The notes beneath the pieces are model-generated. The model was not told the DNA's origin, made no database searches, and saw only the letters and a list, made by a program, of their open reading frames with translations. From Streptomyces sp. TN58 (GTDB lineage Bacteria > Actinomycetota > Actinomycetes > Streptomycetales > Streptomycetaceae), in the NCBI RefSeq assembly GCF_001941845.1, contig NZ_CP018870.1, positions 7,292,001 to 7,356,000 of the forward strand: DNA of 64,000 nt, given 5' to 3'. Of this stretch, positions 1 to 64,000 are shown one piece after another; positions within the stretch are counted from its first letter, which is position 1, and every line of letters begins with the position of its first letter. A program made the translations under genes and the position numbers.

Positions 1-947
1 TTGGTGAAGGTGCGCCGGTACTCGGTCGGGCTGGTCCCCAGGATCCGCTGGAAGTGCAGCCGCAGGTTCGCCCCGGTGCCGAGGCCGACGTCGGCCGCGA
101 TCTGCTCGACACCGCGCTGTGAGCGTTCCAGCAGCTCGCGTGCCACGTCGATACGGGCCCGCATGACCCACTGCATCGGCGTGTACCCGGTGTCCTCCGA
201 GAACCGCCGCGAGAACGTACGAGGCGACACCCCGGCGTGCCGGGCCAGCGACTCCAGGGTGAGGGGCTCGCCCAGCCGGCGCAGCGCCCACTCCCGGGTG
301 GCGGCGAACCGCTCGCCGAGCGGCTCCGGCACACTGCGCGGCACGTACTGCGCCTGGCCGCCGCTGCGGTAGGGGGCGGCCACCAGGCGCCGCGCCGCGT
401 GGTTCGACGCGGCCACGCCGAGATCGCCGCGCAGGATGTGCAGGCACAGGTCGATGCCGGACGCGGCGCCCGCCGAGGTGAGGACGCTGCCCTCGTCGAC
501 GAACAGGACGTTCTCGTCGACCCGGACGAGCGGGTGCTTGGCGGTGAGCGCCCGCGCGTAGTGCCAGTGTGTCGTCGCGCGCTTACCGTCGAGCAGGCCC
601 GTCGCGGCGAGCGCGAACGCGCCCGTCGAGATGGCGGCGAGCCGCGCGCCCCGCTCGTGGGCCGCGATCAGCGCGTCGATGACGGGCCGCGGCGGGTCCT
701 CGCGGTCGGGGAAGCGGTAGCCGGGGACGAAGACGATGTCGGCCCACGCGAGGGCGTCCAGCCCGTGCGTCACGTGGTAGGAGAGCCCGTCGCCGCCCGC
801 GACGAGCCCGGGGGCAGCGCCGCACACCCGCACCTCGTACGGCATGCTCGCGCGGGTCGTGAAGACCTGCGCGGGGATGCCCACGTCGAGCGGCTTCGCG
901 CCCTCCAGGACGAGGACGGCGACACGGTGGAGAGGGGAGGCTGGCAC
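1..947 (-). CDS. GlxA-type AraC family regulator (3' end cut by window)
   Basis: Reading leftward from a GTG at 947, the frame stays open to the window edge, giving at least 315 residues. The first ~170 residues read as a DJ-1/PfpI-like domain (AVLVLEGAKPLDVGIPAQVF near the start, FVPGYR, and an AISTGAFALA segment where PfpI enzymes carry their nucleophile). The last ~110 form an AraC double helix-turn-helix (LESLARHAGVSPRTFSRRF, then IAADVGLGTGANLRLHFQRI, LGTSPTEYRR). This is the GlxA architecture of cytoplasmic transcription factors. Only a few C-terminal residues should be missing. It lies 84 bp downstream of a LysE exporter on the same strand and may be co-transcribed with it. The ligand is unknown. 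Confidence 0.9.
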   Translation of the reverse strand, partial: MPASPLHRVAVLVLEGAKPLDVGIPAQVFTTRASMPYEVRVCGAAPGLVAGGDGLSYHVTHGLDALAWADIVFVPGYRFPDREDPPRPVIDALIAAHERGARLAAISTGAFALAATGLLDGKRATTHWHYARALTAKHPLVRVDENVLFVDEGSVLTSAGAASGIDLCLHILRGDLGVAASNHAARRLVAAPYRSGGQAQYVPRSVPEPLGERFAATREWALRRLGEPLTLESLARHAGVSPRTFSRRFSEDTGYTPMQWVMRARIDVARELLERSQRGVEQIAADVGLGTGANLRLHFQRILGTSPTEYRRTFT

Positions 948-1031
948 GCTACCGAGCCTAGGGGGTGTCCGGCGGATCAGGCGCCGCCCGCCCGCCCGGG
1001 ACCATCGCGGCAGTCCCGGGGCGGATCCGGC

Positions 1032-1676
1032 TCAGGCCGCCGCGGGCGTACGCGACAGGGCGGTGCGCAGCGCGAAGAAGCCGAGCAGGCCGCCCGACGC
1101 GAGCCGCTGAGCGGTCATCACGCGGGGCCGGGCGGCCAGGAACCCCGACACCCGTGCCGCGCCCAGCATGATCAGACCGTTCACGGAGATCCCCACGACG
1201 ATCTGCACACCACCGAGCTGGAGCAGCTGCGCCCAGTCCGGGCCGGCCTGCGGATCCATGAACTGGGGCAGAAGAGCGGCGTACATGAGGGCGATCTTGG
1301 GGTTGAGCAGGTTGGTCAGGAGCCCCGTCGAGAACAGACGGGTGTCGGAGACCGGAGGCAGGTCCCCGGCCGGCGCGAAGGGCGAACGGCCACCGGGCTT
1401 GAGCATCCCCCAGGCCAGGTAGGCCAGGTAGGCGGCCCCGGCGAGCTTGACCACCGTGAACGCGAGCGGCACGGCGGCGAACAGCGCGGACAGGCCCGCG
1501 GCCGCGGCCACCAGATAGCACACGAATCCCACCGCGGTCCCGCTCAGGCTGACCAGGCCCGCCCTGCGGCCCTGGGTGATCGCGCGAGACGCCAGGTGGA
1601 TCATGTTCGGTCCCGGAGTCAGGGCCATGCCCAGCTCGATCAGGGCCACTCCGCCCACCGCGGCCAGACTGATCAC
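1032..1676 (-). CDS. LysE/RhtB family amino-acid exporter
   Basis: The 214-residue membrane protein has about six hydrophobic segments and the LysE/RhtB hallmarks: a PGPNM motif near residue 22 and NLLNPKIALM near residue 122. Family members export amino acids or small polar metabolites across the cytoplasmic membrane by proton exchange. Length and topology are normal. It is divergent from the FAD monooxygenase at 1946, with a 269-bp shared upstream region. The substrate cannot be told from sequence. Confidence 0.88.
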   Translation of the reverse strand: MISLAAVGGVALIELGMALTPGPNMIHLASRAITQGRRAGLVSLSGTAVGFVCYLVAAAAGLSALFAAVPLAFTVVKLAGAAYLAYLAWGMLKPGGRSPFAPAGDLPPVSDTRLFSTGLLTNLLNPKIALMYAALLPQFMDPQAGPDWAQLLQLGGVQIVVGISVNGLIMLGAARVSGFLAARPRVMTAQRLASGGLLGFFALRTALSRTPAAA

Positions 1677-1945
1677 CGGTCAACTCCCGATCGCTTGCCG
1701 GGTAGCCGTACCCGGAGTGGGGTGGCGCCCGGCTGTGTGACGGGCGGCTGCGACGCGTCGGCAGTGCCGCGGTCGACTTCGTGGAGGATACAAGCCGGCC
1801 GGTCAGCGGATCCGCGGACCCCACGACGCCCGCCTGCCGGACGGCTCCTGAGCGCAGCCGGCGAGTGTCCCGCCCGGGCCGCCGCCCGCGGTGGGGTATA
1901 CGTGCCCTGGAGGATCGACCGACCTCCGCGAAGGGAGTGGTTGCC

Positions 1946-3178
1946 GTGGAGCGAACGACCTGCTGCGTGGTGGGGGGCGGCCCGGCGGGAATGGTGCTCG
2001 CGCTGCTGCTGGCCCGTGCCGGTGTGGAGGTGTCGGTGCTGGAGAAACACGGTGACTTCCTGCGCGACTTCCGCGGCGACACCGTGCATCCCACCACCCT
2101 GTCACTGCTCGACGACATCGGTCTCGCCGAACGCTTCGCCCGGCTCCCGCAGCGCCGCGTCACCACCGTCCAGCTGCCCATCGGACCCGACCGCACGCTG
2201 GTCACCGTCGGCAACATCGGAGCCCTGCCCGGGAAGTACAACTACATCGCGATGGTGCCCCAGTGGGACCTCCTCGACCTCCTCGCCGACGAGGCGCGCC
2301 GGGAGCCCGCCTTCCACCTGCGCATGGACACCGAGGCGACCGGCTTCCTCGTCGAGGGCGGACGGGTGCGCGGCGTGCGCTACCGCACCGCGGACGGCGC
2401 CACCGGCGAACTCCGGGCCACCCTGACCGTTGCCTGCGACGGCCGCGGCTCACTGGCCAGGGCACTGCCCGAACTCGGCCTGGAGCACTTCCCGTGCCCC
2501 ATGGACGCCTGGTGGTTCCGCCTGCCGCGCCACGAGAGCGACCCCAGCGGGCTCGTGGGCGGTCTGGGCGACAGGTTCTTCACCGCGCTCATCGACCGCG
2601 GGGACTACTGGCAGTGCGCGGCGCTCATCCCGAAGGGGACCGACGCCGAGCGCCGCGCCGAGGGCCTGGAGCGCTTCATGGACCGCTTCGCGGAGGCCGC
2701 CCCCTGGCTGGCCGACCGGAGCCACGCCGTCAGCTCCTGGGACGAGGTGAAACTGCTCGACGTACGACTGGACCGGCTGCGCCGCTGGCACCGGCCCGGT
2801 CTGCTGTGCATCGGCGACGCCGCCCACGCGATGTCCCCGGTGGGCGGCATCGGCATCAACCTCGCCGTGCAGGACGCGGTCGCCACGGCCCGCCACCTCG
2901 TACGCCCGCTCCGCGAGGGCAGGGTGGGCCTGAACGACGTACGCCGGGTCCAGTTCCGCCGCTGGCCCACCACCGTGGCGACCCAGGGGCTCCAACGACT
3001 GGCCCACGCCCAGGTCTTCGAACCCATCCTGGAAGGCCGCACCGCGTTCGGTGATCCCCGGCGCGCCCAGCGGATGACGGAACTCGTCACCGAATCGCCC
3101 TGGTTGAACCGTATCCCGGCGTACTTCATCGCCTACGGAGCCCTCCGCGAGCGTCCCCCGGCCGAATCACTCCGCTGA
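1946..3178 (+). CDS. FAD-dependent monooxygenase (PHBH-like)
   Basis: Predicted 410-residue flavoprotein of the aromatic hydroxylase class. The N-terminus has the Rossmann FAD motif GGGPAGMVLALLLARAG followed by a glutamate in SVLEKHGDF. An FRGDTVHP stretch follows. The second FAD motif, CIGDAAHAMSPVGGIGINLA, lies about residue 290. I chose the GTG at 1946 because GAAGGGAG precedes it at good spacing; longer in-frame starts lack a ribosome binding site and add a low-complexity leader. Homologues use NAD(P)H and O2 to hydroxylate aromatic or polyketide-like substrates. The gene stands alone and its substrate is unknown. Confidence 0.88.
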   Translation: MERTTCCVVGGGPAGMVLALLLARAGVEVSVLEKHGDFLRDFRGDTVHPTTLSLLDDIGLAERFARLPQRRVTTVQLPIGPDRTLVTVGNIGALPGKYNYIAMVPQWDLLDLLADEARREPAFHLRMDTEATGFLVEGGRVRGVRYRTADGATGELRATLTVACDGRGSLARALPELGLEHFPCPMDAWWFRLPRHESDPSGLVGGLGDRFFTALIDRGDYWQCAALIPKGTDAERRAEGLERFMDRFAEAAPWLADRSHAVSSWDEVKLLDVRLDRLRRWHRPGLLCIGDAAHAMSPVGGIGINLAVQDAVATARHLVRPLREGRVGLNDVRRVQFRRWPTTVATQGLQRLAHAQVFEPILEGRTAFGDPRRAQRMTELVTESPWLNRIPAYFIAYGALRERPPAESLR

Positions 3179-3219
3179 GACGCCCGGCCCGCCGGCGGCG
3201 GAATCCCCTTGGGTGGATT

Positions 3220-3264
3220 CCCTGCGGTGGTCGCCGCGGCGCTGCCGTGGCGACCACCGCAGGG
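3220..3264. terminator. Perfect 16-bp hairpin between convergent genes
   Basis: The arms 3220-3235 and 3249-3264 are perfectly complementary (CCCTGCGGTGGTCGCC and its reverse complement) around a 13-nt loop. It lies between the 3' ends of the FAD monooxygenase and the acyl-CoA dehydrogenase, as expected for a bidirectional terminator of the Streptomyces type with no long U tract. Confidence 0.75.
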
Positions 3265-3273
3265 ACGCCCGTC

Positions 3274-5004
3274 CTACTGCGCCATCTCGTACGCGCCGGA
3301 CAGGGCCTCGACCCGGGCCCACACACGGGCCGAGCGGGCCTCGTCGACGACCGGGCGGCGGACGGCGGCCAGCGCCCAGGCCTGCTGCTCCGGCGTGCTG
3401 GAGTCCTTGCCGTGCAGTTCCACGGCGTGCTGGGAGAAGTCCCGCACGAGCACCGAGAACAGCTCGTCCAGCACGGACTCGTCCAGGTCCGTCAGGCGGG
3501 CCTGCTCCAGGATCAGCTGTCCGTGGACGACCAGGGCGAACAGCTGCCCCACGGAGAGGAGGAAGTCGAGGTCGCGTCCCTGCGCCTCGTCGGGTGCGAT
3601 GGTCGCCGCGAACTCGGCCAGTGCGTCGGCCTGTTCGCGGAAGCGCGCCACGTTCGGCACGGCGGCGTAGGAGTCGTACGCCGGGCGCCAGTCGTGGAAG
3701 CGTACGGAGCCCAGGCCGCGGGCCGGCCCCTGCCGGAACAGGAAGTCGTCGTCGGCGGCGTCGAGGCGCGTCGGTACGGGCTCGTACTCCGCCGGGGCCA
3801 GCAGGTGGTTGCGCATGAACTTGAGGATCAGCGCGAGGTTGACGTGGACGGTGCCCTCCAGCTTGGGCAGTCCGCGGATCTCGACGGCCGCCTGGGCGAA
3901 GTAGTTGTCCTTCTCGAACCCCTTGGCGGCGATCACGTCCCACATCAGGTCGATGACCTTCTCGCCCTCCGTCGTGACCTTCATCTTGGTCATCGGGTTG
4001 AAGAGCAGGTAACGGCGGTCGTCCGGCCCGGCGGAGCGGAAGTAGTCGACGGCGCGGTCGCTGAACAGCTTCATCCCCACGAGGCGGACGTAGGCGTCGG
4101 CCAGCTCGCGGCGCACGTGCGGGAAGGCGGTGACGGGCCGGCCGTAGAGGATCCGGTTGTGCGCGTGCGTGACGGCCTCGTACATCGCGTGCTCGCAGAT
4201 GCCGATCGAGGCGGTGCAGAGGTTGAACTTGCCGACGTTGACGGTGTTGAGCGCGGCGTCGAAGGCGGCGCGCCCGGTGTGCAGGACGTCCTCGGCGGAC
4301 ACCGGGTAGTCCTCCAGGCGGAACTCGCTGACGTACTTGGAGGAGTCGACGACGTTCTTCACGAGCCGGTACGCCGGGTGGCGGCTGTCGGCGGCGAAGA
4401 AGACGTAACCGTCCGGGCCTTCGACGTCGGTGCGGCGGCCGAAGACGGAGACGAGCCCGGCGGCGTTGCCGTTGCCGATGTAGTACTTGGATCCGCTGGC
4501 GCGGAAGCCGCCGGAGCCGTCGGTGGACGGCTCCAGCAGCATGTCGGTGGAGTAGATGTCGGCGCCGTGGGTCTTCTCGGACAGGCCGAAGGCGAACACC
4601 TCGCCCTCCGACAGCAGTTGTGCGGCGCGCTCGCGGGCGGCGGCGTTGTCGCTCTGCCAGACGGGGCCGAGGCCGAGGATGGTCACCTGCCAGGCGTACC
4701 AGTAGTCGAGACCGTAGAAGCCGAAGATCTCGTTGAGGGCGGCGATCCGCGCGGTGTCCCAGCGCTTGTCCGGCTCGTCCTCCCCGGCGGCGGCCGCCGG
4801 GGTCAGGAACGTCGCGAAGAGGCCTTCCTTGGCGGAGAAGGCGAGGAAGTCGGCCAGCCAGGCTCGGGTGCGGTAGTCCTCGATGATCCGCCGCTTGCCG
4901 CGGGCCTCGAACCAGTCGACGGTCGCGCGCAGCAGCCTGCGGGTCTCCGGGTCGAAGTGCGCCGGGTCGTAGGTGTGCGGGTGGAACAGCAGAGGGTCGG
5001 ACAT
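3274..5004 (-). CDS. Acyl-CoA dehydrogenase family protein
   Basis: Predicted 576-residue flavoprotein, longer than the ~380-residue minimal family because of N- and C-terminal extensions. Family signatures include FGLSEKTHGADI near residue 137, SGSKYYIGNGNAAG near residue 170, GICEHAMYEAVTHAHNR near residue 272, and a C-terminal helical domain. It should oxidise an acyl-CoA or a related thioester and pass electrons to ETF. It sits 93 bp downstream of the padR gene on the same strand, so PadR may control it. Substrate chain length is not evident. Confidence 0.85.
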   Translation of the reverse strand: MSDPLLFHPHTYDPAHFDPETRRLLRATVDWFEARGKRRIIEDYRTRAWLADFLAFSAKEGLFATFLTPAAAAGEDEPDKRWDTARIAALNEIFGFYGLDYWYAWQVTILGLGPVWQSDNAAARERAAQLLSEGEVFAFGLSEKTHGADIYSTDMLLEPSTDGSGGFRASGSKYYIGNGNAAGLVSVFGRRTDVEGPDGYVFFAADSRHPAYRLVKNVVDSSKYVSEFRLEDYPVSAEDVLHTGRAAFDAALNTVNVGKFNLCTASIGICEHAMYEAVTHAHNRILYGRPVTAFPHVRRELADAYVRLVGMKLFSDRAVDYFRSAGPDDRRYLLFNPMTKMKVTTEGEKVIDLMWDVIAAKGFEKDNYFAQAAVEIRGLPKLEGTVHVNLALILKFMRNHLLAPAEYEPVPTRLDAADDDFLFRQGPARGLGSVRFHDWRPAYDSYAAVPNVARFREQADALAEFAATIAPDEAQGRDLDFLLSVGQLFALVVHGQLILEQARLTDLDESVLDELFSVLVRDFSQHAVELHGKDSSTPEQQAWALAAVRRPVVDEARSARVWARVEALSGAYEMAQ

Positions 5005-5097
5005 GGCGGATCACCTTCCGAGGGGTCGGAGTCGGGTCCGCGCGGGTGCGCGGAGGAAGCGGGGGAGGAAGCGGGAGGCGGCGGGGGTGCGCGCGGG

Positions 5098-5694
5098 CTA
5101 CGAGGCCGGCGGCGCGGGCGGTGCGGGCGGTGCGGGCGGCGCGGTGCGGCCGAGCCGGTGGAGGGTGGCCAGGACGTCGTCGAGCCAGGCGATCGTCATC
5201 CGCTCCTGCGCGATGCCCCCGCGCAGTACGACGTGCTGGAGTTCCTGGCCGGCGTCGAGCGGCGCCGGGGCGTCGGGCCCGGTGAAGTCGCGCAGTTCCC
5301 CGGCGAGATAGCGCGTCAGCCGGTCCCGGTGGGCCTGCTGGTGCCGTTCCACCTCGCGGATCAGGGACGCCGGGTCGTCGAAGGCCGCCCCGCGGATCTT
5401 CACGGCGAGGTCGTGCCGCAGGCTTTCCGGCTCGATCGGCTCGTGCAGCCACCGCGCGAGCGCGGCCCGGCCGGGACCGGCGGCCGAGTACTCCTTCTTG
5501 TCCGGCCGGCCCTGCTGCGGGATCGTACGGACGGCGAGCAGCCCGTCGCTCTCCATGCGCTTGAGCACGCGGTAGATCTGCTGGTGCGTGGCGGTCCAGA
5601 AGTAGCCGATCGACCGGTCGAAGCGGCGGGCCAGCTCATAGCCGGAGCCCGGCTTCTCCAGCAGGGAGACGAGGATCGCGTGTTCGAGCGCCAT
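5098..5694 (-). CDS. PadR family transcriptional regulator
   Basis: The 198-residue protein has an N-terminal PadR winged helix (ILVSLLEKPGSGYELARRF, THQQIYRVLKRMESDGLL, then a wing rich in Arg/Lys) and a C-terminal Vir_act_alpha_C-type helical dimerisation region (HQQAHRDRLTRYL). It ends in an Ala-Pro-Pro repeat written by tandem 9-bp units. A perfect 7-2-7 palindrome lies 15 bp before its ATG, so autorepression is likely. It precedes the acyl-CoA dehydrogenase gene. The effector is unknown. Confidence 0.9.
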   Translation of the reverse strand: MALEHAILVSLLEKPGSGYELARRFDRSIGYFWTATHQQIYRVLKRMESDGLLAVRTIPQQGRPDKKEYSAAGPGRAALARWLHEPIEPESLRHDLAVKIRGAAFDDPASLIREVERHQQAHRDRLTRYLAGELRDFTGPDAPAPLDAGQELQHVVLRGGIAQERMTIAWLDDVLATLHRLGRTAPPAPPAPPAPPAS

Positions 5695-5708
5695 ACCCCG
5701 ATCCTGCT

Positions 5709-5724
5709 ATGCAACTCGTTGCAT
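5709..5724. promoter_or_regulatory. Candidate PadR operator
   Basis: ATGCAAC-TC-GTTGCAT is a perfect 16-bp palindrome, AT-rich for this genome, placed just upstream of the padR start codon and downstream of the carotenoid oxygenase gene. PadR proteins commonly bind ATG-type dyads overlapping their own promoter, so autoregulation and control of padR plus the acyl-CoA dehydrogenase gene are inferred. Confidence 0.7.
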
Positions 5725-5783
5725 GGACAAGCGGCGGCGCCCAGGTGAGACGCGGCTCACCCGGGCGCCGCCAGGGGCGGGAT

Positions 5784-7166
5784 TCACGCGGAGGCGTCGG
5801 GGATCCAGGAGCCGTGGATCATGGCCGGGACCCGGCGCGGCAGGTGGATCGTGGCGACCGGCGGGACGGTCAGGTCGCCGGCGTCCAGGACCAGCAGCTG
5901 CGAGGCGTTCGCGTGCAGGTCGCTGACCACCGTCAGCAGGTACCCGGCGTCCTCCTGCGACGCGCCCGCGCCCTCGGCGGGTACGAACACGGCCTCGCTG
6001 GGAAGCCGCCCGGCACCGAACGGCAGCAGTTGCCGGGCCCCGGTGGAGCGGTCGTACTTGACGAGCGTGTGGGCGGCCGTCCCCATGTCGTCGGGGAAGG
6101 CGAGCGCGTACTGGTAGCGGTGTTCGATGCCGAGGAAGGCGTCGTTGATGGTCGGGAACTCCACGGTGAGGTCGTCGGTCACCTCCTCCTTGACGGCGCC
6201 CGCCGCCAGGTCGACGGTCCAGCGGGTGCTGCGCGAGCCGTGGTTGGGCTCGGCCCCCCGGTCCTCGGCGCCGACCCACCAGTTCCAGGAGCGCTGCCAG
6301 CCCTCCCGGCCCACGCTCGGGCCCTCGACGACGATGCGCCCGTGGGGGTCCTCGTAGGCGTTGGCGAAGTGCATGCCGTAGCCCTGCCCGATCTCGAACC
6401 AGCGGATCTCGCGGGCCCGTCCGCCGCCGCCCGCGCCCGCGGCCGTGCGCGGCATGACGCCGATGCGCGAGATCTGCTCGTCGTCCCAGCTGTACGGGAT
6501 GCCCGAGCGCTCTGCGGGGTCGAACGTCACGGAGCCCTCCAGGAACACCACGTAGTGCTCGGTGAGGGCGAAGTCGTGTTTGAGTGCCGCGCTCGCGCCC
6601 GGTACCTCCTGGCTCTCCAGCACCTGCCCGTCGGCGGTGGCGACGTGGTGGACCAGGTACGGCGGGAAGGGGGAGGAGGCGAAGAAGTGCAGCTCGCCGG
6701 TGACCGGGTCCTCCTTGGGGTGGGCGGTCATCGCCGAGGTCAGCCTGCCTCCGAAGTCGTAGGCCCCTACGGTGTCCAGGTCCGCCGTCAGCTCGAAGGG
6801 CAGGGCCGCTTCGCTGAGGGCGAGGAGCCGGCCGGCGTGTTCGATGACGTGGGTGCCGGCCGTGCTGGCGGTGAGGTCGGGGCCCTTGTCGGTCATGTAG
6901 GGGGCGCCGTCGAGGGCGGGGGTGTGGACCCAGCGGTTGCGGTACCACTCGGCGCGTCCGTCGCGCAGGCGGATGCCGTGGACCATGCCGCTGCCCTTGA
7001 ACCAGTGGGTGGGGGTGATCCCGGGCTTGGGGTTGTGGCTGTTGCGGATGAGCCTGCCGGACAGCTCGGGCGGGATGGTGCCTTCGACGGTGAGTCCGGT
7101 GGCGGTGATCTCGTCGGTGACGGGGGTGTAGTGGCCGGTCAGATATGGCTTCGGGATGCTGGTCAC
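5784..7166 (-). CDS. Carotenoid cleavage oxygenase (RPE65 family)
   Basis: The 460-residue protein has the seven-bladed propeller family pattern: an RNSHNPKPG N-terminal segment, HWFKGSGMVHG near residue 55, and four candidate Fe(II)-binding histidines in TAHPKEDP, LKHDFALTEH, GMHFANAYED and the terminal IHGSWIPD. Members use non-haem iron and O2 to cleave carotenoid, apocarotenoid or stilbene double bonds. The start gives MTSIPKPYLTGHYTPV, typical of bacterial members. It follows the SRPBCC gene by 69 bp in a minus-strand block headed by the MFS exporter. No carotenoid synthesis genes are in the window, so the substrate is open. Confidence 0.88.
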   Translation of the reverse strand: MTSIPKPYLTGHYTPVTDEITATGLTVEGTIPPELSGRLIRNSHNPKPGITPTHWFKGSGMVHGIRLRDGRAEWYRNRWVHTPALDGAPYMTDKGPDLTASTAGTHVIEHAGRLLALSEAALPFELTADLDTVGAYDFGGRLTSAMTAHPKEDPVTGELHFFASSPFPPYLVHHVATADGQVLESQEVPGASAALKHDFALTEHYVVFLEGSVTFDPAERSGIPYSWDDEQISRIGVMPRTAAGAGGGGRAREIRWFEIGQGYGMHFANAYEDPHGRIVVEGPSVGREGWQRSWNWWVGAEDRGAEPNHGSRSTRWTVDLAAGAVKEEVTDDLTVEFPTINDAFLGIEHRYQYALAFPDDMGTAAHTLVKYDRSTGARQLLPFGAGRLPSEAVFVPAEGAGASQEDAGYLLTVVSDLHANASQLLVLDAGDLTVPPVATIHLPRRVPAMIHGSWIPDASA

Positions 7167-7235
7167 GGCGGGTCCTCGATTCTGGGACGGCGGAGCGGAA
7201 CGGTGGGTGAGTGGTTTCTGGGGAAGCGGGTGCGA

Positions 7236-7730
7236 TCAGTCCCGCTCGGGGGCGGTGGTGGCGGTGGCGGCCGCAGCGGCCTCGGCCTCGGCCCGGACCT
7301 TCAGTGCGGCGAGCCAGGCGTCCAGCGACTGCCGCAGCACCTGTTCCATCTCCGTAGGCCGGGCCTCGACGGGTGCGCCGCTCCAGGACTCCTCGGTGCG
7401 GACCGTCACGGTGCCGGGCGCCGTCTCCTGGAACGTCCAGACGTGGATGCCGTCGATGCCGTGTGCCGGGCCGCCCCAAACGATCCGCTCGCCGGGGACG
7501 ACCTGGTGGACGGTGGAGGTGATGTCCAGGCCGTGGGTCAGCCAGCGGAAGGCGGTGCCGGGGGTCAGCGGGCCGGCGTACTCGACCCGGTCCACGTCCG
7601 TGTTCCAGTCGGGCCAGGCGGCGATGTCCGTGTGCAGGCTCCAGACCGTCGGGAGCGGGGCGTGCACGGTGGTTTCGACGCGGACGACGACCGGTGCTTC
7701 GGAGTCGACGGCGGTGGGGTGCGTGGTCAT
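7236..7730 (-). CDS. SRPBCC (START/Bet v1-like) protein
   Basis: The 164-residue protein has the SRPBCC opening strand and helix (VRVETTVHAPLPTVWSLHTDIAAWPDWN) and the central strands of the helix-grip cavity. It probably binds or acts on a hydrophobic ligand, as in polyketide cyclases or lipid carriers. It lies between the MFS exporter (28 bp upstream) and the carotenoid oxygenase (69 bp downstream), which suggests a shared hydrophobic substrate. The C-terminal ~15 residues are an Ala/Thr-rich tail. Confidence 0.8.
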   Translation of the reverse strand: MTTHPTAVDSEAPVVVRVETTVHAPLPTVWSLHTDIAAWPDWNTDVDRVEYAGPLTPGTAFRWLTHGLDITSTVHQVVPGERIVWGGPAHGIDGIHVWTFQETAPGTVTVRTEESWSGAPVEARPTEMEQVLRQSLDAWLAALKVRAEAEAAAAATATTAPERD

Positions 7731-7758
7731 GGGGGTTGCTCCTTCGGTGGTGGTGGGG

Positions 7759-9240
7759 TCAGCGGGTGCGGGATGGCGGGCGGACGGCGGTCGGCGGCGG
7801 GGGAGCGGCGGGGACGGTTCCCCGCGGCGGGCGGGTTCCGCGGGCGAGCAGTGGAGTGAGGGCCGCCCCGACGCCGAGGACGGCGGCTGACATCAGGAAG
7901 GCGGCGCGGTACCCCTCGGTGAGGGCCGCGGTGTGCGGCAGGTCGGAGGCGGCGGTGCGGGCGGCTGCCAGGGTCCCCAGCACGGCGAGGCCGACGGCGC
8001 CGCCGACCTGGCGGGTGGTGTTGACCAGGCCGCCGGCCACTCCCGCGTCGGCGGGCTCCACCCCGTCCACAGCCGCTCCGGTGAGCTGGACGAAGGTCGT
8101 GCCGAGGCCGGCGCCGACGAGGAGGACGGGGCCGAGCAGGTGGACGAGGAAGGTGCCGTCGGCCGGAATCCGGGCCAGCCACAGGAATCCGGCGGCCTGG
8201 ACCGCCAGGCCCGCGAGGAGGGTGCGGTGCGGGCCGATGCGGCGGGCGAGGACAGGCGCCAGTCCCGAGCCGATCATGTTCGCCGCGGCGAGCGGCAGTT
8301 GGGACAGGCCCGCTTCCAAGGCGCTCGCGCCGAGCACCTGTTGCTGATAGAGGGGGAGGAAGAAGAACAGGCCGACCCAGACCGCACCGAGCAGCGCCAT
8401 GACGAGGTTGGCGGGACCCGCGGCGCCGCGGGTGAGGAGCCTCGGCGGCAGGAGCGGCGCCGGGTGGCGCCGTTCGAGCCGCACGAAGAGGGTGAGCAGC
8501 ACGGCCGCCGCTCCGAAGGAGCCGAGGACGAGGGGGTCGGTCCAGCCGGAGCGGCCCGCGGCCGTGAGCCCGAAGACGAGCGCGACCAGCCCGGAGGTGA
8601 CGGTGAGGGCTCCGGTCGCGTCGAGACGTGAGCGGGGCTCGGCGTCCTCCTTCCGGTCGGCGGGTACGAGCCGCAGGGTGGCGGCCAGGACCACCGCCGC
8701 GCCGACGCCGGAGGCGTGGAACACCCAGGGCCAGCCGGGGCCTTCGGTCAGTACGCCGCCGAGCACGACCCCGGCCGCGCCGCCCGCGCCGGAGACGGCG
8801 CCCCACACCCCGAGGGCCCTGGCGCGGGCGGTGCCGGGCGGGTGGAGCCGCATGACCAGGGACAGTGCGGCGGGGGCGATCGCCGCGGCACCGACCCCCT
8901 GCGCCGTGCGGGCGGTGACGAGCATCCAGGGCGTGCTCGCCAGCCCTGCGGCGACGGCCGCCACGGTGAAGACGGCGAGGCCGGCCGTCAGTACGCGGCG
9001 CCGCCCGAGAAGGTCCGCCGCCCGGCCGCCGAGCAGGAGCAGCGCGCCGAAGGCGAGGCCGTACGCGTTGACGACCCAGGACATGCCCGCGTCGGACAGG
9101 CCGACCCCGTCGCGCACGGCGGGGAGGGCGACGTTCACGATCGACGTGCTGAGGGTGACCGCGAACTGGGCGGCGGCGAGCGCCACCAGGGCCGCGGCGG
9201 CGGGAGCGGGGGTTCGGCGGTCGGGCGGTGTGGCGTCCAT
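7759..9240 (-). CDS. MFS drug exporter, DHA2 (EmrB/QacA) type
   Basis: Predicted 493-residue membrane protein with about 14 hydrophobic segments. Early family motifs are visible: STSIVNVALP in helix 1, WVVNAYGLAFGALLLLGGRAADLLGRRRV spanning the motif A region, and ARTAQGVGAAAIAPAALSLV. It should export a drug or metabolite by proton antiport. The ATG at 9240 was chosen over a much longer open frame because it begins directly before helix 1. An imperfect palindrome matching one in front of the tetR gene lies 14 bp upstream, so TetR control is likely. Confidence 0.88.
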   Translation of the reverse strand: MDATPPDRRTPAPAAAALVALAAAQFAVTLSTSIVNVALPAVRDGVGLSDAGMSWVVNAYGLAFGALLLLGGRAADLLGRRRVLTAGLAVFTVAAVAAGLASTPWMLVTARTAQGVGAAAIAPAALSLVMRLHPPGTARARALGVWGAVSGAGGAAGVVLGGVLTEGPGWPWVFHASGVGAAVVLAATLRLVPADRKEDAEPRSRLDATGALTVTSGLVALVFGLTAAGRSGWTDPLVLGSFGAAAVLLTLFVRLERRHPAPLLPPRLLTRGAAGPANLVMALLGAVWVGLFFFLPLYQQQVLGASALEAGLSQLPLAAANMIGSGLAPVLARRIGPHRTLLAGLAVQAAGFLWLARIPADGTFLVHLLGPVLLVGAGLGTTFVQLTGAAVDGVEPADAGVAGGLVNTTRQVGGAVGLAVLGTLAAARTAASDLPHTAALTEGYRAAFLMSAAVLGVGAALTPLLARGTRPPRGTVPAAPPPPTAVRPPSRTR

Positions 9241-9253
9241 GCTGCGATCTCCT

Positions 9254-9273
9254 GTGTGTGGTTGACCACTCAC
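9254..9273. promoter_or_regulatory. Candidate TetR operator upstream of MFS gene
   Basis: GTGTGTGGT-TG-ACCACTCAC is a 9-2-9 dyad with one mismatch. Its right half-site ACCACTCAC is identical to that of the dyad in front of the adjacent tetR gene at 9891-9910. Shared half-sites in front of both genes support binding by the same regulator. Confidence 0.65.
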
Positions 9274-9323
9274 TCTTGGGTCCGAAAGAAGGGCGGACCG
9301 TGTGGGTCCGCCGGGCCGTAGCA

Positions 9324-9890
9324 CTAGTAGTGCCGGATGCCGTCCGCAAGCGTCCGGGACCAGGGTGCGTCCACCTCGTGCGCGTCCAGCGACACCAGGA
9401 GGTGGCAGAGCATGCCGGTCGCGAAGAACTGCTGGACGTCTGCCTCCGCCGCGCCCGACGCGCCGCGCACGTACTCCACCATTCGGGCGTAGCCGGCGCG
9501 CACCGCCTCGCGTACGGCCGTCTCGGAGACGGCCGCGGCCTGGGCGTGGGTCAGGACGAGGAGCAGGTCTTTGTCGGCGATCAGGCGGGCGTACGTGTCG
9601 CCCATGGTGTGCAGGACGGCCTCGGGGCTGCTTCCCTGCGCCTGGGCCGCGCCCTCTTCGAGGCTGGTGCGCACGCGGGTGAAGCAGCGCTCGACGACGG
9701 CGGTGAAGAGTGCCTCCTTGTTCGGGAACAGCCGGTAGACGTAGGCCTGGGAGATCCCGGCGGCCTTGGCCACCTCGGTGGTCGTCGTGCCGAAGTAGCC
9801 GCGGGCGGCGAAGGCTCCGATGGCCGTCCCCAGGACGGTCTCGCGGCGCTCTTCGGCCGAGGAGAGCTGGCGTCGTCGTTCCGTGTTCAT
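9324..9890 (-). CDS. TetR family regulator of the MFS exporter
   Basis: The 188-residue protein has an N-terminal TetR helix-turn-helix (FAARGYFGTTTTEVAKAAGISQAYVYRLFPNKEALF) and a variable helical ligand domain. It lies immediately upstream of the MFS gene on the same strand, with an 83-bp gap containing its own candidate operator. Repression of itself and of the MFS-SRPBCC-carotenoid oxygenase block is inferred from the paired operators. Confidence 0.88.
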   Translation of the reverse strand: MNTERRRQLSSAEERRETVLGTAIGAFAARGYFGTTTTEVAKAAGISQAYVYRLFPNKEALFTAVVERCFTRVRTSLEEGAAQAQGSSPEAVLHTMGDTYARLIADKDLLLVLTHAQAAAVSETAVREAVRAGYARMVEYVRGASGAAEADVQQFFATGMLCHLLVSLDAHEVDAPWSRTLADGIRHY

Positions 9891-9910
9891 GTGAGTAATA
9901 AACCACTCAC
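9891..9910. promoter_or_regulatory. Candidate TetR operator at its own gene
   Basis: GTGAGTAAT-AA-ACCACTCAC directly abuts the tetR start codon. It is a 9-2-9 dyad with two mismatches and the same ACCACTCAC half-site as 9254-9273. It would place the repressor on its own translation/transcription start region. Confidence 0.65.
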
Positions 9911-10232
9911 ACTCGTGGGAGTCAATGCCTTTCGCCGACGGGGACGGGCGGCCCGGCGTCCACTGGTCGTGTCAAGTCCCGAAAGGTCGCGACATGACGC
10001 GGCGCGGGGGCGGGCGGCCTACTCGACGTACGGGTTCACACCCACAACGTGGCCCCATCGATGCCGCGGGTGATCGGACGGCCCCGCCCGGGACCGTCCC
10101 TTCGGCGACTTCGGCATCGCGGCACGGTTTCGAGGATCCCCTCCGGGATGTGGAGGCGTTGACGGCCAGAAGGAGCGAGCGCATGCGAGTCACCATCGTT
10201 GTCCCAGTGCCCTGTGACAGGGGGCGAGTGTC
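9911..10232. other. Intergenic region, no gene seen
   Basis: This 322-bp divergent region separates the tetR gene from the DUF6777-like gene. I see no convincing coding frame. A short hairpin, CCCTGTGACAGGG, lies at about 10210-10222, just before the downstream start codon. The promoter of the downstream gene must lie here, but I could not fix it. Confidence 0.5.
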
Positions 10233-12716
10233 GTGAGTTCCATGCCCTCTTCGTCTTCCGAGCACCCCTCGGGCCCCCCGCCCGGCCCGCTGTCGGGCCG
10301 GGGGGCGCAGCCGCAGCCCGCGCCTCCACCGGAGGCTCCGCCGCCGGTGCCGCCCCCGCCTCCGCCGCCGTCCCAACCGACGGAGCCTTCCGCGCCGCCC
10401 GCGGGCGGGAACGGGGAACGGCGGCCGAGGTCCCGCTGGCGGTCACGCAGGACCGTGGTGAGTGCGAGCACCGCGGCCGTCGTCGTCTCGGCGGCCGTCG
10501 TCAGCTTCACGGTGCTGGGAGGCAACACCGCGGCCGGCGGCGAGGTCTTCCTGGAGGCCGCCGCGGCTGCCGGGCCGGATCCCTTCACCCCGTCGACGGC
10601 CGTTGAACCGGAGCAGGCCGTGGCCGCGCCCGCGACGGCCGGGACGGTCCAGGGCGGTACGGGCGGCGCGCGCACCCTCGAAGTCGACGGCGGACACCCG
10701 GGCCTGTACGGCGGCACGCGGAACGTCGCGAGCTGTGACGTGGAAAAGCAGATCAAGTTCCTCGCTGAGCACGCGGACAAGGGCGGTGCCTTCGCCGCCA
10801 CCCTGGGCGTCCGGCAGGCCGGGATCCCCTCCTATCTGCGGTCGCTCACGCCGGTCCGGCTGGGCTGGGACACCCGGGTCACCAACCACGGGTACAGGAA
10901 CGACGCGCCCACGGGCTATCAGGCGATCCTGCAGGCCGGTACGTCGGTCCTGGTCGACGGACATGGCGTCCCCAGGGTCCGGTGTGCCTGCGGAAACCCG
11001 CTGACGCCGCCGGTCGCGGTCCGCGGCAAGCCCAGGATCAGCGGTACGGAGTGGTCCTCGTTCCGGTCCGCCGAGCTGGTGGCGGTCAAGCCCGCGGCGA
11101 AGCCGGTGAAGACGGTCACGGTCTTCGACCCGGCGCGCAAGAGCTGGTACCAGCGCCCGAGCGGCGCCGCAGGGGGCCGGTCCGACCGCGAGGTGGAGCC
11201 GCCGCCGAGCCAGCCGGCCGGCTCGTCGTACCCGGCACTGCCGCCGGCCCACCAGGGATCGGCCCGGACGAGCCCCGGCGACGCTGACACGAAGCCCCGG
11301 GAGCCGGCGAAGAGCCCGGACCGCGCGCCTGAACCGGCGCCGGGGGTTGCGCCCGGCCGCAACCCCGAGCCGGCCCAGGAGCCCGGCGGGCAGCACCACG
11401 GGGACAAGCAGCAGGCTCCGCAGAAGGACGCCCCGAAGCGGCCTGACACGACACGGGACGAGTCTCCGCACGAACGGGGCCCGGACCACGGCAGGGAACC
11501 CGGCAAGGCGCCGCCGGACAAAGCTCCGGAGAAGGCCCCTGAGAAGGCCCCTGAGAAGGCCCCGGACAAAGCTCCGGAGAAGGCCCCGGACACAGCTCCG
11601 GAGAAGGCTCCGGAGAAGGCCCCGGACACGGCTCCGGAGAAGGCCCCGGACACAACTCCGGACAAGGCCCCGGGCAAGGCCCCGCAGGAGGCTCCGGCGA
11701 AGGAGCAAAGCCCTGGCAGTCCGCCCGGGACGGTTCCAGGCGGGGAACGGGACCAGGGATCCGGCCGAGATCCCGGCAAGCGACCCGGCAAGGCGCGGGA
11801 CCGGGAATCGGGCACGGGCCAGGGGAAGGACCCCGGCAAGGCGCCGGACGAGACACCGGCGAAGGATCCGGGAACGGGCCAGGGCGAGAAGCCAGGCCGC
11901 GATCCCGCGGGCGTTCCCGGCAAGGCGCCCGGACAGGATTCAGAATCGGGCCCGGGCAAGTCCCCCGGCCAGGAACCGGGCCAGGAGCCGGGCACCGGCC
12001 AGGGGTCGGACCGGGTACCCGGCGGGGTGCCGGAGAAGGGCACGGGCAAGGCGCCCGGTCAGGAATCCGGCAAAGGCAAGGGCGAGGGCCGGGCGCCGGG
12101 TCAGGGATCGGGCACCGGCCAGGGCAAGGACCCGGAGACCACTCCCGGACGGCAGGAGCCGGGCTCCGGCGGCCAGGGGTCGAGCCGGCCGCCCGGGAAG
12201 GTGCCGCCGGAGCCCGGAGGCACCCCCGGCAAGGATTCGGGCAAGGCGCCGGGCCAGGGCACGGGCAAGGCGCCCGGCCACGGCACGGGTACGGGTAACG
12301 GCCAGAGCACGGACAAGACCCCCGGTCAGGAGCCCGGCGGCGGTTCGGGCAAGGCGCCCGGCAGCGGTACCGGCGAGGGCTCGGGCAAGGCGCCCGGCCA
12401 GGGCACGGGCAAGGCGCCCGGCCAGAGCACGGGCAAGGCACCCGATCCCGGCCCCGGCGACGGCACCGGCAAGGCGCCCGGCCACGAGGCGGGCAACGGC
12501 AGCGGCAAGGTCCAGGGCGGGGGACAGGGGCCGGGCTCGGGGCAGGCGCCCGCCCAGGAGACGGGCGGCGGAGACCAGAGCCGTGAGACCGGCCGGGACG
12601 GTCCTGGACCCGGGAGCAAGCGGGTCCAGGACGGCCCTGTCGGCGGCGGTACGCAACAGCAGCCGAGCAGAACCGGGGATTCGGGGAGCCGGGAGGACCA
12701 GCCGCTGCTCAGGTAG
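10233..12716 (+). CDS. DUF6777-like membrane-anchored protein with long Lys/Pro/Gly repeat tail
   Basis: Predicted 827 residues in four parts. Residues 1-65 are a Pro-rich cytoplasmic segment. About 73-95 is one membrane helix (VVSASTAAVVVSAAVVSFTVL). About 100-310 is an exported globular domain with GGHPGLYGGTRNVASCDVEK and two further cysteines in VRCACGNP. About 320-820 is an enormous low-complexity tail. The tail first repeats EKAP/DKAP/DTAP, then GKAPGQ- and GTGKAPG-type units, rich in Gly, Pro, Lys and Asp. I recall the globular part as DUF6777. There is no LPXTG-type sorting signal or C-terminal membrane helix, so the tail would extend into or through the cell wall. GTG at 10233 and ATG at 10242 are both possible starts. 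Confidence 0.8.
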   Translation: MSSMPSSSSEHPSGPPPGPLSGRGAQPQPAPPPEAPPPVPPPPPPPSQPTEPSAPPAGGNGERRPRSRWRSRRTVVSASTAAVVVSAAVVSFTVLGGNTAAGGEVFLEAAAAAGPDPFTPSTAVEPEQAVAAPATAGTVQGGTGGARTLEVDGGHPGLYGGTRNVASCDVEKQIKFLAEHADKGGAFAATLGVRQAGIPSYLRSLTPVRLGWDTRVTNHGYRNDAPTGYQAILQAGTSVLVDGHGVPRVRCACGNPLTPPVAVRGKPRISGTEWSSFRSAELVAVKPAAKPVKTVTVFDPARKSWYQRPSGAAGGRSDREVEPPPSQPAGSSYPALPPAHQGSARTSPGDADTKPREPAKSPDRAPEPAPGVAPGRNPEPAQEPGGQHHGDKQQAPQKDAPKRPDTTRDESPHERGPDHGREPGKAPPDKAPEKAPEKAPEKAPDKAPEKAPDTAPEKAPEKAPDTAPEKAPDTTPDKAPGKAPQEAPAKEQSPGSPPGTVPGGERDQGSGRDPGKRPGKARDRESGTGQGKDPGKAPDETPAKDPGTGQGEKPGRDPAGVPGKAPGQDSESGPGKSPGQEPGQEPGTGQGSDRVPGGVPEKGTGKAPGQESGKGKGEGRAPGQGSGTGQGKDPETTPGRQEPGSGGQGSSRPPGKVPPEPGGTPGKDSGKAPGQGTGKAPGHGTGTGNGQSTDKTPGQEPGGGSGKAPGSGTGEGSGKAPGQGTGKAPGQSTGKAPDPGPGDGTGKAPGHEAGNGSGKVQGGGQGPGSGQAPAQETGGGDQSRETGRDGPGPGSKRVQDGPVGGGTQQQPSRTGDSGSREDQPLLR
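11519..12510 (+). repeat. Degenerate short tandem coding repeats (KAP / GKAPG)
   Basis: Within the DUF6777-like gene, imperfect 12-bp units of the form GAGAAGGCCCCT or GACACAGCTCCG run from about 11519 to 11700. Irregular GGCAAGGCGCCCGGC-containing units then continue to about 12510. The units encode EKAP, DKAP, DTAP and GKAPG. Such arrays are prone to length change by slippage or recombination. Confidence 0.8.
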
Positions 12717-12860
12717 CGCCCTGCATGCCGAGGCCGAGGCCGGTGTCACTCCCGTACCAGGTCCCCGAACCGGCGGCGAGTGCAACACGGTCCGAGCAGC
12801 GGCGACAGGGTTCACGGCACGCACTCCGAAGGGAGAGATATGGAGGTTTGAAAGTCTTGG

Positions 12861-12888
12861 CAATCCTTCACTCCGTTCGTCACGAATC
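12861..12888 (+). promoter_or_regulatory. SigK-type promoter for the secreted Trp/His-rich protein
   Basis: CAATCC at 12861-12866, a 16-nt spacer, and CGAATC at 12883-12888 match the published mycobacterial SigK consensus (CCATCC, 16-17 nt, CCGAAT) closely. The same layout appears before sigK and before the FAD enzyme gene. The distance from the -10 element to the ATG at 12973 is 84 nt. A local drop in GC content is visible here. Confidence 0.65.
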
Positions 12889-12972
12889 CGTGGTGACGCT
12901 CCAGATGGTGAAGGAGCAGACGAAGCCGAATGCATGACGAACCTGTTCGACGAAAGGGAGGAGGCGAGCCAG

Positions 12973-13476
12973 ATGACCGCTTCGACGAACGTCAAGCGCG
13001 TGGCCGTCTCAGTCGCATCCACCGGGCTGCTGGCAGGCGGCTCGCTGCTGGGCCTGTCCGGTACGGCGAACGCCGCCCCGGCGACGGCGAACTCGATGCC
13101 CACCAGCACCAGCACCAGCACCAGCACCAGCACCAGCACCAACGACCGCGACCGTGACCACGATCACGACCGTGACCGCAACCGGGACGACCACTGGGAC
13201 CGCCACAACCGCCACGACCGCCACGACCGCTGGGACCGCCGTGACCACCACGACCGGTGCAGCTGGGTCAAGGGCCACTGGGTCACCGGCAAGTGGGGCA
13301 AGGGTCACTGGGAAGCCAAGTGGCACCCGGGCAGTTGGCTCCCCGGCCACCGGGACCACCACGGCAGGTGGCACGACGGCTGGTGGAGCAAGGGCTACTG
13401 GAAGCAGCACTGGGTGCCCGGCCACCCGGTGAGCCACTGGGTGCCCGGGCACTGGAACTGCCACGACAAGTGGTAG
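12973..13476 (+). CDS. Small secreted Trp/His/Asp-rich protein
   Basis: Predicted 167-residue exported protein. A Sec signal peptide (NVKRVAVSVASTGLLAGGSL, cleavage likely after GTANA near residue 36) is followed by a Thr-Ser repeat written by a hexanucleotide tract. A charged linker alternating Asp, Arg and His (about 58-95) comes next. The C-terminal ~70 residues repeat W-V-x-G-H-W type units (KGHWVTGKW, WVPGHPVSHW, WVPGHWNCHDKW). The repeats resemble YXWGXW/WVPGHW proteins of the cell envelope. Dense His and Asp suggest metal or cell-wall binding, which is inference. AAGGGAGGAGG precedes the ATG. It has its own SigK-like promoter and a strong terminator. Confidence 0.82.
   Translation: MTASTNVKRVAVSVASTGLLAGGSLLGLSGTANAAPATANSMPTSTSTSTSTSTSTNDRDRDHDHDRDRNRDDHWDRHNRHDRHDRWDRRDHHDRCSWVKGHWVTGKWGKGHWEAKWHPGSWLPGHRDHHGRWHDGWWSKGYWKQHWVPGHPVSHWVPGHWNCHDKW
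13102..13140 (+). repeat. ACCAGC hexanucleotide tract
   Basis: About six and a half copies of ACCAGC encode alternating Thr-Ser just after the signal peptide of the secreted Trp/His-rich protein. The tract is in frame, so copy number changes would alter linker length without a frameshift. Confidence 0.9.
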
Positions 13477-13490
13477 CCCCGCCCCCGGCC

Positions 13491-13530
13491 CGGCGGGGGT
13501 TCCGGAGCCACGGCCCCGGAACCCCCGCCG
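13491..13530 (+). terminator. 15-bp perfect hairpin terminator
   Basis: The arms 13491-13505 and 13516-13530 pair perfectly (CGGCGGGGGTTCCGG and complement) around a 10-nt loop, 15 bp after the stop codon of the secreted protein gene and before the sigK promoter. It insulates the two units. Confidence 0.8.
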
Positions 13531-13603
13531 ATCCACCCGGCGCGCCCCCCTTACCCAGAAGCTGCGCCGGCACGCTCATCTGCTCCGTTTGCCAAAAATC
13601 CGG

Positions 13604-13631
13604 CCATCCGCACGCACTTGCGCTACGAAGA
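13604..13631 (+). promoter_or_regulatory. SigK-type promoter upstream of sigK
   Basis: CCATCC at 13604-13609 is an exact match to the mycobacterial SigK -35 element. After a 16-nt spacer comes CGAAGA at 13626-13631, an approximate -10. The GTG of the sigma factor gene is 143 nt downstream. This implies autoregulation. Confidence 0.65.
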
Positions 13632-13774
13632 ACCCTCTGAGCCCCCGACGGCCCGGTTCCACGTAACAGGGCAAGGACAAGGACAAGGACCACCATGCGA
13701 CGGACACCCCGCCCCCGGCAGGCCGGCACCGGCCGCTGCCCCTACGCCCCGTCGCCGCAGCCGGAGCCCGCCCT

Positions 13775-14395
13775 GTGAACCACCCACTCCCGTTCGGCCC
13801 AGGCCGCACCGGCCGCACCGGCCGCACCGGCCGTGCCAGTCACGCCGGCCGCAGCGACCTCTGCGAGGTCATGGACGAGGTGGCGCACGGCGACAAACAC
13901 GCTTTCTCCGTGCTCTACGACGCGCTCGCACCCATGGTGTTCGGCATCGTGGTCAGAGTCGTACGCGACCGGGCCCAGTCGGAGGAGGTCGCACAGGAGG
14001 TCATGATCGACCTGTGGCGGCAGGCCGCCCGCTACCGGGCCGACCACGGCAGCGTCACCGCGTGGGCGGCGACGATCGCCCACCGGCGGGCCGTGGACCG
14101 GGTCCGCTCCGCCCAGGCGTCCGCCGACCGGGAACAGGCCCAGGCGGCGCGCGAGCACCAGACCGCGTTCGACGAGGTCTCCGAGCAGGTCGAGACCCGC
14201 CTGGAGAGCGAGCAGGTACGCCGCTGCATGCGCGGCCTGACCGAACTCCAGCGCCAGGCAGTGACTTTGGCCTACTACCGCGGCCTGACCTACCGTGAGG
14301 TCGCCGAAGCCCTGCGCACGCCGCTGCCGACCGTCAAGACACGCATGCGCGACGGGCTGATCCGGCTCCGCGACTGCATGGGGGTGACCACATGA
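13775..14395 (+). CDS. sigK: ECF sigma factor, SigK type
   Basis: The 206-residue protein has sigma-70 region 2 (FSVLYDALAPMVFGIVVRVV, SEEVAQEVMIDLWRQAARY) at about 44-100 and region 4 (LTELQRQAVTLAYYRGLTYREVAEAL, PTVKTRMRDGLIRLRD) at about 150-202. It has no extra domain, as in ECF factors. The first 25 residues carry a Gly-Arg-Thr repeat. It overlaps the anti-sigma gene by 4 bp (ATGA), so translation is coupled. The neighbouring lipid genes reproduce the mycobacterial sigK locus, which is the main reason for the SigK name. When released from the anti-sigma it should recognise the promoter copies at 12861, 13604 and 15159. Confidence 0.9.
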   Translation: MNHPLPFGPGRTGRTGRTGRASHAGRSDLCEVMDEVAHGDKHAFSVLYDALAPMVFGIVVRVVRDRAQSEEVAQEVMIDLWRQAARYRADHGSVTAWAATIAHRRAVDRVRSAQASADREQAQAAREHQTAFDEVSEQVETRLESEQVRRCMRGLTELQRQAVTLAYYRGLTYREVAEALRTPLPTVKTRMRDGLIRLRDCMGVTT

Positions 14396-15144
14396 AGCAA
14401 CACCACTCCGACGTCCACACCCTCGCCGCCGCCTACGCCCTCAACGCCCTCGACCCCGCCGAGCGGAAGGCGTTCACCGACCACCTGCCGCACTGCCAGG
14501 CGTGCCGCGACGAGGTGGCCGAGTTCGAGGCGACCGCCGCGCGCCTGGCGGACGCCGCGGCGGAGTACCCGCCGACCGCGCTGAAGCACCACGTCATGGC
14601 CGCGGTCGACGGAGTACGCCAACTGCCCCCGCGCGTCCCCCACACCGCGCCGAGCGTGACGGTCGGCAGCGCACTGCGGCGCCGGGCGGTTCCCCTGGCG
14701 CTGGCCGCCAGCGTGGTGGCGGCCGCGTCGTTCGCCGGCCTGGCCGCCTGGCAGAACCAGCACATCGAGCAGCACCGGCAGCGGGCCGCCCAGGCCGAGC
14801 AGCGCCTCGACGACGTCAGCACCGTCCTGGCCGCGCCCGACGCCCGCGCCGCCCACGGCCGGGCCAGCAACGGAGCGGCCACCACCGTCGTCGCCTCCAA
14901 GCGGCAGAACAGGGCCGTCTTCACCGCCGCCGGACTGCCCGCACCCGCCCCCGGCACGACCTACCAGCTCTGGCTCGACCACGACGGGACGATGCGCCCG
15001 GCCGGGTTCATCCGCCAGGACGGCACGGTCCTCGTCGACGGGGACACCGCCGGCGCCGGTGCCCTCGGACTCACCGTCGAACCGGCCGGGGGATCCCGCC
15101 GCCCCACCTCCGCCCCCCTGCTCCTGATCACCCTGCCCACCTGA
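14392..15144 (+). CDS. rskA: Zinc-finger anti-sigma factor, RskA type
   Basis: Predicted 250-residue membrane protein. The N-terminal anti-sigma domain has an early His and the zinc motif H-x3-C-x2-C in DHLPHCQACRDEV (about residues 30-40). One membrane helix follows at about 102-122 (VPLALAASVVAAASFAGLAAW). The exported C-terminal domain has the RskA pattern (AVFTAAGLPAPAPGTTYQLW, PAGFIRQDG). It should hold SigK inactive until regulated proteolysis or a redox/envelope signal releases it. It is translationally coupled to sigK by a 4-bp overlap. Confidence 0.92.
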   Translation: MKQHHSDVHTLAAAYALNALDPAERKAFTDHLPHCQACRDEVAEFEATAARLADAAAEYPPTALKHHVMAAVDGVRQLPPRVPHTAPSVTVGSALRRRAVPLALAASVVAAASFAGLAAWQNQHIEQHRQRAAQAEQRLDDVSTVLAAPDARAAHGRASNGAATTVVASKRQNRAVFTAAGLPAPAPGTTYQLWLDHDGTMRPAGFIRQDGTVLVDGDTAGAGALGLTVEPAGGSRRPTSAPLLLITLPT

Positions 15145-15158
15145 CGGCCACCTTCCAC

Positions 15159-15186
15159 CAATCCCCCCGCCCCTCTGCTGCGAAGT
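15159..15186 (+). promoter_or_regulatory. SigK-type promoter upstream of the lipid genes
   Basis: CAATCC at 15159-15164, a 16-nt spacer, then CGAAGT at 15181-15186. The layout is the same as before sigK and before the secreted protein gene. The GTG of the FAD enzyme is 50 nt downstream. It would give the lipid-modification genes a second, SigK-driven promoter inside the operon. Confidence 0.65.
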
Positions 15187-15236
15187 AGGGGTGAGCGACC
15201 GCACCCGGCGGCGCGTTGAGTGGCGGGAGTGCTGAG

Positions 15237-16502
15237 GTGGAACACCGGAAAGCGGCGGTGATCGGCGCCGGGGTCGCGGGCCTGACGGCCGCCCACGTCC
15301 TGGCGCGCTCGTACGAGGTCACCCTCTACGAGGCCGACGGCCGCCTCGGCGGCCACGCCCACACCCATGAGTTCTCCGGCCCGGACGGGCGGCCCATGGG
15401 TGTGGACTCGGGATTCATCGTCCACAACGAGCGCACCTATCCGACCCTGCTACGGCTCTTCCGCGAGCTGGGAATCACCACCCAGGACGCCGAGATGAGC
15501 ATGTCGGTACGGTGCGACGGCTGCGGCCTGGAGTACGCGGGCGCCCGCGGCCCGGCCGGCCTGCTCACCGGCCGGGCGGCGCTGCGCGGCCGCTACCTGC
15601 GCCTGCTGGCCCAGGTACCCGTCTTCCACCGCAGGGCCCTCCGGCTGCTCGCCGACCCGCCCTCCCACCACGTCACCCTGGGCGACTTCCTCCGCGAAGG
15701 CCGCTTCTCCCCGTACTTCGTCAGCCATTTCGCCCTCCCGCTGGTCTCCGCGGTGTGGTCGTGCCCCGCACGCACCGCACTGTCCTACCCGGCCGCGCAC
15801 CTCTTCACCTTCCTCCGGCACCACGGCCTCCTGTCGGTCACGGGCTCCCCGCAGTGGAAGACCGTCACCGGCGGGTCGGCCGCCTACGTCGAGGCCGTGG
15901 CCAAGAGCGTGCACCGCGTCCGCACCTCCAGTCCCGTGCGTACCGTCCACCGGGCCGCCCGCGGCTCCGGCGCCTGGATATCCACCGAGAACGGCGCCAC
16001 CGACGGCTACGACGCCGTCGTGATCGCCACCCACCCCGACCAGGCCCTGCGCCTGCTCGCCGACCCCACCCCGGACGAACGCCGGCTCCTCGGCGCCTTC
16101 ACCTACGCACCCAACCCCACGGTCCTGCACACCGACACGAGCCTGCTGCCCCGCTCGCCCCGCGCCCGCGCCTGCTGGAACTACCACCTGCCGGACTGCG
16201 CCCCCTCCGCCGAAGCCGTCCGCGTCAGCTACGACATGAAGCGCCTGCAGAACCTGCCCGACGGCGCCGACTACGTGGTGACCCTCGGAGCCGACGACCG
16301 CGTCGACCCCGGCCGGGTGGTGCGCCGCATGCTCTACGAACACCCCGTCCACACGCCCGCCTCGGTCGCGGCGCAGAAGGAACTGCCGCTCCTGAACACC
16401 GGCGTGACCGCGTACGCCGGAGCGTGGCAGGGCTGGGGCTTCCACGAGGACGGCTGCCGCTCCGGCGTGGCAGCCGCCCGCGCCCTGGGGGTGCGCTGGT
16501 GA
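15237..16502 (+). CDS. FAD/NAD(P)-binding amine-oxidase-like protein of the SigK locus
   Basis: Predicted 421-residue flavoprotein. The N-terminal FAD motif AVIGAGVAGLTAAHVLARSY is followed by the acidic end of strand 2 and LGGHAHTHEF. A GVDSGFIVHNERTYP segment follows, typical of the predicted NAD/FAD-binding protein family (COG2907). I chose GTG at 15237, preceded by GGGAG at good spacing; an upstream TTG at 15216 is less likely. It resembles Rv0449c of the M. tuberculosis sigK locus. In proteobacteria relatives accompany DUF1365, fatty-acid methylase and DUF1295 genes in lipid modification under oxidative stress. A fatty-acyl oxidase or desaturase role is inferred. Its stop overlaps the next start by 4 bp. 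Confidence 0.85.
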   Translation: MEHRKAAVIGAGVAGLTAAHVLARSYEVTLYEADGRLGGHAHTHEFSGPDGRPMGVDSGFIVHNERTYPTLLRLFRELGITTQDAEMSMSVRCDGCGLEYAGARGPAGLLTGRAALRGRYLRLLAQVPVFHRRALRLLADPPSHHVTLGDFLREGRFSPYFVSHFALPLVSAVWSCPARTALSYPAAHLFTFLRHHGLLSVTGSPQWKTVTGGSAAYVEAVAKSVHRVRTSSPVRTVHRAARGSGAWISTENGATDGYDAVVIATHPDQALRLLADPTPDERRLLGAFTYAPNPTVLHTDTSLLPRSPRARACWNYHLPDCAPSAEAVRVSYDMKRLQNLPDGADYVVTLGADDRVDPGRVVRRMLYEHPVHTPASVAAQKELPLLNTGVTAYAGAWQGWGFHEDGCRSGVAAARALGVRW

Positions 16503-17245
16503 CCCGGGCAGCGGCACCCGCCGCCGCGCTGTACGAATGCCTGGTCGTCCACACCCGTACCGCACCCCTGCGCCACGACGTCCGGCACCGCACCTACCTG
16601 TGGTGCGTGGACCTCGACCGGCTCCCGGCCCTGCCCGGCGCGCTGCGCCCGCTCGCCCGGTTCGACCCGCGTGACCACTTCGCCGGCCGGGCACCCACGA
16701 TCCGTGCCGGCCTGGAGGAGTTCCTCGCGTCCCGCGACATCGACATCGAGGGCGGGCGCGTGATGATGCTCGCCCACGCCCGCGTCCTCGGATTCGTCTT
16801 CAACCCCCTCAGCGTGTACTGGTGCCACGACGCCTCCGGATCCCTGGTGTGCGTCGTCGCCGAGGTCCACAACACGTACGGGCAGCGGCACTGCTACCTG
16901 CTGCACCCCGACGCGGGCGGCCGGGCGAGGGCGGAGAAGCGGTTCTACGTCTCCCCCTTCTTCCCGGTCGAGGGCCACTACCGGATGCGCCTGCCGCTCC
17001 CCGAGGACCGCCTCCACCTGACCGTGCACCTCGACACCGAGGCCGGCCGGCCGTTCACCGCCACCGTGCGCGGACGCGCCCGGCCCGCAACGGCCCGCGG
17101 CCTCCTACGGGCCGCCGCCCGCCGGCCCTGGTCGACCGCCGCCGTGTGGGCGGGGATCCGCCTCCACGGCATCCGCCTGCTCCTTAAAGGCCTGCCCGTA
17201 CAGCCCCGCCCCCGGCACACCCCGCAGAAGGGAATGGTTCCGTGA
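16499..17245 (+). CDS. DUF1365 family protein
   Basis: The 248-residue protein matches the DUF1365 family seen as Rv0448c in the mycobacterial sigK locus. Signature segments are LYECLVVHTRTAPLRHDVRH at the N-terminus, MLAHARVLGFVFNPLSVYWC near residue 90, EVHNTYGQRHCYLL near residue 121, and KRFYVSPFFPVEGHY near residue 145. The GTG at 16499 overlaps the preceding stop (GTGA). The biochemical role is not established in my knowledge. Conserved linkage places it with acyl-chain modification of membrane lipid. Confidence 0.88.
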   Translation: MTRAAAPAAALYECLVVHTRTAPLRHDVRHRTYLWCVDLDRLPALPGALRPLARFDPRDHFAGRAPTIRAGLEEFLASRDIDIEGGRVMMLAHARVLGFVFNPLSVYWCHDASGSLVCVVAEVHNTYGQRHCYLLHPDAGGRARAEKRFYVSPFFPVEGHYRMRLPLPEDRLHLTVHLDTEAGRPFTATVRGRARPATARGLLRAAARRPWSTAAVWAGIRLHGIRLLLKGLPVQPRPRHTPQKGMVP

Positions 17246-18693
17246 CCCGCCCCGCCACCAGGCCAGACCACCAGCTCCGGACAGCCCACGACCGCCACCG
17301 GACCCCACACGACCACCACCGGACGCCCGACGACCACCCCCGGACCGCCGACCACCAGGTACGCCCGTCCGACCGGGGGCCGCTCCCGTCCGAACCCGAA
17401 GGCGAACCCGAGCCCGAGCCCCGGACACCCGACCCCGGCGCCGTGATCCGAGGTCAGGTCTCCGCCGCCCGCTGGCCGGACGTGGCCCGGCTGCCGCCCG
17501 CCCGGCGCGCCCGGACCGCGGTCGCCGCCCACCTGGTGGGCCGGGCCCTGGACAGGCTGCCGCTGGACGTCAACCCCGGCACCGCCGGCGGCCGCTCCGC
17601 CACCCGATGCCGCCCGGACATCACCATCCACGACCCGGAGGCCTTCTTCCGGCGCATCGGACGCGACGGCCTGATCGGCTTCGGCGAGTCCTACATGGCC
17701 GGCGAATGGGACAGCGGTGACCTGACCGGCCTGCTGACCGTCCTCGCCACCCACGTCGACGACCTCGTCCCGGCCCGGCTGCGGGGACTGCGTCCGCTGT
17801 GGGCGCCGTCCCGCCCCCGCCGCGACCGCAACACCCGCAGCGGCGCACGCCGGAACATCCACCACCACTACGACCTGTCCAACGACCTGTTCGCGGCCTT
17901 TCTCGATCCGACCCTGACCTATTCCTCCGCCGTCTTCAGCGTCTTCCCCGCCCGGTCCGAAGACCTCCCCGCCGCCCAACAGCGCAAGATCGACCGCCTC
18001 CTGGACCTCGCGCACGTCACGGACGGCACCGAACTCCTGGAGATCGGGACCGGTTGGGGAGAGCTGGCCCTGCGCGCCGCCGCCCGCGGCGCACGCGTCA
18101 CCACCCTCACCCTCTCCGCCGAACAGGCCGAGCTCGCCCGCGCCCGGATCCACGCCGCCGGACTCACCGACCGCGTCGACGTCCAACTGCGCGACTACCG
18201 GGACGCCGAAGGCCGCTACGACGCCGTCGTCAGCGTCGAGATGATCGAGGCGGTCGGCGCCGAGTACTGGCCCTCCTATTTCGCAGCCCTGCGCGGTGCA
18301 CTCCGGCCCGGAGGCCGCGTCGCCCTCCAGACGATCACCATGGGACACCGGCAGATGCGCAACACCGCCGCCACCCGCACCTGGATCAGCAAGTACGTCT
18401 TCCCCGGCGGTGTGATCCCCTCCCGCCGCGCCATTGCCGAACACGCGGCGGCGGCCGGCCTGCGCATGGTGTCCGACGAGGGATTCGTCGAGCACTACGC
18501 GCAGACCCTGCGCCTGTGGCGGGAGCGTTTCACCGCGAACCGGCAGACCGTCACCGACCTCGGTTTCGACACCGTCTTCCAGCGGATGTGGGAGTTCTAC
18601 CTGGCCTACTCGGAAGCCGGCTTCCGCTCCCGCTACCTGGACGTCCGCCAGATCGCCCTCGCCGAGAAGCCCCCGAGGGCGGCACGGCCGTGA
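17242..18693 (+). CDS. Cyclopropane-fatty-acyl-phospholipid synthase family methyltransferase
   Basis: Predicted 483-residue SAM methyltransferase. The first ~60 residues are a low-complexity His/Asp/Pro/Glu leader. A CFA-type N-terminal domain follows (IGFGESYMAGEWDSGDLTGLL). The catalytic domain has HHHYDLSNDLFAAFLDPTLTYSSAVF, the SAM motif LLEIGTGWGELALRAA near residue 265, SVEMIEAVG, and FPGGVIPS. It should transfer a methyl or methylene group from SAM to the double bond of an unsaturated phospholipid acyl chain. It corresponds to ufaA1 (Rv0447c) in the sigK locus, which has been linked to 10-methyl branched acid formation. The ATG overlaps the preceding stop by 4 bp. Confidence 0.88.
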   Translation: MTRPATRPDHQLRTAHDRHRTPHDHHRTPDDHPRTADHQVRPSDRGPLPSEPEGEPEPEPRTPDPGAVIRGQVSAARWPDVARLPPARRARTAVAAHLVGRALDRLPLDVNPGTAGGRSATRCRPDITIHDPEAFFRRIGRDGLIGFGESYMAGEWDSGDLTGLLTVLATHVDDLVPARLRGLRPLWAPSRPRRDRNTRSGARRNIHHHYDLSNDLFAAFLDPTLTYSSAVFSVFPARSEDLPAAQQRKIDRLLDLAHVTDGTELLEIGTGWGELALRAAARGARVTTLTLSAEQAELARARIHAAGLTDRVDVQLRDYRDAEGRYDAVVSVEMIEAVGAEYWPSYFAALRGALRPGGRVALQTITMGHRQMRNTAATRTWISKYVFPGGVIPSRRAIAEHAAAAGLRMVSDEGFVEHYAQTLRLWRERFTANRQTVTDLGFDTVFQRMWEFYLAYSEAGFRSRYLDVRQIALAEKPPRAARP

Positions 18694-19511
18694 ACGGCAC
18701 CGCGTGGCACGCCCTCGGCGCCGGCCTCGCCGCCGGCGCGGCCGTCGCGACGGCCGTACTGCTCACCGCGTTCGCCATCGGCACGCACCTGCGCCTGCAC
18801 CGCGTCGCCGACATCGCCTGGGGCCTCGCCTTCAGCGGTGTGGCCGTCACCACCTACCTGCTGTCCGCCGGACACGGAGACCCCGAAAGGCGGCTGCTGG
18901 TCGCCGCCGCGACCGTCGTGTGGGGCCTGAGGCTGTCCGCGCACCTCGCATGGCGCTCCCGCGGCCACGGAGAGGACCCGCGCTACACCGCCCTCCTCGA
19001 CCAGGCACGCGGAAACCGGACCTGGTACGCGCTGCGCACCGTCTACCTCCTCCAGGCCGCGCTGGTCTGGCTGGTCTCCCTGCCCGTCCAGGCCGCCTCG
19101 TACGCGGACGCCCCGGTGGGAGTCCTCGGAGTGCTCGGGCTCGCCGTGTGGGCCGCGGGAGTCGGCTTCGAGGCGGTGGGCGACCATCAGCTGGCCCGGT
19201 TCAGGGAGGACCCGGCCAACCGGGGCCGCATCATGGACGGCGGCCTGTGGGCCTGGACCCGGCACCCCAACTACTTCGGCGACTGCCTCGTCTGGTGGGG
19301 CCTGTACCTGCTGGCCTGCACCAGCCTCACGTCGGCGCTGCCGCTCCTGGTCTCCCCGGTCGTCATGACGGCGCTGCTGACCGCCGGCAGCGGCAAACGC
19401 CTGCTGGAGAAGCACATGGGGGACCGCCCCGGATACGCCGAGTACGCTGCCCGCACGAGCGGGTTCCTGCCTCTGCCACCCCGCCACGACCTCTCGGAAC
19501 TCAGGAGGTGA
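18690..19511 (+). CDS. DUF1295 (steroid-reductase-fold) membrane protein
   Basis: Predicted 273-residue protein with about six hydrophobic helices and DUF1295 landmarks: RVADIAWGLAFSGVAV near residue 32, WGLRLSAHLAWRSRGHGEDPRY near residue 75, QLARFREDPANRGRIMDGGLWAWTRHPNYFGDCLVWWG near 167-205, and a C-terminal GKRLLEKHMGDRPGYAEY. The family is related to steroid 5-alpha-reductases and ICMT-like enzymes that reduce or methylate membrane substrates. It corresponds to Rv0446c. GTG at 18690 overlaps the preceding stop (GTGA). A role reducing a methylene intermediate made by the upstream methyltransferase is inferred, not shown. Confidence 0.87.
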   Translation: MNGTAWHALGAGLAAGAAVATAVLLTAFAIGTHLRLHRVADIAWGLAFSGVAVTTYLLSAGHGDPERRLLVAAATVVWGLRLSAHLAWRSRGHGEDPRYTALLDQARGNRTWYALRTVYLLQAALVWLVSLPVQAASYADAPVGVLGVLGLAVWAAGVGFEAVGDHQLARFREDPANRGRIMDGGLWAWTRHPNYFGDCLVWWGLYLLACTSLTSALPLLVSPVVMTALLTAGSGKRLLEKHMGDRPGYAEYAARTSGFLPLPPRHDLSELRR

Positions 19512-19515
19512 GCCG

Positions 19516-20283
19516 GTGAACCCCATACCGGAGCCCCCAGGCGGACACGGCGGGGGCGGGGAGCCCGCCCCGGAGCCGTCCGGGCCGGCCCTGGTCCCCG
19601 CCTGCGGCCACCGGCTGTCGCGGCGGACCGAAGCCGCCGTCCTGTTGCTGCACGGCGGCCGCGCGGACGCCCTGCAGGCACCGCCCCGGCTGAACCTGCC
19701 CGCCCTGCGCATGCGGCCGTTCGCGACCGCCGTCACGCGCGCCACCGCGCACGCCGACGTGCTCGTCGCCCACGTCCGCTACCGCCACCGCGGCTGGAAC
19801 GGCGGCCACGCGCATCCGGTCGCCGACACCCTCCGGGCCCTCGACGAACTCCGCGCCGCCGCCGGACCGGTACCCGTCGTCCTCGTCGGCCACTCCATGG
19901 GCGGCCGAGCCGCCCTGCGCGCCGCCGCAGACCCGCAGGTAGTGGGAGTTGTCGCCCTCGCCCCCTGGTGCCCGCCGGACGAACCGGCCGCCCACCTGCG
20001 CGCCCGGGCGGTCGTCGCCCTCCACGACGAGAGCGACCGCGTCACCCGGGCGGCGGACACCTGGGCGTACCTCACGCGTGCCCGTGAGGCCGGGGCACGG
20101 GTCCACGGCGTCCGGATGCCCCGCGGAGGGCACGCCATGATCGGCGGCGCTGGCCCGTGGCACCGGATCACGGCCGGAGCCGCGGCGGCGCTCCTGGGAC
20201 TCGGCCCGTATCCGGCCGGCCTCGCCGCTCCCGCCGACCCCGCCGGGCACACGGCGGGAACGGACCGGCCCCCGGCCCGGTGA
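19516..20283 (+). CDS. Alpha/beta hydrolase at the end of the SigK operon
   Basis: Predicted 255-residue hydrolase. The nucleophile elbow GHSMGGRAAL lies near residue 125, the acid is probably the second Asp of HDESDRV near residue 175, and the His is in RGGHAMIGG near residue 208. AVLLLHGGRAD gives the oxyanion strand. The start is 4 bp after the DUF1295 stop, so it is part of the operon; this partner is not in the classical mycobacterial sigK cluster as I know it. A lipase or thioesterase role toward the modified lipid is inferred. Confidence 0.82.
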   Translation: MNPIPEPPGGHGGGGEPAPEPSGPALVPACGHRLSRRTEAAVLLLHGGRADALQAPPRLNLPALRMRPFATAVTRATAHADVLVAHVRYRHRGWNGGHAHPVADTLRALDELRAAAGPVPVVLVGHSMGGRAALRAAADPQVVGVVALAPWCPPDEPAAHLRARAVVALHDESDRVTRAADTWAYLTRAREAGARVHGVRMPRGGHAMIGGAGPWHRITAGAAAALLGLGPYPAGLAAPADPAGHTAGTDRPPAR

Positions 20284-22407
20284 TCACCGGGCCCGCGCCG
20301 CCCGCTCGGTGCGCGCGCCGGAGCCGCCGTCCGGTCGGGACAGCGCGCTGGGCCACCAGGCGCGCGGCCCGATGTCGACGATGAGGGCCGGCACCAGCAG
20401 GGAGCGCACGACGAGGGTGTCCAGGAGGACCCCGAACGCGACGATGAAGGCGATCTGCACGAGGAAGGCCAGCGGGATCACCATCAGCGCGGCGAAGGTG
20501 GCGGCGAGGACGACGCCCGCGGAGGTGATGACCCCGCCCGTCGTGACGAGGCCCCGCAGCACGCCCGCGCGGGTGCCCGAGCGGACGGTCTCCTCACGCA
20601 CCCGAGACATCAGGAAGATGTTGTAGTCGACGCCGAGGGCGACCAGGAAAACGAACCCGTACAGCGGCACCGAGGCGTCCGTGCCGCTGAAGCCCAGGAG
20701 GTTCCCGAAGACCAGCGCGGACACGCCGAGCGTCGCGAGGAAGTTCAACGCGACCGTCGCCACCAGCAGGACGGGCACGAGCACCGACCGCAGGAGCGCG
20801 ATCAGGATCAGCAGGATGATGCCGAGAACGATCGGGACGATCACGGTACGGTCGCGTGCCGAGGTCTGCTGGGTGTCGAACTGCTGGGCTGTGTAACCCC
20901 CGACGAGCGCGTCCGCCCCCGGCACCGCGTGCACGCGCTCGCGCAGCCGCTCGACCGTCCGCTTCGCGGCGTCGCTGTCGGCGGCCGCCTCCAGCGTGGC
21001 GTCGAACCGCACCCGGCCGTCCACCACGAGCGGAGCGCCCGGGCCGCCCGGCCGGCCGCCCGCGGTGACCGGTACGACCGCGGCGACCCCGTCCGTGCCC
21101 TCGGCGGCCGCCCGTACCTCGGCCGCCCGGTCGGCGTCCGCGATGACGACGGCCGGATTGCCCGAGCCGCCGGGGAAGTGCCGCGCGAGGGTCTGCTGGG
21201 CGCCGACCGAAGGGGCGTCGTTGACGAAGATCTCGTCCAGCGGCACACCCTTGGACGACAGGGCGGGGGAGAAGCCCGCCAGCACCACGAGCAGCACGGA
21301 CGTGGACACCCACACGCGCCGCGGCGACCGGTCGATCAGCCCGGCGATCCGGCGCCACACGCCGCGCCCCTCGCCCGCGGCGTCGGCCGGCCCGGGCACG
21401 GCGGGCCAGTAGGCGGTGCGGCCCAGCAGCACCAGCACCGCCGGCAGGAAGGTCAGCGAGCTCAGCACCGCGCAGACGATGCCGATCGCACCCACCGGCC
21501 CGAGCGCCCGGTTGTTCGTCAGATCGCTCGCCAGCAGGGCCAGCAGCCCCAGCGCCACCGTCGCCGCGCTGGCGGTGACCGCCCCCGCCGACCGGCGCAC
21601 GGCGGCCCACGCCGCCTCCGCCCGGTCGCCCCGTACGGCCAGCTCCTCACGGAAGCGCGCCGCGACGAGCAGGGCGTAGTCCGTCGAGGCACCGATCACC
21701 AGGATCGACAGGATCCCTTGGACCTGGCCGTCCACGCGGACCAGGCCCCGGTCGGCCAGCGCGTACACCACCGCGCAGGCCAGGCCCAGCGCGAACACCG
21801 CACTGACGATGATCACCAGGGGTAGCAGCACACTGCGGTAGACCAGCAACAGGATCAGCAGCACCGCTCCGAGGGCCACCCCCACCAACAGCCCGTCGAT
21901 CCCCGCGAACGCGTCCGACAGGTCCGCCTGGGTGGCCGCCGGCCCGGCGATCCCCACCGAGGTGCCCGGCACCCGCTGCGCCGCCTCCCGCACCTCGTCC
22001 AGCACCGCCGGAAGCTCCTCGCCCAGGTCGGGCGCGAGCGGCACGACCGCCTGCACGGCCAGCCCGTCGGCGGAGACCACCGCCGGCGAGGGCGGACCGG
22101 TGACCCCGGGCCGGCCGGCCAGACCCCCGACGGCCCGGGCCGCCGCCTCCTGCTGCGCGGCCGTCACCCGGGCCCCGTCCGCCGTCCACACCACGATCGC
22201 CGGAACGGACTGCGCGCCCTCGAACGCCTTGCGGGCTTCGATGACCTTCGTCGACTCGGCACTCCGCGGCAGGAACGCCGCCTGGTCGTTCGTGGCGACC
22301 TCGCTCAGCTTCCCCGCGTACGGTCCGAGCGTCCCGCCGATGCCGAGCCATACGAGCAGCAGGGCGAGGGGAACGATCCAGCGGGCCCAGCGGGGTGTGT
22401 TTCTCAA
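20284..22407 (-). CDS. MMPL family RND transporter
   Basis: Predicted 707-residue membrane protein with the MMPL duplication: a helix at each half start, two large extracytoplasmic loops, and two bundles of five helices. Markers are GASTDYALLVAARFREEL near residue 250 and the matching ALGVDYNIFLMSRVREE near residue 600. The latter Asp-Tyr pairs carry the proton relay. I chose TTG at 22407 because GAGGA lies 6-7 nt before it and the first helix follows at once. Members export lipids, siderophores or drugs. Its stop codon abuts the hydrolase stop codon of the convergent SigK operon. Confidence 0.85.
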   Translation of the reverse strand: MRNTPRWARWIVPLALLLVWLGIGGTLGPYAGKLSEVATNDQAAFLPRSAESTKVIEARKAFEGAQSVPAIVVWTADGARVTAAQQEAAARAVGGLAGRPGVTGPPSPAVVSADGLAVQAVVPLAPDLGEELPAVLDEVREAAQRVPGTSVGIAGPAATQADLSDAFAGIDGLLVGVALGAVLLILLLVYRSVLLPLVIIVSAVFALGLACAVVYALADRGLVRVDGQVQGILSILVIGASTDYALLVAARFREELAVRGDRAEAAWAAVRRSAGAVTASAATVALGLLALLASDLTNNRALGPVGAIGIVCAVLSSLTFLPAVLVLLGRTAYWPAVPGPADAAGEGRGVWRRIAGLIDRSPRRVWVSTSVLLVVLAGFSPALSSKGVPLDEIFVNDAPSVGAQQTLARHFPGGSGNPAVVIADADRAAEVRAAAEGTDGVAAVVPVTAGGRPGGPGAPLVVDGRVRFDATLEAAADSDAAKRTVERLRERVHAVPGADALVGGYTAQQFDTQQTSARDRTVIVPIVLGIILLILIALLRSVLVPVLLVATVALNFLATLGVSALVFGNLLGFSGTDASVPLYGFVFLVALGVDYNIFLMSRVREETVRSGTRAGVLRGLVTTGGVITSAGVVLAATFAALMVIPLAFLVQIAFIVAFGVLLDTLVVRSLLVPALIVDIGPRAWWPSALSRPDGGSGARTERAARAR

Positions 22408-22488
22408 GGCGAGTCCTCGGGTCTTGACAGGTGCGTCGGCCGGTGAAGACCGTCCATGGCAACGACGGTGCCTCATCTCCCCTTCCGG

Positions 22489-22515
22489 GAAAGCACCCGA
22501 TCGGGTTGCACTTTC
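22489..22515. promoter_or_regulatory. Palindrome between MMPL and reductase genes
   Basis: A perfect 12-bp palindrome ACCCGATCGGGT at 22495-22506 is flanked by GAAAG (22489-22493) and its complement CTTTC (22511-22515). It lies in the 247-bp divergent region and is a candidate operator for either gene. No regulator gene is adjacent. Confidence 0.45.
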
Positions 22516-22654
22516 TGCGCACGGACTGCTCCGAGACGGCGCCGGAGCCGACGCAGCCGCCGTGCGGGTGAATGCCCCGGGTAGCGGCCACCGCGTGCCC
22601 TTGGATGGGCCCGTACGCGGCAACGGCCCCGACCACCAGCTCCCGGAGACCGCC

Positions 22655-23269
22655 ATGAGGAAGATCAAAGCGCAGCTGTTCATCTCGCTCGACGGCGTCG
22701 TCGAGGCACCCGACCAGTGGCACTTCCCCTACTTCGACGAGGACATGGGCGCCGCCGTCGACGCCACCCTCGGCCGCGCCGACACCCTGCTGCTCGGACG
22801 CCGAACCTACGACAGCTTCGCGGGCGCCTGGCCCGAACGGGAGGCAGCCGGCGGGGAGGACGCGCCGTTCGCCAGGGTGCTCGGCGACGCCCGCAAGATC
22901 GTGGTGTCCAACAGCCCGCTCACCTTCACCTGGCGCAACTGCGAACAGCTCGCCGGCGACCTCACCGCGGGAGTCGCCGCCCTCAAGGAGGAGCCCGGCG
23001 CCGATACACCCGTGTGGATCAGCGGCTCGGTCTCCGTCGTACGCCGACTGATCGCCGACGGGCTCCTGGACGAGCTGAACCTCCTCCTCCACCCGATCGC
23101 CGTACGCACCGGCATGCGTCTGTTCGAGCAGGACGCCACCCCGGTCCCGCTTGAGCTGGTGTCCGCCGAGACCTTCCGCACCGGCGTGCTGAACCTCTCC
23201 TACGCCCTGGCCGCCGCGCCCGGCGAGGCGACGTACGAAGACGCCAAGTCCCACCTGCCCCAGCAGTAG
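22655..23269 (+). CDS. DHFR/RibD C-terminal domain reductase
   Basis: The 204-residue protein has the RibD_C/DHFR-like fold pattern: KIKAQLFISLDGVVEAPDQW at the start, DTLLLGRRTYDSFAGAWP near residue 42, KIVVSNSPLTF near residue 80, a WISGSVSVVRRLIADGLLDEL NADPH-binding region, and LLLHPIAVRTGMRLF. These NADPH-dependent proteins reduce pterin or flavin-precursor-like substrates, but the stand-alone members are mostly uncharacterised. GGAG precedes the ATG. The ClC antiporter gene starts 3 bp after its stop, so the two are co-transcribed. Confidence 0.86.
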   Translation: MRKIKAQLFISLDGVVEAPDQWHFPYFDEDMGAAVDATLGRADTLLLGRRTYDSFAGAWPEREAAGGEDAPFARVLGDARKIVVSNSPLTFTWRNCEQLAGDLTAGVAALKEEPGADTPVWISGSVSVVRRLIADGLLDELNLLLHPIAVRTGMRLFEQDATPVPLELVSAETFRTGVLNLSYALAAAPGEATYEDAKSHLPQQ

Positions 23270-23272
23270 CCC

Positions 23273-24559
23273 ATGACCGTCGGAGGCCGGGGGAGAGACG
23301 GCGGCCGCGCCTTCGTGGCCGCGGCGCTCGCGGGCTGTGCGGTCGGGCTGGTCGGCGGGGGCTTCCGCTGGTGCCTGGACCACGCCGACCTGCTGCGCGC
23401 GATGCTGCTGGACGCCACCGGCGCCCTGGGGTGGGCGGGCCGCCTGATCCCCGTCGCCGTCACCGCGGCGGGCGCCGCGGCGGCCTGCGCGCTCGCCAGG
23501 CGGGTCCCGCACGCCCCGGGCAGCGGAATCCAGCACGTGGAAGCGGTGTGGCGGCAGGAGGCGGAGCCCGGTTCGGCCCTGCTGCTGCCCGTGAAGTTCG
23601 TGGGAGGCCTCATCGCCATCGGCTCGGGCCTGGTCCTGGGCAGGGAGGGCCCCATCGTCCACATGGGCGCCGCGATCGGCTCCGGCGCCGGCCGGCGCGG
23701 CCGGCTGGGCGCGGAGGACGCCCGCATGCTGCACACCGCGCTCGGCGGGGCCGGCCTGGCGGTGGCGTTCACGGCCCCGCTCGGCGGACTGGTGTTCGTG
23801 TGCGAGGAGGTCACCGGCACGGTACGGCCCCGCCTGGTGCTGCTGACCCTCGTCGGGACCCTGACAGCCGTCGCCGTTTCCCAGCCCCTCGTGGGAGAGG
23901 GACTGGTCCTCCCGGCCGCGGCCGTCACCGCCCCGCCGCTGTGGACACTGCCGATCTTCCTGCTGTGCGGGGTGACCGCCGGAGCGCTGGGCGCCGCGTA
24001 CAACACGCTGGTCGTGGCGACGCTGGAGGCGTGCGACCGGCTGCCCCGGGTGCCGCTCGTTGCCCGGGCGGCCGCCATCGGGGCCCTGGTCGGTGCGCTG
24101 ATGGGCTTCGATCCGCTGCTCACGGGCGGAGGCGACCAGCTCAGCGAGCGCCTGCTGGCGGGCGGGGGGCTGACGGCGGGGGCGCTGGTGCTGTGCCTCG
24201 CCGTACGGTTCGCGGCCGGCCCGCTCAGCTACGCGGCCGCGACTCCGGGCGGGCTGTTCGCCCCGCTGCTGGCCCTCGGCGCCCTGTGGGGGAGCCTCAG
24301 CCATGTCCTGCTCTCGCCCCTGCTCCCGCCGGACGCGCCGGGCCGGGCCGCGTTCGCGGTGGTGGGGATGGCCGCCGTGTTCACCGGCGTGGTGCGGGCA
24401 CCGCTGACGGGAATCGTCCTGGTGACCGAGATGACGGGGGCCGGCGAGCTCCTCCTGCCCCTGCTGGCGGCCTGCTTCGCCGCGGCCGTGACGGCGGACC
24501 GGATGGGGAGCGAACCCGTCTACGACACGCTGCGGCGCCGCATGCTGGAACGGACCTGA
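23273..24559 (+). CDS. ClC-type chloride/proton antiporter
   Basis: Predicted 428-residue membrane protein with the three ClC selectivity loops: GSGIQ near residue 83, GREGPIVHMG near residue 123, and GGLFAP near residue 325. The gating Glu of GREGP and a Glu pair in VFVCEEVTG at the proton-coupling position are both present, so it is predicted to exchange Cl- for H+ rather than act as a channel. There is no C-terminal CBS domain pair. It follows the DHFR-like gene by 3 bp. Confidence 0.9.
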   Translation: MTVGGRGRDGGRAFVAAALAGCAVGLVGGGFRWCLDHADLLRAMLLDATGALGWAGRLIPVAVTAAGAAAACALARRVPHAPGSGIQHVEAVWRQEAEPGSALLLPVKFVGGLIAIGSGLVLGREGPIVHMGAAIGSGAGRRGRLGAEDARMLHTALGGAGLAVAFTAPLGGLVFVCEEVTGTVRPRLVLLTLVGTLTAVAVSQPLVGEGLVLPAAAVTAPPLWTLPIFLLCGVTAGALGAAYNTLVVATLEACDRLPRVPLVARAAAIGALVGALMGFDPLLTGGGDQLSERLLAGGGLTAGALVLCLAVRFAAGPLSYAAATPGGLFAPLLALGALWGSLSHVLLSPLLPPDAPGRAAFAVVGMAAVFTGVVRAPLTGIVLVTEMTGAGELLLPLLAACFAAAVTADRMGSEPVYDTLRRRMLERT

Positions 24560-24680
24560 CGGGGCGCGGGGGAGGCGCGGCGGGCAGACGCGCGGGGAGG
24601 CGCGGCGGGCAGGCGCGGCGGGGGCGCCGCTTCCGGGCGCGGCGGCGACCGCTACCGTCGTGCCCCGAGGAGGGAGCCAC

Positions 24681-25196
24681 ATGCCCCGTACGTTCAGCGT
24701 CCACGACCGCGTCATCGTCGAGGCCGACCCGTCGACGGTCTACCAGCACGTCTCCGACCCTGCCCTGATGGGCCGTTGGAGCCCGGAGAACCTGGGGGCG
24801 ACCCCGGTCGAGGGCCCCGGCACCGCCACCCGCGTCGGGATGGTCTTCGACGGCCGCAACAAGCGCGGCCCGTTCCGCTGGACGACCCGCTGCACGGTGA
24901 CCGCAGCCGACCCGGGCGAGGTCTTCCGGTTCCGGGTCCACGCCATAGGACTGCGCCGCCCGTGGCTGCGCGGCCCGATCGCCACCTGGGAGTACCGTTT
25001 CGCCGCCGTGCCCGGCGGCACCGAGGTGACCGAGACGTGGACCGACGACCGGCGCGGCTGGCCGGACCCGGTGGCCAACGCGTTCGACAGGATCGCGACG
25101 AGGGGGCACACCTTCGCCGAGTTCCAGCGGAAGAACATCCGGGCGACGCTCCGCAAGCTGAAGTCGGAGCTGGAGGCCGGCCCCGGCGCGCTCTGA
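24681..25196 (+). CDS. SRPBCC family protein
   Basis: The 171-residue protein has the SRPBCC start (SVHDRVIVEADPSTVYQHVSDPALMGRWSPE) and the tail helix AEFQRKNIRATLRKLKSELE. I chose ATG at 24681, which follows GAGGAGGGAG, over an upstream in-frame ATG. TACCGT at 24653-24658 could be its -10 element. It is probably a ligand-binding or stress-related START-fold protein of unknown function. Confidence 0.8.
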   Translation: MPRTFSVHDRVIVEADPSTVYQHVSDPALMGRWSPENLGATPVEGPGTATRVGMVFDGRNKRGPFRWTTRCTVTAADPGEVFRFRVHAIGLRRPWLRGPIATWEYRFAAVPGGTEVTETWTDDRRGWPDPVANAFDRIATRGHTFAEFQRKNIRATLRKLKSELEAGPGAL

Positions 25197-25227
25197 TGCT
25201 GCGACCGGAAAGGTTCACCGGGTCACG

Positions 25228-25330
25228 GCGCCCGGTACGGCGACTCGCCGCGCTGTCGGACCACGCACGTACGTCCGGTACGAGCCGTGGGGCCCTCCGC
25301 CTTGCGATGCACCGCACCGGACACCGCGAC
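25228..25330 (+). repeat. Remnant copy of the GGCGTGTTGCGAAAGT element family
   Basis: The segment containing GCCCTCCGCCTTGCGATGCA and CCGCACCGGACACCGCGA is close to the interior of the 163-bp element at 32571-32733 (CCCTCCGCCTTGCGAGGCAC and neighbours), in the same orientation. No terminal repeats are left, so it is read as an eroded copy beside the intact small element at 25359. Confidence 0.55.
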
Positions 25331-25358
25331 CCGGCGAACCTATGCGGCCACGACCCCA

Positions 25359-25444
25359 GGGGGTGTCGTCGAAGTGGCGTCGGCCGCCCGTGAGGGCGGG
25401 GGTGCCGGGCCCCGCCACCCAGACGGGACTTTGACGACACCCCC
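25359..25444. mobile_element. 86-bp miniature inverted-repeat element
   Basis: The ends are 17-bp inverted repeats with one mismatch: GGGGGTGTCGTCGAAGT at 25359-25375 and the complement of GGGGGTGTCGTCAAAGT at 25428-25444. Inside, GTGGCGTCGGCCGCCCG and ACCCAGACGGGACTTT match the 32571 element read on its reverse strand. There is no coding capacity, so movement would need a transposase in trans. It lies between convergent genes. Confidence 0.65.
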
Positions 25445-25453
25445 GGCTGCATT

Positions 25454-25488
25454 GACCCGCGGCCGGCCGAACTCCCCAGCCGCGGGTC
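25454..25488. terminator. 10-bp hairpin between convergent SRPBCC and SDR genes
   Basis: GACCCGCGGC at 25454-25463 pairs perfectly with GCCGCGGGTC at 25479-25488 around a 15-nt loop. It is about 50 bp beyond the 3' end of the SDR gene and probably terminates that gene. Confidence 0.55.
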
Positions 25489-25537
25489 GCACCCGGCCCT
25501 GCTCAAGGAGGGCCCACGCCTGCCCGCCGGCGGCGGC

Positions 25538-26458
25538 TCAGGAGTCCCCGGGGCGGTTCCAGGCGTGCCAGTCGGCGAGGCCCCCGGCACCCAGGACGGT
25601 GGCGCCGGCCGTCAGCTCGCCGCGCCCGCCGCCACGCAGCTCCCGCCGGGCGACGTGGGCGACGATCGGCGGGAAGAGCGGCCGCAACGGCTGGCACCAG
25701 CGCAGCCACGGCGGCGCGTACACGGAGCGGGAGCGGTGTGTGATCCCCTGCGCGAGCCAGGCGGCGACCTGCTCCGGAGTGCGGACCCGGCGGGCGAACC
25801 GGGGTTGGTGGCGGCGCAGTGCCCGCAGCACGGGGAGCTCGTCCATGCCGCTGACCATGTCGGTACCGGTCCAGTGGACGTAGGCGATGCCGACGGCGAC
25901 ACCGTCGGGCTCCACCTCGCCGCGCAACGCCAGGGCGAAGGACTCGACGCCGGCCTTGGATGCGCAGTACGCGCTCATCATGGGGGAGGAGCCCAGCGCG
26001 GCGGTGGACGCCACCTGGAGGAAGTAGCCCCGCGTGCGGGTCAGCTGGGGCAGGAAGGCCCTGGCGGTGTTGGCGGATCCGGTGAGGTTGACGTCGATGA
26101 CCCGCTGCCACAGGTCGGCCGCCGTGCGGTCGAAGGGCCCGCCGACGGCGATCCCGGCATTGGCCGCGACCACACCGGCCGGTCCCAGCATCTCTTCCAC
26201 CTGCCGCGCGGCGGCCTCCAGCGCCGCGTTGTCGGTGACGTCGGCCTCGACGCAGACGCTCCGGTTCGGCAGGGTCCGGGCGGTCGCACGCAGCGACGCC
26301 TCCTCGCGGCCCAGCAGCGCCACGGACATCCCCGCCCGGGACAGGTTCCGTGCCAGTGCCGCCCCGATGCCGCGCGCGGCCCCGGTCACGACCGCGACCC
26401 TTCCCCTCAGCGGGCTACCACGGTGGCGGCGTCGGCCGTGCGTGGACATGTCGCGCAT
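25538..26458 (-). CDS. Short-chain dehydrogenase/reductase
   Basis: Predicted 306-residue SDR. The NAD(P) motif TGAARGIG lies near residue 25, NAG near residue 100, catalytic Ser in QVASTAA, and YCASKAG near residue 164. The ~60-residue C-terminal extension beyond the classical ~250 residues is Arg- and Pro-rich (YAPPWLRWCQPLRPLFPP), seen in membrane-associated SDRs. The ATG at 26458 follows GAGGGG closely; ATG at 26449 is possible. No partner genes are nearby, so the substrate is unknown. Confidence 0.87.
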   Translation of the reverse strand: MRDMSTHGRRRHRGSPLRGRVAVVTGAARGIGAALARNLSRAGMSVALLGREEASLRATARTLPNRSVCVEADVTDNAALEAAARQVEEMLGPAGVVAANAGIAVGGPFDRTAADLWQRVIDVNLTGSANTARAFLPQLTRTRGYFLQVASTAALGSSPMMSAYCASKAGVESFALALRGEVEPDGVAVGIAYVHWTGTDMVSGMDELPVLRALRRHQPRFARRVRTPEQVAAWLAQGITHRSRSVYAPPWLRWCQPLRPLFPPIVAHVARRELRGGGRGELTAGATVLGAGGLADWHAWNRPGDS

Positions 26459-26634
26459 CGCGCCCCTCGTTCCTCCTGCGGGCGGAGCCCGTCGGCCGGC
26501 CTCCGGTATCGGGCGGACCGCACGGCCTCTCTAACAGCCCGGGACCCGCAGTCGGCGCAGCCCCCGCGCGCCACCGCCCATGTCACACCGGGTGGAGTAC
26601 AGCGTCGCGCGCGGGCAGCTCTCCCGGACCGTGC

Positions 26635-27180
26635 TCAGCCGGCCAGCTCGGCCTGCCACTGTCGCGGCCACTGCCCCGACGGCGGTGGAGCACCTCCGAT
26701 GCCGAGGTCGCGCCGCGCACTCTCGTAGAAGGCGTCGCGTGCCGAGCTCGCCAGCCGGTGCGCCTTGGTCCACAGCTCGCCGTCGACCGAGTCCTCCCGT
26801 ATCAGCAGCTGTATGGTCCAGATCGTCTCGTGCCAGCGCCGCGCGGCCGCGACCGTCGCCGCGTCCCCCACCAGCAGGACGGCCTCCCACTCCGTCGCGC
26901 GGTGGGACTCGGCGTCGGCGAGCAGGGGCAGTCCGTCGGCCGGGGCCAGCGGGTCGACCACGTCGGAGTAGCCGAGCGAGGCGCCGATGCGCTGGGTGAG
27001 CCGGAGCTGCGCCTTGAGGGCGTTGGCGTAACGGCCGTACGTCTCGAAGCGCTTCTCGTCCCACCGCTCCTCCCGCTGCCGCCTCCACCGTCGGCGCTCG
27101 GTGAGCGTCTGTACGGCGTAGGAGCCGAACGAGCCGACCACCACACCTATGAGCGCGGGCAGTTGATCGAGCAGTGCCAC
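26635..27180 (-). CDS. Hypothetical protein with one N-terminal membrane helix
   Basis: Predicted 181 residues. A single membrane helix (ALIGVVVGSFGSYAVQTL) is followed by a very basic stop-transfer stretch (ERRRWRRQREERW) and a helical cytoplasmic domain. GGGAGGGACT precedes the GTG start. Similar short anchored helical proteins are common in Streptomyces, but I do not recognise a named family. Conserved-looking features are WEAVLLVGDAATVAAARRWH and AFYESARRDLG. Confidence 0.7.
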   Translation of the reverse strand: MALLDQLPALIGVVVGSFGSYAVQTLTERRRWRRQREERWDEKRFETYGRYANALKAQLRLTQRIGASLGYSDVVDPLAPADGLPLLADAESHRATEWEAVLLVGDAATVAAARRWHETIWTIQLLIREDSVDGELWTKAHRLASSARDAFYESARRDLGIGGAPPPSGQWPRQWQAELAG

Positions 27181-27443
27181 AGTCCCTCCCCGAACCGGAC
27201 GCCTGATGCCGCACGTTCGGTGCGTGACGGCAGGCAGCTCCTACCCATCTTCGGCGCCGAGGATCTCCGCGCGGCCGAACCTTCTGTCCCCGCCACCGGG
27301 CGTCACCACGCCGTCGGCGGCCGGCGGGGGCGGCCAGGCGGGTGACTTCTGCCCGTACCCCGGCCCGGTGCCCCACGGCGCACCCGCCCCCACAGGAGGA
27401 TGCACGGGCCGGTTTCCCGTTTCCCGACGGCTGGAGTGTCCCC

Positions 27444-27719
27444 GTGCTCGAACGCAAGAAGCTCAAGGGCCGTACGAAGGTCACCTTCGTCCTCCCGGCG
27501 GAAACACCGGACGGGCCGGTCAGCGTGGTGGGGGACTTCAACCACTGGAATCCCGCCGCCCACCCCCTGGAGCCCCGCGGCGACGGCACCCGCGCCGCGA
27601 CCGTCGCCCTGCCCGCCCACAGCTCCCACTCCTTCCGCTACCTCGCGGCCGGCGACTACTGGTTCGACGACGAGCACGCCGACGCCCACGACGGCAGGAA
27701 CGGCCGTATCCACACCTGA
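27444..27719 (+). CDS. Isoamylase early-set (CBM48-like) mini-protein
   Basis: The 91-residue protein consists almost only of an early-set/AMPK glycogen-binding-like beta domain: KVTFVLPAETPDGPVSVVGDFNHWNP, HPLEPRGDGTRAATVALP, and FRYLAAGDYWFDDEHAD. In family members the DFNxW segment contacts glucan. There is no catalytic domain. I chose GTG at 27444 with GGAG 7 nt upstream; an upstream start at 27342 adds a Pro-rich stretch with no homology pattern. It lies 118 bp before the ADF-like gene in the same direction. A glycogen- or partner-binding role is inferred. Confidence 0.82.
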   Translation: MLERKKLKGRTKVTFVLPAETPDGPVSVVGDFNHWNPAAHPLEPRGDGTRAATVALPAHSSHSFRYLAAGDYWFDDEHADAHDGRNGRIHT

Positions 27720-27837
27720 CGGCAGCCGCTCCCGGCCTCCAGCCCTGCCCTGCCCTGCCCTGACCTGCCACGCCCGGCGCCGCACCGCGCCGCACCGACG
27801 CCGCGCCGCACCGACGAGCACCGAGGGGTGAGACCCA

Positions 27838-28239
27838 GTGAGCAGCCCGATCGGACTGTCGGAAGGCTGCGTCGCCGCGATCCGGCACCTGAGGGAGCTG
27901 CGGGAGGTCAACACCGTGGTCTTCCGCACCGCGGACGCCCCGGGCGTACTGGTTCCGGAGCTGGAAGCCAATCTCACCCACGACGAGCTGGTACAGGGCC
28001 TGCCCTCGGACGAGCCCCGGCTGGTCCTCCACGAGCTGTCCTTCGCCAGCCCGGAAGGCACACGGCGCAACGAGCTCCTGCTGGTCCTCTGGATGCCGGC
28101 GGCGGCCGGTGAGCAGGAGGACGCCTACACGGCCGGGTACTCCGCTCTGAAGGAGTACCTGGCCGACGTACACGTCCACCTCACCGCCCGACGCGCGGAC
28201 CAACTGGCCTACCGGAGGCTGGTCGCCCTGGCCGGCTGA
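27838..28239 (+). CDS. ADF/cofilin-fold (ADF-H) protein
   Basis: The 133-residue protein follows the eukaryotic ADF/cofilin layout from end to end: an N-terminal helix with CVAAIRHLRELREVNTVVFR, an acidic strand region, LPSDEPRLVLHELSF, the strand LLLVLWMPAAA (cofilin: FFTWSPDTA), a long helix AYTAGYSALKEYLADVHVHL (cofilin: MVYASSKDALRRALNG), and a final helix. Size is exactly that of a single ADF-H domain. The Lys-Met of the actin-binding long helix is replaced by Glu-Asp, so actin binding as in eukaryotes is doubtful. The start is GTG after GAGGGG. The partner is unknown. Confidence 0.75.
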   Translation: MSSPIGLSEGCVAAIRHLRELREVNTVVFRTADAPGVLVPELEANLTHDELVQGLPSDEPRLVLHELSFASPEGTRRNELLLVLWMPAAAGEQEDAYTAGYSALKEYLADVHVHLTARRADQLAYRRLVALAG

Positions 28240-28300
28240 ACCGGCCGTAGGCGGCGTGCGGTGGACGGCTCTGCCGGGACAGCCCTTAGGGTCGTCCCTC

Positions 28301-29146
28301 GTGGCCGAACTCCCCGAAATCGCCGAAGTCCCCGAAATCCCCGAAGTCACCGAAATCCCCGAAGTCCCCGAAATCCGCGAAGTCCGCGAAGTCCCCGAAG
28401 TCCGCGAACTCGCCAAGCGTGCCGGACCTGTTGGGTGCCCGGAACAGCCAGGGCGCCCGGCAGGCCCTGGACGCGCCGGACTTCCCGCTTCGCTCCCCGC
28501 GTACCTCCGTGCGACGTCCGACGCCTACGACAGCGTGGTCGTCCGTTACGCGGATCTCGCCCGCGACTGGCTCGACGGTGTTCCGCTGGACCGCTCCGTC
28601 CTCGCCGCGTTCGCGGAGCTCGCCCGCACCGCCGACACCGGTCCCGTGGCCGAGCTGGGGTGTGGTCCGGGCCATGTGACGGCCCATCTGCACGATCTGG
28701 GGCTCGACGTCTTCGGCGTCGACCTGTCACCCGCCATGATCGACTTCGCCCGCGAGGCCCATCCGGTCCTGCGGTTCGAAGTGGGTTCCATGGACGCCCT
28801 GGAGCTGGCCGACGGCCGGCTGGGCGGCATCGTGTCCTGGTACTCGGTGATCCACGCCCCGCCGCGGGAACTCCCCTCCTACCTTGCCGAGTTCCGCCGC
28901 GTGCTGGCTCCGGGCGCACCCCTCCTGCTCGCCTTCTTCGAGGCCGAAGGCGGCCCCGTGGCGGCGTTCGACCACAAGGTGACGACCGCCTACCGGTGGC
29001 CGGTCGACGACCTCGCGCGGCTGGCCCGCGAGGCCGGCTTCACGGAGGTCGGGCGGATGCTGCGCGAGCCGGGCGCCGAGGAGCGCTTCCGTCGGGGCCA
29101 CCTGCTGATGCGGGCGCAGGACCGTCCCGTCCCCGAAGCGAGGTGA
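28301..29146 (+). CDS. SAM-dependent methyltransferase with Pro-Glu-Val repeat N-terminus
   Basis: Predicted 281 residues from GTG 28301 (307 or so if an earlier in-frame start is used). Residues 1-37 are a PE(I/V)xEV repeat produced by a 9-bp DNA repeat. The methyltransferase domain starts near residue 85, with SAM motif VAELGCGPGHVTAHLHDLGL, FGVDLSPAMIDFARE, and a post-motif GGIVSWYSVIH. It is a type 11-like class I methyltransferase. A second frame (GTG 28419) also reads plausibly for ~35 residues before the domain, so an old frameshift near 28500 is possible. The substrate is unknown. Confidence 0.75.
   Translation: MAELPEIAEVPEIPEVTEIPEVPEIREVREVPEVRELAKRAGPVGCPEQPGRPAGPGRAGLPASLPAYLRATSDAYDSVVVRYADLARDWLDGVPLDRSVLAAFAELARTADTGPVAELGCGPGHVTAHLHDLGLDVFGVDLSPAMIDFAREAHPVLRFEVGSMDALELADGRLGGIVSWYSVIHAPPRELPSYLAEFRRVLAPGAPLLLAFFEAEGGPVAAFDHKVTTAYRWPVDDLARLAREAGFTEVGRMLREPGAEERFRRGHLLMRAQDRPVPEAR
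28310..28412 (+). repeat. Degenerate 9-bp tandem repeat (CCCGAAATC/CCCGAAGTC)
   Basis: About eleven units alternate CCGAAATC-C and CCGAAGTC-C with small changes. In the methyltransferase frame they encode PEI/PEV/REV units. On the other strand they would encode GDF repeats. The unit length is a multiple of three, so gain or loss keeps the frame. Confidence 0.85.
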
Positions 29147-29208
29147 TCGTTTCCGGTGCCGGGGTCCAGGGCGGGCGAAAACCGCATGCCCGGCGGGCAC
29201 GGCCGCGC

Positions 29209-29214
29209 TACCGT
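29209..29214 (+). promoter_or_regulatory. -10-like hexamer for a leaderless transcript
   Basis: TACCGT lies 7 nt before the ATG at 29222, the spacing that places the first transcribed base on or next to the start codon. It would drive the 22-codon ORF and the synthetase-like gene behind it. No clear -35 was seen. Confidence 0.45.
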
Positions 29215-29221
29215 TGCCGGC

Positions 29222-29290
29222 ATGAACGTCAACGGCCCGAGCACCACCGCGACCGCGCGAGCGACCAGCTCGCCGGTTGCCGCCGCCTGA
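29222..29290 (+). CDS. Putative 22-residue Ala/Thr-rich leader peptide
   Basis: ATG 29222 to TGA 29288-29290 encodes a 22-residue peptide with six Ala, ending in three consecutive Ala codons before the stop. It has no Shine-Dalgarno but does have a leaderless-type promoter. It is followed within 14 nt by a hairpin (29304-29328) with a GAAA loop, and then by the alanyl-tRNA synthetase-like gene. This order resembles a transcription-attenuation leader. Ala is common in GC-rich random frames, so the call is tentative. Confidence 0.35.
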   Translation: MNVNGPSTTATARATSSPVAAA

Positions 29291-29303
29291 CCTTCCCCTC
29301 TCC

Positions 29304-29328
29304 CCGGCGACCGGAAACGGTCCGCCGG
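29304..29328 (+). promoter_or_regulatory. GNRA-loop hairpin downstream of the leader ORF
   Basis: CCGGCGACCG at 29304-29313 pairs with CGGTCCGCCGG at 29318-29328 with one bulged C and a GAAA tetraloop. It sits between the putative leader ORF and the synthetase-like gene. It could be an attenuator or a simple stable stem; no run of U follows. Confidence 0.4.
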
Positions 29329-29412
29329 CGATGCCGTGGCACCCCCGCCCCGGCCGGTGCCTCCGGTCCCGTTCTCCGGTGCCCTCCCGCTGTGATGCGA
29401 AGGAGCCACCCC

Positions 29413-30579
29413 ATGAACACCGAACGTCTCAGCGACACGTTCGTCGAGTACTTCGAGGAGCGCCGACACCACCGCATCGTCGGCTCGACGCTCCTGCCGC
29501 CTCCCGGCGACCCGGTGCTCTTCACCACCTCCGGCATGCACCCGCTGACCCCGTACCTGGAGGGGCGCCCCCATCCGCAGGGCAGGCGGCTGGTCAACGT
29601 ACAGCGCTGCCTGCGCACCACGGACCTGGAGGAAGTCGGCGACGACACCCACCTGACGGTCTTCGAGATGCTCGGCACGTGGTCGCTGGGCGACTACGAC
29701 GGCCCGCTCAGCCTCGACTGGGGACACGGGCTGCTCACCGAGGGACTCGGAGTGGATCCCCGCCTCCTGTACGCCACCGTCCACGCCGGCGACGACCGGA
29801 CCGGGCCGGACACGGCCTCCCTCCGGCTGTGGCAGGACCGCGGTGTCCCCGTCGAACTCACCACCACGGACAACTGGTGGTCCAACGGACCCGTGGGCCC
29901 CTGTGGCCCCGACTCGGAGATCTTCCTGTGGAGCGGCGACGGCCCGCCCCGGTCGACCCCCACCCGCGACGACCGCTGGGTGGAGGTGTGGAACCACGTG
30001 ACCATGACCCACCGGCGCCTCGACGACGGCTCCCTCGTGCCCCTGCCCCAGCGCAACGTCGACACCGGACTCGGTCTGGAACGCCTGGCCTCACTGCTCC
30101 AGGGCAAGTCCTCCGTGTTCGAATGCGACGTCTTCGACCCCTGGCGCCGCCTCGTACCACCCCTGTGGCACCTGGACGAGACGTCCCTGCGCGTGGTCTG
30201 CGACCACCTGCGCTCGGCCGTCGTGGTGCTCGGCGACGGCGTGCGCCCGGCCCCCACCGGACGCGGCTACGTGCTGAGGCGGCTCGTGCGACGGGTACTG
30301 ACCGTGCTGTGGCGCGACGATGTCTCGCGCGGTCTCGGGGACCTGCCGGAGGAGCTGGTCCGGCACACCCTGGACCACTTCCGGCAGGACATGCCGCCGG
30401 GCGACGTGCTCCGGTTGCTGCGCGAGGAGGAACACCGCTTCCGCGGCCTGCTGGAGCGCGGTCGGCGGGTGCTCGCCCGCCCCCGGTTCCGAAGCCCGCT
30501 GACCGAGGACGACTTCCACTACCTCCACGACACCCATGGCCTGCCGCGCGACCTGGTCACGACCCTGCGGCAGGGCTGA
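29413..30579 (+). CDS. Stand-alone alanyl-tRNA synthetase catalytic domain
   Basis: The 388-residue protein covers only the class II aminoacylation domain and the start of the tRNA-recognition helices of AlaRS (full enzymes are ~880). Motifs are intact: LFTTSGMHPLTPYLEG, VQRCLRTTDLEEVGDDTHLTVFEMLGTWSLGDY, GPVGPCGPDSEIF, motif 3 RNVDTGLGLERLASLLQG, and DHLRSAVVVLGDGVRP with GRGYVLRRLVRR. Editing (HxxxH) and C-Ala domains are absent. GGAG precedes the ATG. Such paralogues may charge a carrier, a tRNA for a biosynthetic transfer, or a minihelix, or provide resistance to an Ala-AMP mimic. No biosynthetic cluster is next to it. Confidence 0.85.
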   Translation: MNTERLSDTFVEYFEERRHHRIVGSTLLPPPGDPVLFTTSGMHPLTPYLEGRPHPQGRRLVNVQRCLRTTDLEEVGDDTHLTVFEMLGTWSLGDYDGPLSLDWGHGLLTEGLGVDPRLLYATVHAGDDRTGPDTASLRLWQDRGVPVELTTTDNWWSNGPVGPCGPDSEIFLWSGDGPPRSTPTRDDRWVEVWNHVTMTHRRLDDGSLVPLPQRNVDTGLGLERLASLLQGKSSVFECDVFDPWRRLVPPLWHLDETSLRVVCDHLRSAVVVLGDGVRPAPTGRGYVLRRLVRRVLTVLWRDDVSRGLGDLPEELVRHTLDHFRQDMPPGDVLRLLREEEHRFRGLLERGRRVLARPRFRSPLTEDDFHYLHDTHGLPRDLVTTLRQG

Positions 30580-30664
30580 GGGCGCGGACGGGAGGCGCGG
30601 ACGGGAGGCGCGGACGGGGGGACGCCGAGGCGGTGCGTTCTCTGCGGCGCGACGGCTCCCGAGT

Positions 30665-31600
30665 CCGGGGAATGCTGCAGTCCGGAAGCGTCGAGCGCCT
30701 CGAAGTCGGAGCCCTTGCGAGCTGGTCGTTGTCCCAGCCGGAGTTCTCCTCAACGGAGATGAACCAGGCCGAGCCGTTGTCGGCGACGATGGCGCCGTAC
30801 TTCTTGAGAGCCTCGGCGACCGCCTTGGCCTGCGGGGCCGGCGTCGAGGTGTCGACGTAGCTCCAAAGCCGCAGCCGCAGTCCCATGGGAGGCAGCGCGG
30901 GGTCCGCGGCGGCGCCCGCCTGGTGCCGCGCGGGCCACACGTAGCTCTGGTCCGAGCGCGGCACCGTGATGCGGATCGCGTGGTCGACCCGCCCGGACGC
31001 CGCCTCCTCGTGGCGCACCAGGCCCGGCAGGATGGCGAGTCCGGCGGCATCCACCGACGTCCCCCCGTCGGGCCGCAGCTGGTGGCTGCGCAGGTCGAAG
31101 ACCGCGCCGCCGCCCGCGTGCCAGGCGTTTCCGCCCCGTGGCTCAACGTCCCAGAGCTCGTAGGACCTGCACAGCCCGCGGTCCCACACGACGACGTGCC
31201 GGTCGCCTTCGCTCGCCGGGCGGTTCTCGATCTTGGCGTCCTGCGGGATCCGGTACCTTGAGGGGGCTTTCCTCGGCATGTCGAAGGTGACCTTCGATTC
31301 CGGCACCGGTGTGTCCGTGACGGTGATGGGGATGCCGATCGGCTGTCGAGGTGCAGGGGCTCCGCGGCACCGATCGAGGAGAGCTACCGGGCGGAGTCGC
31401 GGTGCACGGGCAGCGTGTCCACGGGCGCACGCCAGAAGCTGTCCGCCAGCGCGGTCTCCCAGGCCTCAGCCGCGGCCGCCGCCCGACCCGGGTCCGGATA
31501 CCCGGAGACCGACACCAGACCGGCGGAGGCAACGGCCAGCGCGGCGGCGACGGCCTGGAGCCGACGGGCCGTCCGTGGTGCTCCTGTGCGCTGCGCCGTC
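30665..31600 (-). pseudogene. Degraded secreted-protein gene
   Basis: The core (31306 to ~30720) encodes a recognisable Streptomyces secreted hypothetical protein: PITVTDTPVPESKVTFDMPR, RHVVVWDRGLCRSYELW, AGLAILPGLVRHEE, SYVWPARHQAG, PPMGLRLRL, IVADNGSAWFI, and GWDNDQL. Just after GWDNDQL the frame shifts; KGSDFEALDASGL continues in another frame near 30718. Upstream, the signal-peptide part (VAAALAVASAGLVSVSGYPD) is in the core frame but interrupted by TAG at 31384-31386, with the linking segment in another frame and no start codon left. At least three lesions mark it as dead. Confidence 0.75.
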
Positions 31601-31847
31601 CTGGCTTCACCCCGTCCGAGCGGGCTCCCGGAGGGAACCCCCGCTGTTCCGTCGGCGCGTGCCTGATGGCCCTACCAGCGTAGATGCCCCGCACCCAGGC
31701 GCCCTGCCACCCGTACGCGCCATGCGTCGCGGTGCCGCACCGACGGTCGGGAGCCCCCAGCGCAGACGGAACCGGCCTACGCCGAGGCCCATGGTGACTG
31801 CGAGGGGTGAGATGCGAACCGCGAGCTGATCAGCTCGCGCATTGAGC

Positions 31848-32372
31848 CTATCTGACGTCGTGTGAGCTGGTCAGGTGCCCGCCGGGCCGACGGGCGGACG
31901 CGGCGCGTGTCGGGAGGTAGGCCCACAGTGCGATGCCGATGAAGAGCACCTGCTCGGGAATCCGGAACCACAGCGGTGTCGCCGGCTTCCCGTTGAGTGC
32001 GATGTGCTCGACGGCCGCGTGGATGTTGGCGGGGAGCATCAGGACGAACAGCACGGCGAGGCCGAGTCCGGCCGCCGGCCGGGTGGATTCCCGCACCAGT
32101 CCGGCGGCGCCGAGGAGTTCCAGTACGCCGGTCAGGTAGACCACGACCCGGGGGAGCGGTACGAACGTCGGGACCATCGCGACCAGGTCGTGATGGCCGG
32201 GCAGGGGGCCGAGGTCGGACGGCGCGAAGTGCGCGCTCGCCGTGAACACCAGCATGGCGGCGAGGCCGTGCAGGACGGACACCCGCCAGGTCGCGAACCG
32301 TCCGACGCCGAACATGCCGAGCAGCCGGAACAGCACGGTGGGTACGGCGAGGAGCATGAGCGTGCCGAACAT
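31848..32372 (-). CDS. DoxX-like membrane protein
   Basis: The 174-residue protein has four hydrophobic helices in the DoxX/DoxX-like layout: LHGLAAMLVFTASAHFAP in helix 1-2, MVPTFVPLPRVVVYLTGVLELLGAAGLV, and LAVLFVLMLPANIHAAVEHI. Members are small quinone- or redox-related membrane proteins, mostly uncharacterised. The ATG at 32372 gives MFGTLMLLAVPTVLF, so an additional N-terminal hydrophobic segment is present. It sits between two degraded genes. Confidence 0.78.
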   Translation of the reverse strand: MFGTLMLLAVPTVLFRLLGMFGVGRFATWRVSVLHGLAAMLVFTASAHFAPSDLGPLPGHHDLVAMVPTFVPLPRVVVYLTGVLELLGAAGLVRESTRPAAGLGLAVLFVLMLPANIHAAVEHIALNGKPATPLWFRIPEQVLFIGIALWAYLPTRAASARRPGGHLTSSHDVR

Positions 32373-32570
32373 GAGAGGTGAATCCCTTCACTGGGCGGGT
32401 CTGCCGGCCGAACTCGGGCCGGCTGCGCGCCGACAGGGCATGAACGCGTGAGGGAGCGTTGTGCCGTGCGCGTGCATCATGCTCGCGGCCGGTCCGTCTC
32501 CGCCCCAGAGCCAGGATTGACATGCGGAGATACTTTTCTGCCAGGCCGGCCCGCGTAGCCGGGCGACTGG

Positions 32571-32733
32571 GGCGTGTTGCGAAAGTCTCGTCTGGGTCGC
32601 GGCACCCCGCCGCGTTGTCGGGATCGTCGGCGTACGACCGCGGTACGCTGCCGACCCTCCGCCTTGCGAGGCACCGCACCAGACATCGCGAGCACCGCCC
32701 TGCGGGCGGACGACGCCACTTTCGCAACACGCC
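32571..32733. mobile_element. 163-bp miniature element with perfect 16-bp terminal inverted repeats
   Basis: GGCGTGTTGCGAAAGT at 32571-32586 and its exact complement at 32718-32733 bound a non-coding core. On the reverse strand the core reads GTGGCGTCGTCCGCCCGCAG and later ACCCAGACGAGACTTT, shared with 25359-25444 and with 38665-38712. The copies form a family of non-autonomous (MITE-like) elements. It lies at the 3' side of a degraded gene. The parent IS is not in the window. Confidence 0.75.
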
Positions 32734-32752
32734 TCAGCGGGCGCCGACGGCC

Positions 32753-33179
32753 GTCACGTGGGTGGTGCCGTCGGGAGGGCGGCGACGGCGACCTGGCCCG
32801 CGGGGAAGGGGGGCCGCGCCGTTCGGGCCGGGGACGCGGACGAACGGGGTCCAGAAGCCGTCCGGCCTCCTCACGTCGTGCCGGACCCGCCCGTCGAGCC
32901 CGACCGCCACGACCTGCGCCGAGCCGTCCGGCGTTCCCGCGAACCGGGACGTCGAAGGGGACGTACGACCACTGGCCGTTGCCGTAGGGGGAGCGGCCCG
33001 TGTAGGTGGTGGTCGCCGTAGCGGTCCCCTGCCCCCGCCTCGCGGCCCGCGCGACCGGTGCGGGCACCAGCCGCGGTGACCCCGCCCGCGGCCAGCAGAG
33101 CCCCCAGTCGCAGCAGGGACCTGCGCTCGACCTCGGGGCGGACCCCGGGTCCGTCACTCGGGAGGTGTTCACTCGGCAC
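32753..33179 (-). pseudogene. Frameshifted fragments of one or two secreted-protein genes
   Basis: From ATG 33179 the frame gives a Tat-like start (VERRSLLRLGALLAAGG), then the plausible protein continues in another frame (TYTGRSPYGNGQWSYVPFDVP). A third frame carries AGTPDGSAQVVAVGLDGRVR and GFWTPFVRVPGPNGA, a propeller/tectonin-like repeat, and a final segment DGTTHVTAVGAR. These pieces cannot be joined without several frameshifts. They may be remnants of a CehA-like hydrolase and of a lectin-like repeat protein fused by deletion. The miniature element lies 20 bp beyond the end. Confidence 0.55.
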
Positions 33180-33295
33180 AGCCGTGCTCTGCGTTCACAT
33201 GGCGTGGCATGGAAGGCGTGCGTGTGCGTGTGCGTGCAGGTGTGTCTGCAAACGTCGTGCTGACGGCCCGAGGTGCGCAGGGGCGGGGAAACCGC

Positions 33296-34087
33296 TCAGC
33301 GGCGTCCGCGCTGGGCGTCGACGATCTGTCGCACGGAGCCGTCGACGTCGGTCCGTGCCTGGATCCGCTCCGCGAAGCCGGGGAACTGCCCGGCGACGGC
33401 GCTGAGCAGGCGCAGTTCCAGCGGTGCGACGTTGACCTCGCACAGGTCGCGGTGGACTGCCCGTACGACGGCGTCGGCGACCTGGCCCGGCGTGACCGTC
33501 CGGATGCCGCTGGGGGTGGCGGCACCGGTGGCCGCGAACATCCCGGCGTCCCGGACGAAACCGGGCTGGACCAGGGACACCCCCACCCCCGTACCCCTGA
33601 GCTCCTGGCGCAGGGCGAGCGCGAATCCGCGCAGCCCGAACTTCGTCGCGTTGTACAGGGAGGTGGACTTGGTCGCGGCCTTGCCGGAGATGGAACCGAC
33701 CAGTACGATGTGGCCGCGGCCGCGGGCCACCATGTGTTCGGCGAGCAGCCGGGACAACAGGAGGGGCGCCCGCAGGTTGACGTCGAGGGCGCGGTCGAGC
33801 TGCTCCTCGGTGTAGTCCAGGAGGTCGCCGCTGGCGGGGAGGGCGGCGTTCGCGATGAGGACGTCCGACTCGGCGCAGGCCTCGGCGAGGCGCACGACGT
33901 CCGACCGGACGGCGAGATCGGCGAGCACGCTCCGCGCACCGCAGGCGTCCGCGGCGGCCTTCAGGGCGGCCTCCTGCCGGCCGGTGACCGTCAGGCGGGC
34001 CCCCTGCGCGGTCAGGCGCGCGGCCAGGGCGGCGCCGATGCCTCCGGTGGCCCCGGTGAGCAGAACGTTCGATCCGGACATCTTCAC
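33296..34087 (-). CDS. Short-chain dehydrogenase under TetR control
   Basis: Predicted 263-residue classical SDR. LLTGATGGIGAALAARL is the cofactor motif near residue 9, ANAALPASGDL replaces the usual NNAG, catalytic Ser in VGSISGKAA, and YNATKFGLRGFA near residue 145. Length and order are typical. GTG at 34087 follows GGGAG. A perfect 22-bp palindrome lies 33 bp upstream, between it and the divergent tetR gene, so TetR repression is strongly suggested. Confidence 0.88.
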   Translation of the reverse strand: MKMSGSNVLLTGATGGIGAALAARLTAQGARLTVTGRQEAALKAAADACGARSVLADLAVRSDVVRLAEACAESDVLIANAALPASGDLLDYTEEQLDRALDVNLRAPLLLSRLLAEHMVARGRGHIVLVGSISGKAATKSTSLYNATKFGLRGFALALRQELRGTGVGVSLVQPGFVRDAGMFAATGAATPSGIRTVTPGQVADAVVRAVHRDLCEVNVAPLELRLLSAVAGQFPGFAERIQARTDVDGSVRQIVDAQRGRR

Positions 34088-34120
34088 GACGACTCCCGTA
34101 CGGCGTTACGGCGTTCTTCA

Positions 34121-34142
34121 ACTGTTCGTTCGAACGAACAGT
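34121..34142. promoter_or_regulatory. Perfect 22-bp palindromic TetR operator
   Basis: The half-site ACTGTTCGTTC at 34121-34131 is followed immediately by its exact complement GAACGAACAGT at 34132-34142. It contains the GTTCG core common to TetR-family operators and lies between the divergent SDR and tetR genes, close to the SDR start. Confidence 0.8.
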
Positions 34143-34290
34143 AGGGACCGCGCCGCACCTTGTCCACACCCCACCTTGTCCACACCGCACCCGTCCCAAC
34201 TCCCCGGCCCCACAAGGCGGCACCCGCCTCCACCCCCCTCCGCGCGGCCCCGCACGGCGCCCTCGTCGGCCGATGGGGCAGAATGCGGAC

Positions 34291-34881
34291 ATGCCCCCCG
34301 CTTCCGCCACCCGCCAGAGCATCATCGACGCCGTACTGCGGATCATCGGGCAGGACGGCATCGCGGCCGTCACCAACCGGCGCATCGCCAAAGAGGCAGC
34401 GGTCTCCCTGGGCTCCGTCACCTACCACTTCGCCACCCAGCACGAGCTGCTGCGCGAGAGCCTGCTGCACTTCGTGGCCGAGGAGACCCGGCACTTCACC
34501 GCGCTCGCCGACGAATGCACCGACGAGCACTTCGACATCGGCCGGGCGGCCGAGGAGGTGGCACAGGTCGCGGGCGGCAACGCCTTCGACAGCCGCCACA
34601 TCGCGCCATTCGAGCTGTACGTCCAGGCGGGCCGCGACGAACGGCTGCGTGCCGCCGCGGCCGAGTGCTTCGCCGCCTACGACCTGCTGGCCACGCGGAT
34701 CCTGGCCCAGCTGGGCGTGCCGGACCCCGAGCGCCTGGCCGGCGCGGCCGTGGCCCTGGTGTTCGGGCAGCAGCTGCGCCGCCTGGCCACCGGGGCCCCC
34801 GCCGAGGACCTGGTCGACACACTGCTGGTCCTCACCGACTTCACGCCGGCGCAGGCAGCCTCCCGGCCGGTGGCGCCGTGA
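34291..34881 (+). CDS. TetR family regulator
   Basis: Predicted 196 residues from ATG 34291. The helix-turn-helix is IIGQDGIAAVTNRRIAKEAAVSLGSVTYHFATQHELL at about 15-52, followed by a helical ligand domain. CAGAAT at 34279-34284 lies 6 nt before the ATG, fitting a leaderless start; an in-frame ATG at 34273 is an alternative. It is divergent from the SDR gene, with the 22-bp palindrome between them. Confidence 0.88.
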   Translation: MPPASATRQSIIDAVLRIIGQDGIAAVTNRRIAKEAAVSLGSVTYHFATQHELLRESLLHFVAEETRHFTALADECTDEHFDIGRAAEEVAQVAGGNAFDSRHIAPFELYVQAGRDERLRAAAAECFAAYDLLATRILAQLGVPDPERLAGAAVALVFGQQLRRLATGAPAEDLVDTLLVLTDFTPAQAASRPVAP

Positions 34882-34911
34882 GCGCGAGGGTTCACCGGGG
34901 GCTCACGGCGC
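34873..34911. terminator. 11-bp hairpin overlapping the tetR stop
   Basis: GCGCCGTGAGC at 34873-34883 pairs perfectly with GCTCACGGCGC at 34901-34911. It covers the tetR stop codon and lies between convergent genes, so it can terminate transcription from tetR and perhaps from the DUF4916 gene. Confidence 0.6.
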
Positions 34912-34939
34912 GCCCGGCGAGCCCTCCCGGTCCCGGCAC

Positions 34940-35476
34940 TCAGTAGGCGAGTCCCACATGCGCGAGTGCCTGCTTCAGCAGCACCGCGTGGCCGCCCGGC
35001 ATCTCGCCCTGCACGGCCGCCGAGGCCGCTTCCTGCGGGCTGAACCAGACCAGGTCCAGGGCGTCCTGCCGGGGACGGCAGTCACCCGTCACCGGCACGA
35101 CGTAGGCCAGCGACACCGCGTGCTGCCGCGGGTCGTGGAACGGGGTGATGCCGGCCGTCGGGAAGTACTCGGCCACCGTGAAGGGCTGGAGCGAAGCCGG
35201 TACCAGCGGCAGGGCCACCGGGCCCAGGTCCTTCTCCAGGTGGCGCAGCAGCGCGTCGCGGATCCGCTCGTGGTGCATGACACGGCCGGACACCAGCGTC
35301 CGGCTGATCGTCCCCTCCGCGCCGATCCGCAGCAGCAGTCCGACACTGGTGACTTCGCCGGTGTCGTTCACCCGCACGGGAACGGCCTCGACGTACAGGA
35401 TCGGCATCTGAGCCCTGGCCATGTCCAGCTCGTCACTGGTCAGCCAGCCTGGCGTGGTTTCGGTCATGTCAGCCAT
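34940..35476 (-). CDS. NUDIX-like DUF4916 protein
   Basis: The 178-residue protein resembles the DUF4916/NUDIX hydrolase family of actinobacteria: PGWLTSDELDMARAQMPILYVEAVPV at the start, VGLLLRIGAEG, SGRVMHHERIRDALLRHLEKDLGP, and SLAYVVPVTGDCRPRQDALDLVWF. A canonical NUDIX box is not obvious. TATGAT at 35483-35488 on this strand is 6 nt before the ATG at 35476, which supports this start and a leaderless transcript over the internal ATG at 35467. Substrate unknown. Confidence 0.75.
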   Translation of the reverse strand: MADMTETTPGWLTSDELDMARAQMPILYVEAVPVRVNDTGEVTSVGLLLRIGAEGTISRTLVSGRVMHHERIRDALLRHLEKDLGPVALPLVPASLQPFTVAEYFPTAGITPFHDPRQHAVSLAYVVPVTGDCRPRQDALDLVWFSPQEAASAAVQGEMPGGHAVLLKQALAHVGLAY

Positions 35477-35482
35477 TTCTTG

Positions 35483-35488
35483 ATCATA
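35483..35488 (-). promoter_or_regulatory. -10 element, leaderless DUF4916 gene
   Basis: TATGAT on the minus strand lies 6 nt before the start codon at 35476. It is a close match to TANNNT and sits in a locally AT-rich stretch. Confidence 0.6.
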
Positions 35489-35723
35489 CTTTCCGCAGTG
35501 GTCCTGGCCCAGATCATGCGGCCATCGGAAATCGACCGGCCGTCAGGTCGCCGTCGCCGCGCCCCGCTGCCGGGCTGTCGCGCCCCCCACGGACGGACCG
35601 CGGTGCCCGCCGGACGGCCGAGGAGCGTCCCGTGATCCGGCATGACCGAAAAGCAGCATTCATGGAGACTCGGGCGCATATCCTCACTTCCCATGGAGAG
35701 GGTGACCTATTCCGGGAGGCACG

Positions 35724-36944
35724 ATGAGTGAACAGCCGGTCCTACTTCCCTACGCCGACCGGGAATTCGTAGCCGACCCCTTCCCGCTCTACGGGAAGCT
35801 GCGCGAGGACGGCCCCGTACGCCGCGTCGTCGTCGCGGGCGGCCTCGACGCCTGGCTCGTCACCCGCTACGAGGAAGGGCTCGCGGCCCTGTCCGACCCG
35901 CGCCTCAGCAGCGACGTACGCGACGCGTCGGACCCCCGGCTCCTGGCCCAGCTGCCCGCGACCGAGCGGGAGTCGATGATGAGCAACATGCTCCGCAGCG
36001 ACCCGCCCGACCACACCCGCCTGCGCCGCCTGGTCTCCAAGGCGTTCACCGCCCGCAGGGTCGCGCAGATGCGGCCCCGGATCCAGACCCTCACCGACCG
36101 CCTGCTCGACGCGGTCACGCCGGCCGGCCGCGCCGACCTCGTCGCGGACCTCGCACTGCCGCTCCCCGTCGCCGTCATCGGCGAACTGCTGGGGGTGCCG
36201 GTGGACGACCAGCACGACTTCCAGCGCTGGACCGACCGAATGATCGCGCGGGGTGCGGAGCCGCCCGACCCCGCCGTCGTGGACGAGGCATGGCGGCACA
36301 TGCGCGCCTACGTCACCGACCTCATCCGGGACAAACGGGCCCACCCCGGCGACGACCTGCTGAGCGGCCTGGTCACCGCCCGGGACGAGGAACAGCGGCT
36401 GAGCGAGGACGAGCTCATCGCCATGGTGTTCCTGCTGCTGGCCGCCGGCTACATCACCACCGTCAACCTGATCAGCGGCGGCATCGCGATACTGCTCGCC
36501 CACCCCCGCCAGCTGGACCTCCTGCGCTCCGACCCCGAACTCCTGGGAAGCGCCGTGGAGGAGTTCCTCCGCTACGACGGCCCCGTGAGCCCCGGCATCG
36601 CCCGCTTCGCCCGCGAGGACGTCGAGATCGCGGGCGTGACCGTCCCGCGCGGCGCGACCGTCCTGATCGCCACGGCCATCGCCGACCGCGACCCGGCACG
36701 CTTCCCGGAATCCGACCGGCTCGACATCACCCGGCAGGACAACGCCCACCTCGCGTTCGGCCACGGCGTCCACTACTGCATGGGCGCCCCATTGGCCCGG
36801 CTGGAGGGGCAGATCGCGATCGGCACCGCGCTGCGCCGGCTCCCCGGCCTCGCCCTCGCCGTGGAGCCCGACGAGATCCGCTGGCGTGGCGGCGGACTGC
36901 GCGGCCCCCTGAGCCTCCCGGTGACCTTCCGCCCGGGCGGTTGA
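35724..36944 (+). CDS. Cytochrome P450
   Basis: The 406-residue protein is a bacterial class I P450. The I-helix oxygen-binding segment AAGYITTVNLISG lies near residue 238, the ExxR motif in EEFLRYDGPVSP near residue 280, and the haem loop FGHGVHYCMGAPLARLE near residue 346 with the Cys ligand. The usual acid-Thr pair of the I helix reads Gly-Tyr-Ile-Thr-Thr, so the acid is replaced. It should hydroxylate a hydrophobic substrate using ferredoxin from elsewhere; no ferredoxin gene is adjacent. A 20-bp near-duplication follows at the stop codon. Confidence 0.92.
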   Translation: MSEQPVLLPYADREFVADPFPLYGKLREDGPVRRVVVAGGLDAWLVTRYEEGLAALSDPRLSSDVRDASDPRLLAQLPATERESMMSNMLRSDPPDHTRLRRLVSKAFTARRVAQMRPRIQTLTDRLLDAVTPAGRADLVADLALPLPVAVIGELLGVPVDDQHDFQRWTDRMIARGAEPPDPAVVDEAWRHMRAYVTDLIRDKRAHPGDDLLSGLVTARDEEQRLSEDELIAMVFLLLAAGYITTVNLISGGIAILLAHPRQLDLLRSDPELLGSAVEEFLRYDGPVSPGIARFAREDVEIAGVTVPRGATVLIATAIADRDPARFPESDRLDITRQDNAHLAFGHGVHYCMGAPLARLEGQIAIGTALRRLPGLALAVEPDEIRWRGGGLRGPLSLPVTFRPGG

Positions 36945-36962
36945 CCTTCCGCCCCGGCGGTT

Positions 36963-36998
36963 GACGGGCTGTTCGCGGCGACCCGCGGACAGCCCGTC
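36963..36998. terminator. Bidirectional terminator between P450 and amidase
   Basis: GACGGGCTGT at 36963-36972 pairs perfectly with ACAGCCCGTC at 36989-36998, with an inner CGCG/CGCG pair. It overlaps the amidase stop codon and follows the P450 stop by 18 bp. Confidence 0.7.
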
Positions 36999-37815
36999 AG
37001 GGCAGGAGGCCCGCCGGCAGGTACTCCCCGATCGTCGCCGCCGGCCGGCCCGTGGCCTGGCGTACCAGATCCCAGACCGGGTCCCGCTCCTGGCCCTGCT
37101 CCGCATCCTGCTCCGGGTCGGACAGGGTCGTGCCGAGGCGGGTGGCGACGTCCTTGCGCAGGTTCGGCAGCAGGGCGTACAGGCGATCGCCCGGGCAGGA
37201 CGTGGCGTTGAAGTCGCGGTGCCCGTAGATTTCCGACGCGGGCAGACCGTACTGGTCGCAGACGTGCGCACACAGGTCCGCCAGCGCCGCGTACTGCGCG
37301 GCGGGCGGCGCCTGCGAGGTATAGGTGCCCTCGTTCTCGATGCCGATCGACACCGTGTTCTGCCCGACGCAGTGCGCCGCGCGCACCTGGCGTGTGCCGT
37401 TGCGCAGCTCCGCGAGGCTGTTGTGGCGGCCCTCCAGCACGAAGGCCCCCCGGCTGACGGTGAAGTGCTGGCCGGTGTCGATCCACCCGTGCGCGTCCAT
37501 GTGGTAGGTCTGGATCGCCCGGGCCAGCGCGACGGCGCGCTGCCTGGAGTAGTCCGTCACGTTCGCCGTCGCCGTGTGGTGGACGACGATCCGCTCGGGG
37601 CGGTTGGCGAGGACGACGACGGGTTCGGACGCGGCCCGCGCACCCCAGGTGGCGCAGGCGATGATGTCCGGGCCGGCGGCCGCGTACGCGCGCCCGGCCG
37701 CGGCGACGGGCAGCGCCGCCGCGGTGGCCACGGCGAACGCGCCCGTGAGGACGGACCGGCGGGAGTAGCGGCCCGCAGCGGGTGCCGGCTGGTCGTGCGG
37801 TGCGCGGAGGGTCAT
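36997..37815 (-). CDS. Tat-exported peptidoglycan amidase (PGRP/amidase_2)
   Basis: Predicted 272 residues. A Tat signal (SRRSVLTGAFAVATAAALPVAAAGRAYA) is followed by an N-acetylmuramoyl-L-alanine amidase/PGRP domain at about 48-220. Zinc ligands are the His of RIVVHHTATANVTDYSRQ and the His and Cys of YGHRDFNATSCPGDRLYALL. SIGIENEGTYT and a RAIQTYHMDAHGWIDTGQHF segment fit the PGRP family. It should cut the lactyl-amide bond of peptidoglycan outside the membrane. The acidic C-terminal tail (about 230-272) has no recognised domain. ATG 37815 was chosen because it directly precedes the Tat signal. Confidence 0.9.
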   Translation of the reverse strand: MTLRAPHDQPAPAAGRYSRRSVLTGAFAVATAAALPVAAAGRAYAAAGPDIIACATWGARAASEPVVVLANRPERIVVHHTATANVTDYSRQRAVALARAIQTYHMDAHGWIDTGQHFTVSRGAFVLEGRHNSLAELRNGTRQVRAAHCVGQNTVSIGIENEGTYTSQAPPAAQYAALADLCAHVCDQYGLPASEIYGHRDFNATSCPGDRLYALLPNLRKDVATRLGTTLSDPEQDAEQGQERDPVWDLVRQATGRPAATIGEYLPAGLLP

Positions 37816-38004
37816 ACGGTGCCCGTTTCCGTAGGAGGCTGCCCATTCAAGGGAGCCCGGCGGCACCGGCCGCGCAGACACACCGAGCGGCAACCGGACT
37901 CTCCCCGACCGGCCGTGGCGCCGGCGCACGCGACCGCCCACCCCCGCCGCGCAGGCGTTCACCGCGGCGCGGTTGGATGGCTCGCGGACTACGAAAGGGC
38001 AACC

Positions 38005-38655
38005 GTGGCACTGCATCCGGAAGGCGTCTACACCAGCGGACCGATCGCGCACCTCGTCGGACTCGCGGCCGGCGGACCAGACGCGCTGGAGTGGGAGGTG
38101 CTGCGGCTCGCGCGGGTCACCCAGGCCAACCACTGGGATCCGACCTGGCGGACCGGCTTTCAGACCCTCGCCTCCCACCTCGACCATCTGGCCACGACGT
38201 TCAGCGAGGAGTTCTTCGCGAGGTGCCCGCAGAACGCGCGGCGGGCATGGACCGCGGCCGCCGGAGCCGGAACCGTGCCCGAGTTCATGACCGCGCTCGC
38301 GATGCTGCTACGGCTCTCCGACCGCGAGGCGACCGCCGGTTACGACGAGGTCCCGCTGGCCGCCTGGGAGGTGCGGGCCCGGTTCCCACTCCTGCTCGAC
38401 CTGGATTCGTGGGCGTACGACGGCGAGTACGGCTCCTACGAGGAGAGCCTGCTGGCCTTCATCGGAGCCGGGCACCCCTACTGCCACGACGAACTGATCC
38501 CCCGCCTGACCCAGGCGCTGGAGGCTCGGACGCTCCTCGCTCAGTCCGACGCCTTCGCCCGGTCGTTCCGGAACCTCGTACCGGACGCGACACCGGAAAC
38601 CCTCGGCGTGCTCGCGAGGCTGACGTTCGCCCACATGGCGGAGCACCACGGGTGA
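38005..38655 (+). CDS. Hypothetical protein
   Basis: Predicted 216 residues from GTG 38005, preceded by GAAAGGG. I do not recognise a named family. The sequence is soluble, helical and rich in aromatic residues: WEVLRLARVTQANHWDP, HLDHLATTFSEEFFARCP, SWAYDGEYGSYEESLLAFIGAGHPYC, and LARLTFAHMAEHHG. It is divergent from the Tat amidase gene. An eroded miniature element starts 10 bp after its stop. Confidence 0.65.
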   Translation: MALHPEGVYTSGPIAHLVGLAAGGPDALEWEVLRLARVTQANHWDPTWRTGFQTLASHLDHLATTFSEEFFARCPQNARRAWTAAAGAGTVPEFMTALAMLLRLSDREATAGYDEVPLAAWEVRARFPLLLDLDSWAYDGEYGSYEESLLAFIGAGHPYCHDELIPRLTQALEARTLLAQSDAFARSFRNLVPDATPETLGVLARLTFAHMAEHHG

Positions 38656-38664
38656 CCCGCCCAG

Positions 38665-38712
38665 GGCGCGTTGCGACAGTGGCGTCGTCCGCCCGCAGTG
38701 CGGTGATCCGCA
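38665..38712 (+). repeat. One-ended remnant of the miniature element family
   Basis: The first 41 bases are near identical to the reverse strand of the 32571-32733 element, starting GGCGCGTTGCGACAGT and continuing GGCGTCGTCCGCCCGCAG, with three differences. No matching right end was found downstream, so this copy is truncated. Confidence 0.6.
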
Positions 38713-38866
38713 GCACCGGGCAGCGGTCCACGGTCGGTCCGGCGACGTACCGGTACGGCCGGCGCACCGGTACGGCGGGAGCCGGTTCACCCCGGGGGAC
38801 CGGTGAGCGGGTGGCGCGTACGGCGTGTCCGCCGCTGCGGGGAGGGGAAGGCCGGGTCCGGCTGCC

Positions 38867-38872
38867 TACCGT
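38867..38872 (+). promoter_or_regulatory. -10 element, leaderless GNAT gene
   Basis: TACCGT lies exactly 6 nt before the ATG at 38879, and no Shine-Dalgarno is present. Confidence 0.55.
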
Positions 38873-38878
38873 GCTCCC

Positions 38879-39538
38879 ATGAGCACACGACCCGCAGCGC
38901 CGTTGGCCGGGTACGGCATCCGGGCCGCCCGGCCCTCCGAGGCCGGAGCGGTCGCCGCGCTCCTGGCCCGCGCCTTCGCCGACGACCCGGTCATGGCGTG
39001 GATGATCCCCGCTGCCGACCGGGAGCGCAGGACGGCGCGGTACTTCCGGCTGTCCCAGCGCCAGCAGCGGCCGCGCCATGGCGGAGTCCGCGTCGCCGCG
39101 ACGGCCGACGGGCGGCTGCTGGCCGCCGCTCTGTGGTCGGGCCCCGGGTGCTGGAAGACCTCCGGGGTGCGGGAGTTGGCGGCGCTGCCGTTCTACGCGC
39201 GCGCCTTCGGGCTGCGCGGGATGCCGCGGGCCGGGAAGGTCCAGAACGCCATGCACGAGGCCCATCCGGACACGCCGCACTGGTACCTGCCGTCGGTGGG
39301 GACGGACCAGGGGCTCCAGGGGATGGGCGTGGGGTCGGCGCTGCTGCGCCAGCAGCTGGCCCGGTGCGACCGGTTCGGCCAACCGGCCTACCTGGAGTCC
39401 AGCAACATCACCAACGTCCCCTTCTACGAGGGGCTGGGCTTCCGGGTGACCGGTGAGATCCGGCTCCCGGGCGGCGGCCCGACCTTGTGGCCGATGTGGC
39501 GCGATGCCGCCCACGCGGACGACCGGAGCGCCGGCTGA
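38879..39538 (+). CDS. GNAT family N-acetyltransferase
   Basis: Predicted 219 residues. YGIRAARPSEAGAVAALLARAFADDPVMAWMIP is the GNAT N-terminal strand-helix, LPSVGTDQGLQGMGVGSALLRQQL near residue 140 is the acetyl-CoA pyrophosphate loop (Q/R-x-x-G-x-G/A), and AYLESSNITNVPFYEGLGFRVTGEI is the C-terminal strand-helix. It acetylates an unknown amine. ATG 38879 is preferred because of the leaderless promoter. It converges on the secreted protein gene at 39555. Confidence 0.87.
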   Translation: MSTRPAAPLAGYGIRAARPSEAGAVAALLARAFADDPVMAWMIPAADRERRTARYFRLSQRQQRPRHGGVRVAATADGRLLAAALWSGPGCWKTSGVRELAALPFYARAFGLRGMPRAGKVQNAMHEAHPDTPHWYLPSVGTDQGLQGMGVGSALLRQQLARCDRFGQPAYLESSNITNVPFYEGLGFRVTGEIRLPGGGPTLWPMWRDAAHADDRSAG

Positions 39539-39554
39539 CACCCCGGAGCGGTAC

Positions 39555-40007
39555 TCAGGTCTGGCACTGCCTGGTCGCGGCGGGGGACCAGCCGCTCCAG
39601 GCCGCGCCGTCGGCCCGGGCGTGCACGCGGATCTCGACCTTCACGGGGCCGCACACGCGGGTGCTGCTTCCCACTTCGAGGGGTCCGACGGACTCCCCGG
39701 CCCGCACGTGGGTGCGGCCGCTGCCCAGCTTCTCCCAGTGACCACCGTCGACGACGCGGAAGAAGGCCTCGTAGGCGACGCCGACTCCCTTGCTCCCGGT
39801 GTTGCGTGCCTTGACGTATGCCGTGATCTCGCGCGTGGGGAACCGGCCCGCGGATCCCCTCTCGGCGCTGATGCACCCGTTGACGGCCACCCGACCGGTC
39901 GACGTCCCGCCCCCGCAGGCGACCGCCGCGGCGTCCGCGGTGCCCGGGACCGCCAAGACGGTAAGTGCTGCCGCGGCCAGGACCGCTCCGATGCGCCTCA
40001 GATGCAA
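39555..40007 (-). CDS. Small secreted protein
   Basis: Predicted 150 residues from TTG 40007. A Sec signal peptide (LRRIGAVLAAAALTVLAVPGTADA) is followed by a Cys-containing beta-rich domain (ACGGGTSTGRVAVNGC, RFPTREITAYVKARNTGSKG, RVCGPVKVEIRVHARADG, ending QCQT). Four cysteines could make two disulfides. The start lies inside the 3' end of the upstream gene (overlap 39998-40007), suggesting translational coupling; GAAGGG lies about 9 nt before the TTG. Function unknown. Confidence 0.65.
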   Translation of the reverse strand: MHLRRIGAVLAAAALTVLAVPGTADAAAVACGGGTSTGRVAVNGCISAERGSAGRFPTREITAYVKARNTGSKGVGVAYEAFFRVVDGGHWEKLGSGRTHVRAGESVGPLEVGSSTRVCGPVKVEIRVHARADGAAWSGWSPAATRQCQT

Positions 40008-40381
40008 CGTTCCATGCCCTTCACCGAGTCCGTCGGGTCCGTCGAGACGGCCGAGTCCGCTGTCTCTTGACAGACCTTGGCCCGGGTCGGGCCCGAGGGG
40101 GAGGGGTCGGCCGCGTCTTTCGCCCGAAAGGAGTCGTCGGAGGCCTCGCGGACGACGCGCCGCAGCTCGACGCCCCCGGACCGCCAGCCGGCGGGAGCGG
40201 CCCAGTGCGGATGGGTGCACAGCCGGCCGGACAGCGCGATCAGCCGCCGCCGCAGCACGGTCGTCCCGCTTCCGGGAGGCACCCGTGCGAGCTCGCCGTA
40301 GGTACGCTGCCACGCCAGCTGCAGCGCGACCAGGTCCTCGGGAAACCGGAATGATGCCGTCACACCATCATTCCAACACAT
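39998..40381 (-). CDS. Hypothetical Streptomyces protein
   Basis: Predicted 127 residues from ATG 40381; a GTG at 40363 (start of TASFRFPEDL) is an alternative that fits the usual N-terminus I recall for similar proteins. The core is helical and basic: FPEDLVALQLAWQRTYGELA and TVLRRRLIALSGRLCTHPHWA. TTAAAT lies 5 nt before ATG 40381, which favours the longer leaderless form. It overlaps the secreted-protein gene behind it. No function is known to me. Confidence 0.65.
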   Translation of the reverse strand: MCWNDGVTASFRFPEDLVALQLAWQRTYGELARVPPGSGTTVLRRRLIALSGRLCTHPHWAAPAGWRSGGVELRRVVREASDDSFRAKDAADPSPSGPTRAKVCQETADSAVSTDPTDSVKGMERCI

Positions 40382-40480
40382 GTTCGATTTAATGGTCGAG
40401 CGCAGCCTCCGGGGCTCCGAGGTGGTGCGCTCGGAGGCTGTCGCTGCTCGCTTCCGGCGTGCGCGTGCCGGCGGGCGGAC

Positions 40481-40963
40481 CTACGATTCGTCGGCCGCGG
40501 TGTCACCGCAGGACGGGGCCGCCCTTCTTCTGCGGTACACCACCACCCCGCAGGCCGCGAGGAGCAGGGTGGCCACGGCGAACGCCCCGAGCGCCGGCCG
40601 CTGGGCGAAGAGCCGCCCCAGCACTTCCAGCACGCCGAGCCCCGCCGTCGCGTAGATCAGCGCCCAGGCGGCACCGCCCACGAACAGGGCGGGGAGGTAG
40701 CGCGGCAGGGGCATGCGCATGCTGCCCGCGAGGAAGTTGGCGGCGGTCTGGAAGCCCACGGTCAGGAACGAGACGGCCACGACCGGCGCGCCCCACCGCT
40801 GGATCGCCCGCTCGGCGCGCTGGAACCTCGGCGTGGAGATGCGCCCGGCGAGCCGGCTGCGCCGGGCTCCCGCGCCGGCCAGCCATCCGACGGCGAACGT
40901 CCCTCCGGCGCGAAGCAGCACGATGACGTACAGGGCTCCGGCCGTGAGCGCGAGCTTATCCAC
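40481..40963 (-). CDS. DedA-like (VTT domain) membrane protein
   Basis: The 160-residue protein has about four hydrophobic helices with the DedA/VTT-like segment QRWGAPVVAVSFLTVGFQTAANFLAGSMRMPLPRYLPALFVGGAAWALIYATAGL. This RWG-V-SRF-PG variant lacks the Arg and Pro of typical DedA. DedA proteins act as lipid scramblases or flippases. GTG 40963 has no clear ribosome binding site. An iron-box-like dyad and a hairpin lie upstream within a ~200-nt possible 5' leader. Confidence 0.72.
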   Translation of the reverse strand: MDKLALTAGALYVIVLLRAGGTFAVGWLAGAGARRSRLAGRISTPRFQRAERAIQRWGAPVVAVSFLTVGFQTAANFLAGSMRMPLPRYLPALFVGGAAWALIYATAGLGVLEVLGRLFAQRPALGAFAVATLLLAACGVVVYRRRRAAPSCGDTAADES

Positions 40964-40993
40964 GGGGCATCGGTCCGATCCCCGAGCCGCACC

Positions 40994-41020
40994 CCGGTAT
41001 GCCCGTCACCGGCATACCGG
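40994..41020 (-). promoter_or_regulatory. 10-bp hairpin in the DedA-like gene leader
   Basis: CCGGTATGCC at 40994-41003 pairs perfectly with GGCATACCGG at 41011-41020 around a 7-nt loop. It lies between the iron-box-like site and the start codon at 40963, so it could be an attenuator or part of a structured leader. Confidence 0.4.
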
Positions 41021-41164
41021 TCTGGGGCACGCCCGCCACCGGCATGCCCGACACGGCTGGGGCCGACCCGTCCCAGCGGGTGTACGACGCGCACAAGCCC
41101 GGTCACCACCTCTCGCCCGCGCCTTGCCCCTGCGCGCTTCCGCCGTCCGGATTGCCACGTCAAA

Positions 41165-41183
41165 CGAGGTTAGCCTAACCGAA
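41165..41183. promoter_or_regulatory. Iron box-like dyad (DmdR/IdeR type)
   Basis: GGTTAG-C-CTAACC at 41168-41180 matches the core GGTTAG-N-CTAACC of the DtxR/IdeR/DmdR1 consensus (TTAGGTTAGGCTAACCTAA). On the minus strand a TAGGCT hexamer inside the box could serve as a -10. The nearest gene reading away from it is the DedA-like gene on the minus strand, ~200 bp away. Confidence 0.65.
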
Positions 41184-41263
41184 CACGCATGCGGCAGGCC
41201 GGGCTCCGTGCAGTCACTATGCGAGGTCCGCGCGCCGCGCCGAAGGCCCGATCGCGGCCGCCG

Positions 41264-42394
41264 TCAGCGGCTGAGCGAGCGGAGGGCCGCCGCGTCGTAC
41301 GGCTTCAGCTCGTCGAAGCGGTTGCCGAGGACCTTCGCCGCCCACTGGGGGTCCTGGAGCAGCGCCCGGCCGACGGCGACCATGTCGAACTCGTCTCGCT
41401 CCATGCGGTCCAGGAGGTTGTCGATGTCGCCGAGCGCCGCACCCTCGCCGGCGAAGGCGCGGAGGAAGTCGCCGTCCAGGCCGACCGAGCCGACCGTGAT
41501 GGTCGGCCGACCGGTGAGCTTCTTGGTCCAGCCCGCCAGGTTCAGGTCCGAGCCCTCGAACTCCGGGATCCAGTAGCGCCGGGTGGAGGCGTGGAACGCG
41601 TCGACGCCCGCCGCCGCCAGCGGGGCCAGGATGGCCTCCAGCTCCTGCGGGGTCTGCGCCAGCCGGGCGTCGTAGGCCTCCTGCTTCCACTGCGAGTAGC
41701 GGAAGATCACCGGGAAGCCGGCCGAGACGCGCTCGCGCACCGCCGCCACGATCTCCGCGGCGAACCTGGTGCGGGCCACCGCGTCGCCGCCGTACGCGTC
41801 GGTGCGGCGGTTGGTCCGCTCCCACAGGAACTGGTCGAGCAGGTAGCCGTGGGCGCCGTGCAGCTCGACGCCGTCGAAGCCGATCTGCTCGGCGGCCGCC
41901 GCGGCGTCGGCGAACGCGCCGATGACGTCGTCGAGGTCGGCGCGGGTCATGGCCTTGCCGGTCCCCTCGGTGCCGTCGACGCGGATGCCGGAGGGGCCGA
42001 CGGCGGGCGCGTCGGCGTAGGGGGCCTCGCCCTGCTTGCGCACCATGCCGATGTGCCACAGCTGCGGAACGATCGTTCCGCCGGCCTCGTGCACGGCCGC
42101 GGCGACCTTCGCCCAGCCCGCCAGCTGGTCCTCGCCGTGGAACCGCGGCACCCGGTCGCTCTGCCCGGCGGAGTCGTGGCCGACGTAGGTGCCCTCGGTG
42201 ACGATCAGGCCCACACCCGCTGCGGCCCGGCTGGCGTAGTACGCCTGCACGTCCTCGCCGGGCACGCCGCCGGGGGAGAACATCCGCGTCATCGGAGCCA
42301 TCGCGATGCGGTTGGGGACGGTCAGGCCGTTCAGCGTGACGGGCCGGGAGAGGATCTCGGACGCGCGCGAGGCGGTGGACGTGGTGACGGACAT
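41264..42394 (-). CDS. Old yellow enzyme family NADH:flavin oxidoreductase
   Basis: Predicted 376-residue FMN enzyme with the OYE TIM barrel: PVTLNGLTVPNRIAMAPMTRMFS at the start, QLWHIGMVRK near residue 113, FDGVELHGAHGYLLDQFL near residue 172, the YGG loop at RTDAYGGDAVARTRFA, TVGSVG and AVGRALLQDPQWAAKV in the FMN phosphate region. It reduces activated alkenes with NAD(P)H. GGAGG precedes ATG 42394. It is divergent from a marR gene that probably represses it. Confidence 0.92.
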   Translation of the reverse strand: MSVTTSTASRASEILSRPVTLNGLTVPNRIAMAPMTRMFSPGGVPGEDVQAYYASRAAAGVGLIVTEGTYVGHDSAGQSDRVPRFHGEDQLAGWAKVAAAVHEAGGTIVPQLWHIGMVRKQGEAPYADAPAVGPSGIRVDGTEGTGKAMTRADLDDVIGAFADAAAAAEQIGFDGVELHGAHGYLLDQFLWERTNRRTDAYGGDAVARTRFAAEIVAAVRERVSAGFPVIFRYSQWKQEAYDARLAQTPQELEAILAPLAAAGVDAFHASTRRYWIPEFEGSDLNLAGWTKKLTGRPTITVGSVGLDGDFLRAFAGEGAALGDIDNLLDRMERDEFDMVAVGRALLQDPQWAAKVLGNRFDELKPYDAAALRSLSR

Positions 42395-42445
42395 GCGGGC
42401 CCTCCGGTGTGAGGCAGTGGCTCGTCGGACGACGACGAGAAGTGC

Positions 42446-42478
42446 ATAGTACACACGCTATGTATCATGCATATCAGT
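42446..42478. promoter_or_regulatory. AT-rich dyad region between OYE and marR genes
   Basis: This stretch contains overlapping imperfect inverted repeats, including TATG-TATCATG-CATA at 42460-42474 and GTACACACGCTATGTA. It is much more AT-rich than its surroundings and lies about 50 bp from the OYE start, as expected for a promoter with a MarR-type operator. Confidence 0.5.
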
Positions 42479-42545
42479 GCTGGGGCGGGCCGCGGGAGCC
42501 CGCCGGTCCGCGATAATGGGGCGCCGGAAAGGAGCGGGAGGCGCA

Positions 42546-43055
42546 GTGCTGGAAAAACTGGAGCGGGAGCTGATGCTGCTCTCACGGCACCAGGTGCTCG
42601 CTCGGCGCGAGCGTGACGCCGAGCGCCTGGACCGCTCCGCGTACCTGCTGCTCAGCCGCATCGACACCCAAGGGCCCATGTCCATCGGGCAGTTGGCGGA
42701 GGCCTTCGGCCTGGACACCTCGACCGTGAACCGCCAGACGGCCGCACTGCTGCGCTGCGGACTGGCCGAGCGCGTCCCGGATCCGGACGGCGGCATGGCC
42801 CGCAAGCTGCGCATCACCGTCGAAGGCGCGCGCCGGCTCGAAGAGGACCGCGAGGTCAACTGCTCCTGCCTGGCCCGGGTCGTCGCCGACTGGTCGCCCG
42901 AGGAGGTACGAGAGCTCGCGGACGCCCTCGTCCGGCTCAACCGCAGCGCCGAGGCCCTAGAAGGGCGGCACTGGCCGCGCACGGAGGAAGGCGACGCCGC
43001 GCCCTCCTGCCGCCGCCCGGCTGCCCCGCAGGAACAGACTCCTCCCGCGCCGTAG
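42546..43055 (+). CDS. MarR family regulator
   Basis: Predicted 169 residues from GTG 42546, with GGAGCGGGAGG upstream and GATAAT at 42512-42517 as a possible -10. The winged helix is MSIGQLAEAFGLDTSTVNRQTAALLRCGLAERVPDPDGGMARKLRIT at about 43-90. N- and C-terminal helices form the dimer. The tail after ~140 is Pro/Glu-rich. It probably senses an electrophile or aromatic ligand and controls the divergent OYE gene. Confidence 0.88.
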   Translation: MLEKLERELMLLSRHQVLARRERDAERLDRSAYLLLSRIDTQGPMSIGQLAEAFGLDTSTVNRQTAALLRCGLAERVPDPDGGMARKLRITVEGARRLEEDREVNCSCLARVVADWSPEEVRELADALVRLNRSAEALEGRHWPRTEEGDAAPSCRRPAAPQEQTPPAP

Positions 43056-43160
43056 ACCGGGCGGGCCGCGCGCCCGGCCGCCTGCCACCTGTCGCCTGCC
43101 ACCTGTCGCCTGCCCCGAGGCGGGCCGCGACTGCCTTCTATCTCCAACCCGTGTCGTTTC

Positions 43161-43166
43161 TAGAAT
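43161..43166 (+). promoter_or_regulatory. -10 element, leaderless regulator gene
   Basis: TAGAAT lies 6 nt before the GTG at 43173, and no ribosome binding site is visible. Confidence 0.55.
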
Positions 43167-43172
43167 GGCAGG

Positions 43173-43889
43173 GTGGAAGACATCGACGTGATCGCGGTGC
43201 TGCAGGACCCGGTGCGCCGCCGGCTGTACGAGTACGTGGCCGCTCAGGGGCGCGAAGTCGGGCGCAACGAGGCGGCCGAGGCTGCCGGGGTGGCGCGGAC
43301 GCTTGCCGCGCACCATCTGGACCGGCTCGCCGAGGCGGGACTGCTGGAGAGCGGCAGCCGCCGTCTGACGGGACGCTCGGGTCCGGGGGCCGGCCGCCCG
43401 GCCAAGGTCTACACGCGGGCGCGCGTCGAGCGGTCGGTCTCGCTGCCCGCCCGCGACTACCGCACCGCCGCCGAGCTGCTCGCCGAGGCCGCCGAGGAGG
43501 CGGGGCTGGACGCCGGCCTCTACGCGGCCGCGCGCCGCCGGGGTGAGTCCCTGCGCGGGACTCCGGAGCCCTGCGGCGGCCTTGAGGAGGCCATGGCGGT
43601 ACTCGCTTCCCGAGGCTACGAACCGCACCTGGAGGGCGGCGGGGACGGCGCACCCGGGGAAGGGCGCGGGGGTGGCGGGGATGGCGGGGGTGGCGGGGAG
43701 CGCGTCGTGCGAATGCGCAACTGTCCCTTCCATGCCGTGGCGGAACGCTTTCCCCCGCTCGTCTGCGGCATGAACCTCGCCCTGTTGGAGGGGCTTCTCG
43801 GCGTCGACGGTCCGGTCCGCGCCCGCATGGACGCCCGGCCGGGGGAGTGCTGCGTCGTCGTCGAAGCTTCTAAAAACAATGTGCATTGA
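43173..43889 (+). CDS. Cys-rich ArsR/SufR-like regulator
   Basis: The 238-residue protein has a winged helix at the N-terminus (VLQDPVRRRLYEYVAAQGREVGRNEAAEAAGVARTLAAHHLDRLAEAGLLE), a central helical domain, a Gly-rich loop at about 155-175, and a C-terminal domain with Cys 183, 197, 226 and 227 (CPFHAVAERFPPLVCGMN and GECCVVV). SufR and related regulators use similarly placed cysteines to hold an iron-sulfur cluster, so redox or Fe-S sensing is inferred. Spacing between the last cysteines is wider than in SufR. A vegetative-type promoter for the next gene overlaps its stop codon. Confidence 0.75.
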   Translation: MEDIDVIAVLQDPVRRRLYEYVAAQGREVGRNEAAEAAGVARTLAAHHLDRLAEAGLLESGSRRLTGRSGPGAGRPAKVYTRARVERSVSLPARDYRTAAELLAEAAEEAGLDAGLYAAARRRGESLRGTPEPCGGLEEAMAVLASRGYEPHLEGGGDGAPGEGRGGGGDGGGGGERVVRMRNCPFHAVAERFPPLVCGMNLALLEGLLGVDGPVRARMDARPGECCVVVEASKNNVH

Positions 43890-43915
43890 CATAGAAATGC
43901 GGTGCGTGCTGGGAT
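43886..43915 (+). promoter_or_regulatory. Sigma-70-type promoter for the DUF3291 gene
   Basis: TTGACA at 43886-43891, an 18-nt spacer and TGGGAT at 43910-43915. The -35 overlaps the TGA stop of the SufR-like gene. The start codon at 43922 is 6 nt after the -10, so this transcript may also be leaderless. Confidence 0.5.
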
Positions 43916-43921
43916 GACGCC

Positions 43922-44425
43922 ATGACCACACCCGCGCGCGCCTTCCACCTCGCCCAGCTCAACGTCGCCACGCTCCTCCACCCCATCGACGACCCGCGTA
44001 TCGCGCCCTTCGTCGATCTGCTCGACCCGGTCAACTCCGCCGCCGACGAAGCACCGGGCTTCGTGTGGCGGCTCATGGGAGAAGGCGAAGCCGACGCCAC
44101 CGCACTGCGCCCGGCGGGCGAGGACGTCATCGTCAACCTGTCGGTGTGGGAGACCCAGGAGGCCCTGTGGGACTTCGCCTACCGCAGCGGCCACCTGGAG
44201 GTGATGCGGCGCCGTCGCGAGTGGTTCGAGCGGCATGTCCAGGCGCACATGGTGCTCTGGTGGGTTCCGGCCGGGCACCTGCCGGGCGTCGGCGAGGCAC
44301 TGGAGCGCCTGGACGACCTGCGGGCGCACGGTCCGTCGCCCCGCGCCTTCACCTTCGCCTCCTCGTACACCGCAGCCGAGGCGGACCCGCACCTTGCGGC
44401 GGCGGACGAGGTGGCGGCGCTCTGA
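43922..44425 (+). CDS. DUF3291 domain protein
   Basis: The 167-residue protein matches DUF3291: FHLAQLNVATLLHPIDDPRIAPFVDLLDPVNSAADEAPGFVWRL at the start, VIVNLSVWETQEALWDFAYRSGHLEVMRRRREWF in the middle, and HMVLWWVPAGHLPGVGEALERLDDL near the end. The fold is a dimeric alpha-beta barrel, as in antibiotic monooxygenase-like and haem-degrading proteins. Function is not known. It directly follows the Cys-rich regulator and has its own promoter. Confidence 0.82.
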   Translation: MTTPARAFHLAQLNVATLLHPIDDPRIAPFVDLLDPVNSAADEAPGFVWRLMGEGEADATALRPAGEDVIVNLSVWETQEALWDFAYRSGHLEVMRRRREWFERHVQAHMVLWWVPAGHLPGVGEALERLDDLRAHGPSPRAFTFASSYTAAEADPHLAAADEVAAL

Positions 44426-44532
44426 CACCCCGCCGCATCTGCCGTATCCGCCGCGGCCGCCCCGCCGGCCCCGTCCTTCCCCGCCCCCCTCCCGTCCCTC
44501 TCGGGTCGCCCCGCGCCGCGCCGGAAAGCACG

Positions 44533-44958
44533 ATGGGAAGGGTGATGACCGTGTTGGTGGTCGGCGTCCCCGAGGGCGAGCAACTGGAACTGCTCCGCTC
44601 GGGCATCCAGCGCAACCCCCACTTCCAGGTCGTGTCGCACGCGGACGACCCCGACGTCGCCCTCGCACACGCCCGGGTCCTGCTGCCCGACATCACCGTC
44701 CTGTCCCTGCCCGCCGGTGTCGACAGCATCGACTCGCACCGCGAGGTCCTTCGCGTGTTCCGCGGAGTGCGGGGCCTGGACCCGCCGAGCGGGGTGGTGC
44801 TGCGGACGCCTTCCGCGCGGGTGCCCCGGGCGGTGTCGGGCCTCGAAGTCGAGGGAGCCGTACACGTCGTACGCGAAGGGGACTTCGAGGCCCTGATGCG
44901 GGCCCTCCGTACGATCGGGCTCCGCCGGGCCAGCTGCGACCCGGACGAGATGCCCTGA
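44533..44958 (+). CDS. Stand-alone pseudo-receiver-like protein
   Basis: Predicted 141 residues from ATG 44533 (ATG 44545 also possible). The order of strands and helices resembles a response-regulator receiver domain: TVLVVGVPEGEQLELLRSGIQ, ADDPDVALAHARVLLPDITVLSLPA, then HVVREGDFEALMRAL. The first acidic pair and the phosphoacceptor position (Asp expected where Ser-Leu-Pro follows DITVL) are missing, and there is no output domain. It may be a phosphorylation-independent receiver-like protein. Confidence 0.55.
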   Translation: MGRVMTVLVVGVPEGEQLELLRSGIQRNPHFQVVSHADDPDVALAHARVLLPDITVLSLPAGVDSIDSHREVLRVFRGVRGLDPPSGVVLRTPSARVPRAVSGLEVEGAVHVVREGDFEALMRALRTIGLRRASCDPDEMP

Positions 44959-45167
44959 GCCAGCCGGATGCCCAGAACCTCGGCGGGACGCGGCCGGGCG
45001 ACGGCCAGGCGGGCGGGCGCAAGCGGAGGAACGCGTACCGATTGGTTTGATGATCACACCCTGCGTACTGTCCTGCGGGGATTCCGGGCAGGCGCTCGCC
45101 GCCTCCCGATGTGCCGCCGGCCTCCCGGCGGGTCCTCGTAGCCGACAGAGAGTGAGCAACCGGACAC

Positions 45168-46043
45168 ATGCAGCCGACTCCGACGTTCGTGCTGGTACAC
45201 GGCGCCTTCGCGAACTCCTTCTCCTTCGCCCCGCTCCAGGCCGAACTCGGCCTGCTCGGGCACCGCTCCGTAGCCGTCGACCTGCCCGGCCACGGCTTCG
45301 CGGCGACCTACCAGCGCGCCTACCAGGCGCCGCAGGACCTCGAAGGCCTCGCCGTGGCGCCCGGATCGATCCAGGGCGTCACACTCGCCGACAACGCCAA
45401 GCACCTGATCGGCGTCCTGGAACGGGCCAAGCAGCACGGGCCGGTGATCCTCGTCGCCCACAGCCGCGGCGGAGTCACGGCCACCGCCGCCGCCAACGCA
45501 CGGCCGGACCTCATCGACCGCATCGTCTACGTCGCCGCCTGGGCCCCCGTCGACCTGGAGGTCGGCGACTACTACGCCGAACCGGAGATGGCCACGGTCG
45601 ACGCGGCCTCCCTGGCCCAGGCACTGGTCGGGAACCCCGCGGAACTCGGCCTGCTGCGCGTCAACTTCCGCTCGGCGGACCCCGCGGCCCTCGCCGCGTT
45701 CAAGGCCGCGTTCCTCGCCGACGGCACCGACGAGGAGTTCCTGACCTTCCTGAACACCTTCCAGCCCGACGAGAACCTCGACGTCGGCACTTCCACCGAC
45801 CGGGCGCAGGCTGCGACATGGGGCACGATCCCGAAGACTTTCGTGCGCCTGGCCGACGACGCGAGCATGCCGCTCGCCCAGCAGGACCGGCTGATCCGCG
45901 AGGGCGACGCCCTGACGCCGGAGAACCCGTACGACGTCCACACCCTGCCGGGCAGCCACCTGAAATGGCTGGTCGACCCGGCCCCGGCGGCCGAGCTCCT
46001 CGGCGGACTCGCCGCGCTCACGGCACCGACCGCCTCTTCCTGA
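45168..46043 (+). CDS. Alpha/beta hydrolase
   Basis: The 291-residue protein has the canonical hydrolase layout: FVLVHGAFANSFSF with the oxyanion loop, the nucleophile elbow VAHSRGGVTA near residue 103, a lid region, Asp probably in REGDALTPE near residue 250, and His in LPGSHLKWL near residue 265. It resembles the AB-hydrolase proteins often annotated as esterase/salicylate esterase-like (EstC). ATG 45168 gives MQPTPTFVLVHG. Substrate unknown; stands alone. Confidence 0.86.
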   Translation: MQPTPTFVLVHGAFANSFSFAPLQAELGLLGHRSVAVDLPGHGFAATYQRAYQAPQDLEGLAVAPGSIQGVTLADNAKHLIGVLERAKQHGPVILVAHSRGGVTATAAANARPDLIDRIVYVAAWAPVDLEVGDYYAEPEMATVDAASLAQALVGNPAELGLLRVNFRSADPAALAAFKAAFLADGTDEEFLTFLNTFQPDENLDVGTSTDRAQAATWGTIPKTFVRLADDASMPLAQQDRLIREGDALTPENPYDVHTLPGSHLKWLVDPAPAAELLGGLAALTAPTASS

Positions 46044-46458
46044 CCGCGCCCGGGCGAAGCGTGGTCCTACGGTGACCACGCCGCCGCGCCGATCAGGCCG
46101 TCCACGAGGCGTGGGACTACTCCAAGATCGGTGAGCAGCAGCCCTGCCGCGACTGGCCGGTCTGCGCCTCGATGATCAGGCCCGTACGAGCCTGATCATC
46201 GAGGCGCGGCCCAGGCCGCCTCATCCAGGGGGATAGGGCCCAACCGACGCTGAGGACGATGAGTCAGACGCCGCCAACGGGCCGGCGCCGAGCCCGGGCC
46301 CATCCTGGGGGCGCTGCGCAACGGGCCGCTGCAACGCGCCCGCCAGACGGTGGGGCGAACTCTTCCCGCCCAGACGCGCCTGCGGGCGGGACCCCTCACT
46401 ACCCCCGCGCCCAGGAGGAAGCTGCCGCTGCCGCTGCCGCTGCTGCCCTGCGGCGGAC
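46044..46458. other. 415-bp region with a gene fragment and a strong hairpin
   Basis: From about 46091 a plus-strand frame reads DQAVHEAWDYSKIGEQQPC followed by RDWPVCASMIRPVRA and a stop at 46190-46192. This looks like the C-terminus of a lost protein. It ends inside an 18-bp perfect hairpin (46164-46207). The rest, to 46458, is GC-rich with no convincing frame. Confidence 0.35.
46164..46207. repeat. 18-bp perfect inverted repeat
   Basis: The arms 46164-46181 (GCGCCTCGATGATCAGGC) and 46190-46207 are exact complements around an 8-nt loop. It could be a terminator for the hydrolase gene at 45168 or the scar of an inverted-repeat element. The left arm is also in frame with the fragment before it. 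Confidence 0.7.
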
Positions 46459-46833
46459 TCAGATCCCGTGTGTCGCGATGCAGAAGGGGTGGCCCGCCGG
46501 ATCCAGGAGCACTCGCCACACATCGGGCTGAGGTTGGAAGGAGGGCAGGACGGCGCCGAGGGCGAGCATCCTCTCCTGCGCGGCGTCCAGGTCTTGGACG
46601 CCCAGTTCGAGGTGGGCCTGCTTGCTGTGGGTGGGGTCGGGCCAGGCCGGGGGTTGGAAGCCTTCTTGGCGGATGAAGCCCACTCCGGGGGCGCCGGCCC
46701 GCCCCAGCAGGACATAGTCGTCGCTGCGGTACAGCACGGGCAGGTCCAGGGCTTCGCCGTAGAAGCGGGCCAAGTCGGCCGGGTCGAGGCAGTCGAAGTC
46801 AACGGAAAGCAGACGGATCTCTGGGGTGTTCAT
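46459..46833 (-). CDS. VOC family (glyoxalase-like) protein
   Basis: Predicted 124 residues from ATG 46833. It has the two beta-alpha-beta-beta-beta modules of the vicinal oxygen chelate fold: LLSVDFDCLDPADLARFYGEALDLPVLYRSDDYVLLG and HLELGVQDLDAAQERMLALGAVLP, ending DVWRVLLDPAGHPFCIAT. Metal ligands would be in DFDC and HLEL and in the final strand. It is divergent from the WYL regulator gene (65 bp between starts), which probably controls it. Confidence 0.87.
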   Translation of the reverse strand: MNTPEIRLLSVDFDCLDPADLARFYGEALDLPVLYRSDDYVLLGRAGAPGVGFIRQEGFQPPAWPDPTHSKQAHLELGVQDLDAAQERMLALGAVLPSFQPQPDVWRVLLDPAGHPFCIATHGI

Positions 46834-46898
46834 GGGACGGGACCGTAGGTCATGATCCGGACAGGGCATGTCCTGGTCATAGGGAAGACTGGCTGGTT

Positions 46899-47849
46899 GT
46901 GATCAAGACTTCCTCCCGTCTGCTGCGCTTGGTGTCGCTGTTGTCCGCGCGTCCCGAGTGGACCTGTCGTGAACTGGCCGAGCGCATGGAGGTCACCGAC
47001 CGCACGGTCCGCCGGGACATCGCCCGGCTGAGGGACCTCGGCTACGGTGTCGAGTCCGCGCCCGGTCCCTGGGGCGGCTACCGGCTCAGTCCTGGCAGTC
47101 GGATGCCGCCGCTGGTTCTGGACGACGAGGAGGCCCTGGCCGTCGCTGTCGCCCTGCGCGAGGCCGCGCTCAGCGGAGTACTCGGTACGGGGCAGGCGGC
47201 CCTGGCCGCTCTGCTCAAACTCCGCCAGAGCCTGCCCACACGCCTGTCGGACCAGTTGAGCGCACTGGACGGTGCCCTCGAACACACTCCTCGCTCCGGC
47301 GAACCACAGGTGGACCTGCTCGTGCTGCTGGAACTCGCGCGAGCCTGCCACAACTCAGTGCGCACGACCCTGTCCTATCGGGATCACGCCGGCCGGGCTT
47401 CTGTGCGGGCCATCGACCCGTACCGGTTGGTCCATACCGGCATGCGCTGGTACCTGGTCGCCCGAGACGTCACCAAAGGACAATGGCGCACCTTCCGCGC
47501 CGACCGGGTGGTGAGCATGCGCGCCACCACCGAACCGGCCGACCTGACCGATCCGCCCGACGCTGCGGCACTTGTCTCCCACGGGATCGCACATGTCGTC
47601 TACCCGGTGTACACGACGATCCGCCTTCCGCTGTCCCTGGACCACGCCCTGCAAAAAATCCCGCCCACCATCGGCACCCACAGCCCCGACGGCCCCGAAG
47701 CCACCACGGTCCGGATCGGCGGCAACAGCACCGACTGCCTCACCACCTACCTCCTCAGCCTGGCCACACCCCTCACCGTGCTGTCCCCCGACGAGGTACG
47801 CCAAGCGCTCATCCGACACGCCCAGGCCCTCTTCACAGCCAATCACTGA
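46899..47849 (+). CDS. WYL domain transcriptional regulator
   Basis: The 316-residue protein has an N-terminal HTH_11/DeoR-type helix-turn-helix (RLLRLVSLLSARPEWTCRELAERMEVTDRTVRRDIARLRDLGYGVES), a central helical region, and a WYL-type domain (IDPYRLVHTGMRWYLVARDVTKGQWRTFRADRVVSMRA) followed by a WCX C-terminal domain. WYL proteins sense ligands or single-stranded nucleic acid and control adjacent genes. It starts with GTG 46899 and is divergent from the VOC gene. Confidence 0.88.
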   Translation: MIKTSSRLLRLVSLLSARPEWTCRELAERMEVTDRTVRRDIARLRDLGYGVESAPGPWGGYRLSPGSRMPPLVLDDEEALAVAVALREAALSGVLGTGQAALAALLKLRQSLPTRLSDQLSALDGALEHTPRSGEPQVDLLVLLELARACHNSVRTTLSYRDHAGRASVRAIDPYRLVHTGMRWYLVARDVTKGQWRTFRADRVVSMRATTEPADLTDPPDAAALVSHGIAHVVYPVYTTIRLPLSLDHALQKIPPTIGTHSPDGPEATTVRIGGNSTDCLTTYLLSLATPLTVLSPDEVRQALIRHAQALFTANH

Positions 47850-48101
47850 AAAGCGACGGACACCGAGGCGTTGGAACGCCACATTCCCCAGAAGACTCCA
47901 CAGCGCGCAGCGGGCAACGGCTCTGCAGTGCGCCGACGCCGTTCCTGACGACGCCCTCGCCACCAGCGGCTGACCGGGCCCGGCAACGAGCAGCTGCGAT
48001 ACACGCGGCGTCGTTCTCGGCGTAGCGGATGACCGTGGAGACGGACGTTCCTGCCGAACTCGGCGCGGCTGAACGGTCGTGGTCTTGCGGCGTGCCGGCC
48101 G
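47850..48101. other. Non-coding spacer beside IS remnant
   Basis: About 250 bp between the WYL gene and the fragment at 48102. I see no coding frame with family resemblance. Base composition is slightly lower in GC than the neighbours. It may belong to the debris around the IS701-like remnant. Confidence 0.4.
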
Positions 48102-48314
48102 ATGGCGGGAAAGAGACCCGGGGCGGACCGCCATGTCGTCTGGTGGGTCGAGGCCGGTTCCGAAGGGCAGTGGCGCTCGGTCTCCGAGCCCTGCAACGGG
48201 CGGTACACGGCACTGGAACGACTTCAGTGGTGCCGGGTGCCTGCCCCGCCCGCGGTGTCCTACCGCCTCGTCCGTATGACGACCCGGGTGACCACAGCCG
48301 TTGAGAACGTCTGA
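48102..48314 (+). pseudogene. Fragment of a small hypothetical gene
   Basis: This frame reads RHVVWWVEAGSEGQWRSVSE, RYTALERLQWCRVPAP and SYRLVRMTTRVTTAVENV, like small Streptomyces proteins of ~65 residues with YRLVRET(T)TV endings. The N-terminus is not convincing, and the stop abuts the transposase remnant. It may be a whole short gene or a broken one. Confidence 0.35.
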
Positions 48315-48315
48315 G

Positions 48316-48660
48316 CCCCTTGCGCCAGATCCGGAAAGTGCCCCCTGCAGCTTCGGCGTCGGGCCCGTCCCAGGCGGCGGGCAGGAACAGACGCCAGGAC
48401 AGCGGGCACGAGGCGCTGTCGGAGGCGGCGTGGAGGCTGACGCCGATCTGGCAGTTGCCGACCTTGCCCAGGGTGCCCGAGTACTGCCGGGCCACCCCGG
48501 GCGAGGCACGTCCGTCCTTGGGAAAGCCGGTGTCGTCGACCCCCCACACCTGTGGCCACACCGCCACCACCGCCCGCCAGGCCGGCCGGGCCCGGACGTC
48601 CTCGACGGGCCAGGTCGAGGACGGCATGAACTGTTGCAGCCGCTGGTCTCGGAAGGCTGG
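48316..48660 (-). mobile_element. IS701-like transposase remnant
   Basis: On the minus strand a ~115-residue piece carries the DDE-transposase segment WGVDDTGFPKDGRASPGVAR, then QYSGTLGKVGNCQIGVSLHA, CPLSWRLFLPAAWD. The first Asp of the DDE triad is in DDTGFPK. The N-terminal third is gone except RDQRLQQF, and the C-terminal half with the other catalytic acids is missing. No terminal inverted repeats were seen. It is bounded by the glycosyltransferase gene and the gene fragment at 48102. Confidence 0.78.
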
Positions 48661-48702
48661 TGCTGCGACCGCGAAGGTTCGCGGGCAAACCTTCGAGGAG
48701 GC

Positions 48703-49824
48703 TCAGGCGGCGGCCAGGGCCTCCAGGGTGGGGACCGTTTCGGCCGGACTCGGCAGGGCGGCGTTCTCCGCGCGCAGGCGTGCGGCGGCCTCGCGCAGGG
48801 ACGGGTCGGAGACGAGGCGGGTGAGGAGGGCGGCATCCGCCTCGTCGGAGGTGGCCCGCAGTGCGGCGCCGGTCGCGGTGAGGGCGTCGGTGTTGGTGAA
48901 GTGGTCGGCACCCTGGGGGAGCAGGAGCTGCGGCAGGCCGGCCTGGAGGGCGGTCAGCAGGGTTCCCGAGCCGCCGTGGTGGACCAGTGCGTCCGAGGCG
49001 GTCAGCAGCTCGGCCAGCGGGACCCACGGCAGCGGGCGGACGTTGTCCGGAAGAGTACCCAGCGGCGCGAGGTCGGCATCACCCACCGCGAGCAGGAACT
49101 CGGCGTCCACCGACGCCGCCGCCTCGATCAGGCGGACGATGGCACGCACGCCGTCGAACTCGGTGAGCACCGTGCCCAGGGTGACGGCCACGCGCGGGCG
49201 GTCACCGCGGCTGAGCAGTTCCAGAGGGACGACGCCGCCCCCGTTGTATGGGACGTAGCGCATCCGCAGGCCGCCCGGATCGCCGCCGAGGGAGGCGGGG
49301 ACGATGTTCAGCGCAGTGGACTCGGCGGGGCCGTCCACTCCGTACGCCTCGTACGCCTCGGTGAAGTTGGCCGCGAGCCGGCGGGCCATGTCGAGGCCGG
49401 AGGTGACGCCGAAGTTCTGGATCACCGACGGGATCTTGAGCTTGGCCGCGACCAGCGGGGCGGAGGCCTGGAAGGAGTCGTAGACCAGCAGGTCGGCACG
49501 CCAGCTCTCGGCGGCCTGGAGCAGACCGCCCACCGTGGGACGGGAGACGAGCGCGAAGCCGTGCGCAGCCCGGTCCAGGATCTGGTCTGGGGTCAAGTCA
49601 GGCGAGACGTAGCGCACCTCGTCGTCCGTGGACTCCTCGAACACGTCCCGGACACTGCGGCCGTCGCCTATCTCGACGAGCGGAAAGCCCGCCTGGCGCA
49701 ACTGGTGCAGCGGCTGCGAGCCGGCGAACAACACGTCGTGGCCGGCGGCGCGTAAGGCCTGCGCCGTCGGGATCATCGGAAAGAGGTGCCCGGCCGAGGC
49801 CGGACCGGTGAAGAGTATCCGCAC
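48703..49824 (-). CDS. GT1 family glycosyltransferase (EryCIII/MGT-like)
   Basis: Predicted 373 residues from GTG 49824 with AAGGAG upstream. RILFTGPASAGHLFPMIPTAQALRAAGHDVLFAG is the acceptor-domain start. The donor domain has RVAVTLGTVL near residue 215 and the UDP/TDP-sugar motif DALVHHGGSGTLLTALQAGLPQLLLPQGADHFTNT near 285-320. This is the layout of macrolide/aminosugar glycosyltransferases. It transfers a deoxysugar or glucose to a hydrophobic acceptor. No polyketide or sugar genes are adjacent. Its 3' end touches the IS remnant. Confidence 0.88.
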   Translation of the reverse strand: MRILFTGPASAGHLFPMIPTAQALRAAGHDVLFAGSQPLHQLRQAGFPLVEIGDGRSVRDVFEESTDDEVRYVSPDLTPDQILDRAAHGFALVSRPTVGGLLQAAESWRADLLVYDSFQASAPLVAAKLKIPSVIQNFGVTSGLDMARRLAANFTEAYEAYGVDGPAESTALNIVPASLGGDPGGLRMRYVPYNGGGVVPLELLSRGDRPRVAVTLGTVLTEFDGVRAIVRLIEAAASVDAEFLLAVGDADLAPLGTLPDNVRPLPWVPLAELLTASDALVHHGGSGTLLTALQAGLPQLLLPQGADHFTNTDALTATGAALRATSDEADAALLTRLVSDPSLREAAARLRAENAALPSPAETVPTLEALAAA

Positions 49825-49967
49825 TGCTGCTTCTCCTTGCCCATGGTGTGTCGGTCGGGGCCCGCCGTGCGGCGCGCCCCGGTTCCATCCCTTGAACTCA
49901 CGGGACGGCACGCGGGGTTCCCCGGCGGAGATCGAGAACCGGCCAATCCGGGAGGACCGTCACAGCG
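49825..49967. other. Upstream region of the glycosyltransferase gene
   Basis: No gene recognised. The region carries the promoter of the minus-strand glycosyltransferase. Beyond it lie the remnant at 49968-50193 and, at 50375-50402, three copies of a 10-bp CCCCAGCGAA-type repeat just before the emfourin gene. Confidence 0.4.
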
Positions 49968-50193
49968 CGGACGACGTAGTCGACACAGGCGATGGCCGCC
50001 CGGCGCGGATCGCCGGCCTGGCGCTCGTACGCCCGCTGCTGCCCGGCGTGCGCGACCTACCGGACCCCGGGCCCCACGCCGGTCCAGGCCGGGCGTGATC
50101 GACGACGCGGGACACGCCCTCCCGTACGAGCAGCCGGAACTCCTGCGCGCTCTCCTCGCCGACCGGCTCGCCCGAGTCGAGCGCTCACTCTGA
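49968..50193 (+). pseudogene. 3' remnant of an alpha/beta hydrolase gene
   Basis: One frame gives ADDVVDTGDGRPARIAGLALVRPLLPGVRDLP (49968-50060). A different frame gives GVIDDAGHALPYEQPELLRALLADRLARVE and a stop at 50191-50193. DAGHALPYEQPELL is the typical catalytic-His C-terminus of alpha/beta hydrolases. The two pieces need a frameshift near 50070, and the rest of the gene is absent. Confidence 0.5.
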
Positions 50194-50374
50194 CCGGCCG
50201 GAGCCGTACGTACGCCGCCTTCCACACGGCACGGCACCTACGGCATGTGAGGACGGCCGGGCGGCAACGGCGCTTTCCGGACGTTCGCGGGGCACGGCCC
50301 CCGCCGGGTGACAACAGGCCGCCGTTCGGGGCAGGCGCGGCAGTGGCTGCGACACGCAGACCGTGTGCCACCCC

Positions 50375-50402
50375 AGCGAACCCCAGCGAACCCCAGCGAA
50401 CA
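50375..50402 (+). repeat. Three copies of a 10-bp repeat
   Basis: CCCCAGCGAA is repeated three times in tandem immediately before the ribosome binding site of the emfourin-like gene. Confidence 0.8.
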
Positions 50403-50415
50403 GGAAGGAACGGCC

Positions 50416-50658
50416 ATGCTGATAACGGTCACCCGCTCCGGAGGCTTCGCCGGCCAGGAGAAGCTCGGCGCACTCGACACCTCCGGCCGCACGGACGCCG
50501 CGGACCTGGAAGAGCTCGCCAAGCGGGCCGTCGCGCCCGTCGCGGACGGCTACCACTACCGGATCACCGTCGACGACGAGGTGCTCGACCTCCAGGACCC
50601 CTGCCTGTCCGACGCCCAGCGCACACTCATCCGAACCGTCCTCGGAGTGGGCGCCTGA
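50416..50658 (+). CDS. Emfourin-like metalloprotease inhibitor domain protein
   Basis: The 80-residue protein resembles emfourin, the protealysin inhibitor: ITVTRSGGFAGQEKLGALDTSGR, ADLEELAKRAV, GYHYRITVDDEVLDLQDPCLS, and LIRTVL. Emfourins bind and block M4 (thermolysin-like) peptidases and are usually next to the peptidase gene. AGGAA precedes the ATG. Here no peptidase gene is adjacent; an RNB ribonuclease follows after 117 bp. It has no signal peptide, so it acts inside the cell. Confidence 0.82.
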   Translation: MLITVTRSGGFAGQEKLGALDTSGRTDAADLEELAKRAVAPVADGYHYRITVDDEVLDLQDPCLSDAQRTLIRTVLGVGA

Positions 50659-50763
50659 CCGGCCCGCTGCACCCAGGTCCCACCGCACGAGGAGCCGGCT
50701 CCGCACCGGGGCCGGCTCCACCCGGACGGATCTCCCCGCCGTGCCGGGGTGCGGCCGCCGCCC

Positions 50764-50769
50764 TACGCT
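50764..50769 (+). promoter_or_regulatory. -10 element, leaderless ribonuclease gene
   Basis: TACGCT lies 6 nt before the ATG at 50776, and no ribosome binding site is present. Confidence 0.55.
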
Positions 50770-50775
50770 CGGGGC

Positions 50776-52254
50776 ATGCCACGCCGCCCGATGCGCATGT
50801 CCGAAGAGGCCAAGGCCGCGCTCGCCACCGCCTTGCAGAAGCTCCGGACCGATCTGCAGGCACGCCCGGTCTTCCCCGACCCCGTGCTCGCGGCGGCCGA
50901 GGCAGCCGCCCGCGCGCCCCGGCTGCCCGACAAGGACGCCACCGACCTGCCGCTCTTCACCATCGACCCGCTCGGGTCCAAGGACCTCGACCAGGCCATG
51001 TACCTGGAGCGGCGGCCCGGTGGCGGATTCCGGGTGCACTACGCCATCGCCGACGTGGCCGCCTTCGTCACCGCCGGCGACGCGCTCGACGCCGAGGCCC
51101 ACAAGCGGATCGTGACGCTGTACTTCCCCGACGGCAAAGTGCCGCTGCACCCGCCCGTCCTGTCCGAGGGCGCGGCCAGCCTGCTGCCGAACCAGAAGGT
51201 CCCCGCCCTGCTGTGGGAGCACGACCTCGATGCCCACGGTGAGGTGACCAGGTCGTCGGTGAGCCGCGCCCTGGTCCGCAGCAAGGCCCAGTACGACTAC
51301 ACGGGCGTCCAGCAGGACATCGACTCCGGCACCGCCGAGGAGTCCGTCGCCCTGCTGCGCGAGATCGGCACCCTGCGCGAAGCCGTCGAGGCCGAACGCG
51401 GCGGCATCTCGCTCAACCTGCCGGACCAGGAGGTCACCTTCGCGCACGGATCGTTCCGGCTGAACTACCGGGCCGCACTGCCCGTGGACGGCTGGAACGA
51501 GCAGATCTCCCTCATGACCGGCATGGCCGCCGCCACCATGATGCTGGCGGGCGGCCCCGGCATCCTGCGGACCCAGGAACGGGCCCCGACCCACGAGGTC
51601 GCACGCCTGCGCCTCATCGCCCAGGGCCTCGGCATCGACTGGCCGCACCACGTGTCATACGCCGAGCTGATCCGCTCGCTGGACCCGCGGGAGCACAGGC
51701 ACGCGGCCTTCCTCCACGAGGCGGCCGGGGCGCTGCTGCTGAAATCGGTCTACCGGTCCTTCCGCGACCACGACCAGATCCCCGCGCAGACGGTCCACGC
51801 GGCGATCGCCGCCCCGTACACGCACTGCACGGCGCCGCTCAGGCGCCTGGTCGACCGGTACGCCGGCGAGGTGTGCGTGGCCGCCGCCGCGGGCCAGGAC
51901 ACACCCGAGTGGGTGCTCGCGGCCCTCGACGCCCTGCCGGACACCATGGCGAAGGCGAAGGGCAGTGCGGCGGACCGGCAGTCCGTGGACCTGGTGGAGG
52001 CGGCGCTGCTCATGGACCGGGTGGGAGCCGTATTCGACGCCGTGGTCATCGACACCGACGCGGAGGAGGACCGGCCGAACCCGCGGGAGGGGAAGGTCCA
52101 GCTGGCGGAGCCCGCCGTGCTGGGCAGCGTCACTTCCGCCGCCGCCGACCTCAAGCTCGGTGCGAGCGTCCGGGTCAGGCTCGAACGCGCCGACCCCGCT
52201 TTTCCCGAGAAGAACAAGCGGGTCCTCTTCAGCCTGGTGCAGAACGGCGGCTGA
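50776..52254 (+). CDS. RNB domain ribonuclease (RNase II family)
   Basis: Predicted 492 residues. The RNB catalytic domain runs from about residue 50 to 385: TIDPLGSKDLDQAMYLERR contains the metal-binding Asp cluster, VHYAIADVAAFV, KRIVTLYFPDGKVPLHP, and the RNA-clamp motif AAPYTHCTAPLRRLVDRYAGEV near 345. In E. coli RNase II the site has four Asp; here the fourth position is Gln (DLDQ), which I believe is usual for the actinobacterial branch. The N-terminal cold-shock domains are missing, and the C-terminal ~50 residues form only a short OB-like region. Predicted 3'-5' exoribonuclease. ATG 50776 fits the leaderless promoter. Confidence 0.87.
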   Translation: MPRRPMRMSEEAKAALATALQKLRTDLQARPVFPDPVLAAAEAAARAPRLPDKDATDLPLFTIDPLGSKDLDQAMYLERRPGGGFRVHYAIADVAAFVTAGDALDAEAHKRIVTLYFPDGKVPLHPPVLSEGAASLLPNQKVPALLWEHDLDAHGEVTRSSVSRALVRSKAQYDYTGVQQDIDSGTAEESVALLREIGTLREAVEAERGGISLNLPDQEVTFAHGSFRLNYRAALPVDGWNEQISLMTGMAAATMMLAGGPGILRTQERAPTHEVARLRLIAQGLGIDWPHHVSYAELIRSLDPREHRHAAFLHEAAGALLLKSVYRSFRDHDQIPAQTVHAAIAAPYTHCTAPLRRLVDRYAGEVCVAAAAGQDTPEWVLAALDALPDTMAKAKGSAADRQSVDLVEAALLMDRVGAVFDAVVIDTDAEEDRPNPREGKVQLAEPAVLGSVTSAAADLKLGASVRVRLERADPAFPEKNKRVLFSLVQNGG

Positions 52255-52285
52255 CCCCTCGTCGGCTGCCGGTGCCGGGCTGACG

Positions 52286-52291
52286 TAGCGT
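52286..52291 (+). promoter_or_regulatory. -10 element, leaderless membrane-protein gene
   Basis: TAGCGT lies 6 nt before the ATG at 52298. Confidence 0.5.
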
Positions 52292-52297
52292 TCGGGC

Positions 52298-53125
52298 ATG
52301 AGCACGCCCCCGCCCCAGCAGCACCCCGGCCCGTACGGGCCCCCGCAGCCCGCCCACCAGCAGCCCTTTCCGGCCCAGCCGTACCCCGCGCAGCCGTACT
52401 CCGGTCAGCCACACCCCGGGCAGCCGTACCCTGCCCAGCCGTACCCCGGCCAGGGCGCATGGGGTCAGCCCCCGATGGGTCCGCCGCAGCGCAAGAACCG
52501 GACGGGGCTGGTGATCGGCATCGCCGTGGGCTCGCTGGTGGTGCTCGGGGTCCTCGGGTTCGCGGCGAACCTGCTGACGGGATCCGCGGGCGGCTTCCCG
52601 GAGGCCACCCACCGCCTCACCGTCCCCAAGACCCTCCTGGACGGCAAGTACCAGCTGGACCAGGACCTTTCGGCCACCGCCGGCGAAGAAGCCCTGAAGG
52701 GCACGTACGACTCCAAGATCCGTGATCCGAAGCCGGTCGTCGGCCAGTACAGCTCCGAGTCCCCGCAGGGTACGGGGGCCCTCGTGCTCTCGGGCATGTA
52801 CGGCCGGTTCAAGGACCCCGCGGGCGCCCGCAGGAAGATGCTCAAGGGGGCCGGAGAGTCCGACGGCGCGACGGTGGCGGTCCCCGCGAGGGACATCACC
52901 CCCGTCGGTTCCGACATCACCCTGTCCTGTCAGGTGCTGACCATGAAGCAGGGCGCGGCCGAGGGTTCCCTGCCGATGTGCGCCTGGGCGGACGCGAACA
53001 CCGGAGCCTCGGTCGGATTCGTCACCCCCGAGACGGCGCAGCAGAAGCCCGCTTCCGTCGACCTCGCCGCGTTCGCCGCGGCCACCCTCAAGGTGCGCTC
53101 CGAATCCCGGCAGCCCATCGGCTGA
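52298..53125 (+). CDS. Single-pass membrane protein with Pro/Gln-rich cytoplasmic tail
   Basis: Predicted 275 residues. Residues 1-65 repeat PYPAQPY/PGQPYPAQ units (cytoplasmic). One membrane helix is at about 70-92 (TGLVIGIAVGSLVVLGVLGFAANLL). An exported domain of ~180 residues follows (FPEATHRLTVPKTLLDGKYQL, LSGMYGRFKDPAGARRKML, ITLSCQVLTMKQGAAEGSLPMCAWAD) with two cysteines that could pair. This layout is common in Streptomyces proteins of unknown function. A hairpin terminator follows. Confidence 0.8.
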   Translation: MSTPPPQQHPGPYGPPQPAHQQPFPAQPYPAQPYSGQPHPGQPYPAQPYPGQGAWGQPPMGPPQRKNRTGLVIGIAVGSLVVLGVLGFAANLLTGSAGGFPEATHRLTVPKTLLDGKYQLDQDLSATAGEEALKGTYDSKIRDPKPVVGQYSSESPQGTGALVLSGMYGRFKDPAGARRKMLKGAGESDGATVAVPARDITPVGSDITLSCQVLTMKQGAAEGSLPMCAWADANTGASVGFVTPETAQQKPASVDLAAFAAATLKVRSESRQPIG

Positions 53126-53163
53126 TCGCAGCCGGCGGCTCCCGACCGTCACAGAGTCCTGCC

Positions 53164-53202
53164 GAAGCCGTAGCCGACCCTCCCGGGATCGGCTACGGCT
53201 TC
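53164..53202 (+). terminator. 14-bp hairpin terminator
   Basis: GAAGCCGTAGCCGA at 53164-53177 pairs perfectly with TCGGCTACGGCTTC at 53189-53202 around an 11-nt loop, 39 bp after the membrane-protein stop codon. Confidence 0.78.
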
Positions 53203-53235
53203 GTCGCGTGCGCAGTCCCGAACTCCGCTTGCTAA

Positions 53236-53252
53236 ACGGACCGCCGGTCCGT
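53236..53252. promoter_or_regulatory. TetR-type operator 1 (ACGGACC-GCC-GGTCCGT)
   Basis: A perfect 7-3-7 dyad about 85 bp upstream of the SnoaL-like gene. A second, weaker copy is at 53267-53283, three helical turns away. A tetR gene is third in the operon that follows. Confidence 0.75.
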
Positions 53253-53266
53253 AAGGTCACGATCAT

Positions 53267-53283
53267 ACGGACTAGCGGTCCGC
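53267..53283. promoter_or_regulatory. TetR-type operator 2
   Basis: ACGGACT-AGC-GGTCCGC repeats the dyad of 53236-53252 with two mismatches in the arms. The centre-to-centre distance is 31 bp, so two dimers could bind on the same face of the helix. Confidence 0.65.
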
Positions 53284-53335
53284 TTATGCGGGCGGCCCGC
53301 GCCCCCCTCCCACCGGCAGACAGGAACCCCGAACG

Positions 53336-53761
53336 ATGACGACGACGATCCCCATGACGGCCGCGGAGCTCTACCGCCACGGCCTGGAGCTGCTGTTGCG
53401 GTCGGACTTCGCCGCCTGGATCGACCTGTGGGACACCCGCGGCGTCCTCGAATTCCCCTTCGCCCCCGACGGCTGGCCCTCGCGTCTCGAAGGCAAGGCC
53501 GCGGTCGGCGCGTACATGCGCCACTACCCCGACCACGTCGACCTGTACGACTTCCCCGAGGTGATGATCCATCAGACCGCCGTCCCCGAAACGATCGTGG
53601 TCGAGATGCGCGGAGTCGGCCGCCTCGTGAAGACCGACACCCCCTACGACATGAAGTACATCGCCGTGGTCACGGTCGAGGACGGTCTCATCACCTCCTA
53701 CCGCGACTACTGGAACCCCCTCGCCGCGCCCGGCACCGACTTCACCGGAGCGAACCGATGA
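53336..53761 (+). CDS. SnoaL-like / NTF2-fold protein
   Basis: The 141-residue protein has the SnoaL/NTF2 cone-fold pattern: AAELYRHGLELLLRSDFAAWIDLWDTRGVLEFPFAP, LEGKAAVGAYMRHYPDHVDL, and VVTVEDGLITSYRDYWNPLA. Such proteins act as cyclases, isomerases or ligand binders. It is first in a three-gene operon with an NmrA-like reductase (4-bp ATGA overlap) and tetR. Confidence 0.85.
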   Translation: MTTTIPMTAAELYRHGLELLLRSDFAAWIDLWDTRGVLEFPFAPDGWPSRLEGKAAVGAYMRHYPDHVDLYDFPEVMIHQTAVPETIVVEMRGVGRLVKTDTPYDMKYIAVVTVEDGLITSYRDYWNPLAAPGTDFTGANR

Positions 53762-54702
53762 CGAACACCACCAGCACGAGCACGAGTGCGGGCACCGCAG
53801 CAGCCCCCGCCACCCTGGTCACCGGAGCCACCGGTACCACCGGCCGCCGCGTCACCGCCGGGCTGATCGCCGAAGGGACACGTGTCAAGGCGGCCGCCCG
53901 CACCGCCGGCCGGGGGTCCGCGCACACCGGCGCCGAGGCCGTCCGCTTCGACTGGAACGAGCCCGCGACCTGGACCGAAGCCCTGGACGGCGTCGACCGC
54001 GCCTACCTCGTTCCACCCACCGGCTCACCGGACCCGGCCGCCGTCATGCTGCCGTTCCTCCGCCAGGCCCGCGCGGCGGGCGTACGCCGCGCCGTGCTGC
54101 TCAGCTCCTCCGCGATCCCCGCGGGCGGCCCCGCCGTGGGCTGGGTCCACGAGCAACTGCCCGCCCTGTTCGAGGAGTGGGCGGTGCTGCGGCCCTCCTG
54201 GTTCATGCAGAACTTCGCCGGATCCGCCCCCCACGCGCGCACCATCCGCGAGGACGGCGCCATCCTCACCGCCGCCGGCGACGGCCGCGTCGGATTCGTC
54301 GACGCCGACGACATCGCCGCCGTCGCCGTACGTGCTCTGACCGGTGAACGGGCCCCCGACACCGACCTGATCCTCACCGGGCCGCAGGCACTCAGCTACA
54401 CCGACGCCGCCGCGATCATCAGCGATGTCACCGGACGGCCCGTCGTGCACCGGCAGCTGACCTACGAGGAGCTGCGCGACCGGTGGGCGGCCCGGATACC
54501 CCTTGAGTTCGCCACCATGCTGGCGCGGATGGACCGTGCCATCGCCGAGGGGGCCGAGGACCGCACCTCGGACACCGTCGAGCGGATCACCGGCCGGCCC
54601 CCGGGCACTCTGCGCGCCTTCGTCGAACGGGAACTGCGAGCGGGCGCGAGCCGCGCACACGAACCGGCCGAATATCATTCCCCGGGGCCGCAGAGGCCGT
54701 AG
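53758..54702 (+). CDS. NmrA-like NAD(P)H-binding protein
   Basis: Predicted 314 residues. A Thr/Ser-rich start is followed by the NAD(P) motif TLVTGATGTTGRRVTAGL near residue 20, a short-chain-reductase-like fold with AVLLSSSAIPAG near residue 115, VLRPSWFMQNF near residue 143, and GFVDADDIAAVAVRAL. This is the atypical SDR group of NmrA and NAD(P)H azoreductase/ergot EasG-like proteins. It is coupled to the SnoaL-like gene and followed 15 bp later by tetR. Confidence 0.87.
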   Translation: MTNTTSTSTSAGTAAAPATLVTGATGTTGRRVTAGLIAEGTRVKAAARTAGRGSAHTGAEAVRFDWNEPATWTEALDGVDRAYLVPPTGSPDPAAVMLPFLRQARAAGVRRAVLLSSSAIPAGGPAVGWVHEQLPALFEEWAVLRPSWFMQNFAGSAPHARTIREDGAILTAAGDGRVGFVDADDIAAVAVRALTGERAPDTDLILTGPQALSYTDAAAIISDVTGRPVVHRQLTYEELRDRWAARIPLEFATMLARMDRAIAEGAEDRTSDTVERITGRPPGTLRAFVERELRAGASRAHEPAEYHSPGPQRP

Positions 54703-54717
54703 ACTTAAGGAGGACGA

Positions 54718-55320
54718 GTGGCCCGACGACCGGAGCCCGCGGAGCGTACGGAGCGCGCCGACGCCCAGCGCAACCGGGAAGCCGTCCTGGCGGCCGCCGA
54801 CGCCCTCTTCGCCGCCAGCAGCAGCCCGCACAGCGTGTCGATGGACGACATCGCGGCGGCCGCGGGCGTGGGCAAAGGCACCCTCTTCCGCCGCTTCGGA
54901 GACCGCGCCGGCCTGATCGCCGCGGTGATCACCTCCCGCCTCGAACCGCTTCAGCACACGGTGCGGGAGGTGCAGGAGTCGACCGGTTCCGCACCGAGGC
55001 GGCGGGTGCTGGCCCTCCTCGACGCCTCGCTGACCTTCAAGATCGAGAACCGGCACCTCATGGCGGCCGCCGAGGACGCCGGGCTCAGCAGCCCCTACCA
55101 GGCCGCGCACTACGGCTGGTGGCACGAAACGCTGCGGGCGGCGCTCGACCAGGTACCCGGCGTCCACGACCCGGAATTCACCGCACACGCCCTGCTGGCC
55201 GCCATCCGCGCCGACCTCGTCGCACACCTGGTCGACGAACGGAAGATGTCCCCGGAGGCCCTGCGCTCCTCGCTCGCCGCCCACGTCGACAGGGTCCTCG
55301 GCGGAGACAGCGGTCAGTAG
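54718..55320 (+). CDS. TetR family regulator of the SnoaL/NmrA operon
   Basis: Predicted 200 residues from GTG 54718 after AAGGAGGA. Helix-turn-helix: ALFAASSSPHSVSMDDIAAAAGVGKGTLFRRFGDRAGLI at about 28-66, followed by a ligand domain (LLDASLTFKIENRHLMAAAEDAG). As the third gene of the operon it probably autoregulates through the tandem dyads at 53236 and 53267. Confidence 0.88.
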   Translation: MARRPEPAERTERADAQRNREAVLAAADALFAASSSPHSVSMDDIAAAAGVGKGTLFRRFGDRAGLIAAVITSRLEPLQHTVREVQESTGSAPRRRVLALLDASLTFKIENRHLMAAAEDAGLSSPYQAAHYGWWHETLRAALDQVPGVHDPEFTAHALLAAIRADLVAHLVDERKMSPEALRSSLAAHVDRVLGGDSGQ

Positions 55321-55324
55321 GCGC

Positions 55325-55657
55325 TCACTCCGGCCGGCCGGGAGGCCGGTAGCGGATCTGCTCGGCCTTGCGCAGCGCGTCCAGCGTGTCGTCGACGGAG
55401 AGGAGCACGGTCGTCTCGAACGAGCTGAGCGCCCCGCCCCCGCTGATCGCCAGCGCCACCGAGGCCATGGAGACGTTGTCGGGGGCCTCCCACAGGTTGT
55501 ATCCGTCATGGCTGCCGAAGGCGTACCAGAAGCCGTGGAGCTTCCCGCCGACGGACTCGATGTAGGACCTGGCGGCCGTCGCGCGGTCCTCGGGGTGGCT
55601 CATCAGCCGTGCCCACGTCTCCGGGGTGTAGCTGAACCTCGACAGGTAGAGCGGCAT
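55325..55657 (-). CDS. GYD domain protein
   Basis: The 110-residue protein has the GYD family layout: LYLSRFSYTPETWARLMSHPEDRATAARSYIESVGGKLHGFWYAFGSHDGYNLWEAPDNVSMASVALAISGGGALSSFET at residues 3-83, with the G-x-D-G-Y segment in the middle. The fold is a small ferredoxin-like domain of unknown function. It converges on the tetR gene. Confidence 0.85.
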   Translation of the reverse strand: MPLYLSRFSYTPETWARLMSHPEDRATAARSYIESVGGKLHGFWYAFGSHDGYNLWEAPDNVSMASVALAISGGGALSSFETTVLLSVDDTLDALRKAEQIRYRPPGRPE

Positions 55658-55829
55658 CGTGCACCTCGTTTCCGTTGTGTGGAAGAGGTGCCCGCAGCCG
55701 CCCGGGGAAGGGCCCGTCAGGTCCCCGGATCCCCCGAACGGCCGCCCCCGAACGGGCCGCCCCGCGGCCCGCGCGACGGCGAGGTGCCCCCGGGCCGCAC
55801 GCGCCGGGGGCACCTCGGCCCGTACGCCG

Positions 55830-57986
55830 CTACGGCGACGCCGCCGCCGGCATGACGTGGCCGAGCAGGCCCTCCCGCACGTACGGCCCCTCGCAGTCGG
55901 CGCGGTTGGAGACGAAGTGGTCGAAGACGGACGGTATGTAGCACCGGTAGAGGGGTACCGAGCCCGGCACCGCCTCCGTGTACACGTAACCGATCGCGCC
56001 GAGGGGCTGCTGCCCCTCGCAACCCGGATCGGGGGTCAGCAGCGAGTGGTTCGCCGCCTTGCACTCGTACAGCCGGACCGTGCCGGGCGCCGGGTCGCGC
56101 AGCACCTTCCAGACCGCCTCGTGGGTGAAGCCGGCGGGCAGCGGCCGTGGGGAGGCCAGGTGCCCGGCGTGCGGACGGTAGCCGCGCACCAGGGGCGCGT
56201 ACGGGGTGCTGTGGCCGTGGGCGCGCCCCCATGTGCGCAGGTAGCCCTCGGCGCCCTGCATGAGCTCGTCCACCACGTCCTGGCCGCCGGTGACCCGGAT
56301 GTCCTCGATCCAGTCCGGCACGAGGCCGTAGTGGGCGCCGCCGCCGTCCGTGTTGACGTCCCACACGCGCGAGCCGGTGACCTGCCGGTCGAGGAGCGAA
56401 CCGCCGTCCGCGCTGCGGAAGGGATAGCGGACCTGCTCTCCGCCGGCGGCCCGGGGGCCGGGCAGCCAGGCGAAGCCGTTCATGTCGGTGCCGATGCCGT
56501 ACCCCGCGCCGTACCGGGCGCGCAGGGCGGCGTGTTCACGCGCCTCGGCGGCGAACGCGGGGGCCTCGTACATGTGGCCCGTGATGAAGCCGCCCAGGCG
56601 GTAGACCCGCTCGGTCCAGTTCTCGTCCATCCAGCCGTGCGTGGACAGCACCCCGGAGTAGCGCTCGGCTTCGAGCACGCGCAGCGCCTGGTTCGCGGCC
56701 TTGACGCTCATGTGGTCGATCTCCAGCATCATGCCGCGCTTCGTCATGCCCAGCACCGCGTACTCGCCCAGCGCGGTCAGCCCGCGGCGGTTGCACTGGG
56801 CAGCGGCCTGCATGGAGGGGCCGCCGTACTCGGGGAGCTCCACGCCCTCTGGCAGGGCGGCCCGGATCCGGGCCGCCGCCTCCGCCTCCGACGGCGCGGT
56901 TCCGGCGCCCGCGGGGCCGGCGGCTGCGGCGGTGGCAGCCGCGGCGTGCCCGGCGTGCCCGTCCGGTCCCGCGGCCGGCCCGAAGCCGATCGGGTTGTCG
57001 TGCTCCGGCCCGGTGCACGGCTCCGTGCTCCAGAAGGTGCCCGTCGACAGGAACTGGCCCGCGTTGACGGCCATCCCCTGGGTGCCCGAGTCGAACCGTA
57101 CGCCGCACAGCGCGTTGTCGAACTTGTGGCACAGGAACATGCTGCGCACACCCAGACGGTGCAGTTCGTCCAGCCCGCGGTCGATGTCGTCCATGGTGCA
57201 GCGGGCGCTGTCCAGCACCTGCTTGCAGCCGAACGGCTCGGAGGTCTCCACCCCGAGGACGACGGCCAGCTTGCCCTCTTGGATGACCTTGCGCGCCTGG
57301 CCGGGATCGGTGACGACCCGGAACCAGCCCTTGCCCGCGCCGCCGTACATGGTGTCCACGTAGGCCTGGAGCTCGTACGTCTTCTGGATCTGGAGCCGGA
57401 TCGCGCTCATCTCGTCGCAACCGCGGTCCTTGAAGAAGTACAGCGAGCAGATCACCCCGTTGGTGACCATGTCGTTCACCAGGACCCGCTGGCCGCCCCG
57501 CCAGGCCCGCTCCACCCACGCGTAGTACGTCTGCTGGTGGGTGGCGGAGTCATGGGCCGGCCAGTCGCGGAACGTCGGCCAGCCGTTCGGGTCGTGCCTG
57601 CCGTCACCACCCTTGGTGATCATGTCGAAGAGGGCGAGGACCCCGTTCGGATAGTGCTCGGGACAGTCCTTCAGCGCGTCGGCCACGCCCGCGGTGGAGA
57701 AGGCCTTTCCGCATACCAGCCGCCCGCCGAAGCCCTCGTCGGACATCAGGTGGACATGCCCGTCCACGTATCCGCGGACGCGGCCCTGGTCGTCCGTCCC
57801 GGTGAACGGCGCCCCGGTGACGTTGACCTGCGAGTCCGGGGCCGGGCGGGCCACCGGCTCCCACCACTGCGGCCCGGCGGGCGCGCCGGCGGCCGCCGGG
57901 CCGAGGGCCAGCGTCACCAGTGCGAGGACCAGGCCGATCAGGAGGTACCGGTACCGGCTCCGTTTAGAGGCTCTTCGTCGGTTCAT
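55830..57986 (-). CDS. Secreted M19-like amidohydrolase with C-terminal DUF5648-type repeat
   Basis: Predicted 718 residues from ATG 57986 (AAGGG upstream). A Sec signal ([24 protein letters not shown]) is followed by a metal-dependent TIM-barrel: the HxH motif in [14 protein letters not shown] near residue 75, GVETSEPFG near residue 240, [14 protein letters not shown] near residue 420, [10 protein letters not shown] and [11 protein letters not shown]. This fits membrane dipeptidase/amidohydrolase families. An Ala/Gly-rich insert lies at about 325-355. The last ~110 residues ([40 protein letters not shown]) are a DUF5648-type lectin-like repeat. It may cleave a peptide or wall component outside the cell. 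Confidence 0.82.
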
Positions 57987-58068
57987 CCCCATCCCTTCCA
58001 CGAAGCGTGCACGACACTGCGGAGATGGTCTTCGTCGGTCCCGGACACCGCCTGCGCGCCCGCGGGGG

Positions 58069-58857
58069 TCACCCCGGCCGGTCGGCCGCTCCCGCCGCCG
58101 CATGCGCACGGACCAGGGACAGATAGTCCGCCGCCAGGCGGTGGCAGTCACCCGGCCACCGCGCCGAGACGTAGTTGCCGTCCGTGACGGTGAAGCCGCG
58201 CCCGGGCCGGGCGGCGGTGTCGCGGACGGGCAGCGGCGGACCGGCCAGGAAGTGGCTCGGATCGGCGAGCGCCGCGGTGACCTCCTGCTGCACCGTCGCC
58301 TGGTACGTCCGGTAGTAACGGCCGAGCCAGAGGCGGGTGAGGTTCCACCCCGTCAGCTCCAGCAGGGACGTCAGAGCCGTGGTCCGCCGGCCGTGCAGCA
58401 CCGAGCGCCCGGTGGCGGGATCCTGCGCCCTGGCGGCGAGCAGCACCCCGTGGCAGACGGCCCCCACCGGCAGCCCCCGCGTGAAGACCCGCGCGAACAG
58501 CCGCTGCGCGGTGGCGTCTTCGAGCAGCGTCCGCATCCGGGGGGCGTGGCCCCCGGGTACGAACAGGCCGGTGATGTCGGACGGCTCGGCCTCCGCTTCG
58601 GCTTCCGTGTACGAGAAGGGGGCGAGGAAGGAGGGGTCCTCGGTGAGGCGGCGGTAGGCGGCCAGCTCGGCGCGGCGGGTCATCAGCCACGGCGACAGCC
58701 AGGAGAAGCCGAGGTCCGTGAGGCGGGGGTCGGCGAGCGCGACCTTGCCGTCCGGGGTCGCGAACCGCACCTCGAAGCCGGCGTCCCGCAGCGCGGCCCA
58801 CGGCACCGCGGCCTCGGTGGGGTCGTAGTCGCCTGCCGGGAGCAGGAAGAGAATCAC
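58069..58857 (-). CDS. DJ-1/PfpI family protein
   Basis: Predicted 262 residues. [35 protein letters not shown] starts the class I glutamine-amidotransferase-like fold, [13 protein letters not shown] lies near residue 98, and the nucleophile Cys is in [13 protein letters not shown] near residue 133. Members act as proteases, glyoxalase III-like enzymes or chaperones. GTG 58857 follows GAGGAG. It is divergent from an AraC gene. Confidence 0.86.
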
Positions 58858-59119
58858 GGCGTACTCCTCTGAGCGCTGGTCATCAGGGCAGCGCGTTCGC
58901 TTCCGCGGCCCCGGGGGCCCGACCCCCTGATCTCCTCGGTGTCCGAAGGACGACCCTAGAAGGGGCCGGTGGCGCCGTCATTCACTCCGACGGCCAAGGC
59001 GTTGACTCCCCGGACCGACTTGCCGGACCGGCGTCCGCCCGCCGCCGCCCCCGCACCGCGGGCAGCCCGTCCCGCGGACCCTATTGACGCGGGTGGTGCG
59101 CCCGCCTTGACTGACGGCC

Positions 59120-60157
59120 GTGTCCATCCCAGAGCCCACCCCCCTCACCGGGCCCTCCCTCACCGGACGCTCCCTCACCGGGCCCTCCGTCAACGCGTCC
59201 TACGCCCTCGCCGTCCTGAGCGCGACGGCCGAGGCGGGCCCCGGCGGCACCGACTCCTGGGCCATGCCCACGGACCGGCTGGAGTACGGCGAGATGCGCG
59301 CCCTGTGGGACGAGGTGCTGACCGCCCGCGACGCGGGCCCCCACACCGGGCTTCTCGTGGGCGACCGCCTACGGCCCGACGGCCTGCACATCCTCGGCCA
59401 CCTGATCCTCACCTGCGCCAGCCTCGCGGACGCCGCGCGGGCGGCCGAGCGCTACCACCCCCTGGTGAGCCAGGCGGGCACGGTGACCCTGCGCCGCCTG
59501 GGCGGCGTCGGCCGCATCTGCTACCGGCCGACCGTCGGCCCGACCGCCATGCTTCCCCAGCAGGTGGAAGCGGTCGTCAGCAGCATGGTGCGGGCTGCCC
59601 GCTGGATCACGGGCGACGACTGGGCACCGGTGGCCGTGTCGTTCGCCCACCCCCGGGCGGGCGCGGCCGAGCCGTACGCCCGCGTCTTCGGCTGCCCCGT
59701 CACCTTCGGCGCCCCGGAGAACGCGATCACCGTCACCGGCGAGGACCTCGACCGGCGCCGTCCCCTCTACGACCCGGCGCTCAACCGCCTCCACCAGGCC
59801 TACGCGGACCGCCTCCTGCACCAGCTGTCCGCGGCGTCCCCGACCGTCGCGGAGCGGGTCCGGCAGTGGCTGGAGCACGCCGCGCTGGAGGAAGCGGACC
59901 CCGAGGGGCCCGCCCGCCAGCTCAACCTCAGCGTCCGCACGCTGCGCAGGGCCCTGCACGCCGAGGGCACGACGTGGCGCGCGCTCCTCGACACCGCCCG
60001 CCACGGCCGGGCCAGGCGGCTGCTGGAGACCACGGCCCTGCCCCTGGACCGGATCGCCCCGCTCGTCGGCCTGAGCGGGGCGACGGCCCTGGTCCGCGCC
60101 TTCACCCGGTGGGAGGGCATGCCACCGGGCGCGTACCGCAGCCGGTACCGGTGCTAG
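59120..60157 (+). CDS. AraC family regulator (arabinose-binding-domain type)
   Basis: The 345-residue protein has an N-terminal OruR/ArgR-like ligand domain and a C-terminal AraC double helix-turn-helix (LNLSVRTLRRALHAEGTTWRALLDTARHGRARRLLETTALPLDRIAPLVGLSGATALVRAFTRWEGMPPGAYRSRY). The N-terminus repeats LTGPS/LTGRS through a 15-bp DNA repeat. GTG 59120 is an apparent start without a strong ribosome binding site. It probably regulates the divergent PfpI gene. Its TAG stop lies in the CTAG at the left end of the 169-bp inverted-repeat element. Confidence 0.87.
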   Translation: MSIPEPTPLTGPSLTGRSLTGPSVNASYALAVLSATAEAGPGGTDSWAMPTDRLEYGEMRALWDEVLTARDAGPHTGLLVGDRLRPDGLHILGHLILTCASLADAARAAERYHPLVSQAGTVTLRRLGGVGRICYRPTVGPTAMLPQQVEAVVSSMVRAARWITGDDWAPVAVSFAHPRAGAAEPYARVFGCPVTFGAPENAITVTGEDLDRRRPLYDPALNRLHQAYADRLLHQLSAASPTVAERVRQWLEHAALEEADPEGPARQLNLSVRTLRRALHAEGTTWRALLDTARHGRARRLLETTALPLDRIAPLVGLSGATALVRAFTRWEGMPPGAYRSRYRC

Positions 60158-60322
60158 GGTCTGTATCGAGTTGCCCCGCGGCGTCGCGACGCCCGGCACG
60201 CACCCTCGGCGCACGAGCCGAATGCCCTGGTAGCTCCGCTACGAGGACATTCGTCCCGCACGCCGAGGGCACGCACCGAACGCCGCTCCTTGCTCCACGG
60301 GGCAACTCGATACAGACCCTAG
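60154..60322. mobile_element. 169-bp miniature element with perfect 25-bp terminal inverted repeats
   Basis: The ends 60154-60178 and 60298-60322 are exact complements, starting CTAGGGTCTGTATCGAGTTG. The inside has nested complementary pieces (CCCTCGGCG at 60203-60211 with CGCCGAGGG at 60261-60269; GAATG with CATTC), so the whole element can fold as one long hairpin. CTAG at both outer ends could be a 4-bp target duplication. There is no coding capacity, which is typical of a MITE. The left end supplies the stop codon of the AraC gene. Confidence 0.75.
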
Positions 60323-60493
60323 GGCGTGCTGCGACCGGCACCGGAATGTCCGGCGGCCGGATTCCCGGCCTCGGACGAGATGTGCCGTACCCGGTCACGC
60401 ACGACGACGCGGGCGGTGCCGCACGAGCGGCACCGCCCGCTGTCCGCTCCCGGGCAGCGTCCTCCGCGAGCGGTGCGGCCGGACGGCTGTCGG

Positions 60494-61180
60494 CTACCTG
60501 CTTCCGGCCGGGGTGCCGTCGCCGTCCAGCATGAGGGTCAGGCGCGCCGCGAAGAACATGGCCGCGGCCGCCGCGACGATGCTCAGTGCGTCGGCCGCCA
60601 TGCCCACGGTCACCGCGTCGAGGAAGGGACCGAGGCCCTCGGCCCGCCGGTAGCTGACGCTCGCGTACCGGCCCAGCACGATCGAGCCGGCGAACGCCGC
60701 CCACCAGAGGTTCAGGGGCCAGAAGGGGCCTGCGGCACCCCGCAGGCCGACGGTCCAGGCCTCGTTGGCGATCCGGTACGGCACCCAGAGGAAGGCCACC
60801 GGGATGAACCAGCCGCCGATCGCCCAGCCCGGACCCCGGCGGAACGCCGTGGGCGCCAGCATGCCGGCCCGCAGCCGGACGCGGTGGAACCACATGATGA
60901 AGACGACCGCGCACACGAGCACGGTCACCATCTGGTACCCCTCCACCCTGGTGAACATCGAGTTCAACGCATCCCACCGCTCCTCGGGGACATACGCGAA
61001 CTCCCCGTCCCCCTCCACGGCGAAGTGCGCCCGGAAGCCGGCGTACAGGGAGAGGACGTCGCCCGCCGCGGCCGCCGTCAGCGTGGCGTGGAGCACCCCG
61101 AGCAGCGCACGTCGGGGACTGGGGGACGGGCGGGCCAGCGGCGGACGAGGGCGGAGGTCGTTCGGATGGGACGAGGACAT
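60494..61180 (-). CDS. DUF4328 membrane protein
   Basis: Predicted 228 residues from ATG 61180 with five hydrophobic helices. DUF4328 landmarks are VCAVVFIMWFHRVRLRAGML, FRRGPGWAIGGWFIPVAFLWVPYRIANEAW, and FWPLNLWWAAFAGSIVLGR. It is a common uncharacterised Streptomyces membrane protein. A longer start (61204) is possible. No operon partner. Confidence 0.83.
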   Translation of the reverse strand: MSSSHPNDLRPRPPLARPSPSPRRALLGVLHATLTAAAAGDVLSLYAGFRAHFAVEGDGEFAYVPEERWDALNSMFTRVEGYQMVTVLVCAVVFIMWFHRVRLRAGMLAPTAFRRGPGWAIGGWFIPVAFLWVPYRIANEAWTVGLRGAAGPFWPLNLWWAAFAGSIVLGRYASVSYRRAEGLGPFLDAVTVGMAADALSIVAAAAAMFFAARLTLMLDGDGTPAGSR

Positions 61181-61424
61181 GACGCTGGAACCCCCCACGG
61201 GCACGCTGGAGCAGACGCCCGAGGATGAGCGCGCAGAGGGAATTTACGGCAGCGAGCACCCACCCGTCCACCGAGAAACCGCAGGTCCCCGGCCTGCACC
61301 CCGGCTGTCGGCCACTATCCGCACCCACCGCGCAGACCTCGCCCGCGCATGAACGCGCCGGTTGCGGAGATACGAGCGGCACAGGCGGCCATGACGGGCC
61401 GCCCCCTGCCGGAAGGAACCGGGC

Positions 61425-61709
61425 GTGACCGACAACTCCCGTACGGACGTGCTCCTCGACCCCCGACACGACGCGCCGCTCGTCGGACCGTGCCGCTCCG
61501 GGGAACGGGAGGTCTTCGAGCGGGGCGCGAACGAGCCGGCCGAAGCCGCCCGCAAGCGCGAACAGGCCGCCAAGGCCGTCTGCCACCGCTGTCCGGTCCG
61601 CCTTCCGTGCCGCCGCCACGCCCTCGCCGCCCGGATCCCGCACGGCGTACGCGGCGGCCTCACCCCGGACGAGCGCCACCTCCTTCTCGTCGACAGCCTG
61701 GGGGCATGA
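61425..61709 (+). CDS. WhiB-like iron-sulfur regulatory protein
   Basis: The 94-residue protein has the four WhiB cysteines at 23, 53, 56 and 62 (GPCRSGEREVF, VCHRCPVRLPC), which hold a [4Fe-4S] cluster. The usual G-[VI]-W-G-G turn reads GVRGGLTPDER, with Arg in place of Trp, as in several paralogues. Wbl proteins bind the primary sigma factor and tune promoters in development or stress. GTG 61425. It converges on a 55-residue membrane-protein gene only 9 bp away. Confidence 0.9.
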   Translation: MTDNSRTDVLLDPRHDAPLVGPCRSGEREVFERGANEPAEAARKREQAAKAVCHRCPVRLPCRRHALAARIPHGVRGGLTPDERHLLLVDSLGA

Positions 61710-61718
61710 CCAACCCCC

Positions 61719-61886
61719 TCACCCCCCGCCCTCGGGTCCCTTCCAACTGCTGCCCATCGTCGAGTGGTGTTCGACCGGCCGGTCCGTCCCGAGTTTCGCC
61801 CAGATCAGGAACGCGCACGTCCCCACCCCCAGCAGACCGGCCGGTATCAGTACAGCAAGCAGCCAACCGAGCATGACGACCCCCAT
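61719..61886 (-). CDS. 55-residue single-helix membrane protein
   Basis: On the minus strand ATG 61886 to TGA 61719-61721 encodes 55 residues: an N-terminal membrane helix (VVMLGWLLAVLIPAGLLGVG, then TCAFLIWAKL) followed by a short polar tail (TDRPVEHHSTMGSSWKGPEG). GGGGAAG lies about 6 nt before the ATG. Third-position GC content and the hydrophobic-then-polar pattern support coding. It lies between whiB-like and FAD oxidoreductase genes. Function unknown. Confidence 0.65.
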   Translation of the reverse strand: MGVVMLGWLLAVLIPAGLLGVGTCAFLIWAKLGTDRPVEHHSTMGSSWKGPEGGG

Positions 61887-61949
61887 GTCAGCTTCCCCAC
61901 ACCCTGTCCTATCAGGATAAACGCTCCCACTGACACTCCCTCAGGACCG

Positions 61950-61988
61950 CGCGGGAGCCCGCCCGCACGACGCCCGCGGGCTCCCGCG
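61950..61988. terminator. 12-bp hairpin
   Basis: CGCGGGAGCCCG at 61950-61961 pairs perfectly with CGGGCTCCCGCG at 61977-61988 around a 15-nt loop. It lies in the divergent region upstream of the FAD oxidoreductase gene. It may be a terminator or an upstream regulatory stem. Confidence 0.5.
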
Positions 61989-62098
61989 CCACGCCGGCCG
62001 CCCCGCTCCCGAGCGCTCTGCATAATTCGTCATGTGCCTGACAGCAGGCGCTCGCACTCCCACGCACGGCACCACACCCCGAAGGGAGCGACCGGTAC

Positions 62099-63388
62099 AT
62101 GACCAGACCCGAGAGCGCCGGACACGGCGACGCGGACGAGAGCGAGTACGACGTCGTCGTCTGCGGAGCCAGCCTCGCCGGCAGTGCCGCCGCCATCCTG
62201 CTGGCCCGGCGCGGTGTCCGCGTCGCACTGCTGGAACGGCGTTCGGACCCACAGGCGTACAAGGTGCTCTGCACGCACTCCATCACCGCCAACGCCTACC
62301 CCGTCCTGGACGAACTCGGCCTCGTGCCCGCCATCGAGAAGGCCGGAGCCGTCCGCAACGAGGTGCGCTGGTACACCCGTTGGGGATGGATCGAGCCGCG
62401 GGCCGCGCCCGGCGGACCCGAGCTGCCGTACGCGTACAACATCCGGCGCAGCACCCTCGACCCGATGCTCAGGTCCCTCGCCGGCCGGACTCCGGGCGTC
62501 GATCTGCTGCTCGGCCACCACGTGACCGGACTGGTCCGCGAAGCCGGTCGGACCGTGGGCGCACGCGTGAAGGAGCCGCAGGGCGAGCGTGAGATCCGCG
62601 CCCGCCTGGTCGTCGGCGCGGACGGCAAGGACTCGGCCGTGGCGAAGTACGCGGGGGTGCCCGGACGGCGGTACGAGAACGGGCGGTTCGGCTACTTCGC
62701 GCACTTCCGCGACCTCCCGCTGCCGGGAGGGCTCGGCCACACGTGGTTCCTCGATCCCGACATGGCGTACGGGTTCCCCAACGAGGACGGCGTCACGGTC
62801 ATCGCGGTGCTCCCCGGCAAACAGCGGCTGCCCGCCTTCCGCGACGACCTGGAGGGCAGCTTCCTCGCATTCGTCCGCGCCCTGCCCGAGGCGCCGCCCA
62901 TCGACTCCGCCGAACGCATCACGAAGATCACCGGCACTGTCGACCACCCGCTGCACACCCGCAAGCCGACGGCTCCCGGCGTCGCGCTCATAGGTGACGC
63001 CGCCCTGACCGGCGACCCCCTGTGGGGCGTGGGGTGCGGCTGGGCCCTGGAGTCCGCGCAATGGCTGGCGGAGGCCGTCGCCTCCGCCGCGACCGGCCGC
63101 GGCGACCTCGACGGTTCCCTCGTGGCCTACGAACGCAGACACCGCCGCTCGCTGCGCGGACACCAGTACCTGGCGGCCGACTTCGCCAGGGCCCGCCCCT
63201 TCAACCCCATGGAGAGGCTGATGTTCTCGGCGGCGGCGCGCGACGCATCGCTGGCGCGCCACATGCACCTCTTCGGATCCCGCCTGATCGGGCCGGCGAG
63301 ATTCCTCAACCCCGCGGCCGTGGCCAGGGCCGCGACCGTCAACATCAAGCACCGTCGTGCGGCCGCGCGACCACCCGCGCACGTGTGA
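62099..63388 (+). CDS. FAD-dependent oxidoreductase (geranylgeranyl-reductase/halogenase-like)
   Basis: Predicted 429-residue flavoprotein of the GR2 group. FAD motif DVVVCGASLAGSAAAILLARRGVRVALLE near residue 18, then RSDPQAYKVLCTHSITANA, RRSTLDPMLRSLA, and the second motif GVALIGDAALTGDPLWGVGCGWALESA near residue 293. It lacks the WxWxIP motif of flavin halogenases, so a monooxygenase or reductase of isoprenoid/polyketide substrates is more likely. GAAGGGAG precedes the ATG. Confidence 0.85.
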   Translation: MTRPESAGHGDADESEYDVVVCGASLAGSAAAILLARRGVRVALLERRSDPQAYKVLCTHSITANAYPVLDELGLVPAIEKAGAVRNEVRWYTRWGWIEPRAAPGGPELPYAYNIRRSTLDPMLRSLAGRTPGVDLLLGHHVTGLVREAGRTVGARVKEPQGEREIRARLVVGADGKDSAVAKYAGVPGRRYENGRFGYFAHFRDLPLPGGLGHTWFLDPDMAYGFPNEDGVTVIAVLPGKQRLPAFRDDLEGSFLAFVRALPEAPPIDSAERITKITGTVDHPLHTRKPTAPGVALIGDAALTGDPLWGVGCGWALESAQWLAEAVASAATGRGDLDGSLVAYERRHRRSLRGHQYLAADFARARPFNPMERLMFSAAARDASLARHMHLFGSRLIGPARFLNPAAVARAATVNIKHRRAAARPPAHV

Positions 63389-63529
63389 CACCCACGGCCC
63401 TGACCCCGTCCGTACCTGCCCCTCCCGTTCCGCCCAGGCCGGCGCCCCCGCGCCTGGGCGGCACGCAGGTCGGCGCCTCACGATGTCCGAAATGTAAATA
63501 AATGACCCAAGTCCCTGTGAGGTGACGGA

Positions 63530-63547
63530 AAGTGACTCCCGTCACTT
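63530..63547. promoter_or_regulatory. Palindrome upstream of the aldehyde dehydrogenase gene
   Basis: AAGTGAC-TCCC-GTCACTT is a perfect 7-4-7 dyad. A second overlapping dyad, GTGACGG and CCGTCAC, surrounds it. The 63389-63649 region holds no gene I can recognise but is locally AT-rich near 63490-63510, as expected for a regulated promoter. Confidence 0.5.
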
Positions 63548-63649
63548 CCAGGGGCTGATGGGGCATGCGTTCGGAGGACCGGGGCATGCGCGCCCGATGA
63601 CCACCACCGCGGGCAGGCCGCGGTGCCCGATTCGGAGGTACAGCGCGTC

Positions 63650-64000
63650 GTGTCCGAGCAGCCGACCATCCACATCGCCGGGACCTGGCGTTCCGCGATA
63701 TCAGGAGCCACCCGAGAGGTCCTCGACCCGGCGGACGCCACGGTCCTCGCCGTCGTCGCCGAGGGCGGCACCGCGGACACCGACGCGGCCGTCAGCGCCG
63801 CCCGCGCGGCCTTCGACGGCGGGGAGTGGCCGCGGACGCCCGTCCTGGAGCGGGCCGCACTGCTGCGCCGCACCGCCGTCCTGCTCCACCGCGACCGCGA
63901 ACGCCTCGCCCTGCTGGAGAGCCGCGACGCCGGCAAGACGCTCGAAGAGGGCCGCGTGGACGTGGACTGCGTCGCCGACGCCTTCCTCTACTTCGCCGAC
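63650..64000 (+). CDS. Aldehyde dehydrogenase (5' part, cut by window)
   Basis: The first 117 residues from GTG 63650 match the N-terminus of the ALDH superfamily, closest in style to betaine/gamma-aminobutyraldehyde dehydrogenases: IHIAGTWRSAISGATREVLDPADATVLAVVAEG, then TDAAVSAARAAFDGGEWPRTP and LLESRDAGKTLEEGRVDVD. GGAGGT lies 10 nt before the GTG. The catalytic Cys and Glu lie beyond the window. Predicted NAD(P)-dependent oxidation of an aldehyde. Confidence 0.88.
   Translation, partial: MSEQPTIHIAGTWRSAISGATREVLDPADATVLAVVAEGGTADTDAAVSAARAAFDGGEWPRTPVLERAALLRRTAVLLHRDRERLALLESRDAGKTLEEGRVDVDCVADAFLYFAD

Follow-up and report, generated by a model that had tools for sequence, protein, structure and literature searches.

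In Streptomyces sp. TN58, three copies of a SigK-type promoter element precede a gene for a His/Trp-rich protein, sigK itself and the head of a lipid operon. We propose, with considerable confidence, that they belong to an autoregulated SigK/RskA module driving sigK-rskA, a furan-type lipid operon and a probably secreted protein, with oxidation of membrane lipids as the likely stimulus.

The window, a 64,000-nt stretch of contig NZ_CP018870.1 (positions 7,292,001 to 7,356,000), contains three matches to C[AC]ATCC-N16-CGAA[TG] on its forward strand within 2.3 kb; in all of them CMATCC and CGAAK are separated by exactly 16 nt. Promoter 1 (12861-12887; -35 CAATCC 12861-12866, -10 CGAAT 12883-12887) is upstream of the secreted-protein gene, promoter 2 (13604-13630; -35 CCATCC 13604-13609, -10 CGAAG 13626-13630) is upstream of sigK, and promoter 3 (15159-15185; -35 CAATCC 15159-15164, -10 CGAAG 15181-15185) is at the lipid operon head. 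The sequence-only reading that first described these sites was right about their existence and N16 spacing, but the element is 27 nt long and the reported ends were one base too large. Its claim that every site lies in front of a gene held: the -10 box is 85 nt from the secreted-protein gene (12973), 144 nt from sigK (GTG 13775) and 30 nt from the FAD enzyme gene if this starts at TTG 15216; the alternative GTG 15237, behind GGGAG, looks better by eye and is likely the true start. The sites are also much denser than expected by chance. In 100 dinucleotide shuffles, the mean was 0.05 matches per window and none reached three, and the genome-wide N16 density gives an expectation of 0.003 matches in 2.3 kb.

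Scanning all 7.585 Mb of the genome gave 24 matches when spacers of N15-17 were allowed and 10 with N16, including the 3 at the SigK locus. The other 7 differ little from the average of 6.6 for 23 SigK-negative genomes of the genus (no SigK match at E 1e-30; 3 of the 23 are <90% complete), while 78 SigK-positive genomes average 10.3 (p = 2e-4). The whole-genome scan recovered the locus, but the strict motif is at background elsewhere; a genome-wide regulon in TN58 is unsupported and the SigK regulon looks local. No CGAA-type site was found upstream of the strain's own molybdopterin oxidoreductase gene (G000:C1:6421879-6423420), where the nearest look-alike has CGAGT at its end and sits in a coding-like frame. 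A sigma-70 promoter scan gave a single match, within the DUF1365 gene, and no terminator was found.

The protein pair was identified as the earlier reading had named it. SigK (13775..14395, + strand; 206 aa from GTG) passes the curated NCBIfam SigK model NF007228 (266.5 bits; cut-off 226). Among solved structures it is closest to M. tuberculosis SigK (4nqw), followed by the R. sphaeroides sigma-E structure 2q1z. Cys151 and Cys201 align with the 4nqw cysteines, and the pair is kept in 79 of 81 sequences, the window's included; excerpts of PMC7509140 put the share of proteins with this pair (133/183 in M. tuberculosis) at 94% for ECF18 and 56% for ECF19. The rskA gene (14392..15144, +) overlaps sigK by 4 nt and encodes a predicted membrane anti-sigma factor with an RskA_C domain (PF10099; 98.3 bits, cut-off 29.4) after one strongly hydrophobic stretch at about residues 99-120, as judged from hydropathy alone. 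It carries a zinc-type H9/H31/C35/C38 motif, of which H31/C35/C38 are present in 77 of 80 sequences, and scores above the cut-off for zf-HC2 (26.8 versus 22.2 bits), below it for RskA_N (PF22618; 22.2 versus 27 bits) and far below it for the curated ChrR model TIGR02451 (31.4 versus 124.5 bits).

At 44 of 81 loci a short ORF precedes sigK, its stop codon overlapping the start of sigK; among 26 close relatives, 25 have it, versus 4.4 expected by shuffles. We rejected the idea that it encodes a peptide, since the differences at the three codon positions (840, 1332 and 963, counted on 19 equal-length sequences of 25) match the sigK frame. An in-frame ATG occurs 22-24 codons upstream of sigK at 19 of 29 non-window loci; the corresponding codon in the window is ACG.

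The motif goes with sigK from genus to genus, and its sequence, spacing and position are kept in the actinobacteria examined, with sites preserved amid diverged upstream DNA; all conservation counts given here draw on relatives, which are non-independent samples. Upstream of sigK at 80 named SigK loci, the strict motif occurred with N16 in 63 and with N12, N15 and N17 in one each; no other spacer from 8 to 26 gave a match, and neither did the reversed pattern or two permuted patterns. Among the 17 loci where the strict motif is missing, 8 have CGAAC or CGAAA at N16, 2 start with ACATCC, 2 have N15 or N17, and in 5 none was found. Outside the window, 23 loci have a FAD match, and a scripted count places the site in front of the FAD operon in 22 of them, including 8 where operon and sigK are on opposite strands. 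Five plasmid loci of actinobacteria that carry the FAD-DUF1365-methyltransferase trio were opened, and an N16 site heads the operon in four of them. At trio plasmid locus L146, there is no site upstream of the FAD gene, which comes after the end of a fasciclin-like gene, and sigK has only CAATCC-N16-CGGAT upstream. The secreted gene is preceded by the motif in all nine close family members, counting that of the window, two of them away from sigK. With sites upstream in 63/80, 22/23 and 9/9, the proposal of a local SigK regulon comprising its own gene, the lipid operon and the secreted protein is supported at the level of sequence.

The relatives also point to where transcription may begin. At 41 of 163 sites, the -10 box is followed at exactly 7 nt by a start codon (control, 1.4%), and in 40 of the 41 the frame is open for at least 100 aa. 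Because none of the window's promoters is leaderless, we infer the start position from these leaderless-looking relatives, arriving at a SigK-type promoter with an N16 spacer and initiation 7-9 nt after the -10 box. The predicted +1 would fall at about 12895 for promoter 1, 13638-13640 for promoter 2, which has a T instead of a purine at this position, and 15193 for promoter 3. Our home-made ORF caller missed genes: with duplicates and own-genome loci counted in, it called one for 146 of the 204 site records, and it left the window's secreted gene uncalled.

That gene (12973..13476, +) encodes a 167-aa His/Trp-rich protein with GHW-type repeats and, by eye, a signal-peptide-like start; it is probably secreted. 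Neither it nor its homologues P0005, P0011 and P0013 matched a Pfam family at 0.001, and its best NCBIfam model, ZrgA, reached 27 bits (cut-off 185). It belongs to a small family in which P0011 and P0013 are labelled WXXGXW repeat proteins by a source, a label that links it to BcpO-related WXXGXW repeat proteins, from which it differs in having no Pfam match. The upstream motif is in line with its earlier designation as a SigK target.

The lipid operon comprises five co-directional genes on the + strand: a FAD-dependent amine-oxidase-type enzyme (UfaD-like, 15216..16502), a DUF1365 protein (16499..17245; UfaO-like by family match and excerpts of PMC7380195), a CMAS/CFA-type SAM methyltransferase (UfaM-like, 17242..18693), a DUF1295 protein (18690..19511), whose gene overlaps that of the methyltransferase by 4 nt, and an alpha/beta hydrolase (19516..20283), which ends the run. 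In families and gene content it resembles the furan-fatty-acid pathway UfaM-UfaD-UfaO as described in those excerpts, but continues with DUF1295 and hydrolase genes, and its product is a prediction. The FAD-DUF1365-methyltransferase order is identical to that of two operons on alphaproteobacterial plasmids, where the trio adjoins sigma/ChrR, a singlet-oxygen type of system; the SigK motif was not found at the operon head of these two loci. Identities to their products are 39-41% (FAD), 31-38% (DUF1365) and 42-43% (methyltransferase). On a third alphaproteobacterial plasmid (Mesorhizobium, L125), the DUF1365 gene overlaps a short photolyase gene and the trio is not present. A DUF1365 search showed no named UfaO among the 120 matches listed of 4960. 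What had been called a lipid-modification operon, with its SigK-type site, can be refined to a furan-fatty-acid-like trio that probably converts unsaturated acyl chains of the membrane to methylated furan fatty acids. DUF1365 was detected in 21 of 61 genomes, 20 of them with SigK, and in 18 of those 20 the two lie within 16 kb; since 27 of the 61 have SigK without DUF1365, furan fatty acids are not SigK's sole role.

The sites may be real SigK promoters and the product of the operon another modified lipid, such as a cyclopropane or methyl-branched acid, which we consider somewhat unlikely. Cyclopropane-synthase models give the methyltransferase its highest scores, though under their cut-offs, and in the excerpts of PMC7380195 function is shown among DUF1365 proteins just for alphaproteobacterial UfaO. 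Set against this are the shared gene order with the two ChrR-linked operons and the homology of each gene.

ECF sigma factors have overlapping specificities. A different one could read the same sites, leaving SigK as one of several inputs, and the genome encodes six more sigma-factor-like matches with E below 1e-8. These are just 28-30% identical, however, and the motif is found with sigK in different genera and is overrepresented in SigK-positive genomes, making this improbable. That the sites are chance occurrences, or conserved DNA of different meaning, is hard to credit. The background-level count of the other seven N16 matches would suit such an origin, but the spacer test and the start-codon peak at +7 make it unlikely, as does conservation within diverged upstream DNA.

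We therefore favour the SigK/RskA module, in which RskA would keep SigK at the membrane. Upon RskA inactivation, SigK-RNA polymerase would initiate about 7-9 nt past the -10 box of the three promoters. The predicted targets are sigK-rskA itself, the FAD-DUF1365-methyltransferase-DUF1295-hydrolase operon, probably yielding methylated furan fatty acids from unsaturated acyl chains, and the His/Trp-rich protein that is probably secreted. Judging from the analogous sigma-E/ChrR circuit of alphaproteobacteria, the stimulus is likely oxidative damage to membrane lipid.

SigK/RskA and conserved sites are already published; a further target and a testable function are new. Excerpts of PMC7509140 describe SigK sites as highly conserved among Actinobacteria, with orthologues reading the mpt70 promoter, and M. 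tuberculosis sigK as autoregulated via Rv0449cp, the promoter directly before sigK not being SigK-regulated; in TN58, by contrast, the motif is directly upstream of sigK. The TN58 locus shares the SigK and RskA families, cysteine pair and promoter type with the mycobacterial regulon (M. tuberculosis sigK-rskA, mpt70/mpt83), but its RskA retains a zinc-type motif, it has a new secreted target and, unlike that regulon, the TN58 genome has no fasciclin match. In M. kansasii, according to excerpts of PMC9861118, light raises mpk83 and mpk70, both with putative SigK sites, but not dipZ, which also has one; the same 2023 text describes what stimulates SigK-RskA as still obscure. Like the R. sphaeroides sigma-E/ChrR circuit (ECF11), the TN58 locus links FAD, DUF1365 and methyltransferase genes to a sigma/anti-sigma pair, although its anti-sigma factor is of RskA, not ChrR, type.

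More tentatively, and at somewhat less than even odds, SigK/RskA may be the actinobacterial counterpart of sigma-E/ChrR, with a membrane anti-sigma factor that senses (photo)oxidised lipid and a regulon that makes furan fatty acids. If so, furan fatty acids would quench the oxidant as well as feed the signal, the secreted His/Trp-rich protein would be the extracellular arm, and one biosynthetic module would have been adopted by two different sigma/anti-sigma families. The furan-fatty-acid product vanishes under singlet oxygen in R. sphaeroides, as excerpted from PMC7380195. The locus suggests what an actinobacterial DUF1365/DUF1295 operon may do and offers a sharp promoter definition useful for finding SigK targets, and tying part of the regulon to a product lost under singlet oxygen would give SigK-RskA, in Streptomyces as a harmless laboratory organism, a concrete, testable signal and output.

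The SigK-type pattern CMATCC-N16-CGAAK (-35 box, 16-nt spacer, -10 box) has exactly three matches across the window, each on the + strand (12861-12887, 13604-13630 and 15159-15185); 100 shuffles of the window gave a mean of 0.05 matches and never reached three. The sequence-only reading had the three copies and their starts right, with each end coordinate one base too large. Pfam and NCBIfam model searches upheld its SigK/RskA pair as neighbouring genes above cut-off: SigK (13775-14395; NF007228, 266.5 bits against 226) and RskA (14392-15144; RskA_C, 98.3 bits against 29.4). Upstream lies a protein without a family (12973-13476); its start resembles a signal peptide, and secretion is a judgement by eye. 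Downstream are an FAD enzyme (15216-16502), a DUF1365 protein (16499-17245), a CMAS-type methyltransferase (17242-18693), a DUF1295 protein (18690-19511) and an alpha/beta hydrolase (19516-20283). Adjacent genes along the run that begins with sigK and closes with this hydrolase share 4 nt or sit 4 nt apart; the exception is the 71 nt separating rskA from the first FAD start codon, where the third site lies. The best named matches are from Streptomyces, S. virginiae first (SigK 94% identity). The best solved match of the window's SigK is M. tuberculosis SigK (4nqw), followed by 2q1z, the R. sphaeroides sigma-E structure. In 19 of 29 related loci, an in-frame ATG with a coding-like substitution pattern lies 22-24 codons before the sigK GTG; because the corresponding codon in the window (13700-13702) is ACG, SigK may begin later here than in relatives, or at a non-standard start codon. 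The locus is flanked upstream by a DUF6777 protein with a long C-terminal Gly/Lys/Pro-rich repeat run (10233-12716) and, where the lipid operon ends, by a convergent MMPL-family transporter gene (20284-22683); several relatives also have MMPL matches near sigK.

We examined 400 nt plus 60 upstream of sigK in the best 80 of 580 loci from one scan of named genomes. The relatedness of these loci, the shared genome of origin of some and the Streptomyces-like DNA of two (L061 and L067) mean that the counts are not independent trials. The strict motif occurred at N16 in 63 and at N12, N15 and N17 in one each, and no other spacer between 8 and 26 gave a match. Three control patterns, one reversed and two permuted, had no match at any spacer upstream of sigK in the 80 loci. 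The reverse complement was again found at N16 (20/80, plus one at N8), which fits putative divergent promoters. The strict motif was missing from 17 loci: eight had CGAAC or CGAAA at N16, two started with ACATCC, N15 and N17 accounted for one each, and five had none. Across the entire 1.417 Mb of the 80 loci, N16 occurred 147 times, N17 10 times and any other spacer at most 7 times. L061 and L067 are labelled Microtetraspora glauca, yet their sigK loci are Streptomyces-like, and L061 shares sites with S. filamentosus (L032); this DNA is probably contamination.

Among 101 Streptomyces genomes, the 78 with a SigK match at E ≤1e-30 averaged 10.3 N16 matches versus 6.6 in the 23 without (three of these <90% complete; Mann-Whitney p = 2e-4). 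The source genome has 10, three of them at this locus; since the other seven sit at background, the strict motif argues for the local regulon proposed by the sequence-only reading. Two motif matches in this genome are mirrored near both chromosome ends (172649/7412359 and 60069/7524940), suggesting terminal inverted repeats ≥172 kb long. Further target classes in relatives include a molybdopterin oxidoreductase (23 called genes) and a fasciclin lipoprotein (9 called genes), each with one member domain-scanned, a DUF4331-like class (5 called genes; the name is our own reading) and still others. The source genome's molybdopterin oxidoreductase gene lies elsewhere with no site before it, and fasciclin had no match there. 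In L031, L032, L034 and L061, a site near 7618-7700 precedes another gene at the position of the secreted gene; in L031 its product has an HATPase domain (RsbW-like).

A large protein search returned 12 relatives of the secreted protein at E 0.001 among 2268 candidates, the 11 named ones all from Streptomyces, and 392 genomes of the genus held 20 matches at E 1e-8. For each of the nine best (E ≤9.4e-20, counting the window's own), a motif in the orientation of the gene lies upstream; two of these genes (L128 and L134) are either megabases away from their own genome's SigK matches or on different contigs. Eleven weaker matches (E 3e-14 to 7e-9), which align only from residue 85 on, have no motif within 1.5 kb on either side. 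Because close members carry the motif even away from sigK and the weaker eleven do not, the motif is tied to the family proper and not to neighbourhood alone. Rich in His, Trp, Asp and Arg, the protein may serve in metal or surface binding.

An N16 site lies 30-122 nt before the extrapolated FAD start in 22 of 23 non-window loci with an FAD-gene match, the sole exception (L071) being a fragment, and in 8 of the 22 (L047, L049, L050, L051, L054, L056, L075 and L094) the operon is on the strand opposite sigK. The putative promoter site is one that travels with its target, the FAD operon. Five further actinobacterial plasmids carrying the FAD enzyme-DUF1365-methyltransferase trio, outside the set that yielded the motif, were examined, and in four of them an N16 site heads the operon: Tsukamurella (L118), Streptomyces NBC_00069 (L121, ending CGAAC), Rhodococcus erythropolis (L122) and Streptomyces NBC_00158 (L124). 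L122 and L124 have no annotated sigK within the stretches shown. In L124, a MerR regulator with B12-binding domain matches (10791-11822) converges on the operon, a possible light-sensing link. On the fifth plasmid, that of Streptomyces NBC_01435 (L146), the trio occurs together with DUF1295, sigK and rskA, but no site precedes the FAD gene and, by eye, only CAATCC-N16-CGGAT precedes sigK. Because the end of a fasciclin-like frame (L146 5641-5732, by eye) directly precedes its FAD operon, MPT83-type and furan-type genes can apparently occupy one place. In S. clavuligerus (L123), the FAD gene occurs with neither DUF1365 nor a site.

Transcription starts were placed using apparently leaderless relatives rather than mapped transcripts. 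At 41 of 163 distinct N16 sites (25%), an ATG or GTG stands precisely at offset 7 from the -10 box, compared with 1.4% of 6026 control CGAA[TG] sites lacking a -35 box; 40 of the 41 open frames of ≥100 aa, and 146 of the 163 sites have a purine at that offset. For the window this predicts transcription start points at about 12895 and 15193; at the sigK site the base in question is T, followed by G. A second peak at offset 5 (69/163) is due in part to a conserved GGGTG element rather than to start codons, as only 23 of the 69 open ≥100 aa. The offset-5 GTG is conserved at close relatives' secreted-gene and FAD sites (window 12888-12895 and 15186-15193); the frame it opens is often only 14 codons, and it is perhaps an initiation-region element.

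Families, motif, spacing and linkage of the SigK/RskA locus are direct observations; the three sites would fire as promoters, and RskA would work as in published members of its family. Besides inhibiting SigK, RskA can activate it, and SigK orthologues of other species read the mpt70 promoter (PMC7509140). In that source, M. tuberculosis sigK is autoregulated via Rv0449cp and the promoter directly before it is called not SigK-regulated, whereas the window has the motif directly before sigK; SigK/RskA and the conservation of SigK sites in Actinobacteria are already described there. The window's RskA has a zinc-type H9-H31-C35-C38 motif (H31, C35 and C38 in 77/80), and the SigK cysteine pair is kept in 79/81 loci, the window's among them; both features may respond to redox state. 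Light induces mpk83 and mpk70 in M. kansasii, both with putative SigK sites, but not dipZ, which has one too (PMC9861118).

In R. sphaeroides, UfaM (a SAM methylase), UfaD (predicted NAD-FAD-binding domain) and UfaO (a DUF1365 protein) suffice for a methylated furan fatty acid, and R. palustris RPA2571-2569 do likewise (PMC7380195). The core regulon of sigma-E/ChrR includes furan-fatty-acid genes, which are needed for ChrR to be turned over upon exposure to singlet oxygen (PMC6852236). By analogy, the lipid operon would make furan fatty acids and lipid oxidation would be the signal. DUF1365 occurs in 21 of 61 Streptomyces genomes, 20 with SigK; 27 of the 61 have SigK without DUF1365 (Fisher p = 0.02), and the two genes are ≤16 kb apart in 18 of the 20 (coordinates as given). 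A limited search found no publication on a furan-fatty-acid role for SigK/RskA, a link that Veyrier 2008 or Lemke 2014 may mention. Two alphaproteobacterial plasmids, from Rhizobium tropici (L119) and Azospirillum (L120), carry the trio next to genes for a sigma factor and an anti-sigma factor of the ChrR family; the trio is absent from a third such plasmid (L125). R. capsulatus RpoE/ChrR is reportedly closer to SigK/RskA than to R. sphaeroides RpoE/ChrR (PMC7074977). Because the window's trio is homologous to the ChrR-linked trios of L119 and L120 (FAD enzyme 39 and 41%, DUF1365 31 and 38%, methyltransferase 42 and 43%), one biosynthetic module appears to be governed by two unlike sigma/anti-sigma pairs.
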